Assembly (NCBI GenBank): GCA_040388625.1
Contig: JAZKBK010000006.1
Location: forward strand, 358,702-422,701
From: Gemmatimonadota bacterium
GTDB taxonomy: Bacteria; Gemmatimonadota; Gemmatimonadetes; Gemmatimonadales; Gemmatimonadaceae
Length of the DNA stretch: 64,000 bases
Direction: 5' to 3'
A program made the position numbers and the translations under genes. Under the pieces are notes generated by a model, which worked only from the letters and a program-made list of their open reading frames with translations, ran no database searches and was not told the origin of the DNA. This document shows positions 1 through 64,000 of the stretch, piece by piece. Each line of letters opens with the position of its first letter. The first letter of the stretch is position 1.

Positions 1-2222
1 TTCGAAACGCATCCGGCATCGCTGGCCAGGTGGACGCGCTGCTGCGATCGGTGCCGGTGAATGACCCCTCCGCCCTGCAGGAGCTGTCGACGCGGCTTCG
101 AGGCCTCGTGCTCCGAGCAGCAATTCCTGACGACCTGGCCGACTCGATCCACGACGCATATGAGCGACTGAGCGCTGCCGCACAATCGAATGCAACCGGA
201 ACACCCGATGTCATGGTTGCGGTGCGCTCCTCGGCGACTGCAGAGGATACCACCGCCTTCTCGTTCGCTGGAATGTTCGAGAGCGTGCTCGGCGTGCAGG
301 GCTTCACGGCACTGGCTGATGCGATCCGCGTCTGCTGGGCCTCGACATTCGGGGCACGAGTGCTGTATTACCGCCTGACACGCGGTATGCCTTCAGAAAT
401 GCCTGTTGCGGTGATCGTGCAGCAGATGATTGCGTCCGAAAAGTCCGGTGTGATCTTCACAGTCGACCCGGCAACCAGAGACGCCACGCACGTGGTGATC
501 GAGGCCGCGTGGGGAGTTGGCGAGGTTGTGGTGGGCGGCCAGGTTACGCCGGACCATTACGTGGTCGACAAGGCGACGGGCCGAGTAATCGAACGGACCA
601 CGCCGCGAAAGGATTTTCTGATCGAGCCGCTGCCGACAGGCGGCATGCACCAGGTCGATCTCTCCACCGACCCTCGAATGAACGCGCCGGTTCTCGGTGA
701 CGCCGAGATCGCCGAGCTGGTGTCGCTGGCACGCAAGAGTGAAACGCACTACGGAGCACCGCAGGACATGGAGTTCGCAATCGCCAACTCGCGAATCTAT
801 CTCACTCAAACGCGGCCGATCACCACGCTGACACCGGCTGCAACGCCATCTGTCGCGGCCACCTCGGCCGCGCCAGCATCCGGTCCAGCGCCCGTGCTGC
901 ATGGAATGGGCGCAAGCCCCGGAATGGGAACCGGACCTGTCAGAATCCTGCAGGCAGTGAGCGAGTCCGCCGCACTTCGTCCAGGCGAGATCCTGGTAAC
1001 CCGGATGACGTCTCCCGATTGGGTCCCGCTCATGCGTCGCGCAGCGGGAATCGTTACTGATGAGGGCGGCATGACATCGCACGCCGCAATCGTGTCGCGC
1101 GAGCTCGGTATTCCATGCGTCGTGGGCACCCGCGACGCTACACGAATACTGCATGACGGGATGGTCGTTACCGTCAATGGCCGCGAAGGAACAGTGACGG
1201 AGGGAGCCTCACCCCCGGCAGCCAGTGCACCGCATCCCACGCCGCGCGAGGGAGCGATCTCCACCGGGGCGAGCGCGCCAATCGTTACGGCGACGCGCCT
1301 GTACGTGAATCTCGCGGAGCCCGAGCGTGCGGCCGACATCGCGCAACGCGACGTCGATGGTGTTGGATTGCTGAGAGCCGAGTTCATGATGCTGTCCGCG
1401 CTCGACGGGATGCACCCCCGCGAGATGCTCGCGCGTGGCGGCGGTGACGACTTCGTTCGACGGATGGCGGAGAAGCTGCATCTCTTCGCATCTGCGTTCG
1501 ACCCGCGACCGGTGATCTACCGTGCGATGGACTTTCGGTCCAACGAGTTTCGCAAACTGACCGGCGGAGCGGCGCACGAGCCCGAGGAGGAGAATCCGAT
1601 GATCGGTTATCGCGGGTGCTTTCGCTACACCCGTGAGCCCGACCTCTTCGCACTGGAGCTGCGCGCGCTGTCTGAAGTGCGCAAGGATTTCTCGAATCTG
1701 CATCTCATGCTCCCCTTTGTCCGCACCGGCTGGGAGATGACTGCGTGCCGCGCTCTGATCGATGCAAGTCCGCTTGGAAAGGACCGCCGCATGCAGCTCT
1801 GGATCATGGCGGAGGTACCCTCGGTCGTGAGCTGGATGGAAGATTACGCGCGCGCGGGTGTAACCGGCGTGTCGATCGGTTCGAATGATCTCACGCAACT
1901 GATGCTTGGCGTCGACCGCGACAGTGCAATGCTGGCGCCATTCTACGACGAGCGCGACCGGGCCGTGCTCGATGCCATCCATACGATCATTACAAGATCG
2001 CACGAGCTCGGGATGACGTGCTCGATCTGCGGGCAGGCACCGTCGGTTCATCCGGAGTACGCTGCACAGCTCGTGGAATGGGGTATCGACTCGATCTCTG
2101 TGAATCCCGACGCCATCGAGCAGACGCGTCGAAATATCGCAGCCGCTGAGCAGCGGGTCATCCTTGCAGCCTCGCGTCGTACCCTATTATCACGTGCTCC
2201 ATCGTTTCCCACAGCGCACTGA
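1..2222 (+). CDS. ppsA: Phosphoenolpyruvate synthase (5' end outside window)
   Basis: Converts pyruvate, ATP and water to PEP, AMP and phosphate, the entry step of gluconeogenesis from three-carbon compounds. The reading frame is open from base 3, before the first GTG at 30, and the protein lacks the family's usual N-terminal glycine-rich start, so the gene begins upstream of the window. In order one sees the ATP-binding PPDK_N region (RSSATAEDT, AFAGMFES-like and LTQTRPI segments), the swivelling phosphohistidine domain with GGMTSHAAIV carrying the catalytic His, and the C-terminal PEP-binding barrel (NPMIGYRGCFRY, SIGSNDLTQL, and the catalytic Cys in ICGQAPS). A proline/alanine-rich linker separates the first two domains. 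This motif order fits PEP synthase better than pyruvate phosphate dikinase. Confidence 0.93.
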   Translation, partial: RNASGIAGQVDALLRSVPVNDPSALQELSTRLRGLVLRAAIPDDLADSIHDAYERLSAAAQSNATGTPDVMVAVRSSATAEDTTAFSFAGMFESVLGVQGFTALADAIRVCWASTFGARVLYYRLTRGMPSEMPVAVIVQQMIASEKSGVIFTVDPATRDATHVVIEAAWGVGEVVVGGQVTPDHYVVDKATGRVIERTTPRKDFLIEPLPTGGMHQVDLSTDPRMNAPVLGDAEIAELVSLARKSETHYGAPQDMEFAIANSRIYLTQTRPITTLTPAATPSVAATSAAPASGPAPVLHGMGASPGMGTGPVRILQAVSESAALRPGEILVTRMTSPDWVPLMRRAAGIVTDEGGMTSHAAIVSRELGIPCVVGTRDATRILHDGMVVTVNGREGTVTEGASPPAASAPHPTPREGAISTGASAPIVTATRLYVNLAEPERAADIAQRDVDGVGLLRAEFMMLSALDGMHPREMLARGGGDDFVRRMAEKLHLFASAFDPRPVIYRAMDFRSNEFRKLTGGAAHEPEEENPMIGYRGCFRYTREPDLFALELRALSEVRKDFSNLHLMLPFVRTGWEMTACRALIDASPLGKDRRMQLWIMAEVPSVVSWMEDYARAGVTGVSIGSNDLTQLMLGVDRDSAMLAPFYDERDRAVLDAIHTIITRSHELGMTCSICGQAPSVHPEYAAQLVEWGIDSISVNPDAIEQTRRNIAAAEQRVILAASRRTLLSRAPSFPTAH

Positions 2223-2241
2223 ACCCTCACTGGAGATGACC

Positions 2242-3030
2242 ATGCCGCGCAAGACCATAGCACAACTCTTCGATCTGACTGGCAAGACAGCGGTCATCAC
2301 CGGCGGATCGATGGGGATAGGCCGTGGCATTGCACAGCGTCTTTCCGAAGCTGGCGCTACCGTCGTCATCGCCGACGTCGCCGAGCAGCAGGGAAATGCG
2401 TGTGTCGCGGAGCTCACAACAGCGAAGCACCAGGCATTTTTCATCAAGGCCGATGTAAGTTCCGAAACTGACGTCCAAACCCTCGTCCGCGAGACGGTCA
2501 GACTCACCGGACGGATCGACATCTTCGTGAGCAACGCGGGGATCTATCCGCAAACGTCGGTGCTCGAAATGGACGTTGCACTCTGGGACAAGGTGCAAGC
2601 TGTCAATCTGCGTGGCCTGTTCCTGTGCAATCGCGAAGCGGCGCGATCGATGGCGGCGACGGGCGGCGGCGTCATCATCAATATCGGATCGGTCGATTCC
2701 GTGCATCCGAGCATGATCGGCCTGGCTGCCTACGATGCATCCAAGCATGGTGTGTGGGGATTTACCAAGAACCTTGCGCTCGAAGTGGCCAAGCGGGGGA
2801 TTCGCGTGAACGCCATCGCGCCCGGTGGCATCGCGACCGAAGGACTGAAGCAATCGATGGGACAGGAAAAGCTCCGCGAAAACATCGAAGCCTTCGAAGC
2901 CAGCGTTCCGATGGGACGACTTGGCGAGCCCGACGATATCGCGACGGTCGCGCTCTTTCTCGCCAGCGATGCCTCGTCGTACATGACTGGCACGCTGGTC
3001 GTGGTCGATGGCGGGGTGCTGTTGCGCTAG
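2242..3030 (+). CDS. Short-chain dehydrogenase/reductase (SDR)
   Basis: NAD(P)-dependent oxidoreductase of the classical SDR family, 262 aa. Visible motifs are the cofactor site TGGSMGIG near residues 20-27, SNAG, the catalytic Ser in IGSVDS, the YxxxK catalytic pair in YDASKHG, and the family's C-terminal segment ending in TGTLVVVDGG. The substrate cannot be told from sequence. I chose the ATG at 2242 because GGAG sits six bases upstream; an ATG at 2236 is the alternative. It lies 19 bases after the PEP synthase stop and may be co-transcribed with it. A 30-base perfect palindrome follows the gene. Confidence 0.9.
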   Translation: MPRKTIAQLFDLTGKTAVITGGSMGIGRGIAQRLSEAGATVVIADVAEQQGNACVAELTTAKHQAFFIKADVSSETDVQTLVRETVRLTGRIDIFVSNAGIYPQTSVLEMDVALWDKVQAVNLRGLFLCNREAARSMAATGGGVIINIGSVDSVHPSMIGLAAYDASKHGVWGFTKNLALEVAKRGIRVNAIAPGGIATEGLKQSMGQEKLRENIEAFEASVPMGRLGEPDDIATVALFLASDASSYMTGTLVVVDGGVLLR

Positions 3031-3069
3031 CGCCCGTCGATGCGGCAGTAGCCGCGAGGAACCATCCCC

Positions 3070-3099
3070 ACCGCGGCGCGCCATATGGCGCGCCGCGGT
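3070..3099. terminator. 30-bp perfect palindrome between convergent genes
   Basis: Bases 3070-3084 are the exact reverse complement of 3085-3099, a very GC-rich inverted repeat centred on CATATG. It lies between the convergent SDR and phosphofructokinase genes and is followed by TTTC on the plus strand. It probably acts as a terminator hairpin, though with no loop sequence and no long T-run the transcript would have to open the centre. Confidence 0.6.
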
Positions 3100-3100
3100 T

Positions 3101-4180
3101 TCAGTCGCCGAACGAGACCCCGGTGGCCCGAGCGGTCAACACTGTGTCGTGATTTGGATCCACGCGCTTCTGCTCGCGTAGCGCCTCTTCAATGGGAATA
3201 GTAACGATGTGTGGCGATTGCAGTGCTACCATGTGGCCCCACTTTGCGTCCGCAACCGCGCGAACTGCGGCGCCACCGAATCGTGTAGCGAGCAACCTGT
3301 CGTATCCCGTTGGTTGTCCGCCACGCTGCAGGTGGCCGAGCACCATCGAGCGTGACTCCTTACCCGTGCGCTCCTGGATCAGTTCCGCGAGTTGCGCGGC
3401 AACGCCGCCAACGCGTACGGCCTGACCCGGTAATGAAGCGCCGAGCACGCCTGCCGCGCGCCCCGCTTCGTGCGCACCCTCGGCCATCACGACGATCGAG
3501 AAATGCCGTCCTGCGAGATCGCGCGATACGATCTTCTCGCAAACGCGCTCGGGATCGTATGGGATTTCCGGAATCAGGATCACATCAGCCGATCCCGCGA
3601 GACCCGCATGCAGCGCGATGAACCCGGTGTCGCGTCCCATCACTTCGAGCACGAACACGCGGTCGTGCGACTCCGCGGTCGTGTGCAGCTTGTCGATCGC
3701 TTCCAGCGCGGTCTGCACTGCAGTATCAAAGCCAAACGTCGTGATCGTCCCGCTCACGTCGTTGTCGATCGTCTTGGGGACGCCCACCACCCGCATGCCC
3801 TTGTTCGTGAGCTGCTGCGCGATCGAGAGCGAGCCATCGCCACCGATCGAGATCAGCGCATCGATCCCGAGCTCGGATGCGCGCGCGATCAGCTCGTCCG
3901 ACCGGTCGACGATCTTGTAGCTTCCGTCGCTCTGGAGCACGGGATACGAGAAGGGATTGCCACGATTGGTAGTGCGGAGGATGGTGCCGCCGAGGTGTCC
4001 GATGCCGCGGACGGTCACGCGCGTCAGCGGGACGATATCTTCCTCGCCGAGCAGTCCGGCGTAACCTTTGGTGACACCCAGCACATCCCAGCCACGCTCG
4101 ATTGCGCCAAGGACCGCGGCACGGATCACCGCGTTGAGACCCGGCGCATCTCCGCCGCCGGTGGAAAGAGCGATTCTCAC
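3101..4180 (-). CDS. pfkA: 6-phosphofructokinase
   Basis: Phosphorylates fructose 6-phosphate to fructose 1,6-bisphosphate in glycolysis; 359 aa, cytoplasmic. Motifs: STGGGDAPGLNA at the N-terminus, GGDGS (about 113-117), PKTIDND (about 135-141, with the catalytic Asp), MGRDTGFIA, and LGHLQRGGQPT. The Gly in GGDGS argues for ATP as donor, because PPi-dependent enzymes usually carry Asp there, but the Lys of PKTIDND is the residue seen in PPi-dependent and group III enzymes, where E. coli PfkA has Gly. The donor is therefore probable rather than certain. The gene converges with the SDR gene. Confidence 0.92.
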   Translation of the reverse strand: MRIALSTGGGDAPGLNAVIRAAVLGAIERGWDVLGVTKGYAGLLGEEDIVPLTRVTVRGIGHLGGTILRTTNRGNPFSYPVLQSDGSYKIVDRSDELIARASELGIDALISIGGDGSLSIAQQLTNKGMRVVGVPKTIDNDVSGTITTFGFDTAVQTALEAIDKLHTTAESHDRVFVLEVMGRDTGFIALHAGLAGSADVILIPEIPYDPERVCEKIVSRDLAGRHFSIVVMAEGAHEAGRAAGVLGASLPGQAVRVGGVAAQLAELIQERTGKESRSMVLGHLQRGGQPTGYDRLLATRFGGAAVRAVADAKWGHMVALQSPHIVTIPIEEALREQKRVDPNHDTVLTARATGVSFGD

Positions 4181-4266
4181 TTTTGCCTTTCTAGCAGATT
4201 CACGATGTCTCGATTATGCATTGCGTCGTGCGTGGGGTCAGCCGGTCGAGCGCGCGAGCCATGTCG

Positions 4267-6564
4267 CTACTTCGCGTATTTCTGGTATAGCTCGCGGGCC
4301 GCTTCACTCTGCATCCCCTTCAAGACGTTCATCGCGGGCGCGCGCAACACGTTGCGCCACGAGGTCTCGGCCATCACCTCTCGCGCCAACGGCAGCGCGG
4401 CGTCACCAGCGACCTTGATGTAGGAAGCTAATGCGGTTCCGCGCACGATGGGCGACGCGTCGGCACGCGCCGCGCTTGCGAGCAGCGAATCGGTGGCAGC
4501 ACCCGGAAAGCTCGCGAGCGATTCCATGGCAATCTGGCGAACGCGCGATGCAGTATCGCGTGCCGCCAGGAACACTGCCGCGCGTGCCACCGAATCGTTG
4601 GGGAAGGCGGCAAGCGCGGTTACCGCTTGCCCGCGTAATCCTGTGAACGGATCGCTCGCCGCCGCGATCGCCAGGGCGCGAGCGGCAGATCCATCACCCT
4701 TCCGAGCAGACAGCAAGGTGATGGCTTCGTCCCGGGCCGCGACGTCGTCGCCGTGTGCCAGCTGATAGTCCAGCATCGCGGTGGATCGCGGGAAATCGCT
4801 CAACGCGAGGATCCACGAGCCCTTGTTCCACTCGATCGCGCGCGGTGCCGATGGCAACGTCATCACGAGATCGCCCTTTCCGTTTCGTACGGACATCGTG
4901 CCCCGCACCGGTGCTCCGTCGGTCAGCACTTCGACATCTACGTCGGCGTCGAAATACCCGGTCAACGAATCGCGCGGCTGGATCTCGTCCGCATGCAACG
5001 ACAACCGCCTGGCCAAGGTATCGTACGACGCGGAGACCCTGAAGACGGGGAACCCGGCCCCGTAAACCCACTGGTCGAAGAACGTCTTGTAATTGCGGCC
5101 GGTGCTCTCCTCGAACGCATGCCTCAGATCCTCCGTGACGACGTTATGATACATGTGCGACTGCGCGTAATGGTGTATCGCCGCCCAGAATACGGAGTCG
5201 CCGAGCTGGTGCCGCAGCATCTGCAGCACCGTCGCGCCCTTGGGATAGATGTGACCGCTGAAGAAGATCTCGAGCGGATCCTTGACGTACCTGTCGTACA
5301 CGATCGGCCGGCGATTGCGGCGGTCCGCTTCGATGGTCTCCTGCTCGGCCTCCATCCTGTCCCACATCCCCTCATCGACACCACGCGATGCTTCGCGATA
5401 AGTCTGCTCCATGAAGGTTGCGAAGCCTTCATTGAGCCACGCATGCGACCAGTCCCGCGTCGTGAGTAGATCGCCGAACCACTGGTGCCCCAGCTCGTGC
5501 GACATCAACCCGTCAGCGTTGAACTGCGGCTCGGCCCACGCTGGATGCAGCATGCCGTCGTCATTCTGCGTTGTCGCGCTCACGTTCTCCATGCCGCCGA
5601 AGATGAAATCCGGCACAACGCTCTGCGCGTACTTGGCCCACGGATACGGAATTCCGGTCTTGCGCGAGAATACGTCGATCGCGTCGGGAGTCTTTCCGAA
5701 CCCGCGCTTCGCAGCCTCGACCGAATCGGGATAGGTCCAGTACTCCACCGGAACGTCGTGCCAGTGATCCCGCACGACCGTGTACTTGCCGGTTACGACG
5801 CTCATCAGATACGTCGATGCCGGCTTGGCCTGCGACCAGCTCCACAACGTCCCACCCTTCACTGCACGCTTGCTGATGAGCTTGCCGTTGGAGAGTGCGC
5901 TCTCGCCTGGATCCGTGACGACGGAGATCTCCCAGGTCGTCTTGTCGTCCGGATGATCATAGGTGGGAATCCAGTACCGGTTGTCCTGCGCCTCGCCCTG
6001 GGTCCACATGTAGTGATTTCTGTCGATGAAATAAGCGCCCTTCTTTGGCTTCAGAGCTTCGTAATCGACCGTGAATGTCGCTCGCGCACGCGCCGCCAGC
6101 GGACGGCGCAGATGAACGGTCAGCATCTCACCGTCGTAATCGAACCTGAGCGGCGCGGATCCCGTAGCGACTCGGCGAATCGTCATACCGACGGCGTTGA
6201 GCGGTACGTCGGTAATGGGATGATCGAGAGCGGCGATGCGTAGTGTGGTGCTGCCAACAACCGCGTGACGTGCCCAGTCGAATCTCACTCGGAGAGACTG
6301 GTGCTGCAGATCGTATTCGTGCGGTGGAAGTGTGTGTACCGTGCCTTCAGGCTCCGGTCCCCACTTGATCAGCGCAGTATCCGAGAACGGCGGCACAGCG
6401 TTGGTGTCACTCACCAGCCGCACGTTCGGAATGATCGTCGGCGGGGTTGGTTGAGGGATTTCGCCAGGAACCGCCGGCTCAGGTGATGGTGTGGGCGCCG
6501 GGCGCCCCGCGCAGCCGAATGCAGCGGCGCAGACGAGGATCGCGAGCCGAGGGATGATAGCCAT
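4267..6564 (-). CDS. M1-family metallopeptidase, lipoprotein
   Basis: Predicted zinc aminopeptidase, 765 aa. The first 17 residues form a short hydrophobic signal ending in a lipobox (AAFGC, Cys18), followed by a Pro/Thr-rich tether, so it should be anchored in the envelope. The M1 active site is complete: GGMEN (323-327), HELGH (356-360) and the second zinc Glu in WLNEG (Glu379). The C-terminal third is alanine-rich and looks like HEAT-type helical repeats, as in other large M1 proteins. It probably trims peptides outside the cytoplasm. It stands alone on the minus strand, with the pseudopilin gene divergent. Confidence 0.9.
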   Translation of the reverse strand: MAIIPRLAILVCAAAFGCAGRPAPTPSPEPAVPGEIPQPTPPTIIPNVRLVSDTNAVPPFSDTALIKWGPEPEGTVHTLPPHEYDLQHQSLRVRFDWARHAVVGSTTLRIAALDHPITDVPLNAVGMTIRRVATGSAPLRFDYDGEMLTVHLRRPLAARARATFTVDYEALKPKKGAYFIDRNHYMWTQGEAQDNRYWIPTYDHPDDKTTWEISVVTDPGESALSNGKLISKRAVKGGTLWSWSQAKPASTYLMSVVTGKYTVVRDHWHDVPVEYWTYPDSVEAAKRGFGKTPDAIDVFSRKTGIPYPWAKYAQSVVPDFIFGGMENVSATTQNDDGMLHPAWAEPQFNADGLMSHELGHQWFGDLLTTRDWSHAWLNEGFATFMEQTYREASRGVDEGMWDRMEAEQETIEADRRNRRPIVYDRYVKDPLEIFFSGHIYPKGATVLQMLRHQLGDSVFWAAIHHYAQSHMYHNVVTEDLRHAFEESTGRNYKTFFDQWVYGAGFPVFRVSASYDTLARRLSLHADEIQPRDSLTGYFDADVDVEVLTDGAPVRGTMSVRNGKGDLVMTLPSAPRAIEWNKGSWILALSDFPRSTAMLDYQLAHGDDVAARDEAITLLSARKGDGSAARALAIAAASDPFTGLRGQAVTALAAFPNDSVARAAVFLAARDTASRVRQIAMESLASFPGAATDSLLASAARADASPIVRGTALASYIKVAGDAALPLAREVMAETSWRNVLRAPAMNVLKGMQSEAARELYQKYAK

Positions 6565-6642
6565 TTGTTGCTCCGCAACGGTTTGATACTACGCACTGAG
6601 ACACGATTCAACCGCCAACTGTTGCTCATGCTACAGTGTCTC

Positions 6643-7110
6643 ATGCGCCGTTTATCATACTGCACGCATCATTCCCACCGAGCGTCGAGCCGGAGATTCG
6701 GATTTACGATTCTCGAGCTGCTTCTGGTGGTGACGATTATAGGCGTTCTTACGGGTGTCGCAATACCGAGAACGCGTTACGCACTCGACCGGATCGCCGT
6801 GAGCAATTCTGCATCCGACGCCACCGCCCTTCTGGAGCTGGCTCGACACCTCGCCATGACACGCGGCGAACGCTTGAGTGTGGACATCGATTCAGCCCCA
6901 GCGCGGCTCACGTTGAGGGCAGGCGTGGACACGATTCGAAGACGCGATGAAAAGGCCATACACGGCGTTCGGTTCGCGCCAAGCCGTTCGCCCGTGGTTT
7001 TTTCACAGCTCGGGATAGGATTGGGTGTGTCGAATCTCACCCTCGTCGTCACCCGCGGCTCGGCCGCGGAAACGGTGACCGTCTCGAGACTCGGACGGGT
7101 ACGACGATGA
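6643..7110 (+). CDS. Type IV pilin-like / GspH-type pseudopilin
   Basis: Small secreted protein of about 155 aa with a class III prepilin signal: a basic leader, then GFTILELLLVVTIIGVL, with the conserved Gly before cleavage and Glu at +5. The rest resembles the GspH/FimT group, a short helix then a beta-rich domain. Such proteins are minor subunits of type II secretion or type IV pilus systems, but no other gene of these systems is in the window. I chose ATG 6643, which gives a leader of about 20 residues; in-frame starts at 6565 and 6628 would lengthen it. Confidence 0.75.
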   Translation: MRRLSYCTHHSHRASSRRFGFTILELLLVVTIIGVLTGVAIPRTRYALDRIAVSNSASDATALLELARHLAMTRGERLSVDIDSAPARLTLRAGVDTIRRRDEKAIHGVRFAPSRSPVVFSQLGIGLGVSNLTLVVTRGSAAETVTVSRLGRVRR

Positions 7111-7120
7111 CGCAGAGCCA

Positions 7121-7150
7121 CCGTCATTTCCGCTTTCGCGGGAATGACGG
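7121..7150. repeat. Palindromic repeat (GTCATTCCCGC family)
   Basis: Inverted repeat with 13-base arms and a TTTC loop; the only mismatch is a position that can form a G-U pair. Just downstream, around 7160-7177, is a partial second copy of one arm (GCTTTCGCGCGGATGACG). A related palindrome occurs at 16526-16547. It lies between a convergent pair of genes, so it may also serve as a transcription terminator. Confidence 0.6.
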
Positions 7151-7205
7151 ATATACCAGCACGCTTTCGCGCGGATGACGCTCTGGTGGTTTCCCTGCTA
7201 CGAGT

Positions 7206-8372
7206 CTACGCGGCGGTGGTACCGAAATCGTAGCCGGGAACGGAGATGCGCGGGATTTCCTGGCCGATCACGCGCTCGATGGTCCGAACCATCGCAATCT
7301 CGTCCGGTGACATCAGCGTATAAGCATCGCCACTCGACTCGGCGCGGCCTGTACGACCGATGCGGTGCACGTAATCCTCGGGCTCCTGCGGAACGTCGAA
7401 GTTGATCACGTGAGTGATGCCCGTCACGTCCAGGCCGCGCTGTGCCACGTCGGTCGCGACCAGAACGCGCATCGTACCGTCCTTGAAGTCGTCCAGCGCA
7501 CGCGTGCGTTCCTTCTGCGTCTTGTCACCGTGCATCGCGGTGGCCTGAATTCCGGCCTGGCGCAGATCCCGCACGACGCGGTCGGCGCCATGCTTGGTGC
7601 GCGTGAAGATCAGAACCGAGTCCATCTCCTTGTTCTTGAGCAGCTCGGTCAACAGCTGAGTCTTCCGGATGCGCGGAACGGGATAGACCGCGTGCGTGAC
7701 GCCGGTCGCGGCCATCGAGCGCCGTCCAACCTGGACCACATGCGGCTTCCGCAAATACTTCCGCGAAAGCGCTTCGACCTCAGGCGGCATCGTCGCGCTG
7801 AATAGCATCGTCTGACGGTACTTCGGGATCTCGGCGACGACCCGGTTGATCTGCGGAGCAAAACCCATGTCGAGCATGCGATCCGCTTCGTCCAGCACCA
7901 GAATCTCGAGATCGTCGAATACGACGTTCTGGCGCTCGATGTGGTCGAGCAGTCGGCCCGGCGTCGCGATCACTATGTCGATGCCCTTCCTCAACGCCTT
8001 GGTCTGCGGCTCGAGCGCCACGCCACCATAAACAGCCAGCGTCTTGAGGCCCGAGCGCTCAGCGTACTTCCGGAAGTTCTCTTCCACCTGCACGCACAGC
8101 TCGCGGGTCGGCGTCAGAATCAGCGCCCTGGCTCGATGTGGCCCACCCGTCAGCTGATTCAAAATTGGGAGCGCGAATGCCGCGGTCTTCCCTGTTCCCG
8201 TCTGGGCGAGGCCTATGAGATCTCTGCCTTCTAGCGCCAGCGGGATTGCCTGGGCCTGGATTGGTGTCGGATGTACATATCCAGCGTCCTGAACCGCTTG
8301 CAGAACATCGGGGTTCAACCCGAGGTCCGCGAATGTGAGGGCGGTCTCCTCCAACGTGTTCTCTAAACTCAT
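7206..8372 (-). CDS. DEAD-box RNA helicase
   Basis: ATP-dependent RNA helicase, 388 aa, of the RhlE/CshA-like core type, probably acting in RNA decay or ribosome assembly. All motifs are present in order: PTPIQ (Q motif), AQTGTGKT, PTREL, TPGR, DEAD, SAT, and HRIGRTGR near the C-terminus. There is almost no C-terminal extension, so it is a minimal core helicase. ATG 8372 starts MSLENT; a TTG at 8393 preceded by GGGG would add seven residues. The upstream hydrolase stops at 8380, so the two genes are nearly contiguous and probably co-transcribed. Confidence 0.92.
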   Translation of the reverse strand: MSLENTLEETALTFADLGLNPDVLQAVQDAGYVHPTPIQAQAIPLALEGRDLIGLAQTGTGKTAAFALPILNQLTGGPHRARALILTPTRELCVQVEENFRKYAERSGLKTLAVYGGVALEPQTKALRKGIDIVIATPGRLLDHIERQNVVFDDLEILVLDEADRMLDMGFAPQINRVVAEIPKYRQTMLFSATMPPEVEALSRKYLRKPHVVQVGRRSMAATGVTHAVYPVPRIRKTQLLTELLKNKEMDSVLIFTRTKHGADRVVRDLRQAGIQATAMHGDKTQKERTRALDDFKDGTMRVLVATDVAQRGLDVTGITHVINFDVPQEPEDYVHRIGRTGRAESSGDAYTLMSPDEIAMVRTIERVIGQEIPRISVPGYDFGTTAA

Positions 8373-8379
8373 TTTGATA

Positions 8380-9243
8380 CTAAATATAACCAATTAACCC
8401 CTTGATTGCTTGAGTTACCAGGTCCGGGGCCTCCTCTGGCACCACATGGCCGCAGCCATCGATCACGGTAAGAGAGGCGTGCGGCAGCACCTCAACGTAC
8501 CGTCGTACCCATCTCCGGATCACAAGATTGTCGCTCCGGCCATCCATTATCGCCGTCGGTGCAGAAATGGTTCCAAAGCCACAGTCCGTTCCAGCACTCC
8601 ACTCGAAAGTGTGCAGCAGGTCCCACATGGCCCGCACGAACCCGGGGAACTGGCTCGGCGCCCAGTACTCATCGATATCGTGTGCGGTGGGACGATACAG
8701 ACTCCCGTAGACCACGCTGAAGACGGCCGCGATCATCCATCTGTGCAGCAGCCACGGCAGGACCGGCGCGACCGGGCGCGGTGTGAGTGTGCGAAGAATC
8801 CTGAGCTCCCACTCCGTGCCGAATCCGGCCGGCGCCAGAAGCGCGAGGGCCGTGACGCGGTCTGGTGCGAGCACCGCCGCTCGCGCGCAGATCGGGCCAC
8901 CCATCGAATGCCCGACAAGTATTGCGCGCCGGATCCCGAGCGAATCCATCGCCGAAAGGACGCATTCGACCTGCGCATCGAGTGTGTAGAGACGCGCGTC
9001 GCCAGGCTTGTCGGATAAGCCGTGACCGGGCAGATCGATCGCAATCGCGCGCAATCCCGCAGCAGCCAGCAACGGCATCAACCTGCGAAACGAATAGACC
9101 GAGCATGCCCATCCATGCACGCACACCACCACATGGGCGGCGCTCGCGTCGCCGGTCGCGATCGCACGAATCGTCGTCGCCCCGGTCTTCAGTGCGAGCG
9201 TGTGGTACGAAGTGCTGTAGCGTGAATCACCCGCCGGAAACAT
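8380..9243 (-). CDS. Alpha/beta hydrolase
   Basis: Serine hydrolase of the alpha/beta fold, 287 aa. The oxyanion strand VCVHGW, the nucleophile elbow GHSMGG, the acid in DGRSD and the catalytic His in CGHVVPEE are all visible in the expected order. Substrate unknown; the closest-looking relatives are small ester or C-C hydrolases. The start at 9243 follows GGAG and gives the usual distance to the first strand; the open frame extends further but into the preceding gene. It is the middle gene of a minus-strand run: the hypothetical protein, this hydrolase, then the helicase. Confidence 0.85.
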   Translation of the reverse strand: MFPAGDSRYSTSYHTLALKTGATTIRAIATGDASAAHVVVCVHGWACSVYSFRRLMPLLAAAGLRAIAIDLPGHGLSDKPGDARLYTLDAQVECVLSAMDSLGIRRAILVGHSMGGPICARAAVLAPDRVTALALLAPAGFGTEWELRILRTLTPRPVAPVLPWLLHRWMIAAVFSVVYGSLYRPTAHDIDEYWAPSQFPGFVRAMWDLLHTFEWSAGTDCGFGTISAPTAIMDGRSDNLVIRRWVRRYVEVLPHASLTVIDGCGHVVPEEAPDLVTQAIKGLIGYI

Positions 9244-9269
9244 TTTCTCCGGCGGGATTCTCCCCGGGA

Positions 9270-10403
9270 TCAGACCAGCTTTATCTGCCAACCCAGAAGT
9301 CGCGCGATGAGACCGATCCGGAACGTCACGTCGGTCCAACGCCCATCCCCCTCCAGATTCGTCTCGAGTGGGAACTTGGGCCACGCATACGGATTGGTAG
9401 TGGTCGGCTCGCTCGTCCCCTTGTTGTGCGGCCGCCATACGCGATCACGCCCGCAGTCGTCCACGAAACGCTCGAAGAGCTTGAGCCACGTTTCGTTCCG
9501 TTTGAGGAAGCCCAGTCGTGCCATGATCTCGAGCCACGTCAGCGCGAATGGAATGTCTGCATCGACGACGTTCTTGTTGTGCAGAAGATCACCCATCACG
9601 AGGTGCGGCTGCGTGACGATCTCCTTGCCGTACATCTGCACAGCTTCCTGGGTCGGCTTGGGCTGCGACAGATACGCGTAGAGCCGCTCCATCTCCGGAT
9701 AGTGCTCGCTTCGGAAGATGGGCATGTGTGCAACCATCATCAGCGCATATATCGACGGTGGCGACGCGTGCTCCGCCAGAACGTGCCGATTTCCGATCCG
9801 GATCCACGGCTTCTCCGCGAGCGCCGAGTCGAGGTAGGCATCGATGCGCTCCATCGCGCGACGTGCGGAGCCGCGAAGACGCGGATCTGCTTCGTAGCCG
9901 GCGTGTGCGAGTGCAGCGGATGACGCCTCACGCAGGATCTGGCGACCACGCAGCGCTATGTCGGGCGCCTTCGCACTCGCACGCAGCTCGTAGAGAAAGC
10001 GCGGATCGGTGTCTTCCGCCAGTAGACGAAAGAGCGGCCGCCGAGCTTGCGCCAGCGGCGGAGAATCTCGATGCCATCCGTATTCCAGCAGGCGCTCGAC
10101 CGCCGGGATGGTGCCGAGCCCCTCGATTCCATCCTTGCCCGGCTTGGGAAGCGTGAGCATCCGCTCGCTCCACGTTCCGTCCAGCGATTGCGTAACCGCG
10201 ATTCTGATAGCGTACGGCGACGCCAGCGAGAGCGTTTCGAGCTTTGGCCCAGGTGGAAGTCGTGCAACATCGACGAACGCGCGATACTGGATCGGCGGCG
10301 CGGCGTGATCGAGGAGCCAATTGAGTGGAAACTCGATCGACGGCTCAGTTGGTTCGGTTGAACCGGTTTCGGCTTCCGGGGCAGCGGACGTCAGCTCGGC
10401 CAT
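9270..10403 (-). CDS. Conserved protein of unknown function, alpha-helical
   Basis: 377 aa with no signal peptide or membrane segment. It opens with an acidic, Thr/Glu-rich stretch, then the segment FPLNWLLDHAAPPIQYRAF, and continues as repeated amphipathic helices with conserved Trp, Pro and His. The pattern recalls helical-barrel proteins such as terpene-cyclase-like or glycoside-hydrolase-like toroids, but I see no catalytic motif that would name it. It is the first gene of the run with the hydrolase 26 bases downstream. Confidence 0.7.
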   Translation of the reverse strand: MAELTSAAPEAETGSTEPTEPSIEFPLNWLLDHAAPPIQYRAFVDVARLPPGPKLETLSLASPYAIRIAVTQSLDGTWSERMLTLPKPGKDGIEGLGTIPAVERLLEYGWHRDSPPLAQARRPLFRLLAEDTDPRFLYELRASAKAPDIALRGRQILREASSAALAHAGYEADPRLRGSARRAMERIDAYLDSALAEKPWIRIGNRHVLAEHASPPSIYALMMVAHMPIFRSEHYPEMERLYAYLSQPKPTQEAVQMYGKEIVTQPHLVMGDLLHNKNVVDADIPFALTWLEIMARLGFLKRNETWLKLFERFVDDCGRDRVWRPHNKGTSEPTTTNPYAWPKFPLETNLEGDGRWTDVTFRIGLIARLLGWQIKLV

Positions 10404-10427
10404 ACGCGCTCACGAATTGGGGTTTGA

Positions 10428-10447
10428 GGGGCAGATGCATCCGCGCC
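10428..10447. repeat. Degenerate copy of the GGATGCATCC repeat
   Basis: This segment matches the arm of the palindromic element at 49990-50150, sharing GATGCATCCGCGCC and the preceding GGGGC, with two bases missing from the left half. It lies in the 176-base gap upstream of the 9270-10403 gene. Confidence 0.4.
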
Positions 10448-10492
10448 TCGAATGTTCCGGCCGGTTAGCGCCCATATGCGTCCCGCGCGGCA

Positions 10493-10498
10493 ATTATA
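10493..10498 (-). promoter_or_regulatory. Possible -10 element
   Basis: TATAAT reads on the minus strand in an AT-richer patch, about 90 bases before the start of the 9270-10403 gene. I see no good -35 hexamer at the standard spacing, so this is weak evidence. Confidence 0.25.
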
Positions 10499-10579
10499 GC
10501 GCCTTTTTCAGCAAATGCCAGGGGGTAGCACGCTATGTTCTTTACCGACAACGACTTACAGGTTTTGCGATAACCCTTT

Positions 10580-11803
10580 CTACCGGCCCTCCAAGGCGTC
10601 CGTATGGTACTTGCTGCCGGGATTCCAGAGGATCCAGCTATCGAATCCATTGTCGTAACCGGCCTTGATCTGTGCTCTGACCTGTGACGCGCCATACGCG
10701 GGCGGCCCCAGCGTAAAGTCCTGATACCATGGCACTATGGCGGCTGCGTTCTTCAATCCAGCCGTTCGTCGCTTCATGTCCTTTAGCACGCGATCGATAG
10801 TCGCGTACGGGTGCGCGTTCGGGCTGGCAAGTCCGTACGTACCGGGCGCGAAGTGTGATGGATAGACCATGGGAAGCACGACGTCAGCGCGATCGATGAA
10901 CATCTCCCAGCGCTGTCCGATTCCCATGTCGGTCGTGTCGGTCGCGGTAAGTCCGAAGACGTCGATGGTCATCGGCATGTTATCGGACTTGAGCGAATCG
11001 CGCACGACGCCGAGCTGATCATGAATCACCTGCGCACGCGTTCGGCCGTGCGCGAGCGGGAAGGACGCCTCGCGCACCATGCGATCGTCATCCGGAAAGC
11101 GTACATAATCGAACTGCACTTCACTGAAACCGATGTCGTGCGCTTCGCGCGCGAGGTCGATCGCGTATTGCCACACAGCAGGCTGTGTCGGATCCAGCCA
11201 CGGATGTCCGTTCTTGTCGAGCCACGGCTTGCCGTCCGCGCGACGCTTTATCGCCCACTCGAGCTTCCGCCCAGCCAGCAGCGGATCCTTCGCAACCACT
11301 ATGCGCGCGATCGGATATATGTTGTTCGCCCGCAGCGAGTCGAACAGCGCAGCCAGGCGTCGCTGTGACATGGGCCGGTTGGTGTCCGCGCCGATCTTCT
11401 GCGCGAGTGGTACGCGCGATTTGTACAGCACCAGGCCTCGATCATCCTTCACATCTATGACGAGCGCGTTGACCTCGGTGCGCTTCGCGATGTCGATCAA
11501 CTTCCACATGCTGTTGCCGAGCGCTGCCCATCGATTGACGTACAGCCCGCGCAGTGTATCGGGATGCGCCACGTACGTGACGGGTGTTGGAACAGTGTCA
11601 GGACGCGGCACCGAATCCTTCGAGACACCGGCGTCGTGCGTGCGAGTTGCAGATGCGGACGCAGAGACGGATTTACCGGTAGTTGCGGATTGCGCCGGCT
11701 CGCCGCAGGCGGCGACCAATGCCAACGCAAATCCAGCGATCAAGCCAATTCCCGTCCGCGCATTCAATGAGAGAACGGCGCCGCGGCGCCGGTCAGCTAT
11801 CAC
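10580..11803 (-). CDS. Putative glycoside hydrolase (DUF4015-like), lipoprotein
   Basis: About 407 aa. An N-terminal hydrophobic segment ends in a lipobox (VAAC), followed by a Ser/Thr/Ala-rich linker of about 50 residues and one large domain. That domain starts at RGLYVNRW and contains NALVIDVKDDRG, FDYVRFP and VLPMVYPSHF, the pattern of DUF4015/GHL putative TIM-barrel glycosyl hydrolases. The substrate is unknown, probably an envelope or external polysaccharide. The GTG at 11803 overlaps the end of the upstream kinase gene by 11 bases, so translation is probably coupled. A longer reading frame to 11935 lies inside the kinase gene and is unlikely to be used. Confidence 0.8.
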   Translation of the reverse strand: MIADRRRGAVLSLNARTGIGLIAGFALALVAACGEPAQSATTGKSVSASASATRTHDAGVSKDSVPRPDTVPTPVTYVAHPDTLRGLYVNRWAALGNSMWKLIDIAKRTEVNALVIDVKDDRGLVLYKSRVPLAQKIGADTNRPMSQRRLAALFDSLRANNIYPIARIVVAKDPLLAGRKLEWAIKRRADGKPWLDKNGHPWLDPTQPAVWQYAIDLAREAHDIGFSEVQFDYVRFPDDDRMVREASFPLAHGRTRAQVIHDQLGVVRDSLKSDNMPMTIDVFGLTATDTTDMGIGQRWEMFIDRADVVLPMVYPSHFAPGTYGLASPNAHPYATIDRVLKDMKRRTAGLKNAAAIVPWYQDFTLGPPAYGASQVRAQIKAGYDNGFDSWILWNPGSKYHTDALEGR

Positions 11804-13751
11804 GCCTGAGGACTCTCGCCATCTCGTCCTGCGCGTACAGCACGGCATCCACTTCCTTTCCGATCGCGACCGCCTGTTCCGCAACCTGCGTAACGCTGTC
11901 GTATGAGCGCGTACCAGTCGAGAGACGGCCGACATCCATGCGAAGCTGCCGCATCGCGCTGATCGCGCGATTCAGCTTGTTGTCCGCCGCCGCACGCCGA
12001 TTGCGCATCTCGCGCAGAGACACACGCTGGCGACGAAGCTGTACCAGCCTGCGCACGCGCCCCTCGCTCGCCTCTTCTTCCAGCGGATTTGCCTCTGCTT
12101 CCAGCTCGCTGATCTCGCGCTCTATCGCATCGCCCATTCCCGGCACGTTCGCGCGGTCCATGTTGTCGATCGCGGATACCAGCTGCTCGATGCGGACGTA
12201 CAGCGAATCCGCGGATGACGCAACGTCCGGAACGAGTTTGCGCTCTTCATCCGACAACCCGTTCATCATTCGCTGAATATCTGCGCGTGCAACCGCTGCT
12301 TCCTGCACGATCGGGTAGCGCTCGACGACGTCTGCAGAGATAGTGGTATGAAATCCGGTCATTCCCTGCATCGAGCCAGGTGCAAGTCCGGACGGCATCG
12401 GTGAAAATGAGGTGAGACCACTTCCGTCGCGCATGCGTGCGCGCAGTCGCTCACGCGCGACCTCGCGCTTCTGCGGATCGAACAGCGCACGCGCATCGTC
12501 GATCCGTTCGTTCACCACGTCGGCGAAGAGCGCATCGCGCGGCTGGCGAAACACGTCGCGCCAATCATAGCCGCGATTCCACAGCTTGGAGTAGCCGACT
12601 GCTATCGTCGCACCCCAGATGGCATCGATGAAGAAGAACGAATGGTCACCGAAAATGCCGAGCGGTATGAACGCGGCGCTGACGGCGAGCCATGTTATGA
12701 CTTTCTTGCGATACGCACGAACCGGCTCCGCTTCCCAGCGCGCCAACTCGACGGCACGCGAAGGATTGTAGGTCGGCCGAACCGGTGTTTGCGGGCGGCT
12801 CATCTGCTGCGTGCGGATCGGCTCCGCCGCAGGCCGCGGCTGGTATGGCGAATTGGACGGAACACCGAGCGTCTGCGTCCGGCCGTTGAGCGCATCCACC
12901 AGCGCTGTCGCTGTCGGAAACCGATCACTCGGCTCCTTTGCCAGGCAACGCATGATGATTGCGCCGAGGTCTTCGGGCAGGCCCTGCACCCGCTCGTTGA
13001 TTGGACGCGGTTGTTCCGTGAGATGCTTCACGAACATGCCGGGCGTATTCGATGCGACGAACGGAAGATCGCCCGACAGCATCTGGTAACCAACAACGCC
13101 CAACGAATAGATGTCGCTACGCCCATCTACGCCGCGATCGCCCGCGCACTGCTCCGGCGACATGTATGCCGGCGTTCCGATCGCGAGACCGGTCGTGGTC
13201 AGACGTGTATCATTGCCCTCGCTCACCGCGCGCGCGATTCCGAAATCCGTCACCAGTGCGCGGCCGCTATCGGAATCGAGCAGGATGTTGTCCGGCTTGA
13301 TGTCGCGGTGTACTACATTGCGCGCGTTCGCGTATGCGAGCGCATCGGCGACTTCACACAGGATACGACGCGCTTCTTCCGCAGCCATCGGGCCGCGCTG
13401 CCGCAGGCGTTGCGCGATCGTGTCCCCGTCGACGTATCCCATGATGAAGAAGACGAGATTGTCGGCTTCTTCAACCGTGTAAATGGGAACGATCGACGGG
13501 TGGCTCAGTTGTGCAGATGTTTCCGCCTCGCGCAGAAAGCGCGAACGGATATCCGCGCGATACGCGAGCTCGGGCGGAAGGACCTTTACGGCAACGAGAC
13601 GCTTGAGTCGGCGATCGCGAGCACGGTAAACAATGCCCATGCCTCCCCGGCCGATCTCCCGATCGAGCTCGTAGTTGGCCTCGAGCACACGACCCAACTG
13701 TGCGCGTAGCGCATCGTCAGGCCGGTTTGGCAGACTTTCGGGCTCGGTCAT
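11793..13751 (-). CDS. Ser/Thr protein kinase with membrane and coiled-coil tail
   Basis: Eukaryotic-type (Hanks) kinase of 652 aa. The kinase domain spans about 28-290: GRGGMG loop (34-39), Lys56 in VAVKVLP, HRDIKPDN (148-155), DFG (169-171) and SPEQ. A Pro/Gln-rich linker leads to two adjacent hydrophobic segments at about 350-395. The rest, to 652, is charged and probably coiled-coil, with repeated Glu/Arg heptads, so the sensor part is not a PASTA or other named domain. The gene is followed at once by the glycoside-hydrolase-like lipoprotein, suggesting an envelope role. Confidence 0.92.
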   Translation of the reverse strand: MTEPESLPNRPDDALRAQLGRVLEANYELDREIGRGGMGIVYRARDRRLKRLVAVKVLPPELAYRADIRSRFLREAETSAQLSHPSIVPIYTVEEADNLVFFIMGYVDGDTIAQRLRQRGPMAAEEARRILCEVADALAYANARNVVHRDIKPDNILLDSDSGRALVTDFGIARAVSEGNDTRLTTTGLAIGTPAYMSPEQCAGDRGVDGRSDIYSLGVVGYQMLSGDLPFVASNTPGMFVKHLTEQPRPINERVQGLPEDLGAIIMRCLAKEPSDRFPTATALVDALNGRTQTLGVPSNSPYQPRPAAEPIRTQQMSRPQTPVRPTYNPSRAVELARWEAEPVRAYRKKVITWLAVSAAFIPLGIFGDHSFFFIDAIWGATIAVGYSKLWNRGYDWRDVFRQPRDALFADVVNERIDDARALFDPQKREVARERLRARMRDGSGLTSFSPMPSGLAPGSMQGMTGFHTTISADVVERYPIVQEAAVARADIQRMMNGLSDEERKLVPDVASSADSLYVRIEQLVSAIDNMDRANVPGMGDAIEREISELEAEANPLEEEASEGRVRRLVQLRRQRVSLREMRNRRAAADNKLNRAISAMRQLRMDVGRLSTGTRSYDSVTQVAEQAVAIGKEVDAVLYAQDEMARVLRRDS

Positions 13752-13883
13752 ACGTCAGACCGGCATGCTACCATAAAGAATCCTGCCGTGCTGGCGTGGA
13801 ACTTGGTGCGCGGAATATGCAATTTAGCGTCATCGGGGCCGTTGCGCGTTAGACACGCGATACGGCTCACGGTTTGCGCCAAT

Positions 13884-13918
13884 TGGCAGAGTCGATCAGA
13901 TCCGTCGATCGACTGCCA
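13884..13918. promoter_or_regulatory. Inverted repeat upstream of lon
   Basis: AGTCGATC (13890-13897) and GATCGACT (13907-13914) are exact inverted arms separated by nine bases, extended outward by TGGCAG and GCCA. It lies 34 bases before the lon start in the 200-base gap shared with the divergent kinase gene. It is placed and spaced like a repressor site but is neither the CIRCE nor the HAIR heat-shock sequence. Confidence 0.4.
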
Positions 13919-13951
13919 CTCGGCGTCCACGACGAATCCGATAATTCCATC

Positions 13952-16486
13952 ATGGCACAACGTCAGACTATCCCTGTTCTTCCTTTGAGAGGAACGGTCA
14001 TGTTCCCCGGCCTCACCTCGCCCATATCGGCAGGTCGCCCCGGAACCTTACGAGCAATCGAGTCAGCCCTCAAGGCCGACCGGCTCGTTTTCGCCGTCGC
14101 GCAGCGCGATAACAGCGACGAGCCGACGGCGGACATCCTTTACTCCATGGGCGTCATCGCCCGGATCGGGCAGATCCAGCGCGGCCTGGGCGGCGTCCAG
14201 CTCCTGCTCCAGGGCGAGCAACGCGCCACTGCCCTGCAATACACCACGACCGAGGGCTTCCTGAGCGCCGTGGTCGTTCCCGCCGAGGAGATGAACCCGG
14301 TCGATGAGAACGACGCCGCCTTCGAAGCGCTCGAAAAGGAGACGCGCGAGCGGGCCGGCGAGCTGGGAGAGAAGCGCGGCCTCCCCGAAGAGGTCGTCCA
14401 TCAGGTCCTGGAATCGGTCACGGAGCCGGGCCGCTTTGCCGACCTCGTTGCCGGCTACATCGATCTGCCGGTGGCAGAAAAGCAGGGCCTTCTCGAGACA
14501 CTGAGTGTCGAGGAGCGACTGCGCCGCGTGCTGGTTCAGGTGCAGCGCCAGATCGAGATGCTCGAGGCCCAGGAGGACATCAAGTCGCAGGTCCAGGAAG
14601 AACTGGGCGAGCGGCAGCGCGAGATGTATCTCCGCGAGCAGATGAAGGCGATCCAGAAAGAGCTGGGCGACGGAGACTCGTCCAAGGAAGTCGAGGAGCT
14701 GCGCGAGAAGCTTTCAACGCTGCGCCTTCCCAAGGAAGGCCGCGCGGAAGTCGAGCGCGAGCTGGGCAGATTGGAGCGGTCGGGCCGGGAGTCCATGGAG
14801 GCTCAGGTCATCCGCACCTACCTGGAATGGATCGCCGAGCTCCCCTGGAACGATCGTTCGAACGACGACCTCGATCTCAAGCATGCAACCGAGGTTCTGG
14901 ATGCCGATCACTATGGACTGCAGGACGTGAAGGATCGCGTCCTCGAATTCCTGGCGGTTCGTCAGCTCAGGGCACAGCAGCTAGCCGAAGAGGTCAAGGA
15001 AACTGGGGCTGTACCCGCCGAGAAGCTTCGCGTCGAAAAGGACGAGGCCACCCCAGCGCTCGGCGAGGAGCCAGAGCCGGAGCCGATCACTGATGAGAAG
15101 GAGGTCAAATCTCGCGCGATGGCGAAGGGACCCATTCTTCTGTTCGTTGGACCGCCCGGTACGGGTAAGACGTCCATCGCGAAGTCTATCGCTCACTCGC
15201 TCGGCCGCGAGTATGTGCGCATCGCGTTGGGCGGTGCACGCGACGAGGCTGATATTCGCGGACACCGTCGCACCTACGTCGGAGCGATGCCGGGTCGAAT
15301 TCTGCAGGGGATGAAGCAGGCTGGAACCAGGAATCCTGTCTTCCTGCTGGACGAGGTGGACAAGCTTGGCGTGTCGTATCAGGGCGATCCATCGTCGGCG
15401 TTGCTCGAGGTTCTCGATCCAGCGCAGAACGATTCGTTCACCGATCACTATCTCAACATTCCGTTCGATCTGAGCGAGGTGTTGTTCATCGCGACCGCGA
15501 ACTTCATTCAGAACATTCCCGGTCCGCTGCTCGACCGCATGGAAGTCGTCGATTTTGCCGGCTACACCGAGCGCGAGAAGGCGGAGATCGCGAAAAAGTA
15601 TCTGCTTCCCAAGCAGTTGGAGGAGAGCGGACTGAACGACAAGGGAATCGAGTTCACCGACGACGCGGTGATGTCGGTGGTGTCGAACTACACTCGCGAA
15701 GCTGGCGTGCGCCAGCTCGAGCGTCAGATCGGCGCGGTAGCACGGAAACTTGCGCGCAAGATCGCGAGCAACGACGAAGTGCCGAAGGTCGTCGATGCGG
15801 ACGAGGTTCGCACGCTGCTCGGAAGACCGAAGGTGCATCCGGAGCACATTCAACCACAGAACGAGGTCGGTGTCGCGACGGGGATGTACTACACGCCAAT
15901 GGGCGGCGACATCATGTTCGTCGAGGCGTCGATCCGCCGCTTCTACGGCAACCGCTCGAACGACAGCGTGGAGACTGCAGGACCGGGCGGCGCCGTGTCG
16001 CTCATCCTGACGGGCCAGCTGGGCGACGTCATGAAGGAGTCAGCGCGTGCAGCGTTCACGTACGCGACGAACAACGCGGCGCGACTTGGCATTCCGAAAG
16101 ACAGACTCGGTTCCATCGAAGCGCACATCCACGTTCCCGCGGGAGCAATTCCAAAGGACGGACCGAGTGCCGGACTCGCGATTGCAACCGCGCTCGTGTC
16201 GGAGATGAGCGACCGTCCGGTTCGTCGCGATGTTGCGATGACGGGCGAGATTACACTGCGTGGTCGCGCGTTGCCGATCGGCGGTTTGAAGGAGAAGGTG
16301 CTCGGTGCTCACCGCGCCGGCATCAAGCACATCATTCTGCCCAAGGCAAACGAGCCCGACATCGAGGACATTCCCGAGGAAGTGAGGTCGCAGCTGACCT
16401 TCCATCCGGTGGAGACGCTGACCGAGGTGCTGCAATACGCGCTGGAGCCAGCGATGGAAGAGGCTCCATTATCGGTAGCTGTGTAG
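13952..16486 (+). CDS. lon: Lon protease (ATP-dependent, S16)
   Basis: Cytoplasmic AAA+ protease that degrades damaged and regulatory proteins; 844 aa. The N-terminal LAN domain starts at [14 protein letters not shown] long coiled-coil region follows, then the ATPase with GPPGTGKT (about residue 400) and LLDEVDK, and the protease domain with DGPSAGLA (catalytic Ser about 738) and the catalytic Lys in [11 protein letters not shown]. Between the coiled coil and Walker A there is an acidic insert of about 45 residues ([13 protein letters not shown]) that E. coli Lon lacks. Start at ATG 13952; the frame is open further upstream but homology begins here. A strong terminator follows. Confidence 0.96.
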
Positions 16487-16525
16487 ATCACGGGACTCTT
16501 CATGTGAGCGACGTTGCCGAGTCGT

Positions 16526-16547
16526 CATCCCCGCGCAAGCGGGGATG
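16526..16547. repeat. Palindromic repeat (CATCCCCGC family)
   Basis: CATCCCCGC and GCGGGGATG are perfect nine-base arms around GCAA, preceded by GT. It resembles the element at 7121-7150 and lies just after lon. Confidence 0.55.
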
Positions 16548-16573
16548 CATGTAAGCAGTTGGGTTACGGAAAG

Positions 16574-16619
16574 GCAGGAGGCCCGGAGATCTCATTGGAT
16601 CCCCGGGCCTCCTGCTTTT
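16574..16619 (+). terminator. Rho-independent terminator of lon
   Basis: GCAGGAGGCCCGG (16574-16586) pairs perfectly with CCGGGCCTCCTGC (16603-16615) and is followed directly by TTTT. This is the clearest intrinsic terminator in the window. Confidence 0.9.
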
Positions 16620-16627
16620 CGTACGAT

Positions 16628-16645
16628 CGTTCGGACGTCCGAACG
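16628..16645. promoter_or_regulatory. 18-bp perfect palindrome
   Basis: CGTTCGGACGTCCGAACG is its own reverse complement. It lies between the lon terminator and the end of the minus-strand gene at 16663. It could be a binding site or part of a terminator for that gene; there is no T-run on the minus side. Confidence 0.4.
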
Positions 16646-16662
16646 GGTTCGCTACAGTGTGA

Positions 16663-17037
16663 CTATCGGACGTACTCGTAAAGACCCACGAGCCCCACAG
16701 CCAAACCGCCGATCGCGATCGCCGTTCCCGCGCTGTCGCCGATCAACAGACCGGCGACGAGTCCTGCCCCGCCGACTGCCATCAGTGCAACGCCCTCGCC
16801 CTGGTGCAAACCTGCCGCGGCGGCCGTGTTTACGGCGAGCGGAGCGTTCGCATCGGCCTTGACGTTGATGCCGGCGACGTCCGGCCGGACCATCGAAGGC
16901 GCGGTTGCCGGGGCCGACGCAACTACCGGGGCCGGCGACGCCGGCACGAGCGTGGCTGGTCCGGAAAAGCTCTGCGCGGTTAGCGCAGCGGGGGCAAGTG
17001 CGACGGCTACAGCTAGCGAAGCGAACAGATGTCTCAT
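16663..17037 (-). CDS. Small secreted Ala/Gly/Val-rich protein
   Basis: 124 aa. The start at 17037 has AGGA four bases upstream and gives a clean Sec signal peptide (MRHLFASLAVAVALAPAALTA, cleavage near AQS). The mature part has a Pro/Ala/Val-rich stretch and then a hydrophobic, glycine-rich C-terminal half (about 75-120) that could be one or two membrane segments or a glycine-zipper hairpin. Function unknown. It is divergent from the PHP-domain gene. Confidence 0.65.
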   Translation of the reverse strand: MRHLFASLAVAVALAPAALTAQSFSGPATLVPASPAPVVASAPATAPSMVRPDVAGINVKADANAPLAVNTAAAAGLHQGEGVALMAVGGAGLVAGLLIGDSAGTAIAIGGLAVGLVGLYEYVR

Positions 17038-17163
17038 TGGGTTCCTCGTGTCATTGTGGTGTGGCGTCCAAGTTACGTGGCGACCAGCCTCTTCGCTGTC
17101 GCGCTGACGCGGATAGGCGTATCGCAATCGCCGCGCCGCGATCGCCAAAATAGATTTCCGGCA

Positions 17164-18444
17164 GTGATATCCTCAAAAAACTCGATCGGCTTCATCGCAG
17201 CCGCGTCTGCCGCCATTCTCGTCCTCGCTACCTCCATAGTCGGGGCGACGCCGATCCTGAACGCCGAGACAGGTCTTCCGGTCGCCGACGCGACCCTCAT
17301 CCACTCGGCGGCCTACACGATGCTCGCGCCGATCTGCACGGTGCTGGACGCCCTGACCTTGCTGTCGTTGCAACAGCATGTGGCGGTGCTCGCGACCGCG
17401 GTCCTTTGCGTCATCATATGGAGAGTGTTGCGCGCGCGGTCAGTACGCACGTCAATTTTGCGTGAAGCCGGAGTTGCACTCGCGACGCTGGGGACCATCG
17501 TGATCGTTTACGGGACCGGAGCTGTGATTCCGCGCCCAATGGCGGCGATCATTATGCACGATCCCAATGATGTCGTGATCGACTTTCACAGTCACACCAA
17601 TTCTTCCTGGGACGGAAGGTCCTGGTTCACGCCGGAGCGCAATCGCGCGTGGCACGCCGGCGCAGGGTTCGATGTCGCGTACATCACCGACCACAAGAGT
17701 CTTGCAGGCGCGCTTGCCGGAATGCGACGCAATCCTCCCCACGCTGGTGACGGAACCACGTTGCTCCCCGGCCTCGAAGCGCGCGACCAGTACGAGCATA
17801 TACTCGCGATCGGAATCGACTCGACGTTCGCGATCGATCCAAAGGGCAACTGGCACGATCCGGAACGCGACACGGCCCTTGCCGTGACCGCCGCGGCACC
17901 GCTGCTCATTCTCACGATTCCCGGTAACATCGACATGATCCCGGAGAATGAGAAGCACGGGTTCGCCCGACTCTACGCTGTCGAGCTGAGCGACGCGGCC
18001 CCGAAGGGAGTCGGCGTAATACAGAAGCGGAGAGCGGCGATCATTCGATTCGCGGATACGCTGAACCTCGCCGTCGTTGCAGGATCTGACAATCACGGTT
18101 ACGGCAGCACCGCCGCGGGCTGGAGCGTGATGCAGATTCCGGACTGGCGCGCGATGAACTCCGCACAACTCGATTCGGCGATTCAGCGCGGAATCAGGAT
18201 CGAGCGGCGCCACGCGGTGCGCGTTTACGTACGAGACTCTCCGGACCCCGGCTCGTCCACTCTCGCAACCGTATTCACGGCACCGCTCGTTATCTGGCGC
18301 GTACTCGCCGATCTCGACTGGGCGGAGCGGATTTCCTGGCTCGGCTGGATCGTGCTTATCGCTTCGATTGCAACCATGCTGAGCTCGCGCGCGGCTCTCG
18401 ATACGATTCCACCGGCAGCCCGCAGGAATCCCGAGAAGACCTGA
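17164..18444 (+). CDS. PHP-domain phosphoesterase, membrane protein
   Basis: About 426 aa. The first 130 residues hold three or four hydrophobic segments. The PHP metallo-phosphoesterase domain follows, with HSHTNSSWDG (first metal pair), ITDHKS, and a late GSDNHGYGS. One or two hydrophobic segments close the protein. It probably faces the periplasm and hydrolyses a phosphate ester; the substrate is unknown. GTG 17164 is my choice; no ribosome-binding site stands out, and the open frame back to 17029 would overlap the divergent gene. The last 220 bases overlap the end of the opposite ABC1-kinase gene. Confidence 0.75.
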   Translation: MISSKNSIGFIAAASAAILVLATSIVGATPILNAETGLPVADATLIHSAAYTMLAPICTVLDALTLLSLQQHVAVLATAVLCVIIWRVLRARSVRTSILREAGVALATLGTIVIVYGTGAVIPRPMAAIIMHDPNDVVIDFHSHTNSSWDGRSWFTPERNRAWHAGAGFDVAYITDHKSLAGALAGMRRNPPHAGDGTTLLPGLEARDQYEHILAIGIDSTFAIDPKGNWHDPERDTALAVTAAAPLLILTIPGNIDMIPENEKHGFARLYAVELSDAAPKGVGVIQKRRAAIIRFADTLNLAVVAGSDNHGYGSTAAGWSVMQIPDWRAMNSAQLDSAIQRGIRIERRHAVRVYVRDSPDPGSSTLATVFTAPLVIWRVLADLDWAERISWLGWIVLIASIATMLSSRAALDTIPPAARRNPEKT

Positions 18445-19772
18445 ACGGGATCTCTCGCTTCCAGGCGATCCATCTCACCGAGCGATGTCAGGATCTCGCG
18501 ACGCATCTTGAGGGCGATTGGTGCGACAACCAGCAGCGCATTGAAGCGCGCATCGTAGCGAGCGCCGAGTCCTTCGATGAGCGCAGCAGTGCGCGCGAAG
18601 TACACCATGTCGGGCGGGAGAATCACGGGGAAGTCGTACAGCGTTTCGAGCACCTGATCCGCCAGCAGCTCACGCTCGACGAACTCGATCCGCTCCTGTG
18701 CGGTGGTGCGCTCGAACGCGACGCCGAGCAGGGTTTCCACGAGTCGCACGATGACGTGCCTGTCAACACCTTCCTGTACCAGGCCGAGTGCGTAGAACCC
18801 ATCGACGACGCCTGACGCGTCCTTCTTGATCGCGGCGAAGACGGTGCGCACCAGCGCGAGGCGCGTCGATTGCGGAACGTCGACGACGAGTCCGAAGTCG
18901 AGCAGGACGATGCGTCCGTCGTCGCCCCACAGAAGATTTCCCGGGTGCGGATCCGCGTGAAAGAAGCCATCGACCAGCATCATCTGCACGTACAGCTCCA
19001 TCACCGTGCGCACCAGATACTCGGTATCTACCTTGCCGCTCGCGATCAGCGGTGCAAGTGCGTCGATGCGCGTTCCGGCCATGTACTCGAGCACGAGGGC
19101 GCGTTGCCGCGTCATCTCGGCGAACACGATCGGCACGGCGACCTTGGGATTGAACGCGAAGTTGGTGCGAATGCGCTCGGCGTATTCGCCTTCCTTGCGG
19201 AAGTCCATCTCGTCACCGATTCTGCGCGCAAATTCCGCGAGTATGGCGCGCAGCCCGAGCACGTGAGGATTGGGGAAGAAGCGCTCCGCGCATCGAAGGA
19301 TGAAGTCGGACGCCTTGACGTCGGACGCGACGGTTCGTTCGATGCGCGGACGCAACACCTTCACGACAACGTCGACGCCGAGATAGCGCGCCCGATGAAC
19401 CTGGCCGAGCGATGCCGAGGCGAGCGGAACGCGATGCCAGTCGGTGAAGATATCGGTTACCGGACGCCCATAGCTTTCGAGAATTACCTGCTCTATCTGC
19501 TCGACCGGGACGGGCGGAACGCGGTCGGTTAGCGTACTGACAGCGCTCAGATAGGGCTCGGGCAGGAGATCCGCGCGACCGGCGAAGATCTGGCCGATCT
19601 TGACGAAGCTGGGCCCGAGTTTCGCAATCGTCGCGACGAGGCGTTCCGCGCGGCGCGCATGAAACGACTTGCTGCGCTTCGCCGGCAGGCCGATCACGAT
19701 CCAGCGCCGCACATCGCGCCGGAACGAGAGGATGAATGGAAGCACGCGCGAGAGCACGTACAGCGTGCGCAT
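18225..19772 (-). CDS. ABC1/UbiB-family atypical kinase
   Basis: 515 aa. The ABC1 fold is recognised by KIGQ near residue 58, the Ala-rich nucleotide loop ASASLGQVHRA, VVVKVLRP, the QXXXX-like EMDFRKEGEYAER, the catalytic DPHPGN and the metal-binding DFG. UbiB-type proteins support ubiquinone or other isoprenoid-lipid metabolism by an ATPase activity that is still poorly defined. The C-terminal 70 residues, past a weak amphipathic segment, are low-complexity and are encoded opposite the end of the PHP gene. No quinone biosynthesis gene is adjacent. Confidence 0.88.
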   Translation of the reverse strand: MRTLYVLSRVLPFILSFRRDVRRWIVIGLPAKRSKSFHARRAERLVATIAKLGPSFVKIGQIFAGRADLLPEPYLSAVSTLTDRVPPVPVEQIEQVILESYGRPVTDIFTDWHRVPLASASLGQVHRARYLGVDVVVKVLRPRIERTVASDVKASDFILRCAERFFPNPHVLGLRAILAEFARRIGDEMDFRKEGEYAERIRTNFAFNPKVAVPIVFAEMTRQRALVLEYMAGTRIDALAPLIASGKVDTEYLVRTVMELYVQMMLVDGFFHADPHPGNLLWGDDGRIVLLDFGLVVDVPQSTRLALVRTVFAAIKKDASGVVDGFYALGLVQEGVDRHVIVRLVETLLGVAFERTTAQERIEFVERELLADQVLETLYDFPVILPPDMVYFARTAALIEGLGARYDARFNALLVVAPIALKMRREILTSLGEMDRLEARDPVQVFSGFLRAAGGIVSRAARELSMVAIEAISTIQPSQEIRSAQSRSASTRQITSGAVNTVARVDEPGSGESRT

Positions 19773-19831
19773 ATATTTCTATGGTTCAGGTAGCATCGGG
19801 AAGACGCATCCGCCTTCGGGACAAACTAGCG

Positions 19832-20908
19832 ATGGGAACGGCCCAGCACACGCACGATCAGTACGATAGCGGCCACACGCATGGCCACGGCCACGGCCAC
19901 GGCGACCATGAGCACTCCCACGGGGTCGTGGATCCGTCCATTGCCAGCTCGGAGCGTGGGTTGTGGGCGGTCAAGTGGTCCGGGATTCTCCTGCTGGCCA
20001 TCAGCGTCGTGGAGCTCGCCGTAGTCGCGATGTCGCATAGTACCGCGTTGCTCGCCGACATGATCCACAATTTCGGCGACTTCGCGACCGTGGTCCCGCT
20101 CTGGGTCGCGTTCGCGCTGATGCGTCGAGAGCCGGGCCGGGGGTTCTCGTTCGGCTACGGACGTGTGGAGGACCTGGCCGGTGTGCTCGTGGTGGCGGTG
20201 CTGTTCATGAATGCGTTGTTCGCGGGTTACGAGACGATCTCCCGCATCGTGAATCCGCAACCCATCGGTCACCTGGCAATCGTGGCTATCGCGTCGATCG
20301 TGAGCTTCGTCGGTAATGAGAGCGTCGCGATAATTCGGATAAAGGTCGGCCGCGAGATCGCAAGCGCCGCACTCATTGCCGACGGCCATCACGCCCGCGC
20401 TGATGGCTGGACGGCGCTTGCCGTCCTCGCCGGTGCGACTGGCGTTTATCTAGGATTCCCGATCGCCGATCCAATTGCAGGCGTCGTGATCACCATCGCC
20501 ATTTTTGGAATTGTGTGGACGAGTGCCAAGACGATCTTCACGCGCATACTCGACGGTGTCGATCCCGAGACGCTGGACCAGCTTCGCGCCGCGGCTCTGG
20601 AAGTGAGCGGAGTGAAGGACATCACCGATCTGCGTGCGCGATGGATGGGGCATCAGCTGTATGCGGAAGCGAGCGTCGTCGTTGCGTCATCGTTGAGCGT
20701 GGGCGAGGCACATACCATTGCCGCCGCGGTCGAGCATCAGCTCGTTCATCACGTGCCACATGTGAGTAACGCTCTGATTCACGTCTGTCCGGCAGGGAAT
20801 GTGGGGGCGGAGTTTCACGCGGTCGATCCGGAATGTGGAGATTGCGACAAGACCGAGCAGCCTGATCTGGCAATCGCGACACACTCGGCCCCGGTTCCGC
20901 GGGCGTAA
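19832..20908 (+). CDS. Cation diffusion facilitator (zinc/cobalt/cadmium efflux)
   Basis: Membrane antiporter of the CDF family, 358 aa, exporting divalent metal in exchange for protons. The N-terminus is histidine-rich (HTHGHGHGHGDHEHSH), a metal-binding tail common in Zn exporters. Six hydrophobic segments follow; HSTALLADMIHNFGD in TM2 and DGHHARADGW in TM5 carry the metal-site Asp and His residues. The cytoplasmic C-terminal ferredoxin-like domain is complete. The last 25 residues contain an unusual CGDC and His. ATG 19832 is preferred; 19781 is in frame. The gene is divergent from the ABC1-kinase gene. Confidence 0.92.
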   Translation: MGTAQHTHDQYDSGHTHGHGHGHGDHEHSHGVVDPSIASSERGLWAVKWSGILLLAISVVELAVVAMSHSTALLADMIHNFGDFATVVPLWVAFALMRREPGRGFSFGYGRVEDLAGVLVVAVLFMNALFAGYETISRIVNPQPIGHLAIVAIASIVSFVGNESVAIIRIKVGREIASAALIADGHHARADGWTALAVLAGATGVYLGFPIADPIAGVVITIAIFGIVWTSAKTIFTRILDGVDPETLDQLRAAALEVSGVKDITDLRARWMGHQLYAEASVVVASSLSVGEAHTIAAAVEHQLVHHVPHVSNALIHVCPAGNVGAEFHAVDPECGDCDKTEQPDLAIATHSAPVPRA

Positions 20909-20925
20909 CAGCCGTCACGGACTAA

Positions 20926-22413
20926 TTACATACGCTGGCGCAATATCTCGCCGAGCACGCGCGTCGCATTTGTGATGATGGTTTCGTCGGATCCGCCGAA
21001 GCCGAGCAGCAATCCGGTCTGACACGCATCGGCTGCGTAGCAGGTCGACAGCGCGGCCCCTGAAAGTCCTCTCGCGATCATGCGTCGAACCACATCACGA
21101 TCATCGACGCCGTCTTGCAGCAGGGTCGAAATGTGCAGGCCGGCGTCGGCGTTGTAGACCGTGAGACGATCGGCACAGTGCTCGGCGAGCCCTTCCAGTA
21201 GCGCGGCGCGCCGGCTCAGATACAGTGCGCGCATGCGACGAAGATGCCGGGCAAAGTGGCCCTCGCGTATGAAGTCCCTGAGCGCGAGTTGATAGAGCGT
21301 CGGCGAGAATATGTCGAGCGCCTCGCGCGCAGCGAGGAACTCCTCCCGGAGCGATGGCGGAGCCACGATGTAGCCAACACGAATCGAGGGGAACAGCACC
21401 TTGCTGAAGGTGCCTATGTAGATCACGCGGTCGTGTGCGTCCATTCCCTGCAGCGCACCCAATGGACGACTCACATACCGGAACTCGCTGTCATAATCGT
21501 CTTCGAGAATCCACGCGGAATGTTGCGTCGCCCACTCGATGAGCTCCAGGCGGCGCGTTGCAGTCATCGCCGTTCCCATGGGATACTGATGCGACGGCGT
21601 AACGTACGCCGCGCGCACTTTCGATCCAAGTGCGTTCAGCGAGTCTATCTGAATACCTTCATGATCGATCGGAACCGGCGCCATGACCGCTCCGCGTGTT
21701 GCGAGCGCGGAACGCGCACCGGGATATCCCGGCTCCTCCATCGCTACGATGTCGCCGCGACCGAGCAGCGCCGCCGCGCAGATGCACAACGCCGCTTGCG
21801 AGCCAGACACGATGAGCACCTGCTCGGCCTCGCATCGCACGGCGCGTGCGGTGCGCAGGTGCTCTGCTACCGCGGCTCTGAATGACGCTACGCCGGCGGG
21901 ATCACCGTACGCCATTCGCGCCGGCGTGAGCGCTCTCGCATGACGAGCGACCAGCCGCGACCAGATAGTGTGCGGGAACTGATCGAGCGCGGGTAGACTG
22001 ATCCGAAACGGACGAAACCCACCATCATCCCGGTAAGGTGGGAGCGGATCGGACAGATGCCGAGTCCGCGGGGTCCGCGATGGCGAGTGTTTCGTGGATC
22101 GCCCGGACTGTAGCGGAGATGCGGAGCGGAGCGCATCATCCGGCACCGAGACGCTTACGAAGGTTCCAGATCCGACGCGTCCCTCGAGATACCCTTCGTG
22201 CAGCAGTTGATCGTAGGCCGTGAGCACTGGCAGCCGCGACACGCCGATGTCCTTTGCGAGTGCGCGTGTGGAAGGCACGCGTTGCCCCGCGCGGAGCAGC
22301 CCTGCAAGGATGGCATTCCGAATCCCGTCGTAGATCTGCTGCTGGAGGGGAATCCCCAATTCCCGATCGATGGGCAGGAGCGACAGGATCTCCGGGCTCG
22401 CCGTAGTCTTCAC
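20926..22413 (-). CDS. MocR-type transcription regulator (GntR helix-turn-helix + aminotransferase fold)
   Basis: About 495 aa. An N-terminal GntR winged helix (PLQQQIYDGIRNAILAG, VPSTRALAKDIGVSR) is joined to a fold-type I aminotransferase domain with the PLP lysine in IGTFSKVLFPS and the upstream EDDYDSEF. MocR regulators sense PLP or amino-acid-like ligands. I chose GTG 22413; the longest frame, to 22491, would leave only six bases to the divergent gene. Its likely target is the divergent three-gene operon 22498-23852-24838. Confidence 0.88.
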   Translation of the reverse strand: MKTTASPEILSLLPIDRELGIPLQQQIYDGIRNAILAGLLRAGQRVPSTRALAKDIGVSRLPVLTAYDQLLHEGYLEGRVGSGTFVSVSVPDDALRSASPLQSGRSTKHSPSRTPRTRHLSDPLPPYRDDGGFRPFRISLPALDQFPHTIWSRLVARHARALTPARMAYGDPAGVASFRAAVAEHLRTARAVRCEAEQVLIVSGSQAALCICAAALLGRGDIVAMEEPGYPGARSALATRGAVMAPVPIDHEGIQIDSLNALGSKVRAAYVTPSHQYPMGTAMTATRRLELIEWATQHSAWILEDDYDSEFRYVSRPLGALQGMDAHDRVIYIGTFSKVLFPSIRVGYIVAPPSLREEFLAAREALDIFSPTLYQLALRDFIREGHFARHLRRMRALYLSRRAALLEGLAEHCADRLTVYNADAGLHISTLLQDGVDDRDVVRRMIARGLSGAALSTCYAADACQTGLLLGFGGSDETIITNATRVLGEILRQRM

Positions 22414-22497
22414 GTCCGGATGGTCGCCAAAGTGGTCATGCCAAGAAGATAACAAATGGCGCTGGTGGGAAGGCCAGTGCCTGGCAATCATCCGTGA

Positions 22498-23052
22498 ATG
22501 ACGACCGCCCGTGAATTCGCAGCGCCGGCGATTGCTACTCTACACGACGGATCTCACGATTTCGACTTTCTGCACGGTCGATGGAATGTCCACCATCGGC
22601 GACTATCTCATCCGCTGTCCGGCTCGTGCGAGCGGTACGAGTTCAATGGAACCGCGGTGGAGCGGCCGCTGTGGGATGGTCAGGCGAACATCGAAGAGCT
22701 CGACGCGGAACTTCCTGAATGCAGGCTGCATGGGCTCGCGTTGCGTCTCTACTGCCCGTTGTCGCGTCGGTGGGCGATCCATTGGTCCACCGCCGAAAAT
22801 GGGACGCTCGATCAGCCCATGATGATCGGTGATTTCAGGAACGGGTACGGCGAATTCTACAACCAGGAGACGTTCGAGGACCGCGGCATCTTCGTGCGCT
22901 TTCTCTGGACGAGCCTCACGCGAGAGAAGTGCCGGTGGGAGCAGGCATACTCCGCGGATGGCGGCATGACGTGGGAAACGAACTGGATCATGACCTTCAC
23001 ACGTATGGCGAGGCGACGACGATCGTTCAACCTGCCTCTGAGGCGGCAGTGA
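22498..23052 (+). CDS. Conserved lipocalin-like protein of unknown function
   Basis: 184 aa, no signal peptide. It contains HDFDFLHGRWNVHHRR, then alternating beta strands with several Trp and a second WSADGG-like motif, typical of DUF1579-like eight-stranded small barrels found beside oxidoreductases. The last residues are Arg-rich. First gene of the operon under the divergent MocR regulator; its stop overlaps the next start (GTGA). Confidence 0.7.
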   Translation: MTTAREFAAPAIATLHDGSHDFDFLHGRWNVHHRRLSHPLSGSCERYEFNGTAVERPLWDGQANIEELDAELPECRLHGLALRLYCPLSRRWAIHWSTAENGTLDQPMMIGDFRNGYGEFYNQETFEDRGIFVRFLWTSLTREKCRWEQAYSADGGMTWETNWIMTFTRMARRRRSFNLPLRRQ

Positions 23053-23852
23053 CATGCCTGCCGGCACCGAGCACACCATGGCCGGTCGTGGAGTTGCGCC
23101 GATACACGCTCCGCCCCGGCAAGCGCGAGACGTTGATCGCGCTCTTCGACCGTGAGTTCCTGGAGACCCAGGAAGAGTGTGGAATGGATGTCATCGCGCA
23201 ATTCCGCGACATCGATCATCCGGACGTTTTCACGTGGCTGCGTGGCTTCACCGACATGGACTCGCGCGAGACTGCGCTGGCGGCCTTCTACGATGGGGCG
23301 GCGTGGATCGCGCATCGCGATGCGGCGAACGCGACGATGATCGACTCCGACAACGTGCGCCTGCTCCGTCCGGCGACTCCCACATCGGGCTTCGAGCATG
23401 GGAAAGAGGGTCGAGCGGACATCTGCGCGACGCGCATTCCGACCGGACTCACCGTCGTCACCATCTATACGATTGCGCCGCATGCGAGCGCCGGCTTCGT
23501 GGACTTCTTCGAGCGAACGATTGCACCGGAGCTGACTGCAAGCGGCGCGCATCCGCGCGCAATGTTGGAAACAAAGCCGGCCGAAAATACATTCCCGCGA
23601 CTGCCGGTGCGCGAGGGCGAACATGCATTCGTGTGGTTCGCGCAGTTCGACGATGTCGGTGCATACGACCGTCACTGTGCCAAGCTTTGCGCATCACGCG
23701 AATGGAGCGAACGGAAGCACGCGTTGCTGGAGGAGCGACTGTGCGCGCCGGTGGAGCGCTGGCGGCTGACTCGAACTGCGCGCTCTCTGCCTCTCTCATA
23801 CTCGCGATGTGACCTTTCGGATCAGCTATCGCGTGGGCAGGGAGATCCGTGA
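23049..23852 (+). CDS. NIPSNAP-family protein
   Basis: 267 aa with two related ferredoxin-like halves. The NIPSNAP signature VVELRRYTLRPGK opens the first half, and VVTIYTIAPHAS opens the second. These dimeric alpha/beta-barrel proteins are of uncertain function and occur in catabolic gene clusters. The GTG at 23049 overlaps the preceding TGA; the open frame reaching back to 22929 would run inside the upstream gene and adds no homologous sequence. Its own stop overlaps the next gene's GTG. Confidence 0.82.
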   Translation: MTCLPAPSTPWPVVELRRYTLRPGKRETLIALFDREFLETQEECGMDVIAQFRDIDHPDVFTWLRGFTDMDSRETALAAFYDGAAWIAHRDAANATMIDSDNVRLLRPATPTSGFEHGKEGRADICATRIPTGLTVVTIYTIAPHASAGFVDFFERTIAPELTASGAHPRAMLETKPAENTFPRLPVREGEHAFVWFAQFDDVGAYDRHCAKLCASREWSERKHALLEERLCAPVERWRLTRTARSLPLSYSRCDLSDQLSRGQGDP

Positions 23853-24838
23853 GTAGACGAACGAACGTGCAGCGAAGTCTGCGGTGCTGTACTCTGCTTG
23901 CAGCGCTGCTGCCGTTGCGCCTGTCGGCTCAGGCCGGTTCCGACAGCCTACGGCAGTCCCTCAGTGATGCGTGGTGGACTGGGCCCGTTGCGGCAGCCGG
24001 CGCGGGAACGTTACCGCCAGGACACGTCCTGTTCGAGCCGTACTTCTATGATGTGCGCACCGCCCACACGAACAGCTTCGGTTCGAGCGCGTTTGTCGTG
24101 TACGGACTCGCGGATCGCATTGCGCTCGGATTCATTCCCGTCATCGGTTACAACAAGCAGAGCAGGAACTCGGGCGGTGGCAAGAGCAGCTCGCATGTCG
24201 GGTTGGGCGACGTCAGCCTACTCACGCAGTACCGGCTCACACAGTTTCATGAAGGCAGCTGGATCCCGACCATCTCCGCCCTGGTCGAGGAGACAGTTCC
24301 GACCGGCAAGTACGATCGACTGGGAGACCGGCCGAGCGATGGGTTGGGCCAGGGAGCGTACACGACGACGTTGTCGATCTACTCGCAGACGTATTTCTGG
24401 ATGCCGAATGGCCGGATACTGCGTACGCGACTGGATCTGTCGCAGGCGTTCTCGAATGCTGCGACGGTGCGAGACGTGAGCGTGTACGGTACAGCGGATG
24501 GGTTTCGCGGACATGCGAAACCAGGAGGTTCGTTCTTCGCAGATGCATCGGCAGAGTACAGCCTGACGAGGAGATGGGTGTTGGCGCTGGACGTCAACTA
24601 CGGACAGCGTGCCGGTACGAGCGTCAATGGATATGACGTTTTGAGTTCAGTCAGCGGACAGACCTCGCAAGGCATCACCATGAGCTCGGGGTGGAGTGAC
24701 GCAATCGGGTTCATTCCGGCCGTGGAGTACAACTGGACTCCGAACCTGGGAGTGATCTTCGGAGTGCGCAGGATCTTGCCGGGCAGGAATTCGTCCGGGT
24801 CAGTAACGCCGGTGATGGCGATAAACTTCGTGCGCTAG
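23849..24838 (+). CDS. Outer-membrane beta-barrel protein (MetA/phenol-degradation transporter-like)
   Basis: 329 aa. Starts at GTG 23849 with GGAG four bases upstream and a signal peptide ending near RLSAQAG. The mature protein is built of alternating strands with aromatic ends (LFEPYFYDV, SAFVVYGLADRIALGFIP, GLGDVSLLTQYRL, ALVEETVPTGKYDR) and a C-terminal strand ending in FVR. This is the pattern of PF13557-type channels linked to uptake of aromatic or hydrophobic substrates. It closes the MocR-linked operon. Confidence 0.78.
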   Translation: MSRRTNVQRSLRCCTLLAALLPLRLSAQAGSDSLRQSLSDAWWTGPVAAAGAGTLPPGHVLFEPYFYDVRTAHTNSFGSSAFVVYGLADRIALGFIPVIGYNKQSRNSGGGKSSSHVGLGDVSLLTQYRLTQFHEGSWIPTISALVEETVPTGKYDRLGDRPSDGLGQGAYTTTLSIYSQTYFWMPNGRILRTRLDLSQAFSNAATVRDVSVYGTADGFRGHAKPGGSFFADASAEYSLTRRWVLALDVNYGQRAGTSVNGYDVLSSVSGQTSQGITMSSGWSDAIGFIPAVEYNWTPNLGVIFGVRRILPGRNSSGSVTPVMAINFVR

Positions 24839-24956
24839 ATGTGTACGGTTGAGTCATCGTCACTTCACGGCCCGCACGGATAGAAATATCCCCTGACGGA
24901 ATAAATCTGCGGCCACCGAGGTCTTTATGTAATCGCAACTCTCTACCAAAAGACCC

Positions 24957-26321
24957 ATGGCCATCATAAATAATCATGCTCGAGACAATGTCGCGTTACC
25001 CGACTCTCGGGAGGAATTCGACCCAGTCAACGAGGAGCCTTCTTCGGACGGGGTGGACCGTCGTCACTTTCTCAGCTGTATGGCGTGGGCTGGAACAGGC
25101 ATGTTGTGGACGTTGAGCGGCGGCATCCCGCGATCCTCGCTATTGGGCGCCGAGTCGCTGCTGAAGGCAAAATCGAAGGGCGATCTCTTCTTCATGCAGA
25201 TCAGCGACAGCCACATTGGATTCGACAAGGCTGCCAATACCGACGTTACCGAGACGATGCGAGCCGCCATCGCGAAGATAAATGCATTGCCGGTTCAGCC
25301 CGCATTTCTGCTCCACACCGGTGACATCTCGCATCTGTCCAAGCCATCCGAATTTGATACCGCGGACCAGGTGTTGCTGGAGGCGCGCGCCGGCAAGACG
25401 TTCTTCATACCGGGTGAGCATGATGTGAGCGTGGACGGCGGCGCGAGTTATCTGGATCGCTACGGCAAGGGAACGCAGCGCGGACGAGTCGGTGGCGGAT
25501 GGTACAGTTTCGATCACAGTGGCGTCCACTTCATGGGTCTCGTGAACGTCCTCGATCTCAAGGCTGGTGGACTTGGCTCACTTGGCTCTGAACAGCTGGA
25601 ATGGATAGAAAAGGATGTGAAGCACCTATCCAGCAGCACACCGATCGTCGTCTTCGCGCACGTTCCGCTCTGGAGCGTGTATCCTGCGTGGGGCTGGGGC
25701 ACGGACGACGGCGCTCGCGCACTTGGCTACCTCAAGCGCTTCGGATCCGTCACCGTGCTGAACGGGCACATCCACCAGACCATGCAAAAGGTAGAGGGAA
25801 ACGTGTCGTTCCACACGGCACTTTCCACCGCGTTTCCGCAGCCGCGTCCCGGCACCGCACCGGCGCCGGGACCAATGACAGTTCCCGCAGGTCAGCTCCG
25901 CGACGTGCTGGGTGTGCGCGAGGTTCGTTACATTCCCGCACACCGGCATCTGGCACTGGTCGATGATACGCTCTCCGGAAATTCTCCTGATGCAGCGTTT
26001 GCGGCGGGAGAGGCCAATGCGCGTGCACATGCGGCACAGACGGTTGCCGCCGCGTCAGCCGCACCGCCTCGCTCGAACGAGATCGGCATCGACAATTTCG
26101 CCTTTGCGCCCAGGGTTCTGACCGTTCCGGTCGGCGCGAGCGTGACATGGCGGAACAAGGACGACGTGCCCCACAAGATCCAGAGCGCCGACAAGCGTTT
26201 CGATCCGTCGCCGCTTCTCGATACGAAGGCAACGTACACCGCTCGATTCACCAAGCCGGGAGAGTATCGCTATTTTTGTTCGCTACATCCTGTGATGCAG
26301 GGTACGATTATCGTTCAATGA
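24957..26321 (+). CDS. Secreted metallophosphoesterase-cupredoxin fusion
   Basis: 454 aa. A twin-arginine motif (DRRHFLS, Arg35-Arg36) is followed by a hydrophobic stretch, so export by Tat is likely. The calcineurin-like phosphoesterase domain shows SDSHIG (Asp84, His86), TGDIS, GEHD, FAHVPLW and GHIHQ, the full two-metal site. After a His/Ala linker, the last 80 residues form a plastocyanin-like cupredoxin with copper ligands His in VPHKI and Cys-His-Met in YFCSLHPVMQG. It may couple phosphate release to copper binding or electron transfer. The ECF sigma gene starts 13 bases later. Confidence 0.88.
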   Translation: MAIINNHARDNVALPDSREEFDPVNEEPSSDGVDRRHFLSCMAWAGTGMLWTLSGGIPRSSLLGAESLLKAKSKGDLFFMQISDSHIGFDKAANTDVTETMRAAIAKINALPVQPAFLLHTGDISHLSKPSEFDTADQVLLEARAGKTFFIPGEHDVSVDGGASYLDRYGKGTQRGRVGGGWYSFDHSGVHFMGLVNVLDLKAGGLGSLGSEQLEWIEKDVKHLSSSTPIVVFAHVPLWSVYPAWGWGTDDGARALGYLKRFGSVTVLNGHIHQTMQKVEGNVSFHTALSTAFPQPRPGTAPAPGPMTVPAGQLRDVLGVREVRYIPAHRHLALVDDTLSGNSPDAAFAAGEANARAHAAQTVAAASAAPPRSNEIGIDNFAFAPRVLTVPVGASVTWRNKDDVPHKIQSADKRFDPSPLLDTKATYTARFTKPGEYRYFCSLHPVMQGTIIVQ

Positions 26322-26334
26322 CCGCGTCGTATCC

Positions 26335-26928
26335 ATGATGAGACGCAGCGCCAACGTAGAACCAGCGATAGCAACTGATGCCACGACGCGCGCTCCTGAC
26401 CACGCACAGGAGCACGGGTTCGAACGCGTCGTGCTGCCGCACCTCTCTGCCGGATTCACACTGGCGCGATATCTCACCGGGAACGCCCAGGATGCGGAGG
26501 ATGCAGTGCAGGACGCTATCGTTCGCGCAATGAGATACTTCCACACGTTGCGAGGCGACGATGCTCGGCCGTGGTTCCTCACTATCGTGAGACGGGTGTG
26601 TCTCACGAGCTACAGTGTCGACTATCAGGCAAGAGAGAACAGTCTTTCTGTGGACGAGCCGGCGCTTCAGCTGATCGACAGCGACGAGACACCCGACACG
26701 GCACTGCAGCGCTCGCTCGTCCGCGATCGTGTCCGCGAGGCTGTCGATCAGCTTCCACCTCCGCTGCGCGAGGCCATAGTGCTGCGAGAGCTTCAGGACT
26801 GTGCGTACGGCGAGATCGCGACGATCACCGACGTTCCAATCGGCACCGTCATGTCGCGCCTGTCGCGCGCGCGCGAGCGACTGGCTGCATTGCTGCATGG
26901 CGTCGTGGACATGGGAGATGTTGCATGA
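26335..26928 (+). CDS. ECF-type RNA polymerase sigma factor
   Basis: 197 aa. Region 2 shows the NAQDAEDAVQDAI helix and RPWFLTIVRR; region 4 shows LPPPLREAIVLRELQDCAYGEIA and a helix-turn-helix ending GTVMSRLSRARERL. Two adjacent ATGs (26335, 26338) can start it. The next gene begins at an ATGA overlap and encodes a predicted membrane anti-sigma factor, so the pair should act as a surface-signal switch. The upstream cupredoxin phosphoesterase is a candidate member of the regulon. Confidence 0.92.
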   Translation: MMRRSANVEPAIATDATTRAPDHAQEHGFERVVLPHLSAGFTLARYLTGNAQDAEDAVQDAIVRAMRYFHTLRGDDARPWFLTIVRRVCLTSYSVDYQARENSLSVDEPALQLIDSDETPDTALQRSLVRDRVREAVDQLPPPLREAIVLRELQDCAYGEIATITDVPIGTVMSRLSRARERLAALLHGVVDMGDVA

Positions 26929-27632
26929 GCGATGAAATGACTGATCGTCCCGATCTGAACACTGCGTTGCGCGACGCGCTCCCCACCTACGAAGCACCAG
27001 CCGCGCTTTCAGCGTGGGCAACCGAGCAGGCGCGCCGATTCGACATGGAATCGCGCGGTGAATCTGCTCGGGCGCCCGAGCGGAATCGTGCCAGGACGTT
27101 GTCGGTTGCGCGCTGGCAGATGGCTGCGGCCCTCCTCTGTGCCGCTGCACTCGGCTGGGCTGGAGCAACTCTGCGTACCGTCACGCACGGAATATCTGCA
27201 TCGGATCAGACCGCCAGCGCGCTGGTCGACACGCACATCCGATCGCTCCTGCCCGGACATCTCATCGACGTCCAATCCAGCGACCGGCATACCGTGAAGC
27301 CGTGGTTCGCTGGCCGCATAGACATCTCACCACCGGTCATGGACCTGGCATCGAAAGGCTTTCCGTTGATCGGAGGCCGGCTCGACTACGTCCAGGGACA
27401 TTCGGCGGCAGCGATCGTCTACGGTCGGCGGCTTCATATGATAAATCTGTTCGTCTGGCGCTCCCCTCCTGGCGAGCAGGCTGTAGCGTCGACAGTAAGG
27501 GATGGATACGCAATACTTCACTGGACTACCGGGGACCTCAGCTACTGGGCTGTATCCGATGCAGCTCCTGCCGATCTCGATGCGTTTCGGGCGGCGTATT
27601 TGGAGGAAGCGTCGCCGCCAGCATCACGCTGA
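26925..27632 (+). CDS. Membrane-anchored anti-sigma factor
   Basis: 235 aa. A cytoplasmic N-terminal half of about 65 residues is followed by a single membrane segment (WQMAAALLCAAALGWAGATL) and a periplasmic domain of about 140 residues with LPGHLIDVQSSDRHTVKPWF and GGRLDYVQG. That domain recurs in anti-sigma factors of this type. No zinc-binding HxxxCxxC motif is visible, so it is a non-ZAS type. Starts at ATG 26925 overlapping the sigma factor stop. Confidence 0.85.
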   Translation: MSDEMTDRPDLNTALRDALPTYEAPAALSAWATEQARRFDMESRGESARAPERNRARTLSVARWQMAAALLCAAALGWAGATLRTVTHGISASDQTASALVDTHIRSLLPGHLIDVQSSDRHTVKPWFAGRIDISPPVMDLASKGFPLIGGRLDYVQGHSAAAIVYGRRLHMINLFVWRSPPGEQAVASTVRDGYAILHWTTGDLSYWAVSDAAPADLDAFRAAYLEEASPPASR

Positions 27633-27635
27633 CTG

Positions 27636-28832
27636 ATGCCAGCCACAAAAAGGGATCTGACGGGACGCGAAAAGCAGCTCACACATCTTTCAGCTGTTGG
27701 CAAAGCGCCACCTCTACTCGGCAGATCGCTGCTCCTTGTCTTCGTCATCATGTTTGGTGCGACGGCGAGTTTCTATCTATTGCTATCGGTTGTTCCGTTG
27801 TACGCGACAGCCGCAGGAGCAGGCGGGATCGGCGCGGGATTCGCAACCGGAGCACTCATGTGCTCTACAATCGCAGCTGAGTTGGCCACACCGTACATGA
27901 TGGGAAAGTTCGGGTATCGTATTGTGTTGGCTGCTGGCCTCGTGTTCATCGGGTTGCCATCGCTGTTGTTGATCCCCTTCTCCAGCATCGCAGCAATTCT
28001 GGCGATCTCTCTCGTTCGCGGAATCGGGCTCGGTATAACCGTGGTGATAGGCAGCTCTCTCGTTGTGTGGTTCGTCCCCGAAGAGCGGCACAGTGAGGCA
28101 CTGGGACTTTACGGTGTAGTTGTTGGTATACCAGCAGTAGTGGGCCTCCCCCTCGGCGTTTGGCTTGCCGTTCATTTCGGATATGCACCAGTGTTCGTGG
28201 CCGCCGCAGCGGTTGCAACTGTCGCGATACCGGCAGTATTGGGACTGCCTCGCCGCGAATCTGATCTGACTGAGCCGATCGACTTTCTTCACGCACTTCG
28301 AGCACCGGAATTGAACAGGCCAGCGATCATATTTGCGGCCACAGCCATGGCTGCAGGCGTCGTCGTGACATTTCTTCCGCTGGTGGTAACTCAGGCGGAC
28401 GGAAACGTCGCTGCCGCCGGTCTTCTCGTGCAGGCTGTGTCGATGACGTTGATGCGCGGATGGGCCGGCCGTTACGGCGCGCGGCGCAACACGACATTGC
28501 TCACGGCGGCTGTGCTCATGACCGCGGCAGGGATCCTTGCAGTGGCTGCAAGTAGAAACGCAGCCGTCGTACTAACGGCGATGGCAGTATTCGGCGGTGG
28601 TTTCGGCATTGCGCAGAACGCGAGCCTCGCACTCATGTTCGAGCGAGTCTCCAAATCCCGCTACGACGCTGTCAGTGCGTTGTGGAACGCCGCGTACGAC
28701 GCGGGACTAGGTGTCGGAGGCGTCGGGTTCGGCTTGCTTGCCGCTCGCAGTGGATACGGAATGGCGCTTGCGCTCACGGCTGCGCTGGTAGTTGTCGCGC
28801 TCATACCAGCACGACGCCTGGCGGCCAGCTAG
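27636..28832 (+). CDS. MFS transporter
   Basis: 398 aa with 12 predicted membrane segments. Loop 2-3 has GKFGYRIVLA in place of the classical A motif, and the second half contains GWAGRYGARRN. This belongs to the drug/metabolite efflux branch of the major facilitator superfamily; the substrate is unknown. It lies three bases after the anti-sigma stop, in the operon with the cupredoxin fusion and ECF sigma factor, so it is likely under the same control. Its stop overlaps that of the opposite PBP gene by two bases. Confidence 0.88.
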   Translation: MPATKRDLTGREKQLTHLSAVGKAPPLLGRSLLLVFVIMFGATASFYLLLSVVPLYATAAGAGGIGAGFATGALMCSTIAAELATPYMMGKFGYRIVLAAGLVFIGLPSLLLIPFSSIAAILAISLVRGIGLGITVVIGSSLVVWFVPEERHSEALGLYGVVVGIPAVVGLPLGVWLAVHFGYAPVFVAAAAVATVAIPAVLGLPRRESDLTEPIDFLHALRAPELNRPAIIFAATAMAAGVVVTFLPLVVTQADGNVAAAGLLVQAVSMTLMRGWAGRYGARRNTTLLTAAVLMTAAGILAVAASRNAAVVLTAMAVFGGGFGIAQNASLALMFERVSKSRYDAVSALWNAAYDAGLGVGGVGFGLLAARSGYGMALALTAALVVVALIPARRLAAS

Positions 28833-30859
28833 AAAACCAGCGCGCCACCCTTGAACGCAGTCCACGGATCCAGCTTCAGCGAATCCGGCTCGGTGCCTTC
28901 GACCCAATACTCGGTATAGCGCCGATTCGGCGGCGTGAGCGCGTTCGCCATCTGCCCTGTCGCGCGATCGAGCTCCGCGCTGATCACGCCGATCGGCGGC
29001 ATCCAGTCGGTCTCGCGAGCCCCGCGTGCACTGAGATAGGCCGAGACCATGCGGCCCCACACGGGGGCCGCAATCGCGCCACCCGCGGACGCGCTGCCCA
29101 TCGGCGTTGGTCGATCGAAGCCCATCCACACACCGGCGACGATTCCTGGCGCGACACCGATGAACCACGCGTCGGTGTTGTCGTTGGTGGTTCCCGTCTT
29201 CCCCGCGACCGGTATGCTGTAGGGCACGTACTTGCGCACCGCGGTCGCGGTTCCGCGATCCACCACGTCACGCATCATGTCGCGCGTGACGAACGTTACG
29301 CGGGGATCGAGCGCCGGCTGCAGTGCGTGAACCGGCTGCGACATCACCACCTTGCCGCTTGGATCTTCCACCCTGTAAATGAACCTCGGCGTGACCGGCG
29401 TTCCGAGATTCGCGAACGTCGTGTACGCGCTTACGAGATTCAGCGCCTGCACCGCCGACGCACCGATCGCGCTTGCCGGAACCGGGGCGATCGGCGACGT
29501 GATGCCCATTCGCCGCGCGGTCGCAATGACGGAATCCATACCGAGCTTCTGGCCCAGCTCGACGGCAACGATGTTGCGCGACTTCGCGAGCGCTTCGCGC
29601 ATCGTGATCATGCCGAGGTAACGGTGATCGTCATCGTCGGGACGGTAGTAGCGACCGTTGGGAAGAAGAATCGCGATTGCAGTATCCGCGAGCATCGTCG
29701 TCGGTGCGAGACTGTCTGCCACTGCTGTAGCGTAGACAATCGGCTTGAACGAAGAGCCCGGCTGCCGCATCCCGTCGATGGCGCGGTCGTAGGAGCTGCG
29801 TGCGTAGTCCCGCCCGCCGACCAGCGCGCGCACGTCTCCGGTGTTCGGATCCAGAGCCACAACCGCTCCCTGCAGGTAATCCTTCCCGGACGCGATCGTC
29901 GGGTGCCTGTATCCCGGCCGTGCCTCTATTGCATCTGCTTCGGCGCGCAGTGCGTCGGTCGCAGCCGTCTGCATCAGGGGATCGATGCTCGTATAGATGC
30001 GATATCCACCGGACATAACCGGAATCCCCGCGCGGGTTGCCTGGATGCGCACCACATCGATGAAGTACTGTGCGGGCGCCGGCATTCCCCAGTTGGGAGC
30101 CGTGACGAGCGGAGTGGCGCGTGCACTGTTGAACTCCGATTGCGTTATGTAGTGCTGCTGCTGCATCAGCACGAGAACCGTATTGCGTCGCTCGACCGTG
30201 CGCGCCGGATGCAGCACCGGATCGTATATCCCCGGTCCCTTGGGCATCGCGGCGAGTGTCGCAGCTTCGGGAAGTGTCAGCTTGCTCGCCGATTTCCCGA
30301 AGTAGTGCTGCGCGGCGCTCTCGATTCCGTAGTAGCCGTGCCCGAACGATATGACGTTGAGATAGGCTTCGAGGATCTGTTCCTTGTTGTAGTGCTTCTC
30401 CATCTCGCGCGCAGCCTGCTGCTCGCGCCGCTTGCGTTCCAGACGCGCGAGCGCCGACTGATCGCTGTCATTCCGGTTGATGATGTCCGGATGCATGTTG
30501 CCGACCAGCTGCTGCGTGATGGTGCTCGCGCCGCGCCGGTCGCCCATGATGTCGTCCTTTATCGCGCCGGCGATGCCGATGAGATCGACGCCGTTGTGTT
30601 GATAGAAGCGCTGATCCTCGACCGCCACGAACGCCTGACCGACGTACTTCGGGAGTGTGCGGATCGAGATGCTGGTGCGCAGTTCTCTGCCGATCTCGCC
30701 GACGAGCGTTCCGTCATTGGCGAAGACGAGCGACGCCTGCGGCAGCGGGTCGATCCGCCACGGGTCGCCTGAACTGCTCTGGGCGCCCGCGCTCAGCACG
30801 GGCGTCGCAAGGAGCAGGAACGCGCTGGTCAGGGCGATCCGCCGTGCGGCAAGGAGCAT
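28829..30859 (-). CDS. Class A penicillin-binding protein (PBP1A family)
   Basis: Bifunctional peptidoglycan synthase, about 676 aa, anchored by an N-terminal hydrophobic segment. The glycosyltransferase domain has EDQRFYQHNG (catalytic Glu about 81), GASTITQQLV and KEQILEAYLN. The transpeptidase has SSFKP (catalytic Ser about 369), SRN and KTGTT. It lacks the OB-fold insert and is shorter than E. coli PBP1A. Start at ATG 30859 gives a signal-anchor; 30889 is a further in-frame start. It is divergent from the MarR regulator and convergent with the MFS gene. Confidence 0.94.
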   Translation of the reverse strand: MLLAARRIALTSAFLLLATPVLSAGAQSSSGDPWRIDPLPQASLVFANDGTLVGEIGRELRTSISIRTLPKYVGQAFVAVEDQRFYQHNGVDLIGIAGAIKDDIMGDRRGASTITQQLVGNMHPDIINRNDSDQSALARLERKRREQQAAREMEKHYNKEQILEAYLNVISFGHGYYGIESAAQHYFGKSASKLTLPEAATLAAMPKGPGIYDPVLHPARTVERRNTVLVLMQQQHYITQSEFNSARATPLVTAPNWGMPAPAQYFIDVVRIQATRAGIPVMSGGYRIYTSIDPLMQTAATDALRAEADAIEARPGYRHPTIASGKDYLQGAVVALDPNTGDVRALVGGRDYARSSYDRAIDGMRQPGSSFKPIVYATAVADSLAPTTMLADTAIAILLPNGRYYRPDDDDHRYLGMITMREALAKSRNIVAVELGQKLGMDSVIATARRMGITSPIAPVPASAIGASAVQALNLVSAYTTFANLGTPVTPRFIYRVEDPSGKVVMSQPVHALQPALDPRVTFVTRDMMRDVVDRGTATAVRKYVPYSIPVAGKTGTTNDNTDAWFIGVAPGIVAGVWMGFDRPTPMGSASAGGAIAAPVWGRMVSAYLSARGARETDWMPPIGVISAELDRATGQMANALTPPNRRYTEYWVEGTEPDSLKLDPWTAFKGGALVF

Positions 30860-30900
30860 GCTTTCGAAGATAACCCCGCGTTGGTACACTTTGCGCCTAT

Positions 30901-30932
30901 GTCCTTGCAGGACGGTGTGTTAGCTTCACACC
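30901..30932. promoter_or_regulatory. Two adjacent inverted repeats before the MarR gene
   Basis: GTCCT-TGC-AGGAC (30901-30913) and GGTGTG-N7-CACACC (30914-30932) abut each other and end one base before the MarR start codon. They also lie 42 bases from the divergent PBP start. They are candidate operators for the regulator itself. Confidence 0.4.
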
Positions 30933-30933
30933 C

Positions 30934-31428
30934 ATGGGTTCCAATACAAATCCCCCGGAGTCGGTAGCAAGTGCCCTCGTGGCGATCCGTCGCCTCGTCC
31001 GGACGCTTCGAACGACTGCCGTTTCGGTCGAGCGGGAAACCGGTCTGAGTACCGCTCAAACGTTCGTTCTGCAACTGTTGCTCGAAGCGCCTGCGGAGTC
31101 GATGAACGACCTCGCGGCGCGAACGTCCACAGACCAGAGCTCCGTGTCGGTGGTGGTCAGCCGGCTCGAGGCCAAGGGGCTCGTTTCCCGTCTCAACTCG
31201 GCCACTGACGCGCGGCGCACCCAGGTCGTCATAACGGCCGAAGGGACCGCACTCATGCACCGCAAGCCGCCCACGGTGCAGGAGCGACTCACCCGCGCAC
31301 TCTCGGCCATGCCTGCCGGCTCGCTCGGCCAGCTATCCAGTGAATTGAACAGCCTCGTCTCCCTGATGGGCGCCGATGAAGAACCCGCCACCCTGATCTT
31401 CGAAGATGACGCAGCCGGCAGCAGTTGA
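30934..31428 (+). CDS. MarR-family transcription regulator
   Basis: 164 aa. The winged helix is clear: TGLSTAQTFVLQLLLEAP, MNDLAARTSTDQSSVSVVVSRLEAKGLVSR with the wing DARRTQVVITAEG. An acidic tail follows. It overlaps the ClC channel gene by 23 bases, so it very probably regulates that gene, and possibly the divergent PBP. The ligand is unknown. Confidence 0.9.
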   Translation: MGSNTNPPESVASALVAIRRLVRTLRTTAVSVERETGLSTAQTFVLQLLLEAPAESMNDLAARTSTDQSSVSVVVSRLEAKGLVSRLNSATDARRTQVVITAEGTALMHRKPPTVQERLTRALSAMPAGSLGQLSSELNSLVSLMGADEEPATLIFEDDAAGSS

Positions 31429-32878
31429 ATCACAGCATACCCCACCCTTCTACGACGTTGAACAACGCCGAACGCTGGTCATTTCCGGGCTTGCGATAAT
31501 CGTTGGCGTGGGCGCTGTGGGAATCGCAAGACTCCTCATCGCCGCGATCGCGCTCGTCACCAACATCTCCTTCTTCGGCAGATTCACAGCACATAGCGTC
31601 TCACCGGCCGACAACCACCTCGGCATCTGGGTGATGATCGTCCCGGTGATCGGCGGAGTCATCGTCGGATTGATGGCGCGCTATGGGTCAGGAGCGATTC
31701 GCGGCCACGGCATTCCGGAGGCGATGGAGCAGATACTCACCAACGAGAGCAAGATCTCGCCGAAGATCACCGTCTTGAAGCCGTTGTCGGCTGCTATCGC
31801 AATCGGCAGCGGCGGACCGTTCGGCGCGGAAGGCCCGATCATCGCAACCGGCGGCGCGCTGGGATCGCTCGTCGGTCAGGTACTCCACACCACTCCCGAC
31901 GAGCGGAAGACCCTGCTCGCCGCAGGTGCGGCTGCAGGAATGGCGGCGATCTTCGGCACGCCGGTAGCGGCTGTCCTTCTTGCAATCGAGCTGCTGCTGT
32001 TCGAATACCGCCCGCGCTCGCTCGTCCCGGTCGCTCTCGCATCCGCGACCGCGACGGGAATCCGCATGGTATTCGAGGGCTCCGCCGGAGTCTTCGCGAT
32101 GCCACAGTTGACGCAGCCGAGTGGCGAGGCGTTGACGGCATATATGGTGTTGGGCGCAATCGTTGGCGTCGCCGCCGTCGGAGTGACCAAGTCGCTGTAT
32201 TACATCGAGGAAGGTTTCGAGAAGCTTCCGATCCACTGGATGTGGTTCCCTGCCCTTGGCGCCGTCGTGGTTGGTATCATCGGATACTTCGAGCCGCGCA
32301 CACTGGGCGTCGGGTACGACAACATCTCGAACATTCTCGCCGGCAACTTCACCAATGCCGTGCTCATCGCCCTGGTCGTACTCAAGTTCGTCTCGTGGTC
32401 GATTGCACTCGGCAGCGGCACCTCGGGCGGAACGCTCGCACCGTTGTTCACCATCGGCGGTGGACTCGGCGCGCTGCTCGGGATATTGTGCGTGCACTGG
32501 TTTCCGGGTCTGGGCGTCGACCCGCGCATCGCCGCACTTGTTGGAATGGCGGCGATCTTTGCCGGCGCGTCGCGCGCGTTGCTCACTTCCGTCGTGTTCG
32601 CCTTCGAGACGACCCGACAACCGATCGGCCTCCTGCCATTGCTGGGCGGCTGCAGCGCGGCGTTCATCATATCATCTCTCATGATGCGCTACACCATCAT
32701 GACGGAGAAGCTGGCGCGACGCGGCACCCACGTACCCACCGAGTACATCGCTGCGGACCCAACCGAGATCGCGCGGCGCGACGCAGAAGCGGTGCGCCAT
32801 CGACACTTCGATCTGCCGACGGACTTTGGCGCAGCGCGGCGTGAGGCCAGGGAGTCGCGCAAGACGGAGATTCTCTAG
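31406..32878 (+). CDS. ClC-family chloride channel/antiporter
   Basis: 490 aa, about 10-12 membrane segments. The three selectivity motifs are present: GHGIPE (for GSGIP), GAEGPII with the gating glutamate (for GREGP), and GGTLAPLF. The retained gating Glu is compatible with either H+/Cl- exchange or a gated channel. There are no CBS domains; the C-terminal 50 residues are charged and cytoplasmic. It starts inside the MarR gene and is translated with it. Confidence 0.92.
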   Translation: MTQPAAVESQHTPPFYDVEQRRTLVISGLAIIVGVGAVGIARLLIAAIALVTNISFFGRFTAHSVSPADNHLGIWVMIVPVIGGVIVGLMARYGSGAIRGHGIPEAMEQILTNESKISPKITVLKPLSAAIAIGSGGPFGAEGPIIATGGALGSLVGQVLHTTPDERKTLLAAGAAAGMAAIFGTPVAAVLLAIELLLFEYRPRSLVPVALASATATGIRMVFEGSAGVFAMPQLTQPSGEALTAYMVLGAIVGVAAVGVTKSLYYIEEGFEKLPIHWMWFPALGAVVVGIIGYFEPRTLGVGYDNISNILAGNFTNAVLIALVVLKFVSWSIALGSGTSGGTLAPLFTIGGGLGALLGILCVHWFPGLGVDPRIAALVGMAAIFAGASRALLTSVVFAFETTRQPIGLLPLLGGCSAAFIISSLMMRYTIMTEKLARRGTHVPTEYIAADPTEIARRDAEAVRHRHFDLPTDFGAARREARESRKTEIL

Positions 32879-32932
32879 CGCGGATGTTTTATCTTTCTCG
32901 CCTGATACCTTAGATCGGAGATTCAGGCAGCG

Positions 32933-33589
32933 ATGACAGACGCGACGCGGTACGTCGAACAGATTCCCATGCATGTCGGGCCCGTAACCCTCGAAGGGCA
33001 ACGGGCCCGTCTCATTCCAATGACCCGCGATCACGTGGATGCGCTGTTCAGAGCCGCGGATTTCCCTGCGATCTGGGAACACACGGGGACACGTCCGATA
33101 AAGACGGTCGATGACATGCGACGCTACGTCGATGTCGCACTCGCTGAAGCGGCGGCGGGAACTGCCGTTCCATTCGTCACGACCGACCCGGTAACCGGCG
33201 AGATCATCGGCTCCACGCGATTCGCGAACATGAGTCTCGCCGATCACCGCGTCGAGATCGGATGGACGTGGATGCGCCCCGACCGTCAGCGTACGGGAGT
33301 GAATGGCGAGGCGAAGGCGATGATGTTGCGCCAGGCCTTCGATGTGTGGGGCGCGCTACGCGTGGAGATCAAGACCGATGTGCGCAACACGAGATCGCGC
33401 GCGGCAATCGAGCGGATAGGAGGCCTGTACGAAGGCACCTTCCGGCAGCACATGGTCGTGCGCGACGGCCGCGTGCGTGATACGGTCTACTACAGCATCA
33501 TGGATTACGATTGGCGAGACCCGAACCACCGCGCGTACAAGAACGCCGTCTCGTATGGCATCACGCCAAATCCGGAGCCACTGGTTTGA
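32933..33589 (+). CDS. GNAT acetyltransferase, RimJ/RimL type (copy A)
   Basis: 218 aa acyl-CoA-dependent N-acyltransferase. The core contains VTLEGQRARLIPM, the VEIGWTWMRPDRQRTGVNGEAK acyl-CoA loop and the IERIGGLYEGTFRQHM helix typical of the RimJ/RimL branch. It is a close paralogue of the gene at 39637-40290, on the opposite strand. Substrate unknown. Its stop overlaps the TTG start of the PhzF-like gene. Confidence 0.88.
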   Translation: MTDATRYVEQIPMHVGPVTLEGQRARLIPMTRDHVDALFRAADFPAIWEHTGTRPIKTVDDMRRYVDVALAEAAAGTAVPFVTTDPVTGEIIGSTRFANMSLADHRVEIGWTWMRPDRQRTGVNGEAKAMMLRQAFDVWGALRVEIKTDVRNTRSRAAIERIGGLYEGTFRQHMVVRDGRVRDTVYYSIMDYDWRDPNHRAYKNAVSYGITPNPEPLV

Positions 33590-34500
33590 GCAACTCATAC
33601 GCGTATCACACCCTCGACGTCTTCACCGATACGATATTCGGCGGCAACCCGCTCGCGGTACTGACCGATGCACGCGGACTGAATACGGAGCAGATGCAAC
33701 AGATCTGCAGAGAGTTCAATCTCTCGGAGACCGTATTCGTACTTCCACCCGAAGACCCGTCGCACACGCGACGCGTTCGCATCTTCACGCCAGGCCGGGA
33801 GCTGCCGTTCGCGGGGCATCCAACCGTCGGCACTGCGTTTCTTCTCGCTGCGACAGGAATGATACCACTGACCGAAGGCGCGACGCACATCGTGCTGGGC
33901 GAAGGCGTGGGGCCTGTTCCGGTGACGATACGTGTCGAGGCCGGAAAGCCGGTTTCCGCGGAGCTCACAACCGCGCAAGCGCCGGAGTTCAGAGGTGACG
34001 CGCCAACGGCACGCGACATCGCCGCTCTCCTATCACTGGACGTATCGGATGTGTCGACTACACCACTGACGGCTGAAGCGGTATCGTGCGGGGTTCCATT
34101 CCTCATTGCGCCGCTCGCGAGTCGCGACGCCGTCAGTCGCGCAAGGCTCGACCGCGCGACGTGGGAGCGAGTGCTGGCGAATGGATGGACGAAGGAAGTG
34201 TATCTCTTCGACGCGCGTGCAGTGTCAACGGGTGGTGCGATCCGCGCGCGGATGTTCGCACCGAGCCTGGGGATTGGCGAGGACCCGGCGACTGGCTCTG
34301 CAGCTGCGTGTCTCGCAGCGTATCTCGCGAAACATGCAGCAGACGGCGCAGCGCTGAGCTGGACCGTCGAGCAGGGCTTCGAGATGGGGCGACCGAGCAT
34401 TCTGTCGCTGTCGGCCGAGAAGAGTGCCGGGAAGATCGGAGCGGTCAAGGTCGCGGGAAAGTCGGTGTTGGTGAGCCAGGGCACACTGCGGGTGCGGTAG
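33586..34500 (+). CDS. PhzF-family isomerase/epimerase
   Basis: 304 aa. The family signatures are present: FGGNPLAVL, the catalytic Glu in NLSETVF (about 46), FAGHPTVGTAF, and GEDPATGSAAACLAAYL in the second half. PhzF-like proteins isomerise or epimerise small acids; most members, including this one, have unknown substrates. A TTG at 33586 forms a TTGA overlap with the GNAT stop and gives an exact family N-terminus (YAYHTLDVFTD). The upstream in-frame codons lie in the GNAT gene. Confidence 0.88.
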   Translation: MSNSYAYHTLDVFTDTIFGGNPLAVLTDARGLNTEQMQQICREFNLSETVFVLPPEDPSHTRRVRIFTPGRELPFAGHPTVGTAFLLAATGMIPLTEGATHIVLGEGVGPVPVTIRVEAGKPVSAELTTAQAPEFRGDAPTARDIAALLSLDVSDVSTTPLTAEAVSCGVPFLIAPLASRDAVSRARLDRATWERVLANGWTKEVYLFDARAVSTGGAIRARMFAPSLGIGEDPATGSAAACLAAYLAKHAADGAALSWTVEQGFEMGRPSILSLSAEKSAGKIGAVKVAGKSVLVSQGTLRVR

Positions 34501-34599
34501 ACCGACGTCCGACGCGGCGCCGAATTGGTAGTCCCGCGCCAGGGCTCGATATATCCGCCGCACCTACCGTCGCCTTCCGACCAGTGTGAAGTTTCTACC

Positions 34600-35499
34600 A
34601 TGGCCGACGTTGTGAACCTCACCATCGCGCAATTCCAACCGAAGAAAGGCGATTACTCAGGCAATCTCAAGCGATTCGAACAACTGTTCGAGTCGTTCAT
34701 GAGCGCCGATCCACGCCCTGACGTCATCGCGTTCTCCGAAACCGTGCTCTCTGGCTATTTCGTCGAAGGCGGTGTTCGCGACGTTGCGTTGCCGGCCTCG
34801 ACTTTTGCGACCGACGTCAACCGTGCCTTTCGCGCGCGCTGCACCGGACAGGTCGATGTGGTTGCAGGATTCTACGAGCTGCACGAAAACACGTATTTCA
34901 ACAGCGCGATTTACGTCACACTCGGCGGTGACGAACCGGTGATTGCGCACGTGCACCGCAAGGTCTTTCTCCCCACGTACGGTCTCTTCGACGAAGAAAG
35001 ATTCGTCGAACATGGACTCGGGGTTCGCGCGTTCGACACGCGCTGGGGACGCGCCGCTATTCTCATCTGCGAGGATGCATGGCACGCGCTCACGGCTACA
35101 GCGGCAGCGCTCGACGGCGCGCAGATCATCTTCGTTCCATCTGCATCTCCCGCGCGTGGTGCGTGGCCACAACCGGACGAGGAGATACGCGGCCCCGCGA
35201 GCATGCATCGATGGGAGCGTCTCGCGCGCGATCGCGCGGAGGAGCATGGCGTCTTCGTAGCTCTGATTCAGCTCACGGGCAACGAAGGCGGGAAGGCATT
35301 TCCCGGCGGCTCGGTGATCGCGGGGCCGCACGGCGACATTCGCGCGCGTGCGCCGCTGTGGGACGAGGCTTCGATATCGGTTTCACTCGACCTTGGCGAC
35401 ATTACCCGCGCGCGCGCATCCTCACCGTTGCTCGCGGACCTCAGAACGATGTTGCCGCACATGCTGCGCTCACTCGGACGCGCCGGCGAGCGCGAGTAG
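34600..35499 (+). CDS. Nitrilase-family amidohydrolase, probable NadE glutaminase partner
   Basis: 299 aa CN hydrolase with the complete triad: Glu47 (FSETVLSGY), Lys121 (HRKVFLPTYG) and Cys157 (LICEDAWH). NadE follows only six bases after its stop. In most bacteria the glutaminase of glutamine-dependent NAD synthetase is the N-terminal part of NadE itself, and it has this same fold and similar motifs (KVFLPTYGLFDE). I infer that this gene is that module as a separate protein. A free-standing amidase is the alternative. Confidence 0.85.
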   Translation: MADVVNLTIAQFQPKKGDYSGNLKRFEQLFESFMSADPRPDVIAFSETVLSGYFVEGGVRDVALPASTFATDVNRAFRARCTGQVDVVAGFYELHENTYFNSAIYVTLGGDEPVIAHVHRKVFLPTYGLFDEERFVEHGLGVRAFDTRWGRAAILICEDAWHALTATAAALDGAQIIFVPSASPARGAWPQPDEEIRGPASMHRWERLARDRAEEHGVFVALIQLTGNEGGKAFPGGSVIAGPHGDIRARAPLWDEASISVSLDLGDITRARASSPLLADLRTMLPHMLRSLGRAGERE

Positions 35500-35505
35500 G
35501 CTGTC

Positions 35506-36354
35506 GTGAAACGCGTCGCACCGATTGTCACGGGCACAACGCCACCGCCGCTGGCGCTCGATTGCGAGCTCACAACCGAATGGCTGGTTGCTTTTCTGCG
35601 CGCAGAGTTCAAGCGGCGCGGTTTCAAGAAGGCCGTAGTCGGCATGTCGGGGGGAGTCGACTCTGCCGTCACCGGATTTCTCTCCGCGCGCGCGCTTGGC
35701 GCTGAGAATACGATTGCAGTCAGGATGCCGTATCGCACGAGCAACCCACAATCACTGGAACATGCCAGGCTCGTAACAGAGGCGCTCGGCACGGTGGAGC
35801 GCACGATCGAGATCTCCGCCGCGGTGGACGGATATCTCGAAAACGAGCCTGACGCTGATGCGTCCCGGCGCGGCAATGTCATGGCGCGGATGCGAATGAT
35901 CGTGTTGTTCGACCTCTCCGCGAAATATCATGCACTGCCTGTCGGAACGGGCAACAAGACCGAGCGGCTCTTTGGCTATTTCACCTGGCATGCAGACGAC
36001 TCGCCGCCGATCAACCCGTTGGGCGATCTCTTCAAGACCCAGGTGTGGGAACTTGCCAGATTCCTTGGCGTTCCCGATGCGATCATCAACAAGCCCGCGA
36101 CAGCGGACCTGATTCAGGGTCAGACGGACGAGAGCGATTTCGGCATCTCGTACGCGAACGCCGATGCGATTCTCAACTGGTTGCTGACGGGCTACACACC
36201 CCAAGAGATAGTCGCGCACGGCTTCGCTGCAGCCGACGTGGAGATCGTGCGCAAGCGCCTCGGATCGACTCACTGGAAGCGCAAGCTTCCGACAGTCGCC
36301 ATGCTGAGCCCGACGGCGATTGGCGAATCGTACCTGCGGCCGGTGGACTACTAG
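35506..36354 (+). CDS. nadE: NAD+ synthetase, ammonia-using domain only
   Basis: 282 aa. Amidates deamido-NAD to NAD+ with ATP. The PP-loop SGGVDS (48-53), GTGNKTERLFGY, KTQVWELARFLGVP and DLIQGQTDE segments are those of the NadE synthetase domain. It begins at GTG 35506 and lacks an attached glutaminase domain; the neighbouring CN hydrolase could supply ammonia. The C-terminal HWKRKLP segment is intact. Confidence 0.94.
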   Translation: MKRVAPIVTGTTPPPLALDCELTTEWLVAFLRAEFKRRGFKKAVVGMSGGVDSAVTGFLSARALGAENTIAVRMPYRTSNPQSLEHARLVTEALGTVERTIEISAAVDGYLENEPDADASRRGNVMARMRMIVLFDLSAKYHALPVGTGNKTERLFGYFTWHADDSPPINPLGDLFKTQVWELARFLGVPDAIINKPATADLIQGQTDESDFGISYANADAILNWLLTGYTPQEIVAHGFAAADVEIVRKRLGSTHWKRKLPTVAMLSPTAIGESYLRPVDY

Positions 36355-36389
36355 GGGGAGACGGCACGAGCCGCGGCACGACCTGTCTC

Positions 36390-37613
36390 TTACTTCGCCG
36401 CCAGCGACTCCGACGCGACGCGGGCGCATTCCGCCAGTACGGCAGCACCGATGAACAGTGCATCCTCGGATGCATAGTATGACGGCGAATGCGCGGCGAT
36501 CACGCGACCGCCTTTCTCGCGTGCACCGATTCGCATGAAGCAGCCGGGAATCTTCTGGATGTACTCGGCGAAATCCTCGCCGCCCATGTTGGTGGTGCCA
36601 AGCGGCACGAGCGCGTCGGCGCCGAGCACGTGAGTGACTGCCTCGCGCGCCCAGTTGGCGCCGATCGCGGGATTCACGATTGGCGGAGTGCCACCCTTGA
36701 GCACGACAGCGGCGCTGAGTCCATACGTTGCGGCGATTGCCTGTGCCATGCGCTGCACTTCACCGGTGAGCAGCGCGCGCGTCTCAGCGGTCGTGGCGCG
36801 AATGGTGCCGCTCAGCTCCACGCTATCCGGGATGATGTTCGGTGCGCTTCCGCCCCTGATCGTGCCCACCGTCACCACGCCCGGTTTCGCGGGATCGAGC
36901 TGTCGCGAGACGATCGTCTGCAACGCGCCTATCAACGCACCTGCTCCGACGATCGGATCGCGCGACTCGTGCGGCCGTGCACCGTGCGATCCGGCTCCGG
37001 TGAGTGTTATGCGAAACGTATCTGTGGATGCGGCGAGTGCGCCTTCCTGCGCGACGATCTGCCCTACCTCGAATCTGCGATCGACGTGGCCTCCGAATAT
37101 CGCGCGCACGGAGTCGAGGGCGCCGGTTGCGAGGATCGCGCGCGCGCCTTCACCGACTTCTTCAGCAGGCTGAAAGACGACGAGTACGTCCCCCCGTGCC
37201 GGAGATTCGAGCAACAGACGCGTCGCCGCAACCGCCCAGCTCGCATGCACGTCGTGACCACACGCGTGCATCACGCCGTCGTTCGCCGACGCAAATGGCA
37301 ATCCGGTATCTTCGTGGATGGGTAGCGCATCGATGTCTCCGCGCAGCGCGACTATCGGCGCCGCGTGGTCCCGACCCGGTACGCGTGCAATGAGCCCGGT
37401 ATTGGCGACACGTTTGATGTCGGTGACGCCGAACCCTTCGAGCGTCGACGCGAGGAGATCCGACGTTCGCTTTTCCTGCCACGACAGCTCAGGATTGCGA
37501 TGCAGATCGCGTCGCAGCGCCGAGAGCTGAAGGGCAAGATCGTCCGGAAACAGAGCCCGCACGGACTCGGGGACGCGCGGGCCGGAGCCGTCGCTTGCTG
37601 ATTTTGTCGACAT
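36390..37613 (-). CDS. M20 metallopeptidase, probable N-acyl-L-amino-acid hydrolase
   Basis: 407 aa, M20D-type (IAA-amino-acid/hippurate hydrolase-like). Metal ligands are visible: Cys and His in HACGHDVH, Glu pair in PAEEVGEGA, His in GGHVD, and the late His in AAHSPSYYASEDAL. The lid domain lies at about 195-305. It is the last gene of the minus-strand run and follows the racemase-like gene by 20 bases. By analogy with the known pathway it should hydrolyse N-succinyl-L-amino acids. A general amidohydrolase is possible. Confidence 0.9.
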   Translation of the reverse strand: MSTKSASDGSGPRVPESVRALFPDDLALQLSALRRDLHRNPELSWQEKRTSDLLASTLEGFGVTDIKRVANTGLIARVPGRDHAAPIVALRGDIDALPIHEDTGLPFASANDGVMHACGHDVHASWAVAATRLLLESPARGDVLVVFQPAEEVGEGARAILATGALDSVRAIFGGHVDRRFEVGQIVAQEGALAASTDTFRITLTGAGSHGARPHESRDPIVGAGALIGALQTIVSRQLDPAKPGVVTVGTIRGGSAPNIIPDSVELSGTIRATTAETRALLTGEVQRMAQAIAATYGLSAAVVLKGGTPPIVNPAIGANWAREAVTHVLGADALVPLGTTNMGGEDFAEYIQKIPGCFMRIGAREKGGRVIAAHSPSYYASEDALFIGAAVLAECARVASESLAAK

Positions 37614-37633
37614 TTCGGTTTCTCTTTGTGTTA

Positions 37634-38755
37634 CTACGCGCTGAGCGTGGTGGAGCGGACCGTGAGATCATCGATACGATCCTCGTCGACCGCGACGCCG
37701 ATGCCTGCACGAGTCAGCGGGACTTGCATCATGCCGTCGGGGCTCATAGTCCATTCCGGCTTGATGATGTCGCGCTCCCAGTAGCGCGCGCTCGGGCTCA
37801 GGTCGCCGGGAATCGTGAAGTTCGGGAGCGATGCGAGCGCGACGTTGTAGGAGCGACCGATTCCACTCTCGAGCATGCCGCCACACCAGACCGGTATTCC
37901 ATGTCTGGCGGCCAGATCGTGAATTGCGCGAGCCTGCTGGAATCCGCCAACGCGGCCGGGTTTGATGTTGATGATGCGGCCGCTCTTGAGCGTGATCATA
38001 TCCTCGGCGCGGTCGACGCTGGTTATCGACTCATCCAGGCAGATCGGCGTCGTGAGCATGTGCTGCAGCTCGGCGTGCCGCACGATGTCGTCATGTGCAA
38101 GCGGCTGCTCTATCATAACGAGGTGAAGCGGGTCGAGCAGCTTGAGATGCGCGGCGTCCTTGAGCGTATAGGCGTTGTTCGCGTCCGCCATCAATGGTGC
38201 ATCGGGATACGCGTTGCGTACCGCGCGAATGAAGTCCAGGTCGTGACCCGGCTCGATCTTGAGCTTTATCTTGCGGTAACCGTCAGCCAGCGCACGTCCG
38301 ACGCGTGCAACCAGCGCATCGGGTGATTCCTGGATACCTATCGATATTCCGGTCGGGATCTCGGTGCGCGTGCCGCCGAGCAGTCGCGCGAGCGGCATGC
38401 CATCCCGCTCTGCGACGAGCGCCCATGAGGCCATCTCGATCGCGGCCTTCGCCATGTTGTGGCCACGGAAATTGAGCTCCAGCGCCGGGTGAAGGTGCGC
38501 AGCCTGCTCGAACTCCGTTCCAAACACGCGCGGCGCAACGTATTCGGTGATTACGAGCCACGCCTCGTCTATCGTTTCCGAGGCGTAGTTCGGACGCTCG
38601 CCCGCGACGCATTCGCTCCACACCGTGACGCCGTCCGCATCGCGCACCTTGAGAAGCATGATTCGCCTCTCCGTGCACAATCCGGACGAGATACGAAATG
38701 GCTCCTTGAGCGGAAGCCGGATTTCGTGAAGCTTGATCTCCTGAATTCGAATCAT
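37634..38755 (-). CDS. Enolase-superfamily protein: N-succinylamino acid racemase / o-succinylbenzoate synthase type
   Basis: 373 aa. The MLE-type barrel has the catalytic pair KIKLK (Lys164, Lys166), metal ligands Asp191 (MADANNAY), Glu216 (VMIEQPL) and Asp241 (CLDES), and the second-face Lys265 (INIKPGR). The sequence pattern is of the MenC/NSAR subgroup. Being flanked by a COG3375 acyltransferase and an M20 hydrolase favours N-succinylamino acid racemization over menaquinone synthesis, though some members do both. The ATG at 38755 is 22 bases after the preceding gene. Confidence 0.9.
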   Translation of the reverse strand: MIRIQEIKLHEIRLPLKEPFRISSGLCTERRIMLLKVRDADGVTVWSECVAGERPNYASETIDEAWLVITEYVAPRVFGTEFEQAAHLHPALELNFRGHNMAKAAIEMASWALVAERDGMPLARLLGGTRTEIPTGISIGIQESPDALVARVGRALADGYRKIKLKIEPGHDLDFIRAVRNAYPDAPLMADANNAYTLKDAAHLKLLDPLHLVMIEQPLAHDDIVRHAELQHMLTTPICLDESITSVDRAEDMITLKSGRIINIKPGRVGGFQQARAIHDLAARHGIPVWCGGMLESGIGRSYNVALASLPNFTIPGDLSPSARYWERDIIKPEWTMSPDGMMQVPLTRAGIGVAVDEDRIDDLTVRSTTLSA

Positions 38756-38777
38756 CGGTTGGGTCCGTTGGTGCGGG

Positions 38778-39599
38778 TCATCGTGCCAGTAAATAGGTGC
38801 CCGGTTTGGCGTCATCGCCGCGCAGGAAGCCGAGAACGGAATATCCGCGGCCGAGATATGTCGTGAGGGCGGTGCGAGTCGTCTCGCGCCACCGGGTAGC
38901 GCGCTTTGCATCTACGTCAAGTATTGCAAAGATATCGTTCGGTATCGCGACCCGCACACGCGCATCATCCGGAAGCGGGTCCGGAAGCACTTCCTCGATA
39001 ATGGGCGTGCTCGACCACTCTACCGTGTTCAGGTTGTCCCCTCGCGGCGCGGTATCGTCGAGCTGCCACGCAACGATGAAGCGGTCGGTACCGAGCGCGC
39101 TGTGCAGCACGCTGCCCGTATCCTCACCATAGAAATTCGTGCGATACTCCACCGCGCGCGCACCGAGCTGCATCAGGTTGAGATATGCGTTGCGCGCCAC
39201 GAGAGGGTCATACGTCCAGTACATCTTGCGCACGCCGATCTCGAGCAGGAGATCGCGCTGATATGTCTTGAGCCTCTTCCCGAGACCCATGTCGCGCGCG
39301 CCGACACGTACCGCCAGCATGTCGGACCAGTGGGCAAGCTCGCCGTCTCGAACGCCCGTAATACCGAAAACGAAGCCGAGCATGGAGCCATCGGGGGCGA
39401 ACGCCGCTGCGGTAACGCCACCCACTTCCTGGGCGATGCGTAGAATGATGCTCGGCACCACCTCGGCGAACTGACTGCCCCACGTTTCACGCTCGATGAC
39501 GACGCACTCATCGTATTCGGGCAGCGTAGCGACACGGCGGATGGTGATGGATTCGGCGCTTTCGCGCGAGCCCACGGTGAAAGTCGGCTTGGAGGACAT
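38778..39599 (-). CDS. GNAT-superfamily acyltransferase (COG3375-like)
   Basis: 273 aa. The N-terminal half is a GNAT core with HWSDMLAVRVGARDMGLGKRLK (the CoA loop) and VRKMYWTYDPLVARNAYLNL, a combination typical of COG3375. The C-terminal 120 residues continue as a second domain. COG3375 proteins adjacent to N-succinylamino acid racemase act as succinyl-CoA:D-amino acid N-succinyltransferases. The position directly before the racemase makes that the best guess here. ATG 39599 was chosen; the upstream extension runs into the next gene. Confidence 0.85.
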   Translation of the reverse strand: MSSKPTFTVGSRESAESITIRRVATLPEYDECVVIERETWGSQFAEVVPSIILRIAQEVGGVTAAAFAPDGSMLGFVFGITGVRDGELAHWSDMLAVRVGARDMGLGKRLKTYQRDLLLEIGVRKMYWTYDPLVARNAYLNLMQLGARAVEYRTNFYGEDTGSVLHSALGTDRFIVAWQLDDTAPRGDNLNTVEWSSTPIIEEVLPDPLPDDARVRVAIPNDIFAILDVDAKRATRWRETTRTALTTYLGRGYSVLGFLRGDDAKPGTYLLAR

Positions 39600-39636
39600 C
39601 TTCGCCTTCAAATCTAGCTGACAGGACCGGGTGTGC

Positions 39637-40290
39637 TCAGACGAGTGGCTCGGCCCTGGGGATGATGCCGTAGGAACGTGCGTTCTTGTAGGCACGGTGA
39701 CCGGGATCCCGCCAGTCGGTGTCTATGACGCTGTAATACGCTGTGTTGCGTACGCGGCCGTCGACGATCATGTGCTGGCGCAGCGTGCCCTCGTAGGTGC
39801 CACCGATCCGCTCGATCGCGGCTCTCGATCTGGTGTTGCGTACGTCGGTCCTGATCTCGACCCGCAGCGCGCCCCAGACGTCGAACGCCTGCTGAAGCAT
39901 CAACGCCTTTGCCTCGCCGTTGACGCCGGTGTGCTGACGGTCGGGCCGCAGCCACGTCCAACCAACCGCGAGGCGTCTGTCGTTGGGGCTGATGTCGGCA
40001 AAACGCGTGGAGCCGAGCACTTCGCCGGTAACGCGATCCGTCGTTACGAAGGGAATCGTCTCACCGGCCGCCTGCTCGGCCAGTGCGGTTTCTATATATG
40101 TCCTGATGTCGGCGATCGTCTGCATCGGCTGAGTCGTGGTGTGCTCCCATATCTCAGGGAAGTCAGCCGCCTTGAACAATGCTTCAACGTGATCCAGCGT
40201 CATTGGTATCAGCCGGACACGACTTCCTTCCAGCGTTACCGGGCCGACGCGCATGGGGAACTGCTCGACGTACCGCACGTGCTCTGTCAT
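39637..40290 (-). CDS. GNAT acetyltransferase, RimJ/RimL type (copy B)
   Basis: 217 aa and plainly homologous to the gene at 32933-33589 along its whole length (both begin RYVEQ and end PEPLV or AEPLV, with WTWLRPDRQHTGVNGEAK in the core). It lies 37 bases upstream of the COG3375 gene in the minus-strand run. The acyl acceptor is unknown; an amino-acid acyltransferase would fit the neighbours. Confidence 0.88.
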   Translation of the reverse strand: MTEHVRYVEQFPMRVGPVTLEGSRVRLIPMTLDHVEALFKAADFPEIWEHTTTQPMQTIADIRTYIETALAEQAAGETIPFVTTDRVTGEVLGSTRFADISPNDRRLAVGWTWLRPDRQHTGVNGEAKALMLQQAFDVWGALRVEIRTDVRNTRSRAAIERIGGTYEGTLRQHMIVDGRVRNTAYYSVIDTDWRDPGHRAYKNARSYGIIPRAEPLV

Positions 40291-40385
40291 CTACTGCCCA
40301 CTCTCCAGTGTCTTGAAATGATCTTCCCACACTAACTGCTGCGTCGCATCGTCGGGCCGGCGTCGCGCCAACCAGGCCCGCTGCG

Positions 40386-42533
40386 CTACCGCTTTTCCCC
40401 AGGGCGGTAACGTTGGATGGTGTGCGTCTCCACATCCTTCTCCTGCCAGTATACGCGCTTGAGCTCACCGCGAGCAAACATCTCCGCCTGGTCGCTGTGG
40501 AAAGGTGAATCCTCCCGTGAGCTCTCTCCGTAAGCGAGTACGGAGTAAGCCTGTGGCTCGTTGTCGAACTCCACCGCGAGAATCCAGCCGTCGCCACCGT
40601 TTGCTTCGCGCTTGCCGTCCGGGTCGTCCTTGTACCACAGAACGCGGAAGCATCCGATGTCACCATTGCAGCCACCAACCGGAACATCGACCTTTCCGAT
40701 TCGCACGCGATGCACGTCGCCCCATGCAACGTCCGGAGATCCGAAGCGTCGCGTTGTCTCCTCTACAGCCCACTTGAACGCGTCGACGGAGCGATCGGGA
40801 AAGCGAATCCCGCTTGGCGTCGACGCGGGCTGCTTCTCGGTCCACTGCACGGCATACATCGTGTCGGGCCGAGTGTGATCGACGTACTTGCGCCACCACA
40901 TCTCGAACAGCACTCCGCCGCGACTCGCAGGCGCGACCGTCTTGTCCCATCTGGCGATCATGTCGATCGCCTTTGCAACATCCGGTGACGGATTGGACGC
41001 GCGGACTTCCCTGACCAGATCATCACGAACGCGATCTGCGAGCAGCATCCTGTACGAATGCTTGAGCGCAAGTACATCCTGAAGGTTCAACTTGCGATCG
41101 TTGTCGATCAGGCTGAGCGCAAGCTGTTGACGCAGACCGAGCCGCGGTTCGGGAAAGTACGCTGGGTATTTCGAACGGTCCAGCGGTTGCCGGAGGTTTG
41201 TGAAGTACGGCGGGTCATTCGAATTCTCTACGTAACCACCCTTCGGGTTGAGCAACTGCGGCAGCGAGTCGAACGGTATGAAACTGGTCCACGCTTCCGA
41301 CGTACGAGTGATCGGTACCGCGGCAGTATCACCACCACTGGGCAGCGGGAGCTTCGGTATCGAAGCGTTCCACACGTAGAGAATGTTGCCGGCACGATCC
41401 GCGTAGGTGAAGTTGGAAGTGATGCGCGCCCTCATGCGCATCGCGTCCTTCCACTCGGCGAGCGAGTGCGCGCGCATCATGCGCAGGAACTGCTCGCCAC
41501 CGCGAACATCACCATCGCCAGCTGCCTTGAGTACGTAGATCTTGCCGTTGCCGCGATAGATGACCGGACCTAGCGTGGTGCGAAACGATTCGCGCGTCTC
41601 GCTCGAGAGGCCGTTACCATTGCGGAACTCCACGGTCGTCAGTTGGCGTTGCAACGGAATCGACGCGCCATCGAGCAGGTAGTGATCCACCTGCGTCGAA
41701 TCGACCTCGAGCGAGTATATCTGGGAAAGCAGCGGTGAATTGTTGGTCGTCGACCAGCCAAGGTCGCGATTGAAGCCTCCGACGACTCCGAACGGGCTGC
41801 CGATGCGGAAATCGCCATAGAAATCCATGACTCCAGGCACCGTGAGCTGCGCCTCGTAGTAACCGGAGTTCCAGTTCAGATGTGGGTTGCGCAACAGAAT
41901 CGCGTGTCCCGACCTGGTGCGGCTGGGCGCGAAGGCCCATGCGTTGGAGCCCTCGTCAGGCGGATCCTGACCGCCTGCGATCCGTGACGCAACTGCAACT
42001 TCGGGCTCGGCGTTTCTGCCGCGTCGCGCCTTGGGATCGATCCTGTCGAGGAACCGCGCAGCCTCACGCGCTGACGCGCCCGACACTTCGTGCGCGAGTA
42101 CATCGTAGCCGGTGAAGTGAGGCGCGAATCCCGCTGGAAACTCCTCGGGGTGCAACTCGATGTAACGATTAACGCCCTCGGCGAATCCGTCATAAATCGC
42201 GCGTGTATCCGTATCGAGCGTTGGATAGCCGCGAACGGCTGTCTCGTATGTCAGACGTGCATTGAAGTCGCCTTCGATGCTGTCGCGTCCGAACCAGCGA
42301 CCCATCTCACCCCGCGAGTGCAGCAACCCCATCGCGACGCGAGCACCGTAATCTTCGATCTGAACGTACCCCAGGCCATAGCCGGCCGCCTCCATGTTAT
42401 CTGCACGAATGTGCGGCACACCGTGTTCGGTGCGCCGCACCTCTACGTGTTGCGCGATGCCTGGCGGACCAGTCTGTGCCCCCACGATCGTGGAGGCACA
42501 GACGAAGAGCGGAACTACAAGGAGCGACCGCAT
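40386..42533 (-). CDS. Penicillin-acylase-family (S45, Ntn) hydrolase, secreted
   Basis: About 715 aa with a signal peptide ending near VGAQTG. S45 enzymes are made as one chain and self-cleave at the Ser of a G-S-N sequence; here it is DEGSNAWAF (Ser about 196), leaving a short alpha and a long beta chain. The substrate class includes beta-lactams, N-acyl amino acids and acyl-homoserine lactones. Lying 26 bases after the SusD-like gene, it would cleave acyl-amides in the periplasm just behind the importer. Start at ATG 42533. Confidence 0.9.
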   Translation of the reverse strand: MRSLLVVPLFVCASTIVGAQTGPPGIAQHVEVRRTEHGVPHIRADNMEAAGYGLGYVQIEDYGARVAMGLLHSRGEMGRWFGRDSIEGDFNARLTYETAVRGYPTLDTDTRAIYDGFAEGVNRYIELHPEEFPAGFAPHFTGYDVLAHEVSGASAREAARFLDRIDPKARRGRNAEPEVAVASRIAGGQDPPDEGSNAWAFAPSRTRSGHAILLRNPHLNWNSGYYEAQLTVPGVMDFYGDFRIGSPFGVVGGFNRDLGWSTTNNSPLLSQIYSLEVDSTQVDHYLLDGASIPLQRQLTTVEFRNGNGLSSETRESFRTTLGPVIYRGNGKIYVLKAAGDGDVRGGEQFLRMMRAHSLAEWKDAMRMRARITSNFTYADRAGNILYVWNASIPKLPLPSGGDTAAVPITRTSEAWTSFIPFDSLPQLLNPKGGYVENSNDPPYFTNLRQPLDRSKYPAYFPEPRLGLRQQLALSLIDNDRKLNLQDVLALKHSYRMLLADRVRDDLVREVRASNPSPDVAKAIDMIARWDKTVAPASRGGVLFEMWWRKYVDHTRPDTMYAVQWTEKQPASTPSGIRFPDRSVDAFKWAVEETTRRFGSPDVAWGDVHRVRIGKVDVPVGGCNGDIGCFRVLWYKDDPDGKREANGGDGWILAVEFDNEPQAYSVLAYGESSREDSPFHSDQAEMFARGELKRVYWQEKDVETHTIQRYRPGEKR

Positions 42534-42559
42534 GGAGCCTTGCAAGGATGCGGAATGCA

Positions 42560-43972
42560 TCACGCGTTGCGGTCAGTGCAGGTCTGCGCAGAGGGCAGGT
42601 TTGGATTGTTCTGTTCCGCCTGCGGAACAGGGAAGTTCACGTCCGGACCGTAATTTCCGCCCTTGTGCCATGCGCCCGTCGGGAACACCGACTCGGCCGG
42701 TCTGTTGTAGAACTTGATGAGCCGGCGCATGTCGCCTACACGATGTCCCGTGGAGAACAGCCAGAAGGCACGTTCACGGAATATCAGGTCGACGCGTGCC
42801 GCGTCCGTACCGGGGTCGGTCAGCGTCGCTGGAAGTCCGGCGACACCGCCTTCACTGCGCGCCTGGTTGAGCTTGGCGATCGCGCCGGCGGGGTTGCCTG
42901 CGCGGAATGCCGCCTCGGCTTCGATCATACGCGCTTCGACACCGCCGACGATCGTCACCGAAGCGTCGCGCGTCGGCCAGATCATCTGTACGAATAGCGG
43001 AGTCGATCCGTCGTCTCGCGTGTTGAACGTGGCGCCGATCGCCTTGCACTTGGTGTCACCACCCGTGCAGATCGGTACCCGCGGATCGTTCGCAGTGGCG
43101 AAGTTCAGGCCATTCGTACCTTCACCAGTGCTGACGCTGTAACGGCGTGCGATGTTGTTATAGCTCCATATCTGGTTGTCGGTCGTCGCCTGCGAATGCA
43201 GATTCTGGTACACAAAACTGGTTGGCACGCCTGCCACTGCCACCGCCGCGTCTGCCGGCCTGTCGAGATTGAGCAGGATCCGGCCGCGTGTCACCAGGAG
43301 CGCATCCTTCACCCTCAGATCGGCAGCGGACGTTCCCGTGATCAGCGCGATGCCGCTGTCCGCATGCGCGAGCGCAAGCTTGAACGCATCGGTCGTCGAC
43401 ATCGGCGAGCCGTACACTTCCGTGCCGTTGGTGATGGTGCTCAGTATGAGACCGTTGCAGTAATTCTCACCGATCGCGTTTTCCACATACGCCTGAACGA
43501 AATACATCTCGGCGATATCCGACGGCGGGCCGTTTGGACTGTACTTCTGCAGCAGCTGCACCGCCTGCGTGGCCGCCAATCTCGCACGGTGCAGCATCCG
43601 ATCGACGTCCGTAAGGAAACTGTTCGATGGATTGATCACGCGCTCATCCACCGACTGGCGGTCGATGAACGAGTCGCCGTTGTTCCACTCGTCGGCCAGC
43701 AAGCCGCTCAGAAGGAACAACCCTTCCGAACCGGTGCTGCCGCCGCTGGTTGCGGAATTGAGTCGTGCTATCGCCCCGTACCGGACTGCAGACGCACCGG
43801 CAGCGGACTGCACGTCACTCGGATTGATGACGTCCGGATCTGTAACCTTCAGCACGTCAGCGACGTTGCAAGCGGCAAGCGCGAGCGTACCAACAACCGC
43901 GAGCGGCGCTGCCCAGCGCAGCACGAAGCTGCGCGAACGTATTGTCATTTGTGAAGTCATTGGAGGTGTCAT
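42560..43972 (-). CDS. SusD/RagB-like outer-membrane lipoprotein
   Basis: About 470 aa. A signal peptide with lipobox LALAAC is followed by helical SusD-like sequence (tetratricopeptide-type helices, ARLAATQAVQLLQKYSPNG) and the C-terminal ligand-face motif (FRERAFWLFSTGHRVGDMRRL) typical of this family. It forms the lid over the SusC-like pore and captures ligand. ATG 43972 stands one base after the SusC stop. In-frame ATGs at 43960 and 43948 are alternatives. Confidence 0.9.
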   Translation of the reverse strand: MTPPMTSQMTIRSRSFVLRWAAPLAVVGTLALAACNVADVLKVTDPDVINPSDVQSAAGASAVRYGAIARLNSATSGGSTGSEGLFLLSGLLADEWNNGDSFIDRQSVDERVINPSNSFLTDVDRMLHRARLAATQAVQLLQKYSPNGPPSDIAEMYFVQAYVENAIGENYCNGLILSTITNGTEVYGSPMSTTDAFKLALAHADSGIALITGTSAADLRVKDALLVTRGRILLNLDRPADAAVAVAGVPTSFVYQNLHSQATTDNQIWSYNNIARRYSVSTGEGTNGLNFATANDPRVPICTGGDTKCKAIGATFNTRDDGSTPLFVQMIWPTRDASVTIVGGVEARMIEAEAAFRAGNPAGAIAKLNQARSEGGVAGLPATLTDPGTDAARVDLIFRERAFWLFSTGHRVGDMRRLIKFYNRPAESVFPTGAWHKGGNYGPDVNFPVPQAEQNNPNLPSAQTCTDRNA

Positions 43973-43973
43973 C

Positions 43974-46900
43974 CTAGAAGCCGATGGAGAAGCGGAGCAT
44001 GTAGTACGTCGGCGGACCGAAAGCCTGGAATTCCGAAGGTGCGTCGCCCGTCGTCGCAAACGCTTCGGGATCGACACCGCTGTACTTGGTCCAGACAATA
44101 CCGAGGTTACGTGCTGCGAGCGTGATAGCCAGGTTCCGGCTGTGGAGAATCTTGTTCGCGATGCGGTCCGGAGCCGTGTACGTCAGATTCAACTCGCGGA
44201 AGCGGATGAAGTCGCCGGGCTCTATGAAGCCGCCGACGGTTCGGCTTGGCGTCTCTCGCACTGCCACGGTACGCGCCTGCTCGAACAACGATGACGCAGG
44301 ATTGATCAGACCGGAGCAGTTGTTACGGCTCGCGCAGCGAATGCGCTCGGTGTTGTTGTAGATCTTGTAGTCACCTTTGTAGTCGAACATCGCTTCCACG
44401 CGGAACAGGCGATGGAAGAACTCGATGCCGTTCGTCATCGCCAACTGGTATTTCGGCATCGAGTTACCGAGATACGCCGCGGTATCGCCCACGGTGACCT
44501 CGCTCAGTGTCGGATCCTTGTTGTACTCGATGACACCGTCGTGATTCTTGTCGCTGTAGCTCAGGATCGGCTTCGTCCACCAACCGTTGAGCGGATATCC
44601 CTCGCGATCCTGGAGCGTCGAGCTCAGCACGATCGGCGGCACGCCGCCCAGGCTCACGAGCTCATTGGTGTTCGTCGATCCGTTGAATGTGATGTCCCAA
44701 CCGTATCCAACGTGCTGGATCGGTATCAACGTGACCAGCGCCTCCCAACCCTTGTTACTCACATGCCCGAGGTTCTCGAGACGTGCAGTGGTTCCGGTGC
44801 CGAGTGACGGCGGTAGAACGCGACTGACGAGTGCGTCCTTGGACTGTTTGCTGTAGTACGTGATCTCGCTGGATATCCGGCCGCCGAAGAACGTTCCGTC
44901 CGCGCCAAGCTCGAACTCGGAAGATCGCTCCGGCTTGAGGTTCTGGTTGCCGAGCGCCGAGAAGACCAGTGCGGGCGCATTGCCACTGGAGGTAAGCGCG
45001 TTGGTTGCCGTGTAGTACTGGACCGCGTCGGTGGTTCCCGGCTCGACACCGGATGCGCCGTACGCACTGCGCAGACGCAGCTGATTGACCCAGCTGAGCT
45101 TCGGGAAAAACGACTGGTTCGAGATGACCCAGGATGCGGAAACCTTGGGGTACAGAACAGTCTTGAAGTTCGCACCGAATGCGCTGTTGCGATCCGAGCG
45201 CACCGCGCCGGTCAGGAACAGGTTGTCACCGAATGCAAGGCGCTCTTCGAGGAATGCACCGAGCGTGCGGGTCTCGGTGGTCGACTCGTCGGCGGTGAGT
45301 GTGCCGGCGCCGGTGATCGTCGTCGCGCCGGGAGAGAGGTGAATGCCCTGTGCGCCATTGCGATCGAACAGGCTGCGAACAAACTGAAGACCGACCGTCG
45401 TGGTCGATCCAACAGCGTCGTTGATCTTGTGGGTCGCGCTGCCGCTCAGGTTCGCCGTGTAGGTGAAGAAGTTGGTACGATTGTCGATCTTGAAGCCAAG
45501 CCGGCTGTCGCCGCCCAGATTCGGGCACTCTGCGAAACGGCAGAGCTGCGTGTCAGTGCGATTGATGTAGTCCAGGCCGAGATCCGCGCGGACCGTGAAC
45601 CAGTCGGTCGGACGCCAGTTGGAGTTGCCTCCAGTGATGACGCGCTGGATCGCCTGATTGGTGTAGACCTGGTAGATGTCGCGTGGCGTGATCTGACGCC
45701 AACCATACAAGGTGTCGCCGGTCGCCGGATTGATGTTGTACTTGAATCCCGGTCCCGCGTACGTGTTGCCGGCGACTCCTTCGGTTCCCGAGTCATCGCT
45801 CGTTGGAAGTCGCATATTCTGCGATATGTATCCCGTATTGAACGCGAGGTCGAACTGCGGACTGAGCGCCATGTTGAAGTTCGCACGCGTCGAGATCTTG
45901 CCCATGTGATTCGGGTCGGCCGCTTCCGGGCGAAGCTTGAGATTGTGCGCCGCGAGATACGCCTGGTCGAACTCCGGCACCTTGAGCACGCCGTCCTCGC
46001 TCTCCCACTGGCCGCTCATGAAATAGCGAACCGCCGGTGATCCGCCACTCAACTGCAGCCCGTGCGCCTGGCGATAACCTGCCCCGTTCGGCGTCGATTG
46101 AGGGTCCTTGTAGAGATTGTAGCTGGTCACACTGTCCTGCGTGCACGTTCCGTAAGCCTGGGCGGTCAAATAACAATTCACCCTGTTGGACACACTCGAC
46201 GTCGTCGCCGCCGTCTTGCCCGTCGTCCAGCCGGTGTACGCGTCCGGATAGGTGTTGTTGTCGACGTGTACTCCCTGTTCGGTGAAGTACTTGAGCTCCG
46301 TCTTCCCGGAGGTGCCGTGTTTCGTCGTGATGACGATCACGCCGTTGGCCGCGTCGGTGCCGTACAGTGTCGCCGCTGATGGGCCGCGAACTACTTCGAT
46401 GGAAGCAATTTCTTCAGGATTGATGTCGTCGATTCGGTCCGGCGTCGTTCCACCCACGCTCAGTGTCGATGATCCGGTCGTGCCTTCCACGCGAACTCCG
46501 TCGATGACGTAGATCGGATTGTTGGAGAGCGACAGGGAACTCGTTCCGCGAATGCGGATGCGCGATCCGCCACCCGTGTTGAGACCGGGCGTAACCTGAA
46601 CGCCGGCCGCGCGCGAAGTGAGCAGATCTGCCACGTTCGCCACGGCCTTGGTCTGAACATCCTTGGCCGCGTCGATCTGCGCGATCGCGTTACCGACCTC
46701 GATCTTTCGCTGCTGGCCCGTCACGGTCGTCACGACCCCTTCGAGCTTGGTCGCGACTGCTTCGAGCGCGAAGTCGACCGTTGCCGACTGAGCGTCTGTG
46801 ATGGTGACTGACTGCTGTTGCTCTGCGTAGCCGATGCGCAGCGCGCGCAACCTGTACGTTCCCGGCTTCAGACCGGAAATCCTGTACGCGCCGCTCGCAT

Positions 46901-47090
46901 TGGTCGATGCGCCAAGGTTGGTCCCCGTGACGGTCACGTGCGCGTCGGGAATCGGCTGGGTGGTGCCCCTCACCATCACGTGTCCCGTAACGGTTCCCGT
47001 CTGGGCTGCAGCCACCCCAGCGAACGACACAAGCAGCACGAACGCGCCAATCGCGCCACGACCGCGGGCGCGAAGCAGATCAGTAATCAT
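43974..47090 (-). CDS. SusC/RagA-like TonB-dependent receptor
   Basis: 1038 aa. Signal peptide ending VAAAQ, a CarbopepD-like beta-sandwich (GTVTGHVMVRGTTQPIPDAHVTV split by TNASGAYRISGLKPG), the plug with RIRIRGTSSLSLSNNPIYVIDGV, and a large beta-barrel ending in YYMLRFSIGF. With the next gene it forms a SusCD pair that imports oligomeric or bulky nutrients with TonB energy. Start ATG 47090 has AGGA eight bases upstream. It is divergent from an IclR gene across 330 bases. Confidence 0.93.
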   Translation of the reverse strand: MITDLLRARGRGAIGAFVLLVSFAGVAAAQTGTVTGHVMVRGTTQPIPDAHVTVTGTNLGASTNASGAYRISGLKPGTYRLRALRIGYAEQQQSVTITDAQSATVDFALEAVATKLEGVVTTVTGQQRKIEVGNAIAQIDAAKDVQTKAVANVADLLTSRAAGVQVTPGLNTGGGSRIRIRGTSSLSLSNNPIYVIDGVRVEGTTGSSTLSVGGTTPDRIDDINPEEIASIEVVRGPSAATLYGTDAANGVIVITTKHGTSGKTELKYFTEQGVHVDNNTYPDAYTGWTTGKTAATTSSVSNRVNCYLTAQAYGTCTQDSVTSYNLYKDPQSTPNGAGYRQAHGLQLSGGSPAVRYFMSGQWESEDGVLKVPEFDQAYLAAHNLKLRPEAADPNHMGKISTRANFNMALSPQFDLAFNTGYISQNMRLPTSDDSGTEGVAGNTYAGPGFKYNINPATGDTLYGWRQITPRDIYQVYTNQAIQRVITGGNSNWRPTDWFTVRADLGLDYINRTDTQLCRFAECPNLGGDSRLGFKIDNRTNFFTYTANLSGSATHKINDAVGSTTTVGLQFVRSLFDRNGAQGIHLSPGATTITGAGTLTADESTTETRTLGAFLEERLAFGDNLFLTGAVRSDRNSAFGANFKTVLYPKVSASWVISNQSFFPKLSWVNQLRLRSAYGASGVEPGTTDAVQYYTATNALTSSGNAPALVFSALGNQNLKPERSSEFELGADGTFFGGRISSEITYYSKQSKDALVSRVLPPSLGTGTTARLENLGHVSNKGWEALVTLIPIQHVGYGWDITFNGSTNTNELVSLGGVPPIVLSSTLQDREGYPLNGWWTKPILSYSDKNHDGVIEYNKDPTLSEVTVGDTAAYLGNSMPKYQLAMTNGIEFFHRLFRVEAMFDYKGDYKIYNNTERIRCASRNNCSGLINPASSLFEQARTVAVRETPSRTVGGFIEPGDFIRFRELNLTYTAPDRIANKILHSRNLAITLAARNLGIVWTKYSGVDPEAFATTGDAPSEFQAFGPPTYYMLRFSIGF

Positions 47091-47202
47091 GTCAGATGTC
47101 CTGTTGAGAGGGAGCGAGCGTACAAGGGCTGGCAACTAACACCATTTCTCCGCGGTAGAGGGTCGCTTCGTGCTTCGCCTGTCGTCAAGAACATATCGAA
47201 AA

Positions 47203-47225
47203 AGAGTTGCAGAATCTGCAACTCT
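47203..47225. promoter_or_regulatory. 23-bp palindromic operator between SusC and IclR genes
   Basis: AGAGTTGCAGA and TCTGCAACTCT are perfect 11-base arms around a single A. It is 113 bases upstream of the SusC start. The core CAGAATCTGCAAC (47210-47222) recurs with one change upstream of the D-acylase gene. Length and symmetry fit an IclR dimer site. Confidence 0.65.
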
Positions 47226-47382
47226 GTCCCATCAATTGTCTTAACGCGGAATTAACATCGTACGGCATGTCGTGTCGCGCAAGGACGGGTTTTGTCCCTG
47301 ATCCTTCGAAAGCACCGGATTCGCTCGTCACGACAGTCGCTCCCGTGCGTATATCTGGGGATGCGGTTAGAGTTCTAGAGTT

Positions 47383-47397
47383 TGCAACAGGGTTGCA
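47383..47397. promoter_or_regulatory. Second TGCAAC-N3-GTTGCA site
   Basis: A perfect inverted repeat with the same TGCAAC half-site as the operator at 47203, 22 bases before the IclR start codon. It would be well placed for autoregulation. Confidence 0.5.
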
Positions 47398-47419
47398 TTC
47401 ACCTGTCACGAGAAGAACT

Positions 47420-48172
47420 GTGCTGAAAAAGAGCATGAGTGTCCTGGAGCTGTTTTCGCCCAGCCTTCGCGAGGTCGGCGTAGTGGAGGCGGCCAACCAG
47501 CTCGGACTTTCCAAGGGAACGCTGTCACGCTGGCTGAGCGCGATGGAGGCTGCGGGGTTCCTCGATCGCGACCCGGTTTCGCTGCGCTACCGGCTATCGG
47601 CCCGGCTCGCCGTCATCGGCGAGCTGGCGCGCGATGCCACGAGCCTTCAGCGGCTGGCGATCGCCGAGCTGCAGTGGCTCGCGGCTACCACGGGTGAGAC
47701 TTCCAATCTCGCGGTGCTGGTCGGGGCCGAAGCGATGAACCTTTCGGCCGTCGAGAGCCCGCGTCCAATCATGCATACCGGTTGGGTTGGCCGCCGGCTT
47801 CCCGTCCACGCCACTGCCGCGGGCAAGTCGTTGCTGGCCTGGCACGCGCCCGCGGAGCTGCGACGACTGCTGCCGGCACAGTTTCCAAAGCTCGCCGCGC
47901 GAAGCATCACGAACCTCGACGACTTTCTCGAAGAGCTGGCGACTGTGCGCGAGCAGGGCTATTCAGTCGCGTGGGCCGAGATGGAGGACGATCTCGCAGC
48001 CGTCGGTGCGCCGGTCCGGAATCACACGGGCCTGGTGGTCGGCGCGCTCACCATCGGCGCGCCGATCTCCAGAGTTCCTGAAGACCGACTGAAACTCTGC
48101 AGCGAGGCGGTGCTGAAGGCTGCCAACTCCCTATCGGAGCAGCTCGGCTACCGGAGCGAATTCACACCCTAG
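47420..48172 (+). CDS. IclR-family transcription regulator
   Basis: About 250 aa. The helix-turn-helix SLREVGVVEAANQLGLSKGTLSRWLSAMEAAGFL is followed by the IclR effector domain with HTGWVGRRLPVHATAAGKSLLA and GYSVAWAEMEDDLAAVGAPVRNHTG. GTG 47420 gives a typical IclR N-terminus; an ATG at 47435 is possible, and the frame upstream lies in the intergenic operator region. It is divergent from the SusCD operon and directly convergent with the D-acylase gene (no spacer between stops). Confidence 0.9.
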   Translation: MLKKSMSVLELFSPSLREVGVVEAANQLGLSKGTLSRWLSAMEAAGFLDRDPVSLRYRLSARLAVIGELARDATSLQRLAIAELQWLAATTGETSNLAVLVGAEAMNLSAVESPRPIMHTGWVGRRLPVHATAAGKSLLAWHAPAELRRLLPAQFPKLAARSITNLDDFLEELATVREQGYSVAWAEMEDDLAAVGAPVRNHTGLVVGALTIGAPISRVPEDRLKLCSEAVLKAANSLSEQLGYRSEFTP

Positions 48173-49786
48173 TTACGACGTCGGTGTTCCGGCACGTTTG
48201 ATCGCGCGCCCTGCCAGCGCGCCGGTGTACGTTCCGCCGTCCACCGCGGGAACGCCGTTCACGAGTACGTAGCGCATGCCGACCGCCAGAAGCGTTGGCT
48301 GCTCGTATGTCGATTTGTCCGCAACGGTCTTCGGATCGAAGACTATGACGTCGGCATATTTCCCGACTGCAACCGTTCCGCGATCCTTGATTCCCAGCGT
48401 CTGCGCGGTGAGTGCGCTGCTCACGTGCACGGCCTGCGGAAGCGTGAGAACGTGACGCTTGTACACATACTCGCGCAGCTTTCTCGGGAACGTGCCGTAC
48501 TTTCTCGGATGACCGCCCGATCCGTCGGAGCAGGTGCTCACCCACGGCTGCTTCATGAAGTTGTCGATGTCGGAATCCTTCATGTTGAACGACGCTACAC
48601 TCGCGTCGCCGCTCTTCACTATCTCTATCGCCTCGTCGATCGGCGACCGGTTGTGCGCCCTGGCAGCCTGATCAAGTGTCCTGCCACGGAGGCCAGCGGT
48701 CGCACCGGTATCGCGCTCGGTCGTGATGACCAGCGCAGCAGCTCCGCCACGCCGCCGCAGATTGTTCTGCATATCCGCGACGAGCCGCGCATGTGTCGGC
48801 GCATCTGCAATGCGCGCGAGCAGCGAGTCGCGCCCACCCTCCTCGGCCCAGCGCGGCAGAAGCGACGCACCGACGCTGGTACCGGACGCGGTATACGGAT
48901 ACTGACACGCGACAACATCGACACCTGCCCTGCGCGCATTGTTGATGAGGGCGATCACTGTGTCGCTCTGACCCCACACGTCGGTGCCCAGCGCCTTGAT
49001 GTGCGAGATGTGGATGCGCATGTGCGCCTCGCGGCCGATGCGGATCGCCTCATTTACGGCGCCGATGAGGCCGACCGTGTAGGAGCTCTCGTCGCGGAGA
49101 TGCGTGTCGTAGATGCCACCATGCTGTGCCGCAACCTTGGACAGCTCGATCACTTCCTCGGTCGAGGCGTAGCTTCCGGGTGCGTAGTAAAGACCCGTTG
49201 AAATACCAAGTGCGCCGCCGTCCATTCCACGCGCCACGAGCGCGCGCATGCTGTCCATCTGTGCAGGCGTCGGCTTTGCGTCGGACATTCCGAGCACGTG
49301 TCCGCGCACCGATCCCTCACCGATGAACATCGCGGCGTTGGTCCCGATTCCCTGCTGCTGCCACCTGTCGAGCGTCTTTCCCACCTCGAGCGGACTGGAT
49401 CCGTCGTTGCCGGTCATGACGGTCGTCACGCCCTGCATGAGATAGTTGACGTTACCATGTCGCGCGGGACTGGACAGATCGGACTCCGCATGAGTATGCG
49501 AGTCGATGAAGCCGGGCGCGACGATGAGGCCCCTGGCGTCGATCGTACGGGTGGCGTGAATGTGCGCGGCCGTCGCATTCCCAACGAAAACGATGCGATC
49601 GCCGCGAATCGCGACGTCCGCCGCTCGACCAGGACTGCCGGTTCCGTCCACAACTGTGCCACCACGGACGAGAATGTCCGCCGAGTCGGTCGCTTGTGCG
49701 TGTGCGACTGATGCGGAGCCGGACGCAGCAGCGACGCTCGCACAGATTACGGACGCAAGCAGAGTTGCAGGGCGAAAATTCGGCAT
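48173..49786 (-). CDS. N-acyl-D-amino-acid deacylase family amidohydrolase, exported
   Basis: 537 aa. Signal peptide ending near VAHAQA, then a D-aminoacylase-type barrel: FIDSHTHAESDL (first two metal His), GVTTVMTGNDGSS, YDTHLRDES, HISHIKALG, and the catalytic Asp in CSDGSGGHPRKYGTF. In characterised D-aminoacylases the GN(C)G position is a zinc-ligand Cys; here it is Asp. The enzyme should release D-amino acids from N-acyl-D-amino acids, but with an altered metal site. ATG 49786 starts a clean signal peptide; the frame extends to 49942. Confidence 0.85.
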   Translation of the reverse strand: MPNFRPATLLASVICASVAAASGSASVAHAQATDSADILVRGGTVVDGTGSPGRAADVAIRGDRIVFVGNATAAHIHATRTIDARGLIVAPGFIDSHTHAESDLSSPARHGNVNYLMQGVTTVMTGNDGSSPLEVGKTLDRWQQQGIGTNAAMFIGEGSVRGHVLGMSDAKPTPAQMDSMRALVARGMDGGALGISTGLYYAPGSYASTEEVIELSKVAAQHGGIYDTHLRDESSYTVGLIGAVNEAIRIGREAHMRIHISHIKALGTDVWGQSDTVIALINNARRAGVDVVACQYPYTASGTSVGASLLPRWAEEGGRDSLLARIADAPTHARLVADMQNNLRRRGGAAALVITTERDTGATAGLRGRTLDQAARAHNRSPIDEAIEIVKSGDASVASFNMKDSDIDNFMKQPWVSTCSDGSGGHPRKYGTFPRKLREYVYKRHVLTLPQAVHVSSALTAQTLGIKDRGTVAVGKYADVIVFDPKTVADKSTYEQPTLLAVGMRYVLVNGVPAVDGGTYTGALAGRAIKRAGTPTS

Positions 49787-49900
49787 GTTGTCGGCCGCGA
49801 GTGAATTGTGGAAGCAGCCATTGCGGCTGTGCTGCAGCCGCGACGACATCATTCTGTTCGGGCCGAATATTGTGCGGTTGGCCAGTTTTGCGCTAGGCGA

Positions 49901-49913
49901 CAGAATTTGCAAC
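49901..49913. promoter_or_regulatory. Half-site matching the IclR operator
   Basis: CAGAATTTGCAAC differs from the core of the 47203 palindrome by one base. It lies about 115 bases upstream of the D-acylase start. Confidence 0.5.
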
Positions 49914-49989
49914 CGGGGGGAGGGGGGCTCGAAACTATCCAACCTATGATCTCGTCACGACCTCGATCTCGATGGCATTGAGAGAGAAA

Positions 49990-50150
49990 GGCACGGATGC
50001 ATCCGTGCCCCACCTTCGTGTACCGTCTTCGCTAGTGGAGAGTGTCGTTGCTTTCGGAGAACGATAAGACCAACACCGGTGGCTGAGGACTCGCGCACCC
50101 GATTCGCGCACCGATGGCCAGCGATGGTGGGGCGCGGATGCATCCGCGCC
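49990..50150. repeat. 161-bp element with palindromic inverted ends
   Basis: The gap 49787-50302 is 516 bases and I see no convincing gene in it. It contains this element: each end carries a 20-base perfect palindrome (GGCACGGATGCATCCGTGCC at 49990-50009 and GGCGCGGATGCATCCGCGCC at 50131-50150), and with the flanking CCACC/GGTGG the ends form 25-base inverted repeats with two mismatches. A degenerate copy of one end is at 10428-10447. It resembles a small non-autonomous or REP-like element. Confidence 0.55.
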
Positions 50151-50194
50151 TTTCACTTAAATGAAGCTCCCGGCCAGATCTGCCAGATCGACGA

Positions 50195-50249
50195 CGAGAT
50201 TCAATGAGCTGGGCTTGCCGGATCGAGATTCAATGAGTTGGGCTTGCCG
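50195..50249 (+). repeat. Tandem 26-bp direct repeat
   Basis: The 26-base sequence at 50195-50220 recurs at 50224-50249 with one change (C to T), three bases apart. A weak partial match (GTCAATGAGCTTGGCTG) is near 50811. Only two copies, so not an array. Confidence 0.6.
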
Positions 50250-50302
50250 CAATGAACCCGGCCCGCCCGACAGCAACCAGCGGAGCCCGCTTCACACACT
50301 CC

Positions 50303-50680
50303 TCACCTCGGCACTGCGATCTTCGCCGGCATCACCTTGACCCGGGTGCTCCGCTTGGATCTCTTCGCCCCGGTCATGTATGAATCGAACGTCACCTGCT
50401 GCGATGACGTGAGCACCGCGCGAACGTCGCTCATCTCGCGATCGTTGATCGTGGCTGCACTGTCGGCGCCGACTTTTCGCGCGGCTTTCATGGCGGGCGC
50501 GTACTTCTCGTGGATCGACTTCACCTGTGCCTTCTGTGATTCGGTGAGCTGCAGCGCGGTCCACATGGCGGGTTTGGCGCGGCCATATGTGTGGATCGAT
50601 TGGGCGCTCATCGAGCTGGTGCTGATGCTGGTGCTGATACAGCAGGCGACCACGGCGAACAGAATTCGGCTGAGTGTCAT
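50303..50680 (-). CDS. Spy/CpxP-like periplasmic protein (LTXXQ) A
   Basis: 125 aa. Signal peptide ending near SMSAQ, then two LTxxQ-like motifs (LQLTESQKAQVKSIHEKYAP and VLTSSQQVTFDSYMT) in a helical, basic protein. Such proteins are periplasmic chaperones or zinc-stress proteins. GGAGAA three bases before ATG 50680 supports the start. A paralogue lies 153 bases upstream. Confidence 0.78.
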   Translation of the reverse strand: MTLSRILFAVVACCISTSISTSSMSAQSIHTYGRAKPAMWTALQLTESQKAQVKSIHEKYAPAMKAARKVGADSAATINDREMSDVRAVLTSSQQVTFDSYMTGAKRSKRSTRVKVMPAKIAVPR

Positions 50681-50758
50681 GACTTCTCCCTGTGAAGATG
50701 GAGCGCGGTCGATCCGCGCGGGGAGAATATCTGTTGGTTCGTTGCAATCAGACCGGCG

Positions 50759-50798
50759 AAAAAACGACGCGGGCAATCCAATAAGGACGGCCCGCGTC
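50759..50798 (-). terminator. Rho-independent terminator of the 50834-51343 gene
   Basis: On the minus strand GACGCGGGC (50798-50790) pairs perfectly with GCCCGCGTC (50774-50766) over a 15-base loop, followed by a run of six T (50764-50759). It separates the two Spy-like genes into two transcripts. Confidence 0.8.
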
Positions 50799-50833
50799 TG
50801 GTGCAGCTACGTCAATGAGCTTGGCTGTCGGAA

Positions 50834-51343
50834 CTACAGCGTGTTGGCTGGCTTCACCGGCTGCGCTGGCTTGGTGCCCATTCCGGGACGGAATCCGCGT
50901 CCGCCCATGTGGCCCTGCATGCGCACGTGCGCGCTGTCCATCTTCTGCTGCTGCTCCGGCGTAAGGATCGCGCGCATCTCCGCCATCTGCTGCTTCATCA
51001 CACCCTGCATCGGCGCCATGTCCGCCTGGAGCTTGGCGCGCGCGGCCTTCATTGCCGCGGTGTCGTGGCTTGCACGGGCCTTCTTCATGGCGTCGAAGTC
51101 CGGCTTGGACTTCTCGCGCGCGGCCTTCATCTGTGGCGCGTACTTCTCGTGGATCGCCTTCATCTTCGCCTGCTGATCGGCGGTAAGATTCAGGTTCCGC
51201 ATCATCCCGCGGTGCATCATCCCGCGCTGCGGGGAATTATGGCCCGTAATCGATGCCTGAGGCGGAGTCGTTGCCTGAGCATGCAGTGCGGGAACGGCCA
51301 TCAGACCAGCTGCAGCCGCTACTGCCAGAAATTGTAGCTTCAT
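50834..51343 (-). CDS. Spy/CpxP-like periplasmic protein B, Met/His-rich
   Basis: 169 aa. Signal peptide ending LHAQA. The mature protein is strikingly rich in Met, His, Gln and Lys (RGMMHRGMMRNLNLTADQQAK, MKKARASHDTAAMKAARAK) with LTxxQ motifs at NLTADQQAKM and ILTPEQQQKM. The charged helices resemble Spy. The Met/His clusters suggest metal (copper or zinc) binding in addition. Paralogue of the downstream gene, with its own terminator. Confidence 0.8.
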   Translation of the reverse strand: MKLQFLAVAAAAGLMAVPALHAQATTPPQASITGHNSPQRGMMHRGMMRNLNLTADQQAKMKAIHEKYAPQMKAAREKSKPDFDAMKKARASHDTAAMKAARAKLQADMAPMQGVMKQQMAEMRAILTPEQQQKMDSAHVRMQGHMGGRGFRPGMGTKPAQPVKPANTL

Positions 51344-51492
51344 GTCTTTCTCTTCTCCTTGATTTGATGCCGCACAGGCCCGATCGCGCGGCTAAACATA
51401 CGACGTCGAGGGGAGGCGAACGTTAAGGCTGATGCAACCTGAAGCTCCGGCAAATCGCGCGATCAAATCCGATCGAACGACCGTTCGCAACT

Positions 51493-52521
51493 CTAGCGCA
51501 GCAGAGTCACGAGGAGCGCGATGGCCGCGAGCACCAGCGCCGCGCCCGCAACGATCAGCGTGACGCGCACCGCCGCCGCCCACCTCCCCTGTGCCTCCTC
51601 AAACGCCGCCATCACTCGCTTCTCGGCGCTATCCTCCGGCACCTGGGCCGCATCGAACAGAGATTGGCGCATGATGCTCTTGGCCGTGAGCACGTCGCGC
51701 ATTGCAGCCTCGAAGTGTGCCTGGTGAATCGCGCGCGGTGATGCCGTCGCTGGCTCTGCCGCTGCCATCGCGGCCGCCTTGAGGACTGCATTCTTGATCT
51801 CGCCGCCACTCGCGTCGAACAATTCGGCGAGCACATGAAAGTCGACGTCTGCAGCGAGCGGCGTCTTGTCGGGATGGATCTGAACGCGCCAGATCTGCTC
51901 GCGTTCTTCGGCACCGGGCCGCTCGAACAGAACGTGCGTGCGGATGCGTCGCTCGAATGCGGGATCGAAGTTCGCGGCAAGGTTCGTCGCGAATATCACG
52001 ACTCCGTTGAAACTCTCCAGCTCGCGCAACAACACGTTCACGATCGTATTCGACTCGCGCTGCATCGGCTGCAAATCGGATGTAGAACGCCGCGCGGCGA
52101 TCGCGTCGGCCTCGTCGAAGAAAAGCACGGCGCCCTGCTCGTCCGCGACGCGGAATACGGCTGCGACGTTCTTGGGAGTCTCGCCGGCCCACATCGACTC
52201 CATCTCCGAATAGCGTACGACGAGAAGACGTCGTCCCAACGCCTGCGCTATGGCCTCGGCGCAGATCGTCTTGCCGGTTCCCGGAGGCCCTGCAAAGTTG
52301 AAGGCGAGACCGAGTCCGGTGGCGTGACGCTCGCCGAGTCCCCATTGCCGGAAGATGAGGTCGTGATTGCGAACCTGCGCGAGCGCCTGCTCCAGGGTCT
52401 GGCGCGTTTTCGGCGGAAGGATGACGTCGGCAAAAGTGCGTACCGGCGCGACGACGTCCACAGTCCCGCGCTTGGAAGCGCCGGGCACGAGACCGAAAAA
52501 CTCAAGCAGCGGTGTGGCCAC
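51493..52521 (-). CDS. AAA ATPase with C-terminal membrane anchor
   Basis: 342 aa. Classic AAA core: GPPGTGKT (78-85), FFDEAD (134-139), the TNLAANFDPAFERRIRTHV sensor/arginine-finger region and a helical lid. The last 25 residues (VTLIVAGAALVLAAIALLVTLLR) are a single membrane segment, making it tail-anchored with the ATPase in the cytoplasm. It is most like AAA proteins of unknown substrate that remodel membrane proteins. The zinc-ribbon membrane protein is 69 bases upstream and probably co-transcribed. Confidence 0.88.
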   Translation of the reverse strand: MATPLLEFFGLVPGASKRGTVDVVAPVRTFADVILPPKTRQTLEQALAQVRNHDLIFRQWGLGERHATGLGLAFNFAGPPGTGKTICAEAIAQALGRRLLVVRYSEMESMWAGETPKNVAAVFRVADEQGAVLFFDEADAIAARRSTSDLQPMQRESNTIVNVLLRELESFNGVVIFATNLAANFDPAFERRIRTHVLFERPGAEEREQIWRVQIHPDKTPLAADVDFHVLAELFDASGGEIKNAVLKAAAMAAAEPATASPRAIHQAHFEAAMRDVLTAKSIMRQSLFDAAQVPEDSAEKRVMAAFEEAQGRWAAAVRVTLIVAGAALVLAAIALLVTLLR

Positions 52522-52590
52522 CGTTACTCCGTTATGAAGTGAGTGTTGTCATACACCGGCGCGGTTGCGCGCGATCCCGCGCCGGTTTCG

Positions 52591-53631
52591 TCATCCGCGG
52601 ATCTTGCTCATCCAATCTGTGATCGACGATGGGAGGAACATGTTGTCCGAGATTTCGGCGATCTCCTCGGCTTCCTTCCATCGTTCCTCGAGAGCGGCGA
52701 GCTCGCCTTCGAGCGCGCGCCGCTCGTCGTCTTCGTGCGTCATCATCTCGAGCGCGAGACGCGCTTCGAGTGGGATGGTGGAGAGGCGGCCCTGTGCTGT
52801 CGCGCTCCAACTCGTCTTCATTGCGAATGAAGCAGCCGTATCCAGGAGTCGGGTTGCATTCCCCGCTTGCTCGACGAGTTCGACTGCCGTCTGGACATCG
52901 CGCTTCGTTCCACCGCGACCGTTTATCGCGGGAAGAAGGGCGGCAAGTGCCGGGAGCGCGTCTCGCGCGTCCAGGTTTACTGTCGGCCCAGCGTCGATCC
53001 GCCGAGAATTCATCCGGCGCCACTTGTGACTGCCTTGGGGAAGCGAAAGTTGCCAGCCTGATTCGGTCGATCGAATGATCTTTGCGTGCGGCAACTGTGC
53101 GCGAGTGACTTTCACAATTCCATTCGGTGTTGGAACTTTCGCGACGACGCGTCGCCCCCGTACTGCGTTGAAACTATTGAACGCCACACTGTAAAGGCTG
53201 GCTCCGCCGCCTGCGAAGAGTCCAACCGAAACCGCTCCCGACACGAGCACGCCGACAGCGACGACGCCAGCTCCGGCCATGATGTAATGCCGCTGGCGCC
53301 TCTTACCGAACTGATCCCCGTATCTCCACGCCGCCATTTCGGGGCGCTGCGGATCTCCAACGCGAACGAGTTCCAAACCTTCGGCAACTCGCGCGAGTCC
53401 GATGTGTTCCGTGGACATGCGCAACTTCGTGTCGCGAAACAATCGCTCGCACTCTTCGATCGCTTCCCATCGCTCTTCGATGGGAGTGAGGTTCCATCGC
53501 TCGCACGAGCGACACACTACCCACAATCTGCCCTTCTCTCCATCGAACGCCAGGCGGCGTCCGATGGGGAAATGCTCGACTACCTCGTTCGCGCCGAGGT
53601 TGTTGTGGCAGAAGAGGCAGGTCGAGTACAT
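52591..53631 (-). CDS. Zinc-ribbon membrane protein of unknown function
   Basis: 346 aa. An N-terminal four-Cys zinc ribbon (Cys5, Cys8, Cys40, Cys43) is followed by a soluble stretch, a hydrophobic region of about 40 residues near 115-150 (one or two membrane segments), and a long charged C-terminal part with probable coiled coil at the end (EDDERRALEGELAALEERWKEAEE). It has no enzyme signature that I can name. The amidohydrolase gene ends three bases upstream and the AAA ATPase follows, so it is likely a partner of one of them. Confidence 0.72.
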   Translation of the reverse strand: MYSTCLFCHNNLGANEVVEHFPIGRRLAFDGEKGRLWVVCRSCERWNLTPIEERWEAIEECERLFRDTKLRMSTEHIGLARVAEGLELVRVGDPQRPEMAAWRYGDQFGKRRQRHYIMAGAGVVAVGVLVSGAVSVGLFAGGGASLYSVAFNSFNAVRGRRVVAKVPTPNGIVKVTRAQLPHAKIIRSTESGWQLSLPQGSHKWRRMNSRRIDAGPTVNLDARDALPALAALLPAINGRGGTKRDVQTAVELVEQAGNATRLLDTAASFAMKTSWSATAQGRLSTIPLEARLALEMMTHEDDERRALEGELAALEERWKEAEEIAEISDNMFLPSSITDWMSKIRG

Positions 53632-53634
53632 GCG

Positions 53635-55581
53635 CTATTTGCGTTCGTAGACACTCTTGCCACCGATGTACGTCGAGAGGACACTGGTCTTGAGGATGTC
53701 GCTCGCAGGTATCGTCATGATGTCCTGATCGAGCACGGTGAAGTCCGCGTACTTGCCGGGGGTGATGGAGCCCATCACGTGCTCCTGAAATCCGGCATAC
53801 GCAGCCCAGATCGTCATCGACTTGAGAGCTTCATCGCGCGTCATCCGTTGTTCCGGATACCAGCCGCCGTCGGGCCAGCCGGTGGAATCGGCGCGCGTTA
53901 TCGAGCTGTGAAAGGTGATGAGCGGATTGACGTTTTCAACGGGAAAATCCGTGCCGTTCGGAACGATTACGCCGGTGTTGAGCAGCGAGCGCCACACGTA
54001 TGCACCGCGAATGCGCGACGGACCGAGTCTGTCCTCGGCCCAGCGCATGTCGCTGGTCTGGTGACTTGCCTGCATGCTCGGGATCACTCCGAGCTGAGCG
54101 AAACGCGGGATGTCGGCGGGATCGAGGATCTGTGCATGCTCGATTCGAAAGCGGTGGTCGGCGGTCGGCACGGCCTTGAGCGCGCCTTCGTACGCGTCGA
54201 GCGCGTTTCTGTTGCCACGGTCTCCGATCGCGTGCGTCGCGACCTGAAACCCGTGTCGCAGCGCCGACGTCGCAACACTCTGCAGGTGTGCTTCGGTCGA
54301 GACGAGCAGCCCAGTGTTGCCGGGATCGTCGGAATACGGAGACAGCAGTGCAGCGCCACGCGAGCCGAGTGCACCGTCAGCGTAGAGCTTGATCGAGCGC
54401 ACCCACAGGTGGCCGCCGTACAACTCGCTGCGCGGACCGATGGAGTAGTAGTGCGCGATCGCCGCGCTGTCGTCGGCTATGAGTATGTAGCCGCGGAGAT
54501 CGAAGTTGCCCTTCTTCGCCATGGACTCCATGACGTCGATGATCCTGCGCGGCTCGCCCGGATCGTGGATCGAGACGAGGCCCCAGCGGTGCACGTCGGC
54601 GATCGCGGCCGATATCGCCTGTTCCAGCTGCGCATCGGTTGGAGGTGGGACGGCGCGGCCGATCAGATCCTGTGCATTGTCGACGAATACACCGGTCGGG
54701 TTGCCGCTGGCGTCGCGCACGATGCGACCACCGGACGGATCCTTCGTCGCAGCGGTGATCTTCGCCGCTTCCATCGCGCGCGCGTTGGCGAGCAATGCGT
54801 GCCCGTCGATGCGCTCCAGCACGACCGGATTGTCGGGGAACGCGCGCGTCAGCGCATCACTGGTCGGAAACTGTTTGGAGGCCCAGCGATTCTGATCCCA
54901 ACCGTGTCCTTTTATCCACTCGCCCTTCGGAACCGCGCCCGCATGCTTCTTTGTTCTGTCGATGACTTCGTCGTACGACAGACTGCCGGCGAGATCGGCT
55001 TCGTGCAAGGTTTCACCGAGCTCGGTCAGGTGACCATGCGCGTCGGCGAGGCCTGGAAGCACCGTTGCACCGTGCAGGTCGATGACACGTGTGTTGGGCC
55101 CCTTGAGCGTCATCGCCTCGCTCGTCGATCCGACGAACGCGAAGATGCCATCGCGCACGGCGAACGCCTGCGCTGCAGGACGGGTGTCGTCGACCGTGTA
55201 GATGTGTCCGCCGGTAACTATGAGATCGGCGGGCTTTGGCGCTGACACCGTTCCCTGTGCGACCAGCGAAGACGCGCAGAGCAGCAACAATCCGGCGAGT
55301 GTTCCCCGCTTCGCCTCGGTCTTGAAAAGCTTCACGATTCGTTTTGCCAGTGGGTGGTTCAAGGAAATTCTGTACAACACGTTGCGGCCATCGCCGACGC
55401 GCTCGACGACGCCTTCCTTTTCGAGGCGGATGATCGCCTCGCGTACCGCGGGCCTGCTGATCTTCGTTTCGCGCGCGATGCGCGGCGGAGCGTGCTCTCC
55501 TCCCGGTGATAGCACGCGCAGCACACGTACTGCTGCCTGTGTGCCGAGTATCTGATCCAGCGGATGCGGCCTGGGAGCCAC
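53635..55581 (-). CDS. Winged-helix domain joined to an exported YtcJ-like amidohydrolase
   Basis: 648 aa in one frame. Residues 5-82 are a winged helix (AAVRVLRVL, PPRIARETKISRPAVREAIIRLEKEGVVERV). Residues 83-110 look like a complete signal peptide (VKLFKTEAKR, then GTLAGLLLLCASSLVAQ). The rest is an amidohydrolase barrel with DAHGHLTELGE, ATHAIGDRGNR, RIEHAQI and GTDFPVENVNP. A GTG at 55335 would start exactly at the signal peptide, giving a separate periplasmic enzyme of 566 aa. GTG 55581 sits two bases after the previous stop, supporting the long form too. Confidence 0.85.
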   Translation of the reverse strand: MAPRPHPLDQILGTQAAVRVLRVLSPGGEHAPPRIARETKISRPAVREAIIRLEKEGVVERVGDGRNVLYRISLNHPLAKRIVKLFKTEAKRGTLAGLLLLCASSLVAQGTVSAPKPADLIVTGGHIYTVDDTRPAAQAFAVRDGIFAFVGSTSEAMTLKGPNTRVIDLHGATVLPGLADAHGHLTELGETLHEADLAGSLSYDEVIDRTKKHAGAVPKGEWIKGHGWDQNRWASKQFPTSDALTRAFPDNPVVLERIDGHALLANARAMEAAKITAATKDPSGGRIVRDASGNPTGVFVDNAQDLIGRAVPPPTDAQLEQAISAAIADVHRWGLVSIHDPGEPRRIIDVMESMAKKGNFDLRGYILIADDSAAIAHYYSIGPRSELYGGHLWVRSIKLYADGALGSRGAALLSPYSDDPGNTGLLVSTEAHLQSVATSALRHGFQVATHAIGDRGNRNALDAYEGALKAVPTADHRFRIEHAQILDPADIPRFAQLGVIPSMQASHQTSDMRWAEDRLGPSRIRGAYVWRSLLNTGVIVPNGTDFPVENVNPLITFHSSITRADSTGWPDGGWYPEQRMTRDEALKSMTIWAAYAGFQEHVMGSITPGKYADFTVLDQDIMTIPASDILKTSVLSTYIGGKSVYERK

Positions 55582-55583
55582 GG

Positions 55584-55865
55584 TTATCGCGGCTCCTGCG
55601 ATGAGCGAATGGTCAGATGACCGTCAGGCGCGACAGTCAGCGTCACGTGACTTCCCACGACCGCTCCGGGAGGAAGCGTAAGAAGCTGTCCCGCTCCGTC
55701 GATTACCCTGGTGTCTGCGCGCGCCATCTTGAGAATCTCCGCCGCCATCCCCACAACTGCAAGTTTTCCGTCCCCGATGCCGAGCGCCGTCGCCCAGGGG
55801 CGCGCGGGATTGCCGGTGCTCACGCGGGCATTCGTTACGATGACCGACAGGCCGGCGCCGGTCAC
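55584..55865 (-). CDS. 93-aa amidohydrolase-like composite domain
   Basis: The sequence VIVTNARVSTGNPARPWATALGIGDGKLAVVG then TRVIDGAGQLLTLPPGAVVGSHVTLTV matches the small beta-sandwich that normally flanks the metal barrel of amidohydrolases, but there is no barrel and no metal ligand. It is either a remnant or a free-standing domain. GTG at 55865 overlaps the TerC-like stop (GTGA). Its stop lies two bases before the next gene, which is itself an amidohydrolase. Confidence 0.6.
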   Translation of the reverse strand: MTGAGLSVIVTNARVSTGNPARPWATALGIGDGKLAVVGMAAEILKMARADTRVIDGAGQLLTLPPGAVVGSHVTLTVAPDGHLTIRSSQEPR

Positions 55866-56812
55866 ACGGATTGCCTTCTGTCCACGTAGATGGAAGCCGC
55901 GGCGGCGGTCCCGAGGATTACGACTATCACGCCGAGTGATGCGACTGTGGGAACTTCGTACCACGCGGCCGTCAGCATCTTGAGTCCCACGAAGACGAGT
56001 ATGAAAGCCAGACCGATGGTGAGATAGCGAAGCTTGCCGACAACACCCGACAACAGGAAGTACAGCGATCTCAGTCCAAGTATCGCAGCAACGTTCGACG
56101 TGTAAACCAGAAACGGCACCCGCGTCACCGCGAAAACCGCCGGTATGCTGTCGACTGCGAAGACGAGATCCATGGTCTCGATCAGAACCAGCACGACGAA
56201 CAGCGGAGTCGCCATTCTGCGCTTCGCTCCGCCTTTCTCGTCGCTCACCTGGACGAAGAAGTGCTCGCCCTTGTATTCGTTGTAAACCGGGATCAGACGA
56301 CGGACCAGCCTGAGCACTGGATTTGCGCCGGGGTCGACGTGCTTATCGCCGCCCATCCCCATTCGTATCCCCGTGATGACGAGGAAGATGCCGAACACAT
56401 ACGTGACCCAAGCGAAGCGGTTGAACAGAGCCGCGCCGGCCGCGATCATGAGCCCCCTCATGACCAGCGCGCCGAGTATGCCCCAGAACAGAACGCGGTG
56501 CTGATACTCCTCCTTGATGTTGAAGTAGGAGAAGATCAATACCATCACAAATATGTTGTCAACCGAGAGCGAGTACTCCACGAGGTAGCCCGTGATGAAC
56601 TCGACTCCGGCGAGATGGCCCTGAAAGTAGAAGATCCCAAGGGCGAAGAGAAGCGCCAGGGCGACCCACACCGCGCTTCGAATCGCAGCTTCCTTTACTG
56701 ACAGCTTCTTGCTGGTGCTGAAGAGGCCAAGGTCGACCGCGAGCGCGATCAGAACGACCGCGTTGAACGCGATCCATGGGACCAGCGGAGAGTGGATCAT
56801 CTCCGCGCCCAT
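55862..56812 (-). CDS. TerC/Alx-family integral membrane protein
   Basis: 316 aa, about nine membrane segments. The family motifs are present: VEYSLSVDNIFV with the conserved Glu and Asp, and a second LIETMDLVFAVDSIPAV. TerC/Alx proteins move manganese or other metals, sometimes protecting secreted proteins or resisting tellurite. It follows the small gene at 56823 and is translationally coupled to the composite-domain gene. Confidence 0.9.
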   Translation of the reverse strand: MGAEMIHSPLVPWIAFNAVVLIALAVDLGLFSTSKKLSVKEAAIRSAVWVALALLFALGIFYFQGHLAGVEFITGYLVEYSLSVDNIFVMVLIFSYFNIKEEYQHRVLFWGILGALVMRGLMIAAGAALFNRFAWVTYVFGIFLVITGIRMGMGGDKHVDPGANPVLRLVRRLIPVYNEYKGEHFFVQVSDEKGGAKRRMATPLFVVLVLIETMDLVFAVDSIPAVFAVTRVPFLVYTSNVAAILGLRSLYFLLSGVVGKLRYLTIGLAFILVFVGLKMLTAAWYEVPTVASLGVIVVILGTAAAASIYVDRRQSV

Positions 56813-56822
56813 CGGTCAAACC

Positions 56823-57140
56823 CTATCTGCGCTCCATCGCATCGCGTACGTCGAGCAGGATCTCGAAATACAGCTGCTCTCTACGATACGCAAAATCGAG
56901 AGTGGCCATCTGCGACTGGTCGCCAGTGGCCTTGGCGCGCTCGAATGCCTCGCGATACATCTCGTCGAGGTTGGCAAGAATTCTGTCGCGGGGACGTGAC
57001 ATAGGGCGATAGGAAGGTTGTGACGGCTCGTTTCCCATGTTGGCGATCCGGTCGAGGATCGTCTCGGGGTCGCGTCCGTCGAATAGAATTTTTTGGGCTG
57101 CGCCGAGGGCTAGCCGTCGGGGGTCAATGGGGTTCGTCAA
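56823..57140 (-). CDS. Small conserved protein of unknown function
   Basis: 105 aa, charged, helical, no signal or membrane segment. It contains a DPETILDRIANMG segment and ends in a long amphipathic helix (RREQLYFEILLDVRDAMER). It lies 10 bases upstream of the TerC-like gene and 6 bases after the CtaG-like gene, so it sits between two membrane-protein genes in one run. Confidence 0.6.
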   Translation of the reverse strand: MTNPIDPRRLALGAAQKILFDGRDPETILDRIANMGNEPSQPSYRPMSRPRDRILANLDEMYREAFERAKATGDQSQMATLDFAYRREQLYFEILLDVRDAMERR

Positions 57141-57146
57141 GCCTTT

Positions 57147-58166
57147 CTAATGTAACGTGTAGAGGTAAGCCGCGACGTCGGCAAGCGGCTGGCCGGCCGT
57201 GCCGGTGGCCACGGGGACACCGGGGGCACGCGCGCCACCGGACATGGACGTGGCGACGAAGAATGCCGTCGCAGCGGCGATACCGCCCGCCAGCTTGGAC
57301 GGCGCTGGCACATCAAACACTCGTCGCAGCACGGCGAGCAGTGCGATCAGATACACGAATCCCGCTGGAATCCACATTATGAGTCCGGCCAGCTGCTGAT
57401 CTTCGAGCGCGGTGAGATGCCACAGCGCGGCGCCGGCGCTCTGCGAGTAGTACCACGGCGTGCCGGAGAACGTGAGAATGGCGCCGAGCGCACCGCTCTG
57501 CACCATGGTGCCAACGAGCACCAGGATCGATCCGGCAATTCCGCCGTGCCCGCGGAGGGGCTTGAGCGCCACCCACCACATGAGCAGCGCGGTGAGATAG
57601 AAGCAGCTGTGCTCGAGTGCATGGATGGGCGCGCTGGCGAGCGCGGCCGAGTACGGACCGGGAAGGTGCCATCCCCACAATGCGATAGTGTGAAGTGCCC
57701 ACGCAGGCAGTGGCAGTACAAGTATCGCAGCGCCACGCCGCATCCCGCTCGCGTTCCATGCACGACCACCGGCTACGCGAGCATCGTGCGGCAGACACCA
57801 GAGGAACGGAAGCAGCGGCGCGCCGAGAATCGCGAGCGGCGCTGCGACTGCGATGAGCAGCACGTGCTGCAGCATGTGCGGGGAAAACAGTGTGTCGGCC
57901 ACTGCGTCGAGTGGCGAGCACAGTGCCATGAGCAACGTAAGGATTCCGAGATAGAACGATGCAACCTCGCCGCGCGACACCACGTGACCGCGCCCCGCCC
58001 TCGTCCACAACCGCCGCACGCCAACTCCGTACAACGTCCCCATGGCAACAATCGACACGAGCGCGCCGGGATCGCCTCCCCAGTGCTGCCAGACGTTGGC
58101 GGGCGTGACTACGTCGGCATCGGCGACGTGGAGCAGCAAGCTACCGATCATCGGCCCGATCATCAC
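57147..58166 (-). CDS. ctaG: CtaG-like cytochrome c oxidase assembly factor
   Basis: 339 aa with about eight membrane segments. It has the COG3336/CtaG_Cox features: CSPLDAVADTLFSPHMLQHVLL, GWHLPGPYSAALA, LEHSCFYLTALLMWW, with conserved His residues thought to help copper insertion into the oxidase. The extreme C-terminus is a short Gly/Ala tail. The start GTG 58166 overlaps the stop of a possible 48-aa gene. No oxidase subunits are in the window. Confidence 0.82.
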   Translation of the reverse strand: MMIGPMIGSLLLHVADADVVTPANVWQHWGGDPGALVSIVAMGTLYGVGVRRLWTRAGRGHVVSRGEVASFYLGILTLLMALCSPLDAVADTLFSPHMLQHVLLIAVAAPLAILGAPLLPFLWCLPHDARVAGGRAWNASGMRRGAAILVLPLPAWALHTIALWGWHLPGPYSAALASAPIHALEHSCFYLTALLMWWVALKPLRGHGGIAGSILVLVGTMVQSGALGAILTFSGTPWYYSQSAGAALWHLTALEDQQLAGLIMWIPAGFVYLIALLAVLRRVFDVPAPSKLAGGIAAATAFFVATSMSGGARAPGVPVATGTAGQPLADVAAYLYTLH

Positions 58167-58309
58167 GAAGCGGTGCCGCGCGCAGTTAGGCTGCCACTCG
58201 CGCTACCGGGCTTGCAATTGCAGCCGGGTAATGGGATCGTGGCGTGTACGAGTAGCGTGGTAGCGCACAGTCGCAATGCAGCGAACGTCGCGCGACCTCT
58301 CTGTTTCAT
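58163..58309 (-). CDS. Possible 48-aa exported peptide upstream of CtaG
   Basis: Starts at ATG 58309 and ends in TGA overlapping the GTG of the CtaG-like gene. It has a basic start (MKQRGR), a hydrophobic core and a Cys-rich end (PLPGCNCKPG), like a very short lipoprotein or copper-binding peptide. Too short for confident coding evidence; the GTGA overlap is what speaks for it. Confidence 0.35.
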   Translation of the reverse strand: MKQRGRATFAALRLCATTLLVHATIPLPGCNCKPGSASGSLTARGTAS

Positions 58310-58425
58310 GGGGTACGGTCATTGGCAGAGCGCGTGCCACGTGTGTTGCATCGACACGATCCAGGCAAACCCGGTCGCATCGCCGCCCGACGTTGCACGT
58401 TCACTAGATGTGCACTGCATGTGCA

Positions 58426-58767
58426 CTACACCGGCGTAACACGGTGGAACACTGCCTCTTCAACAACGTGGCCGCCCTTGAGATGCTCCACCACTATTCG
58501 CTCGAGCAGCTGCGGCGTCACGCCGGCGTACCACACACCTTCGGGATAGACGACGACGATCGGCCCGCCCTCGCAGACTCCGAGACACGGAGTCTCGCCA
58601 CGCTTCACACGATTCGGTCCGAACAGCAACCCCTCACGCTGAAGCAGCGATGCCAGCAGAGTGTACAGCGCGCGGCCTCGGCGCTCCGGCGAGCAATAGC
58701 CGCCAGTGCAGATGATGATATGGCGCGCATACGGTTCCATCGGCCTTGGTAACGGTGCCATATTCAT
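58426..58767 (-). CDS. Thioredoxin-like [2Fe-2S] ferredoxin
   Basis: 113 aa. Four cysteines in the pattern CTGGYC (20, 25) and CLGVC (61, 65) are those of thioredoxin-fold 2Fe-2S ferredoxins, as in the NuoE/FdII group. It probably carries electrons or assembles Fe-S clusters. ATG 58767 and 58761 are both possible. It is divergent from the rhodanese gene. Confidence 0.85.
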
Positions 58768-58802
58768 CTTATAATAATCGCCCCTCACAAACTGATGTTT
58801 TT

Positions 58803-59681
58803 ATGAGTGAAGTCGACCCTGTAATCGCTGCCAAGAGATACGCGCACCCAGAAGCCCTCGTGAGCACCGAATGGCTCGCTGAACGACTTGTCGATGATTC
58901 GATTCGCATACTGGAGTGCGACGAAGATGTACTGCTGTACGAAGTCGCACACATTCCCGGCGCCCAGAAACTCGACTGGCACACCGATCTCAACGATACC
59001 GTGATTCGCGACTACGTGAGCCGCGAACAGTTTCAGGAACTGCTGCGCTCGCGCGGAATCGACGATTCGAAAACCGTCGTGCTCTACGGCGACAAGAACA
59101 ACTGGTGGGCCGCGTATGCACTGTGGGTGTTCAAGTTGTTCGGCTTCGAGAACGTTCGGCTGCTCGACGGTGGACGGGCCAAGTGGGAAGCGGAAGGCCG
59201 TCCGATGAATACCGAGCGTCCGTCGTTCCCGCGTACGTCGTACGACGCCCCACCGCGCTCCGACGAAAAGATTCGTGCCTTCTCCACGGATGCACTCGCG
59301 CAATCGAAAGCCGCAAAACCGCTGATCGACGTGCGAAGTCCTCAGGAATTCACCGGTGAGCGCACACACATGCCCGACTATCCTCAGGAAGGAACGCTCC
59401 GCGGCGGCCACATTCCAGGCGCTCGCTCGGTACCGTGGGCCCGCGCCGCCAACAGTGACTCCACGTTCAAATCTGCTCCGGATCTGCGCGCGATCTACGA
59501 GCGCGAACAGGGCCTTACAGCGTCGGACGATATCATCACCTACTGCCGCATCGGTGAGCGCTCCGCGCACACCTGGTTCGTCCTTACCTATCTCCTCGGC
59601 TATCCCAACGTCAGAAACTATGACGGATCGTGGACCGAATGGGGCAATACCGTGCGCGCGCCAATCGAGGTGGGGTCATGA
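58803..59681 (+). CDS. Two-domain rhodanese (thiosulfate sulfurtransferase)
   Basis: 292 aa. The first domain has no active Cys ([16 protein letters not shown]); the second has [23 protein letters not shown] and the active loop CRIGERS with the catalytic Cys, the usual layout of a thiosulfate:cyanide sulfurtransferase. First gene of an operon with OsmC-like and BioD genes. Confidence 0.92.
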
Positions 59682-60097
59682 GCGGAACTATACCGGCGGA
59701 AGTAACAGTGGTCTGGGCTGGTGAAGGCCGGTTCGACGGTGGCCGCCCCGGTGGTCCAACCATTCATCTCGACACGTCGGCGAAGACGGGGCCCAGCATG
59801 GTCGATACGCTGCTCTGCGCGCTGGCCAGTTGCGCGTCGGCCGACGTGGTGGACATTCTCGCCAAGCGAAGGACACCGGTCAGCTCACTCAGTGTGAACG
59901 TCAAGGCGGAACGCGTGGACAGCATTCCGCGGAGGCTCGCACGCGCTACGCTCAACTTCGAGATCGGCGGCGCAGGGATCGAGCGCGTTCACGCGGAGCG
60001 CGCGATCGATCTCGCTGTCACCAAATACTGTTCGGTCCGGGATTCACTGAGAGAGGACATTCCCGTGGACTGGACGCTGCAATTGATTGACGAGTGA
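59678..60097 (+). CDS. OsmC-family protein
   Basis: 139 aa. The family core [20 protein letters not shown] has the first active Cys, and KYCSVRDSL the second; OsmC proteins reduce organic hydroperoxides using the two Cys. ATG 59678 overlaps the rhodanese stop. Thiol chemistry is shared with the upstream sulfurtransferase. Confidence 0.85.
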
Positions 60098-60785
60098 AAT
60101 CGCGTTGACGCGAATCGGCGTCGTCGGTACTGACAGCGGCGTCGGGAAGACGGTGGTCGCGTGCGCGATCATCGCGGCGATGCGCGAGGCGGGAGCTCGC
60201 GTCGCTCCCATGAAACCGATTGGCCGGCGCGGAGCGGGCGACATCGAGCAGATGCGAGCGGCGTCCGCCATCGGCTATCCCGACCGGCTCGTGCAACCTG
60301 TTGCGTTCGAGGATGCCGCTTCGCCACTTGTCTCCTCGCGCCGGGGCCACGCACCGATCGACGTCGAGATGCTGGACCGCGCTTTCGCCGAGCTCTGCAC
60401 GATGAGCGATGCAGTGGTCGTGGAGGAAGCGGGTGGGTTGTTGGCGCCGATCACCGAGACCGAGAGCTTTGCGACGCTGTTCAGACGATGGGGACTCGAC
60501 ATCGTGATCGTGTCGCCAAATAGTGTGGGAGCGGTCAGCCAGGTTCTCATGAACATGCAGATCGTACGAGAGCACGGGCTGCGTGTGCGAGCTGTGGTGC
60601 TGACGACGCTCTCGCTGGCGCGGGGCGGCACTGCGGAACGCACCAATCAGGCACTACTCAAGGAATTGCTGCTGACCGTTCCGGTTGTGAGCTTCCCCTA
60701 CGTCGAATCGCCCGCCGATCCACGGCAGCTCATGGCGCTGGCTCGCGAGCTGTCGGCGAGTCCAACCATCGCGCGGCCAGCCTGA
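60087..60785 (+). CDS. bioD: Dethiobiotin synthetase
   Basis: 232 aa. Makes dethiobiotin from 7,8-diaminononanoate, CO2 and ATP. GTDSGVGKT is the P-loop, PMKPIG has the substrate Lys, and VEEAGGLLAPI corresponds to the usual VEGAGG loop with one Gly replaced by Glu. The TTG at 60087 overlaps the OsmC gene; TTG 60105 is possible. No other biotin gene is in the window. Confidence 0.85.
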   Translation: MTSEIALTRIGVVGTDSGVGKTVVACAIIAAMREAGARVAPMKPIGRRGAGDIEQMRAASAIGYPDRLVQPVAFEDAASPLVSSRRGHAPIDVEMLDRAFAELCTMSDAVVVEEAGGLLAPITETESFATLFRRWGLDIVIVSPNSVGAVSQVLMNMQIVREHGLRVRAVVLTTLSLARGGTAERTNQALLKELLLTVPVVSFPYVESPADPRQLMALARELSASPTIARPA

Positions 60786-60833
60786 GCGCTGGCCGCGACC
60801 GTGTCACCGGGCGACCACCGGTGACCGATCAGC

Positions 60834-61361
60834 ATGCTTCTCAGTCCTTTGGAGATGATGGCTAGAACAGATTCCAGAGGCCACCTCTACGGCTCGGCTT
60901 CTCCGCAGATGATCCGCGTATCACGCGTAATACTGCTCTTCGCGATCGCGTACGCGGTGATCGTATTCGCGATTGGCGTGGTTCCGCTCAACATGCTGTT
61001 TCGCAAATTGCTCGGCGCCAGCATCATGCCGGCGATCTGGCGCACGGCGATGATCCGTCTCGTGCAGCGCACGGCGGTCGCAGCGATAGCCTGCTGGCTT
61101 GCACTGGTGATCTCGGGAAGAGTCCGCGGACGTCTCACAGGAAAGGGGATGCTCGCCGTGGGTGCTGCAATGTCCGGCGCACTTGCCGGCGCGGTGGATG
61201 TCGGGCTTCAAAAACTGTGGACGTCGTATCTCGTCAAGGCAGCGCAGGCCGGACTCATGTGGGGTGTCGCGCTGTCGTGCGCGATTACCGCGGCCGTTGC
61301 GATCGTCGTAACGCTGCTGTTCATCACGCGGAGCACGAAGTTGGTACCGCTGGAAAGCTAG
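60834..61361 (+). CDS. Small integral membrane protein of unknown function
   Basis: 175 aa, about four predicted membrane segments, basic loops and no recognised motif. ATG 60834 opens the frame; ATGs at 60855 and 60858 follow a GGAG and may be the true start. A perfect 14-base hairpin follows the gene. Confidence 0.6.
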   Translation: MLLSPLEMMARTDSRGHLYGSASPQMIRVSRVILLFAIAYAVIVFAIGVVPLNMLFRKLLGASIMPAIWRTAMIRLVQRTAVAAIACWLALVISGRVRGRLTGKGMLAVGAAMSGALAGAVDVGLQKLWTSYLVKAAQAGLMWGVALSCAITAAVAIVVTLLFITRSTKLVPLES

Positions 61362-61384
61362 CCGGTCGGGGCAGCTTGCATGCG

Positions 61385-61424
61385 AAGCGGTGGCGGCGTC
61401 GTGTAGCGCCGCCACCGCTTCTTT
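61385..61424. terminator. Hairpin terminator between convergent genes
   Basis: AAGCGGTGGCGGCG (61385-61398) and CGCCGCCACCGCTT (61407-61420) pair perfectly around an eight-base loop and are followed by CTTTC. It lies between the convergent membrane-protein and HAF-repeat genes. Confidence 0.7.
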
Positions 61425-61436
61425 CAGTTGCCCGGC

Positions 61437-62768
61437 CTAATGCCGCAACAGCCTGCGCGCAGCAGGAGGAAGAGACATGCGATGACTCGCGTTCGGAACA
61501 TGAGCGGTACCGTTGTCGGATTTGCCGGACACGGGGACTGCGAGGAACGCGTGTGCTTCGCCGGTACTCTTCACAATCGCCAACCCCGTGATCTCGCCAT
61601 CGCCGCTGATACTGAAAGGCGATATCAGATACAACGGAGCATCTGCAGGAATGAGGTCATTGAGATCTGTCATCACGCCATGCTGCCAGATGTAGGGACG
61701 GCATGTGGCGAGCGTAATGTCGCACGACCCACCCACCATTTGTTCGCGGTCGTTGATCGAAAAGGGGGTATTCGCAGCGTCCCGTGGATCTGCGCTCATG
61801 AGGCCGAGGTCGCGCATACCGGTTGCCTTTGTCCACATGAAGGGATGCGTCGATCCGTCCGGAAAGCTGGCACCACCGACGATCGTACCGTTGTTGTTGA
61901 TATCGGCTGCGACATTGACGTTCTCGGGAGCACCAAGATTGCCGATGTCGATCGGCGAGCCGTGGTCCCAAAGGACGGCGTGCGGTCCCAGAGCGAAGCC
62001 GCTGAAGTTTGTGTTCGAGCACATCCCCGAGGTGCCGACTACCTGGCCTCTGTCGTTGTTCTTGAGGGCAATCCCGACCTCGTCGCCCGGGAGCGGCGGG
62101 AGCTTTTGAATCTCGCCTTTAGGCCCCCAGACCACGGCCTGGAAATGGCTCTTTTGAGGCGCCATGCAGGTCGCGTCGGCTGTTCCGTCTTCCGCGGCGC
62201 CCACGATCTCACCCCGATTGTTGATCTCAAGAGCTGCTGCATTGACACCACCCAACGTTGGAAGCTCGGTGAGCGCTCCATCATGCCATCGCGCGGCACG
62301 ACAGATCTGGCCGCTGTGCAGCGCGCAAAAATCCTCCGCCAGTGGATCGTTCTCGCGCGTGTCGGAGAGGATCGCGAGATCCGGGCTCTCCGCTCGCCCG
62401 CTCGCCTGGCTGTTCAGTCCTCCGAGGGTGCCGAGATCCGTCGTCGTTCCTTGATACCAGCGGGCCGCATGCTGGAATCCATCCGGCGTCAGACTGGAGC
62501 CGACGGCTCGGCCCACGTTGTTGATGTCGAAGGCGATGCTGAACGAACCGCCCAGTGTCCCGAGATCGATGACCGTGTAATTTGACGGCGTCGTTCTTCC
62601 GCGAGCACCGGCCGAGGGCGACGCGGCGAGCGCCGACGAGACAGACGTAGGTGCATCAGAGCACGCTACAGTTATTGCAGCAGCAGTGGCCGCTAATATC
62701 GCCAACGACGCACCACGCCGGCCGACAATACGAGGATTGCGCGTGGGTGCAAATGGTGTGCGGGGCAT
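61437..62768 (-). CDS. HAF-repeat lipoprotein
   Basis: 443 aa. A signal peptide ending in a lipobox (ITVACS) is followed by several HAF-type repeats (TVIDLGTLGG, AFDINNVGRAVG, TDLGTLGGLNSQA, LEINNRGEIVG, ADINNNGTIVGG, FSINDREQMVGG). The repeat is probably a beta-propeller-like extracellular domain of unknown ligand. AGGAG nine bases before ATG 62768 supports the start. Confidence 0.85.
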   Translation of the reverse strand: MPRTPFAPTRNPRIVGRRGASLAILAATAAAITVACSDAPTSVSSALAASPSAGARGRTTPSNYTVIDLGTLGGSFSIAFDINNVGRAVGSSLTPDGFQHAARWYQGTTTDLGTLGGLNSQASGRAESPDLAILSDTRENDPLAEDFCALHSGQICRAARWHDGALTELPTLGGVNAAALEINNRGEIVGAAEDGTADATCMAPQKSHFQAVVWGPKGEIQKLPPLPGDEVGIALKNNDRGQVVGTSGMCSNTNFSGFALGPHAVLWDHGSPIDIGNLGAPENVNVAADINNNGTIVGGASFPDGSTHPFMWTKATGMRDLGLMSADPRDAANTPFSINDREQMVGGSCDITLATCRPYIWQHGVMTDLNDLIPADAPLYLISPFSISGDGEITGLAIVKSTGEAHAFLAVPVSGKSDNGTAHVPNASHRMSLPPAARRLLRH

Positions 62769-62812
62769 GAGAGGATCTCCTGGGCTACGGTTATAGGCTG
62801 AAAGTCGGCACG

Positions 62813-62878
62813 CTGGCCAAGACCGGCGAAGTCACACGCTGCATTGCCGCGTGGATCATTCACCCGTATCTTGGCCAG
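62813..62878. promoter_or_regulatory. Inverted repeat between HAF and sigma-factor genes
   Basis: CTGGCCAAGA (62813-62822) and TCTTGGCCAG (62869-62878) are exact 10-base inverted arms 46 bases apart in the 196-base divergent region. They could be a pair of operator half-sites. Confidence 0.3.
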
Positions 62879-62964
62879 TGCGTTCTTGGCCGCACAGCAA
62901 ACGCGCAGAATCCACCGAAAAGACGCAACGCCCTTACGCGGGCAGCATCGTCCGAGGTGCCGAG

Positions 62965-63594
62965 ATGGCCGAACAGGCAGACGCGGCGGCGCGCGAAGTA
63001 GCCGCGCGGGAGACAGCGGCGGCGCTCGCCATGCTTCGCCGGGGCGCACCCGATGGGCTGGAACAACTCATTCCACTCGTCTACGCGGAGCTACGGCGCG
63101 TCGCACACCGGCAGCTCGCCGTCGAGCCGGCTGGCCACACGCTCTCCACGACCGCGCTCGTCCATGAGGCATATCTCCGCCTCGCTGACCAGACGCGCGT
63201 CGAGTGGACCAGCCGTGCACAGTTCTTCGGTCTGGCCGCACGTGCAATGCGTCGCGTGCTCGTGGATTACGCACGCCGGCATCAGGCGGCACGTCGCGGA
63301 GGACCACAACAGCGGCCGGTCGCTCTGGATGATGCTGAGGCCGATTCGGGAGCCGATGCTGACGCGCTCGCCGTCGCCGCGCGCGGCGACGAGCTGCTGG
63401 CGCTGGACGAGGCGCTCGAGCGTCTTTCGGCGCTCGACCCGCGGCTTGGCCGCGTCGTGGAATGCCGGTTCTTCGGCGGCCTTACAGAGGCTGAAACGGC
63501 CGAGGCACTCGGCGTTTCGCAGCGCACCGTCGCCGGCGATTGGTTGATGGCACGGGGATGGTTGTATCAGGCGCTTCGGGAGGAGAGCGGATGA
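62965..63594 (+). CDS. ECF sigma factor of the TIGR02999 type
   Basis: 209 aa. Region 2 ELRRVAHRQLAVEPAGHTLSTTALVHEAYLRLADQ and region 4 VVECRFFGGLTEAETAEALGVSQRTVAGDWLMAR are those of a group abundant in Acidobacteria, Planctomycetes and Gemmatimonadota, which lack a classical anti-sigma factor and are often controlled by a neighbouring Ser/Thr kinase. ATG 62965 follows an AGGTG. Its stop overlaps the kinase start. Confidence 0.92.
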   Translation: MAEQADAAAREVAARETAAALAMLRRGAPDGLEQLIPLVYAELRRVAHRQLAVEPAGHTLSTTALVHEAYLRLADQTRVEWTSRAQFFGLAARAMRRVLVDYARRHQAARRGGPQQRPVALDDAEADSGADADALAVAARGDELLALDEALERLSALDPRLGRVVECRFFGGLTEAETAEALGVSQRTVAGDWLMARGWLYQALREESG

Positions 63595-64000
63595 CGGCGC
63601 CGGAGCGCTGGGCGCAGGTTCGCGCCGGTGCAGAAGCGCTTCTGGCACAGTCGCGCGACGTCAGAGCCGCCTTTCTGCTGCGCGAGTTCGGTGACGACGA
63701 ATCGCTGCGTGCGGAGATCGAAGCGCAGGCGGAGGCATGCGAGCTGGCTGCGCAGTCTCCCGACTTCCTCGCGCAGTCGGCCACGTCGTTTGCCGCACCG
63801 ATCCTTGCCGATTCTCCGGACACGGAGCACAAAGGCTATTCCGAATCAGCACCTGGCGATGCGACCGAGGCAGCGCTTCGAGCGGCGCTGGCGGGACATT
63901 ACGACCTCGAGCGGCAACTGGGAAAAGGCGGGACCGCGACCGTCTATCTCGCCAGAGACCATCGGCACGGACGGCTCGTCGCACTCAAGGTGCTTGACCA
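63591..64000 (+). CDS. Ser/Thr protein kinase, 3' end outside window
   Basis: Partial, at least 136 aa. ATG 63591 overlaps the sigma stop (ATGA). About 100 residues of helical, Ala-rich sequence precede the kinase domain, whose glycine loop LGKGGTATVYLARD and Lys in VALKVL are visible before the window ends. This is a sigma/kinase pair typical of the TIGR02999-type ECF factors. Confidence 0.85.
   Translation, partial: MTAPERWAQVRAGAEALLAQSRDVRAAFLLREFGDDESLRAEIEAQAEACELAAQSPDFLAQSATSFAAPILADSPDTEHKGYSESAPGDATEAALRAALAGHYDLERQLGKGGTATVYLARDHRHGRLVALKVLD

Follow-up and report, generated by a model that had tools for sequence, protein, structure and literature searches.

The stretch of DNA analysed here (the window, 64,000 nucleotides from a Gemmatimonadota bacterium) contains a minus-strand gene whose single reading frame joins a winged-helix DNA-binding domain, a signal-peptide-like segment and an amidohydrolase. 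The gene, its parts and its two neighbours are listed below by window coordinates.

53635..55581, minus strand: fused gene (winged helix, signal segment and amidohydrolase), 648 aa, GTG start, TAG stop
55297..55581, minus strand: winged-helix DNA-binding domain with C-terminal helix, residues 1-95 (Pfam MarR_2, AlphaFold model, Foldseek, dN/dS, orthologue in the congener G001)
55417..55455, minus strand: presumed recognition helix, residues 43-55 (helix from AlphaFold/DSSP, role suggested by the fold)
55333..55335, minus strand: internal GTG at residue 83, proposed alternative start (tested by Shine-Dalgarno, synonymous sites and mRNA structure)
55258..55335, minus strand: signal-peptide-like segment, residues 83-108 (VKLFKTEAKRGTLAGLLLLCASSLVA), with putative cleavage at A108/Q109 (hydrophobicity, A|Q end)
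53638..55257, minus strand: mature-type Amidohydro_3 (YtcJ-like) metal-dependent hydrolase, residues 109-648 (Pfam, metal-site residues, nearest PDB entries)
55584..55865, minus strand: preceding gene, encoding a 93-aa amidohydrolase N-terminal beta-domain without the barrel; TAA stop 2 nt before GTG 55581
52591..53631, minus strand: following gene, encoding a zinc-ribbon-like 346-aa protein; start 3 nt after the fusion's stop

The minus-strand frame is open from 55581 to 53635 for 648 codons. Along the chain, the winged helix (residues 1-95) is followed by the signal-peptide-like segment (approximately residues 83-108) and then by the Amidohydro_3 enzyme. Pfam places MarR_2 at residues 15-65 (E 8.6e-7, 29.5 bits against a cut-off of 27) and Amidohydro_3 (PF07969) at residues 165-645 (E 3.6e-104, profile positions 1-472 of 472). 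The genus is represented by four genomes: that of the window (G000), G001, G002, and G003. The same fusion is present in G002 (98% identical) and G003 (85% identical), while the fourth species, G001, has the winged helix alone. Its recurrence in two further species at these identities means that it cannot be put down to chance or a sequencing slip, and the in-frame joining of a winged helix to an exported amidohydrolase is confirmed as a genuine gene fusion. The initial annotation had described this order of parts, a GTG at 55581 coupled to the previous gene, whose stop lies 2 nt ahead, and an internal in-frame GTG at 55335; all of these are present as described. An erased stop between two genes, through assembly or sequencing error, has in its favour that the congener records are Gemmatimonadetes MAGs or multi-contig assemblies, and that a scaffold gap of two Ns interrupts the winged-helix coding part on the contig of G003 (both flanks are present). 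Since three assemblies, one of them at 85% identity, have the same open junction, we regard such an artefact as extremely improbable.

Both halves of the gene are under strong purifying selection. Against G003, the NG86 dN/dS is approximately 0.06 for the winged helix (0.054/0.87) and approximately 0.07 for the enzyme (0.093/1.33), and against G002 the winged helix has zero amino-acid changes at a dS of 0.12. Comparison of the fused winged helix with the stand-alone copy of G001 gives a dN/dS of 0.06-0.08, so that the fused domain is as constrained as the separate one. These low ratios indicate that both halves are most likely translated and needed. They also argue against a merger of two genes by chance in which the winged helix has become a passenger that no longer binds DNA. 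Such a merger would fit the occurrence of the fusion in one genus only, the functioning of the enzyme orthologues without the domain, and the separability of the halves seen in G001, but it sits poorly with selection on the fused winged helix equal to that on the enzyme and on the stand-alone copy, and we consider it very unlikely.

By sequence the enzyme belongs fully to the Amidohydro_3 family, as it matches the whole profile and has the metal site. Residues H182, H184, K398, H450, H482, and D545 are the same in all 29 aligned sequences; from knowledge of the family we take them to be the metal-site residues (HxH, K, H, H, D). With this site invariant, the amidohydrolase is probably catalytically active. 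The nearest solved relatives, 3igh and 3icj, are two uncharacterised Pyrococcus hydrolases with 26% identity, and the NCBIfam models listed for the enzyme all score far below their cut-offs. The name AepA is tied to exoenzyme regulation; a literature search for a link between the enzyme and that name gave no useful match. The enzyme most resembles the secreted Amidohydro_3 (YtcJ-like) hydrolases of Gemmatimonadota, with which it shares the whole enzyme, the metal-site residues, the signal-peptide core, and the A|Q end, at approximately 55-68% identity.

By both profile and fold, the winged helix belongs with the MarR/ArsR-type domains. An AlphaFold model of residues 1-95, built with 14 related sequences, is a winged helix with a mean pLDDT of 82, comprising helices 15-24, 32-39, and 43-55, strands 59-62 and 69-72, and a C-terminal helix 79-94; by DSSP, helix 43-55 is followed by a strand-wing-strand element (59-72). 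Its best PDB matches in Foldseek are MarR and ArsR regulators (E approximately 1e-4). In a model of the full-length protein most of the enzyme has a pLDDT above 90, and the winged-helix part is of low confidence because the alignment there is shallow, containing congeners only. No Trans_reg_C (OmpR-type) family is found among the 23 Pfam families matched at E<=1, which include MarR_2, GntR, and IclR types. The fold is that of MarR and ArsR/SmtB regulators, a comparison made by fold alone, although the domain of the fusion differs from these in being single and short, with a C-terminal helix that would run into a membrane signal. By analogy with this fold, the winged-helix half is predicted to bind DNA, probably as a dimer. 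That its sequence is conserved and that it occurs on its own in G001 are consistent with a regulatory role. No operator site or target gene for it was identified.

Relatives of the enzyme are present in 393 of 395 genomes of the phylum, and among the matches listed the winged-helix part was aligned only in the congeners. Ten alignments beginning before residue 82 (in G105, G304, G300, G357, G058, G055, G005, G231, G011, and G046) were read as candidates for further fusions and rejected, each having an upstream open frame or a signal peptide and no winged helix; G291, which aligned from residue 64, was left out. The initial annotation had asked whether homologues keep the winged helix, and outside the genus none of the enzyme orthologues examined has it. 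At E<=1e-9, a search with the winged helix itself found matches in 34 of 395 genomes; except for the copies of the four congeners, these lie in frames of 176-361 residues. A nucleotidyltransferase domain scores above the Pfam cut-offs in two of the three such relatives scanned (L010 and L029) and is absent, by Pfam, from both the fusion and the 100-aa protein of G001. These Gemmatimonadota proteins, which include the nucleotidyltransferase fusions, have a homologous winged helix and an HPL...LF.AEA linker helix (approximately 28-48% identity), whereas here the partner of the winged helix is either nothing, as in G001, or an exported amidohydrolase. Since winged helix and enzyme are each found apart, the fusion appears to have arisen within or just before the genus. 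Among the orthologues examined it seems restricted to this one genus of soil Gemmatimonadota, known from MAGs, and no fusion of this kind in Gemmatimonadetes came up in a literature search.

In G001 the winged helix is encoded by a separate 100-aa gene at the same operon position, 87% identical to the fused domain and followed directly by the same downstream gene as in the fused species. No orthologue of the enzyme was found in G001, the best match, located elsewhere, being a 45% paralogue. The three fused enzymes form one clade within the family orthologues (100/100). In a tree of rpoB and partial rpoC, G001 groups with G003 (84/88), a placement by which the fusion would be ancestral in the genus and the enzyme would have been lost in G001; the AU test does not reject the alternative (p 0.14). 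A tree of the downstream zinc-ribbon protein does not resolve which state is older. The tail of the G001 protein (KPS-stop) was also compared with the C-terminus of the enzyme (ERK-stop) for a deletion scar, and no clear scar was seen.

The region between the two domains, KRGTLAGLLLLCASSLVA|Q, consists of a charged stretch, a 16-residue hydrophobic run and a signal-peptidase-like site. Its KD19 hydrophobicity (1.67) is like that of the signal peptides of the enzyme orthologues. The segment ends in LVA|Q in the window and LSA|Q in G003, and an A|Q end is common to many orthologues. All three fused species have the junction ...FKTEAKRG(T/A)LAGLLLLCASSL(V/S)AQ. The stand-alone protein of G001 shares its sequence with the fusions as far as KRGTLA and ends ...FKAEAKRGTLAKPS-stop, where the fusions continue ...FKTEAKRGTLAGLLLLCASSLVAQG and G003 ...KRGALAGLLLLCASSLSAQG. 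Given this shared sequence, the charged n-region most likely comes from the winged-helix gene. The orthologous enzymes have their own Met, a charged n-region, a hydrophobic core and mostly A-Q at the end. In the fusion, ATG, GTG, or TTG codons upstream of the hydrophobic core occur only within the winged-helix coding part, and two TTG codons inside the core (55290 and 55287) would leave no n-region. With no start of its own upstream of the core, the enzyme appears to have lost its start codon and to depend on the winged-helix frame. The apparent absence of this codon and the presence of the winged helix set the protein apart from the Amidohydro_3 relatives examined outside the genus.

Translation probably begins at GTG 55581. 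The stop-NN-GTG arrangement there is kept in G000, G001, G002, and G003, though the preceding gene of G001 is a different one. A Shine-Dalgarno interaction of -6.6 is predicted at this start in G000 and G002, whereas G003 and G001, with little or no such interaction, would rely on coupling alone. The initial annotation suggested that one gene might yield two products, a DNA-binding form and an exported enzyme, or that the fusion may sense export. Two products could come about through two starts, with a winged-helix or full-length form made from GTG 55581 and a conventional pre-enzyme (MKLFKTEAKRGTLAGLLLL...) from GTG 55335. The internal GTG is conserved at residue 83 in all three fused species, would provide a good signal peptide, and is surrounded by weakly structured mRNA (-6.0 kcal/mol, 4th percentile of the gene). 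G001 lacks the enzyme yet has this GTG too, with a local mRNA structure of -5.9, so neither feature is an adaptation for the enzyme. No Shine-Dalgarno sequence was found at 55335 (-1.5 kcal/mol, against a random-position mean of -2.7). Synonymous changes between the window and G003 are as frequent around 55335 as expected, with no depletion beyond shuffles. Because Shine-Dalgarno sequences are also missing from many operon genes, several neighbouring ones among them, these tests are weak; as they stand they lend little support to internal initiation at GTG 55335, and we judge a two-start gene unlikely. The initial interpretation is supported in part: selection acts on both halves of the fusion, and two products could instead arise after translation, through a signal peptidase cut at LVA|Q. 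Two observations had been named that would speak against the idea, homologues without the N-terminal domain and a lack of translation from 55581; homologues outside the genus do lack the domain, while selection and the conserved coupled start point to translation from 55581.

The reading we prefer, though with confidence only about even, is that a single precursor is made from 55581, with a winged helix that stays in the cytoplasm and an enzyme that is exported and cut free at LVA|Q. In this scheme, the two genes were joined at the signal peptide, where the start codon and n-region of the enzyme gave way to the charged C-terminal tail of a small winged-helix regulator. Translation from GTG 55581, coupled to the preceding gene, would yield one precursor, whose winged helix would fold in the cytoplasm. 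Hydrophobic export signals that follow a cytoplasmic domain insert with the N-terminus inside. The KR-GTLAGLLLLCASSLVA segment would accordingly insert in this orientation and deliver the hydrolase to the periplasm. The site LVA|Q (LSA|Q in G003) is where signal peptidase I would then most likely act, releasing the enzyme into the periplasm, while the winged helix would stay attached to a short membrane anchor. The anchored half would regulate by binding DNA, probably as a dimer. Of this scheme, the start site, the topology, the cleavage, the binding of DNA, the regulatory role, and the substrate are what we infer. Cutting is expected because the 16-residue core and the LVA|Q or LSA|Q end are like those of the orthologues' cleavable signal peptides.

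The layout resembles that of ToxR-type membrane regulators, and the fusion looks both recent and functional. ToxR has a DNA-binding domain, a hydrophobic segment and a periplasmic domain in one natural chain (PMC5936718). In the TOXCAT chimaera, the ToxR DNA-binding domain was joined through a 13-residue hydrophobic segment to MalE, which was functional in the periplasm (PMC9742436). Like ToxR and CadC, one-component regulators, the fusion has an N-terminal winged helix, a single hydrophobic segment and a large C-terminal domain that is predicted to be periplasmic. It may be an uncleaved regulator of this kind, anchored permanently by the hydrophobic segment, with the amidohydrolase as periplasmic input and with dimerisation of the winged helix altered by binding of substrate or product. 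The N-in order of parts suits such a regulator, as does the sufficiency of 13 hydrophobic residues in TOXCAT, and the full-length model has a single helix (77-103) running from the winged helix into the segment, at low confidence. The winged helix, however, is of MarR/ArsR rather than OmpR/ToxR type, the hydrophobic run is only 16 residues long and has a signal-peptidase-type end, and the periplasmic part is a complete hydrolase whose intact metal site would be superfluous in a pure sensor. By sequence the fusion falls outside the ToxR family, and it would work in a ToxR-like manner only if left uncut, which we think improbable.

A further proposal builds on the preferred reading of an exported and cut enzyme: export and cutting of the amidohydrolase would set whether the winged helix is tethered or freed, and the cell would thereby read enzyme export, or substrate, at a promoter. 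Because the segment has the character of a cleaved signal peptide, the link between enzyme and winged helix may carry no signal if cutting is efficient, and we hold this proposal to be quite doubtful. Should the preferred reading hold, a DNA-binding protein has become linked to an exported enzyme by means of the enzyme's own export signal. It would be a natural counterpart of TOXCAT, with the same order of parts, although TOXCAT is engineered and has a transmembrane segment rather than a signal peptide. It would also represent a simple route from a secreted enzyme to a membrane-anchored regulator, a step that is directly comparable because fused and separate states occur among the congeners. 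The weight of this is limited by the confinement of the fusion to one genus known from MAGs and by a regulatory role that we infer.

Several features of the surrounding operon and of other loci were also recorded. The 93-aa gene preceding the fusion overlaps the stop of a TerC-family gene and encodes no catalytic barrel. All four congeners retain it, with NG86 dN/dS values of 0.13 (G003), 0.24 (G001), and 0.54 (G002), and its product weakly matches the 81-aa PDB entry 3ggm. A comparable locus in another genome (L134, G020:C18, approximately 30899-31282, minus strand) has N- and C-terminal amidohydrolase pieces joined directly in a 171-aa frame, again with the barrel absent. In the G001 operon (L059, G001:C38:183000-196000), the 93-aa gene and the winged helix are separated by a 278-aa gene, and the zinc-ribbon gene is present as a tandem duplicate. 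The 3-nt spacing ahead of the zinc-ribbon gene is also present in G003 and in the enzyme-less G001. The 346-aa protein encoded by this gene has a zinc-ribbon-like N-terminus (CLFC...CRSC) and no Pfam or NCBIfam family above cut-off; it occurs in 30 of 36 genomes searched, some of which have several copies (nine matches in G018, split pieces counted). Finally, a second amidohydrolase-type gene (593-codon frame) lies approximately 4 kb beyond the fusion on the minus strand (G000:C6:408188-408451, approximately window 49487-49750), and G002 has a comparable gene at a similar distance with a signal-peptide-like N-terminus.
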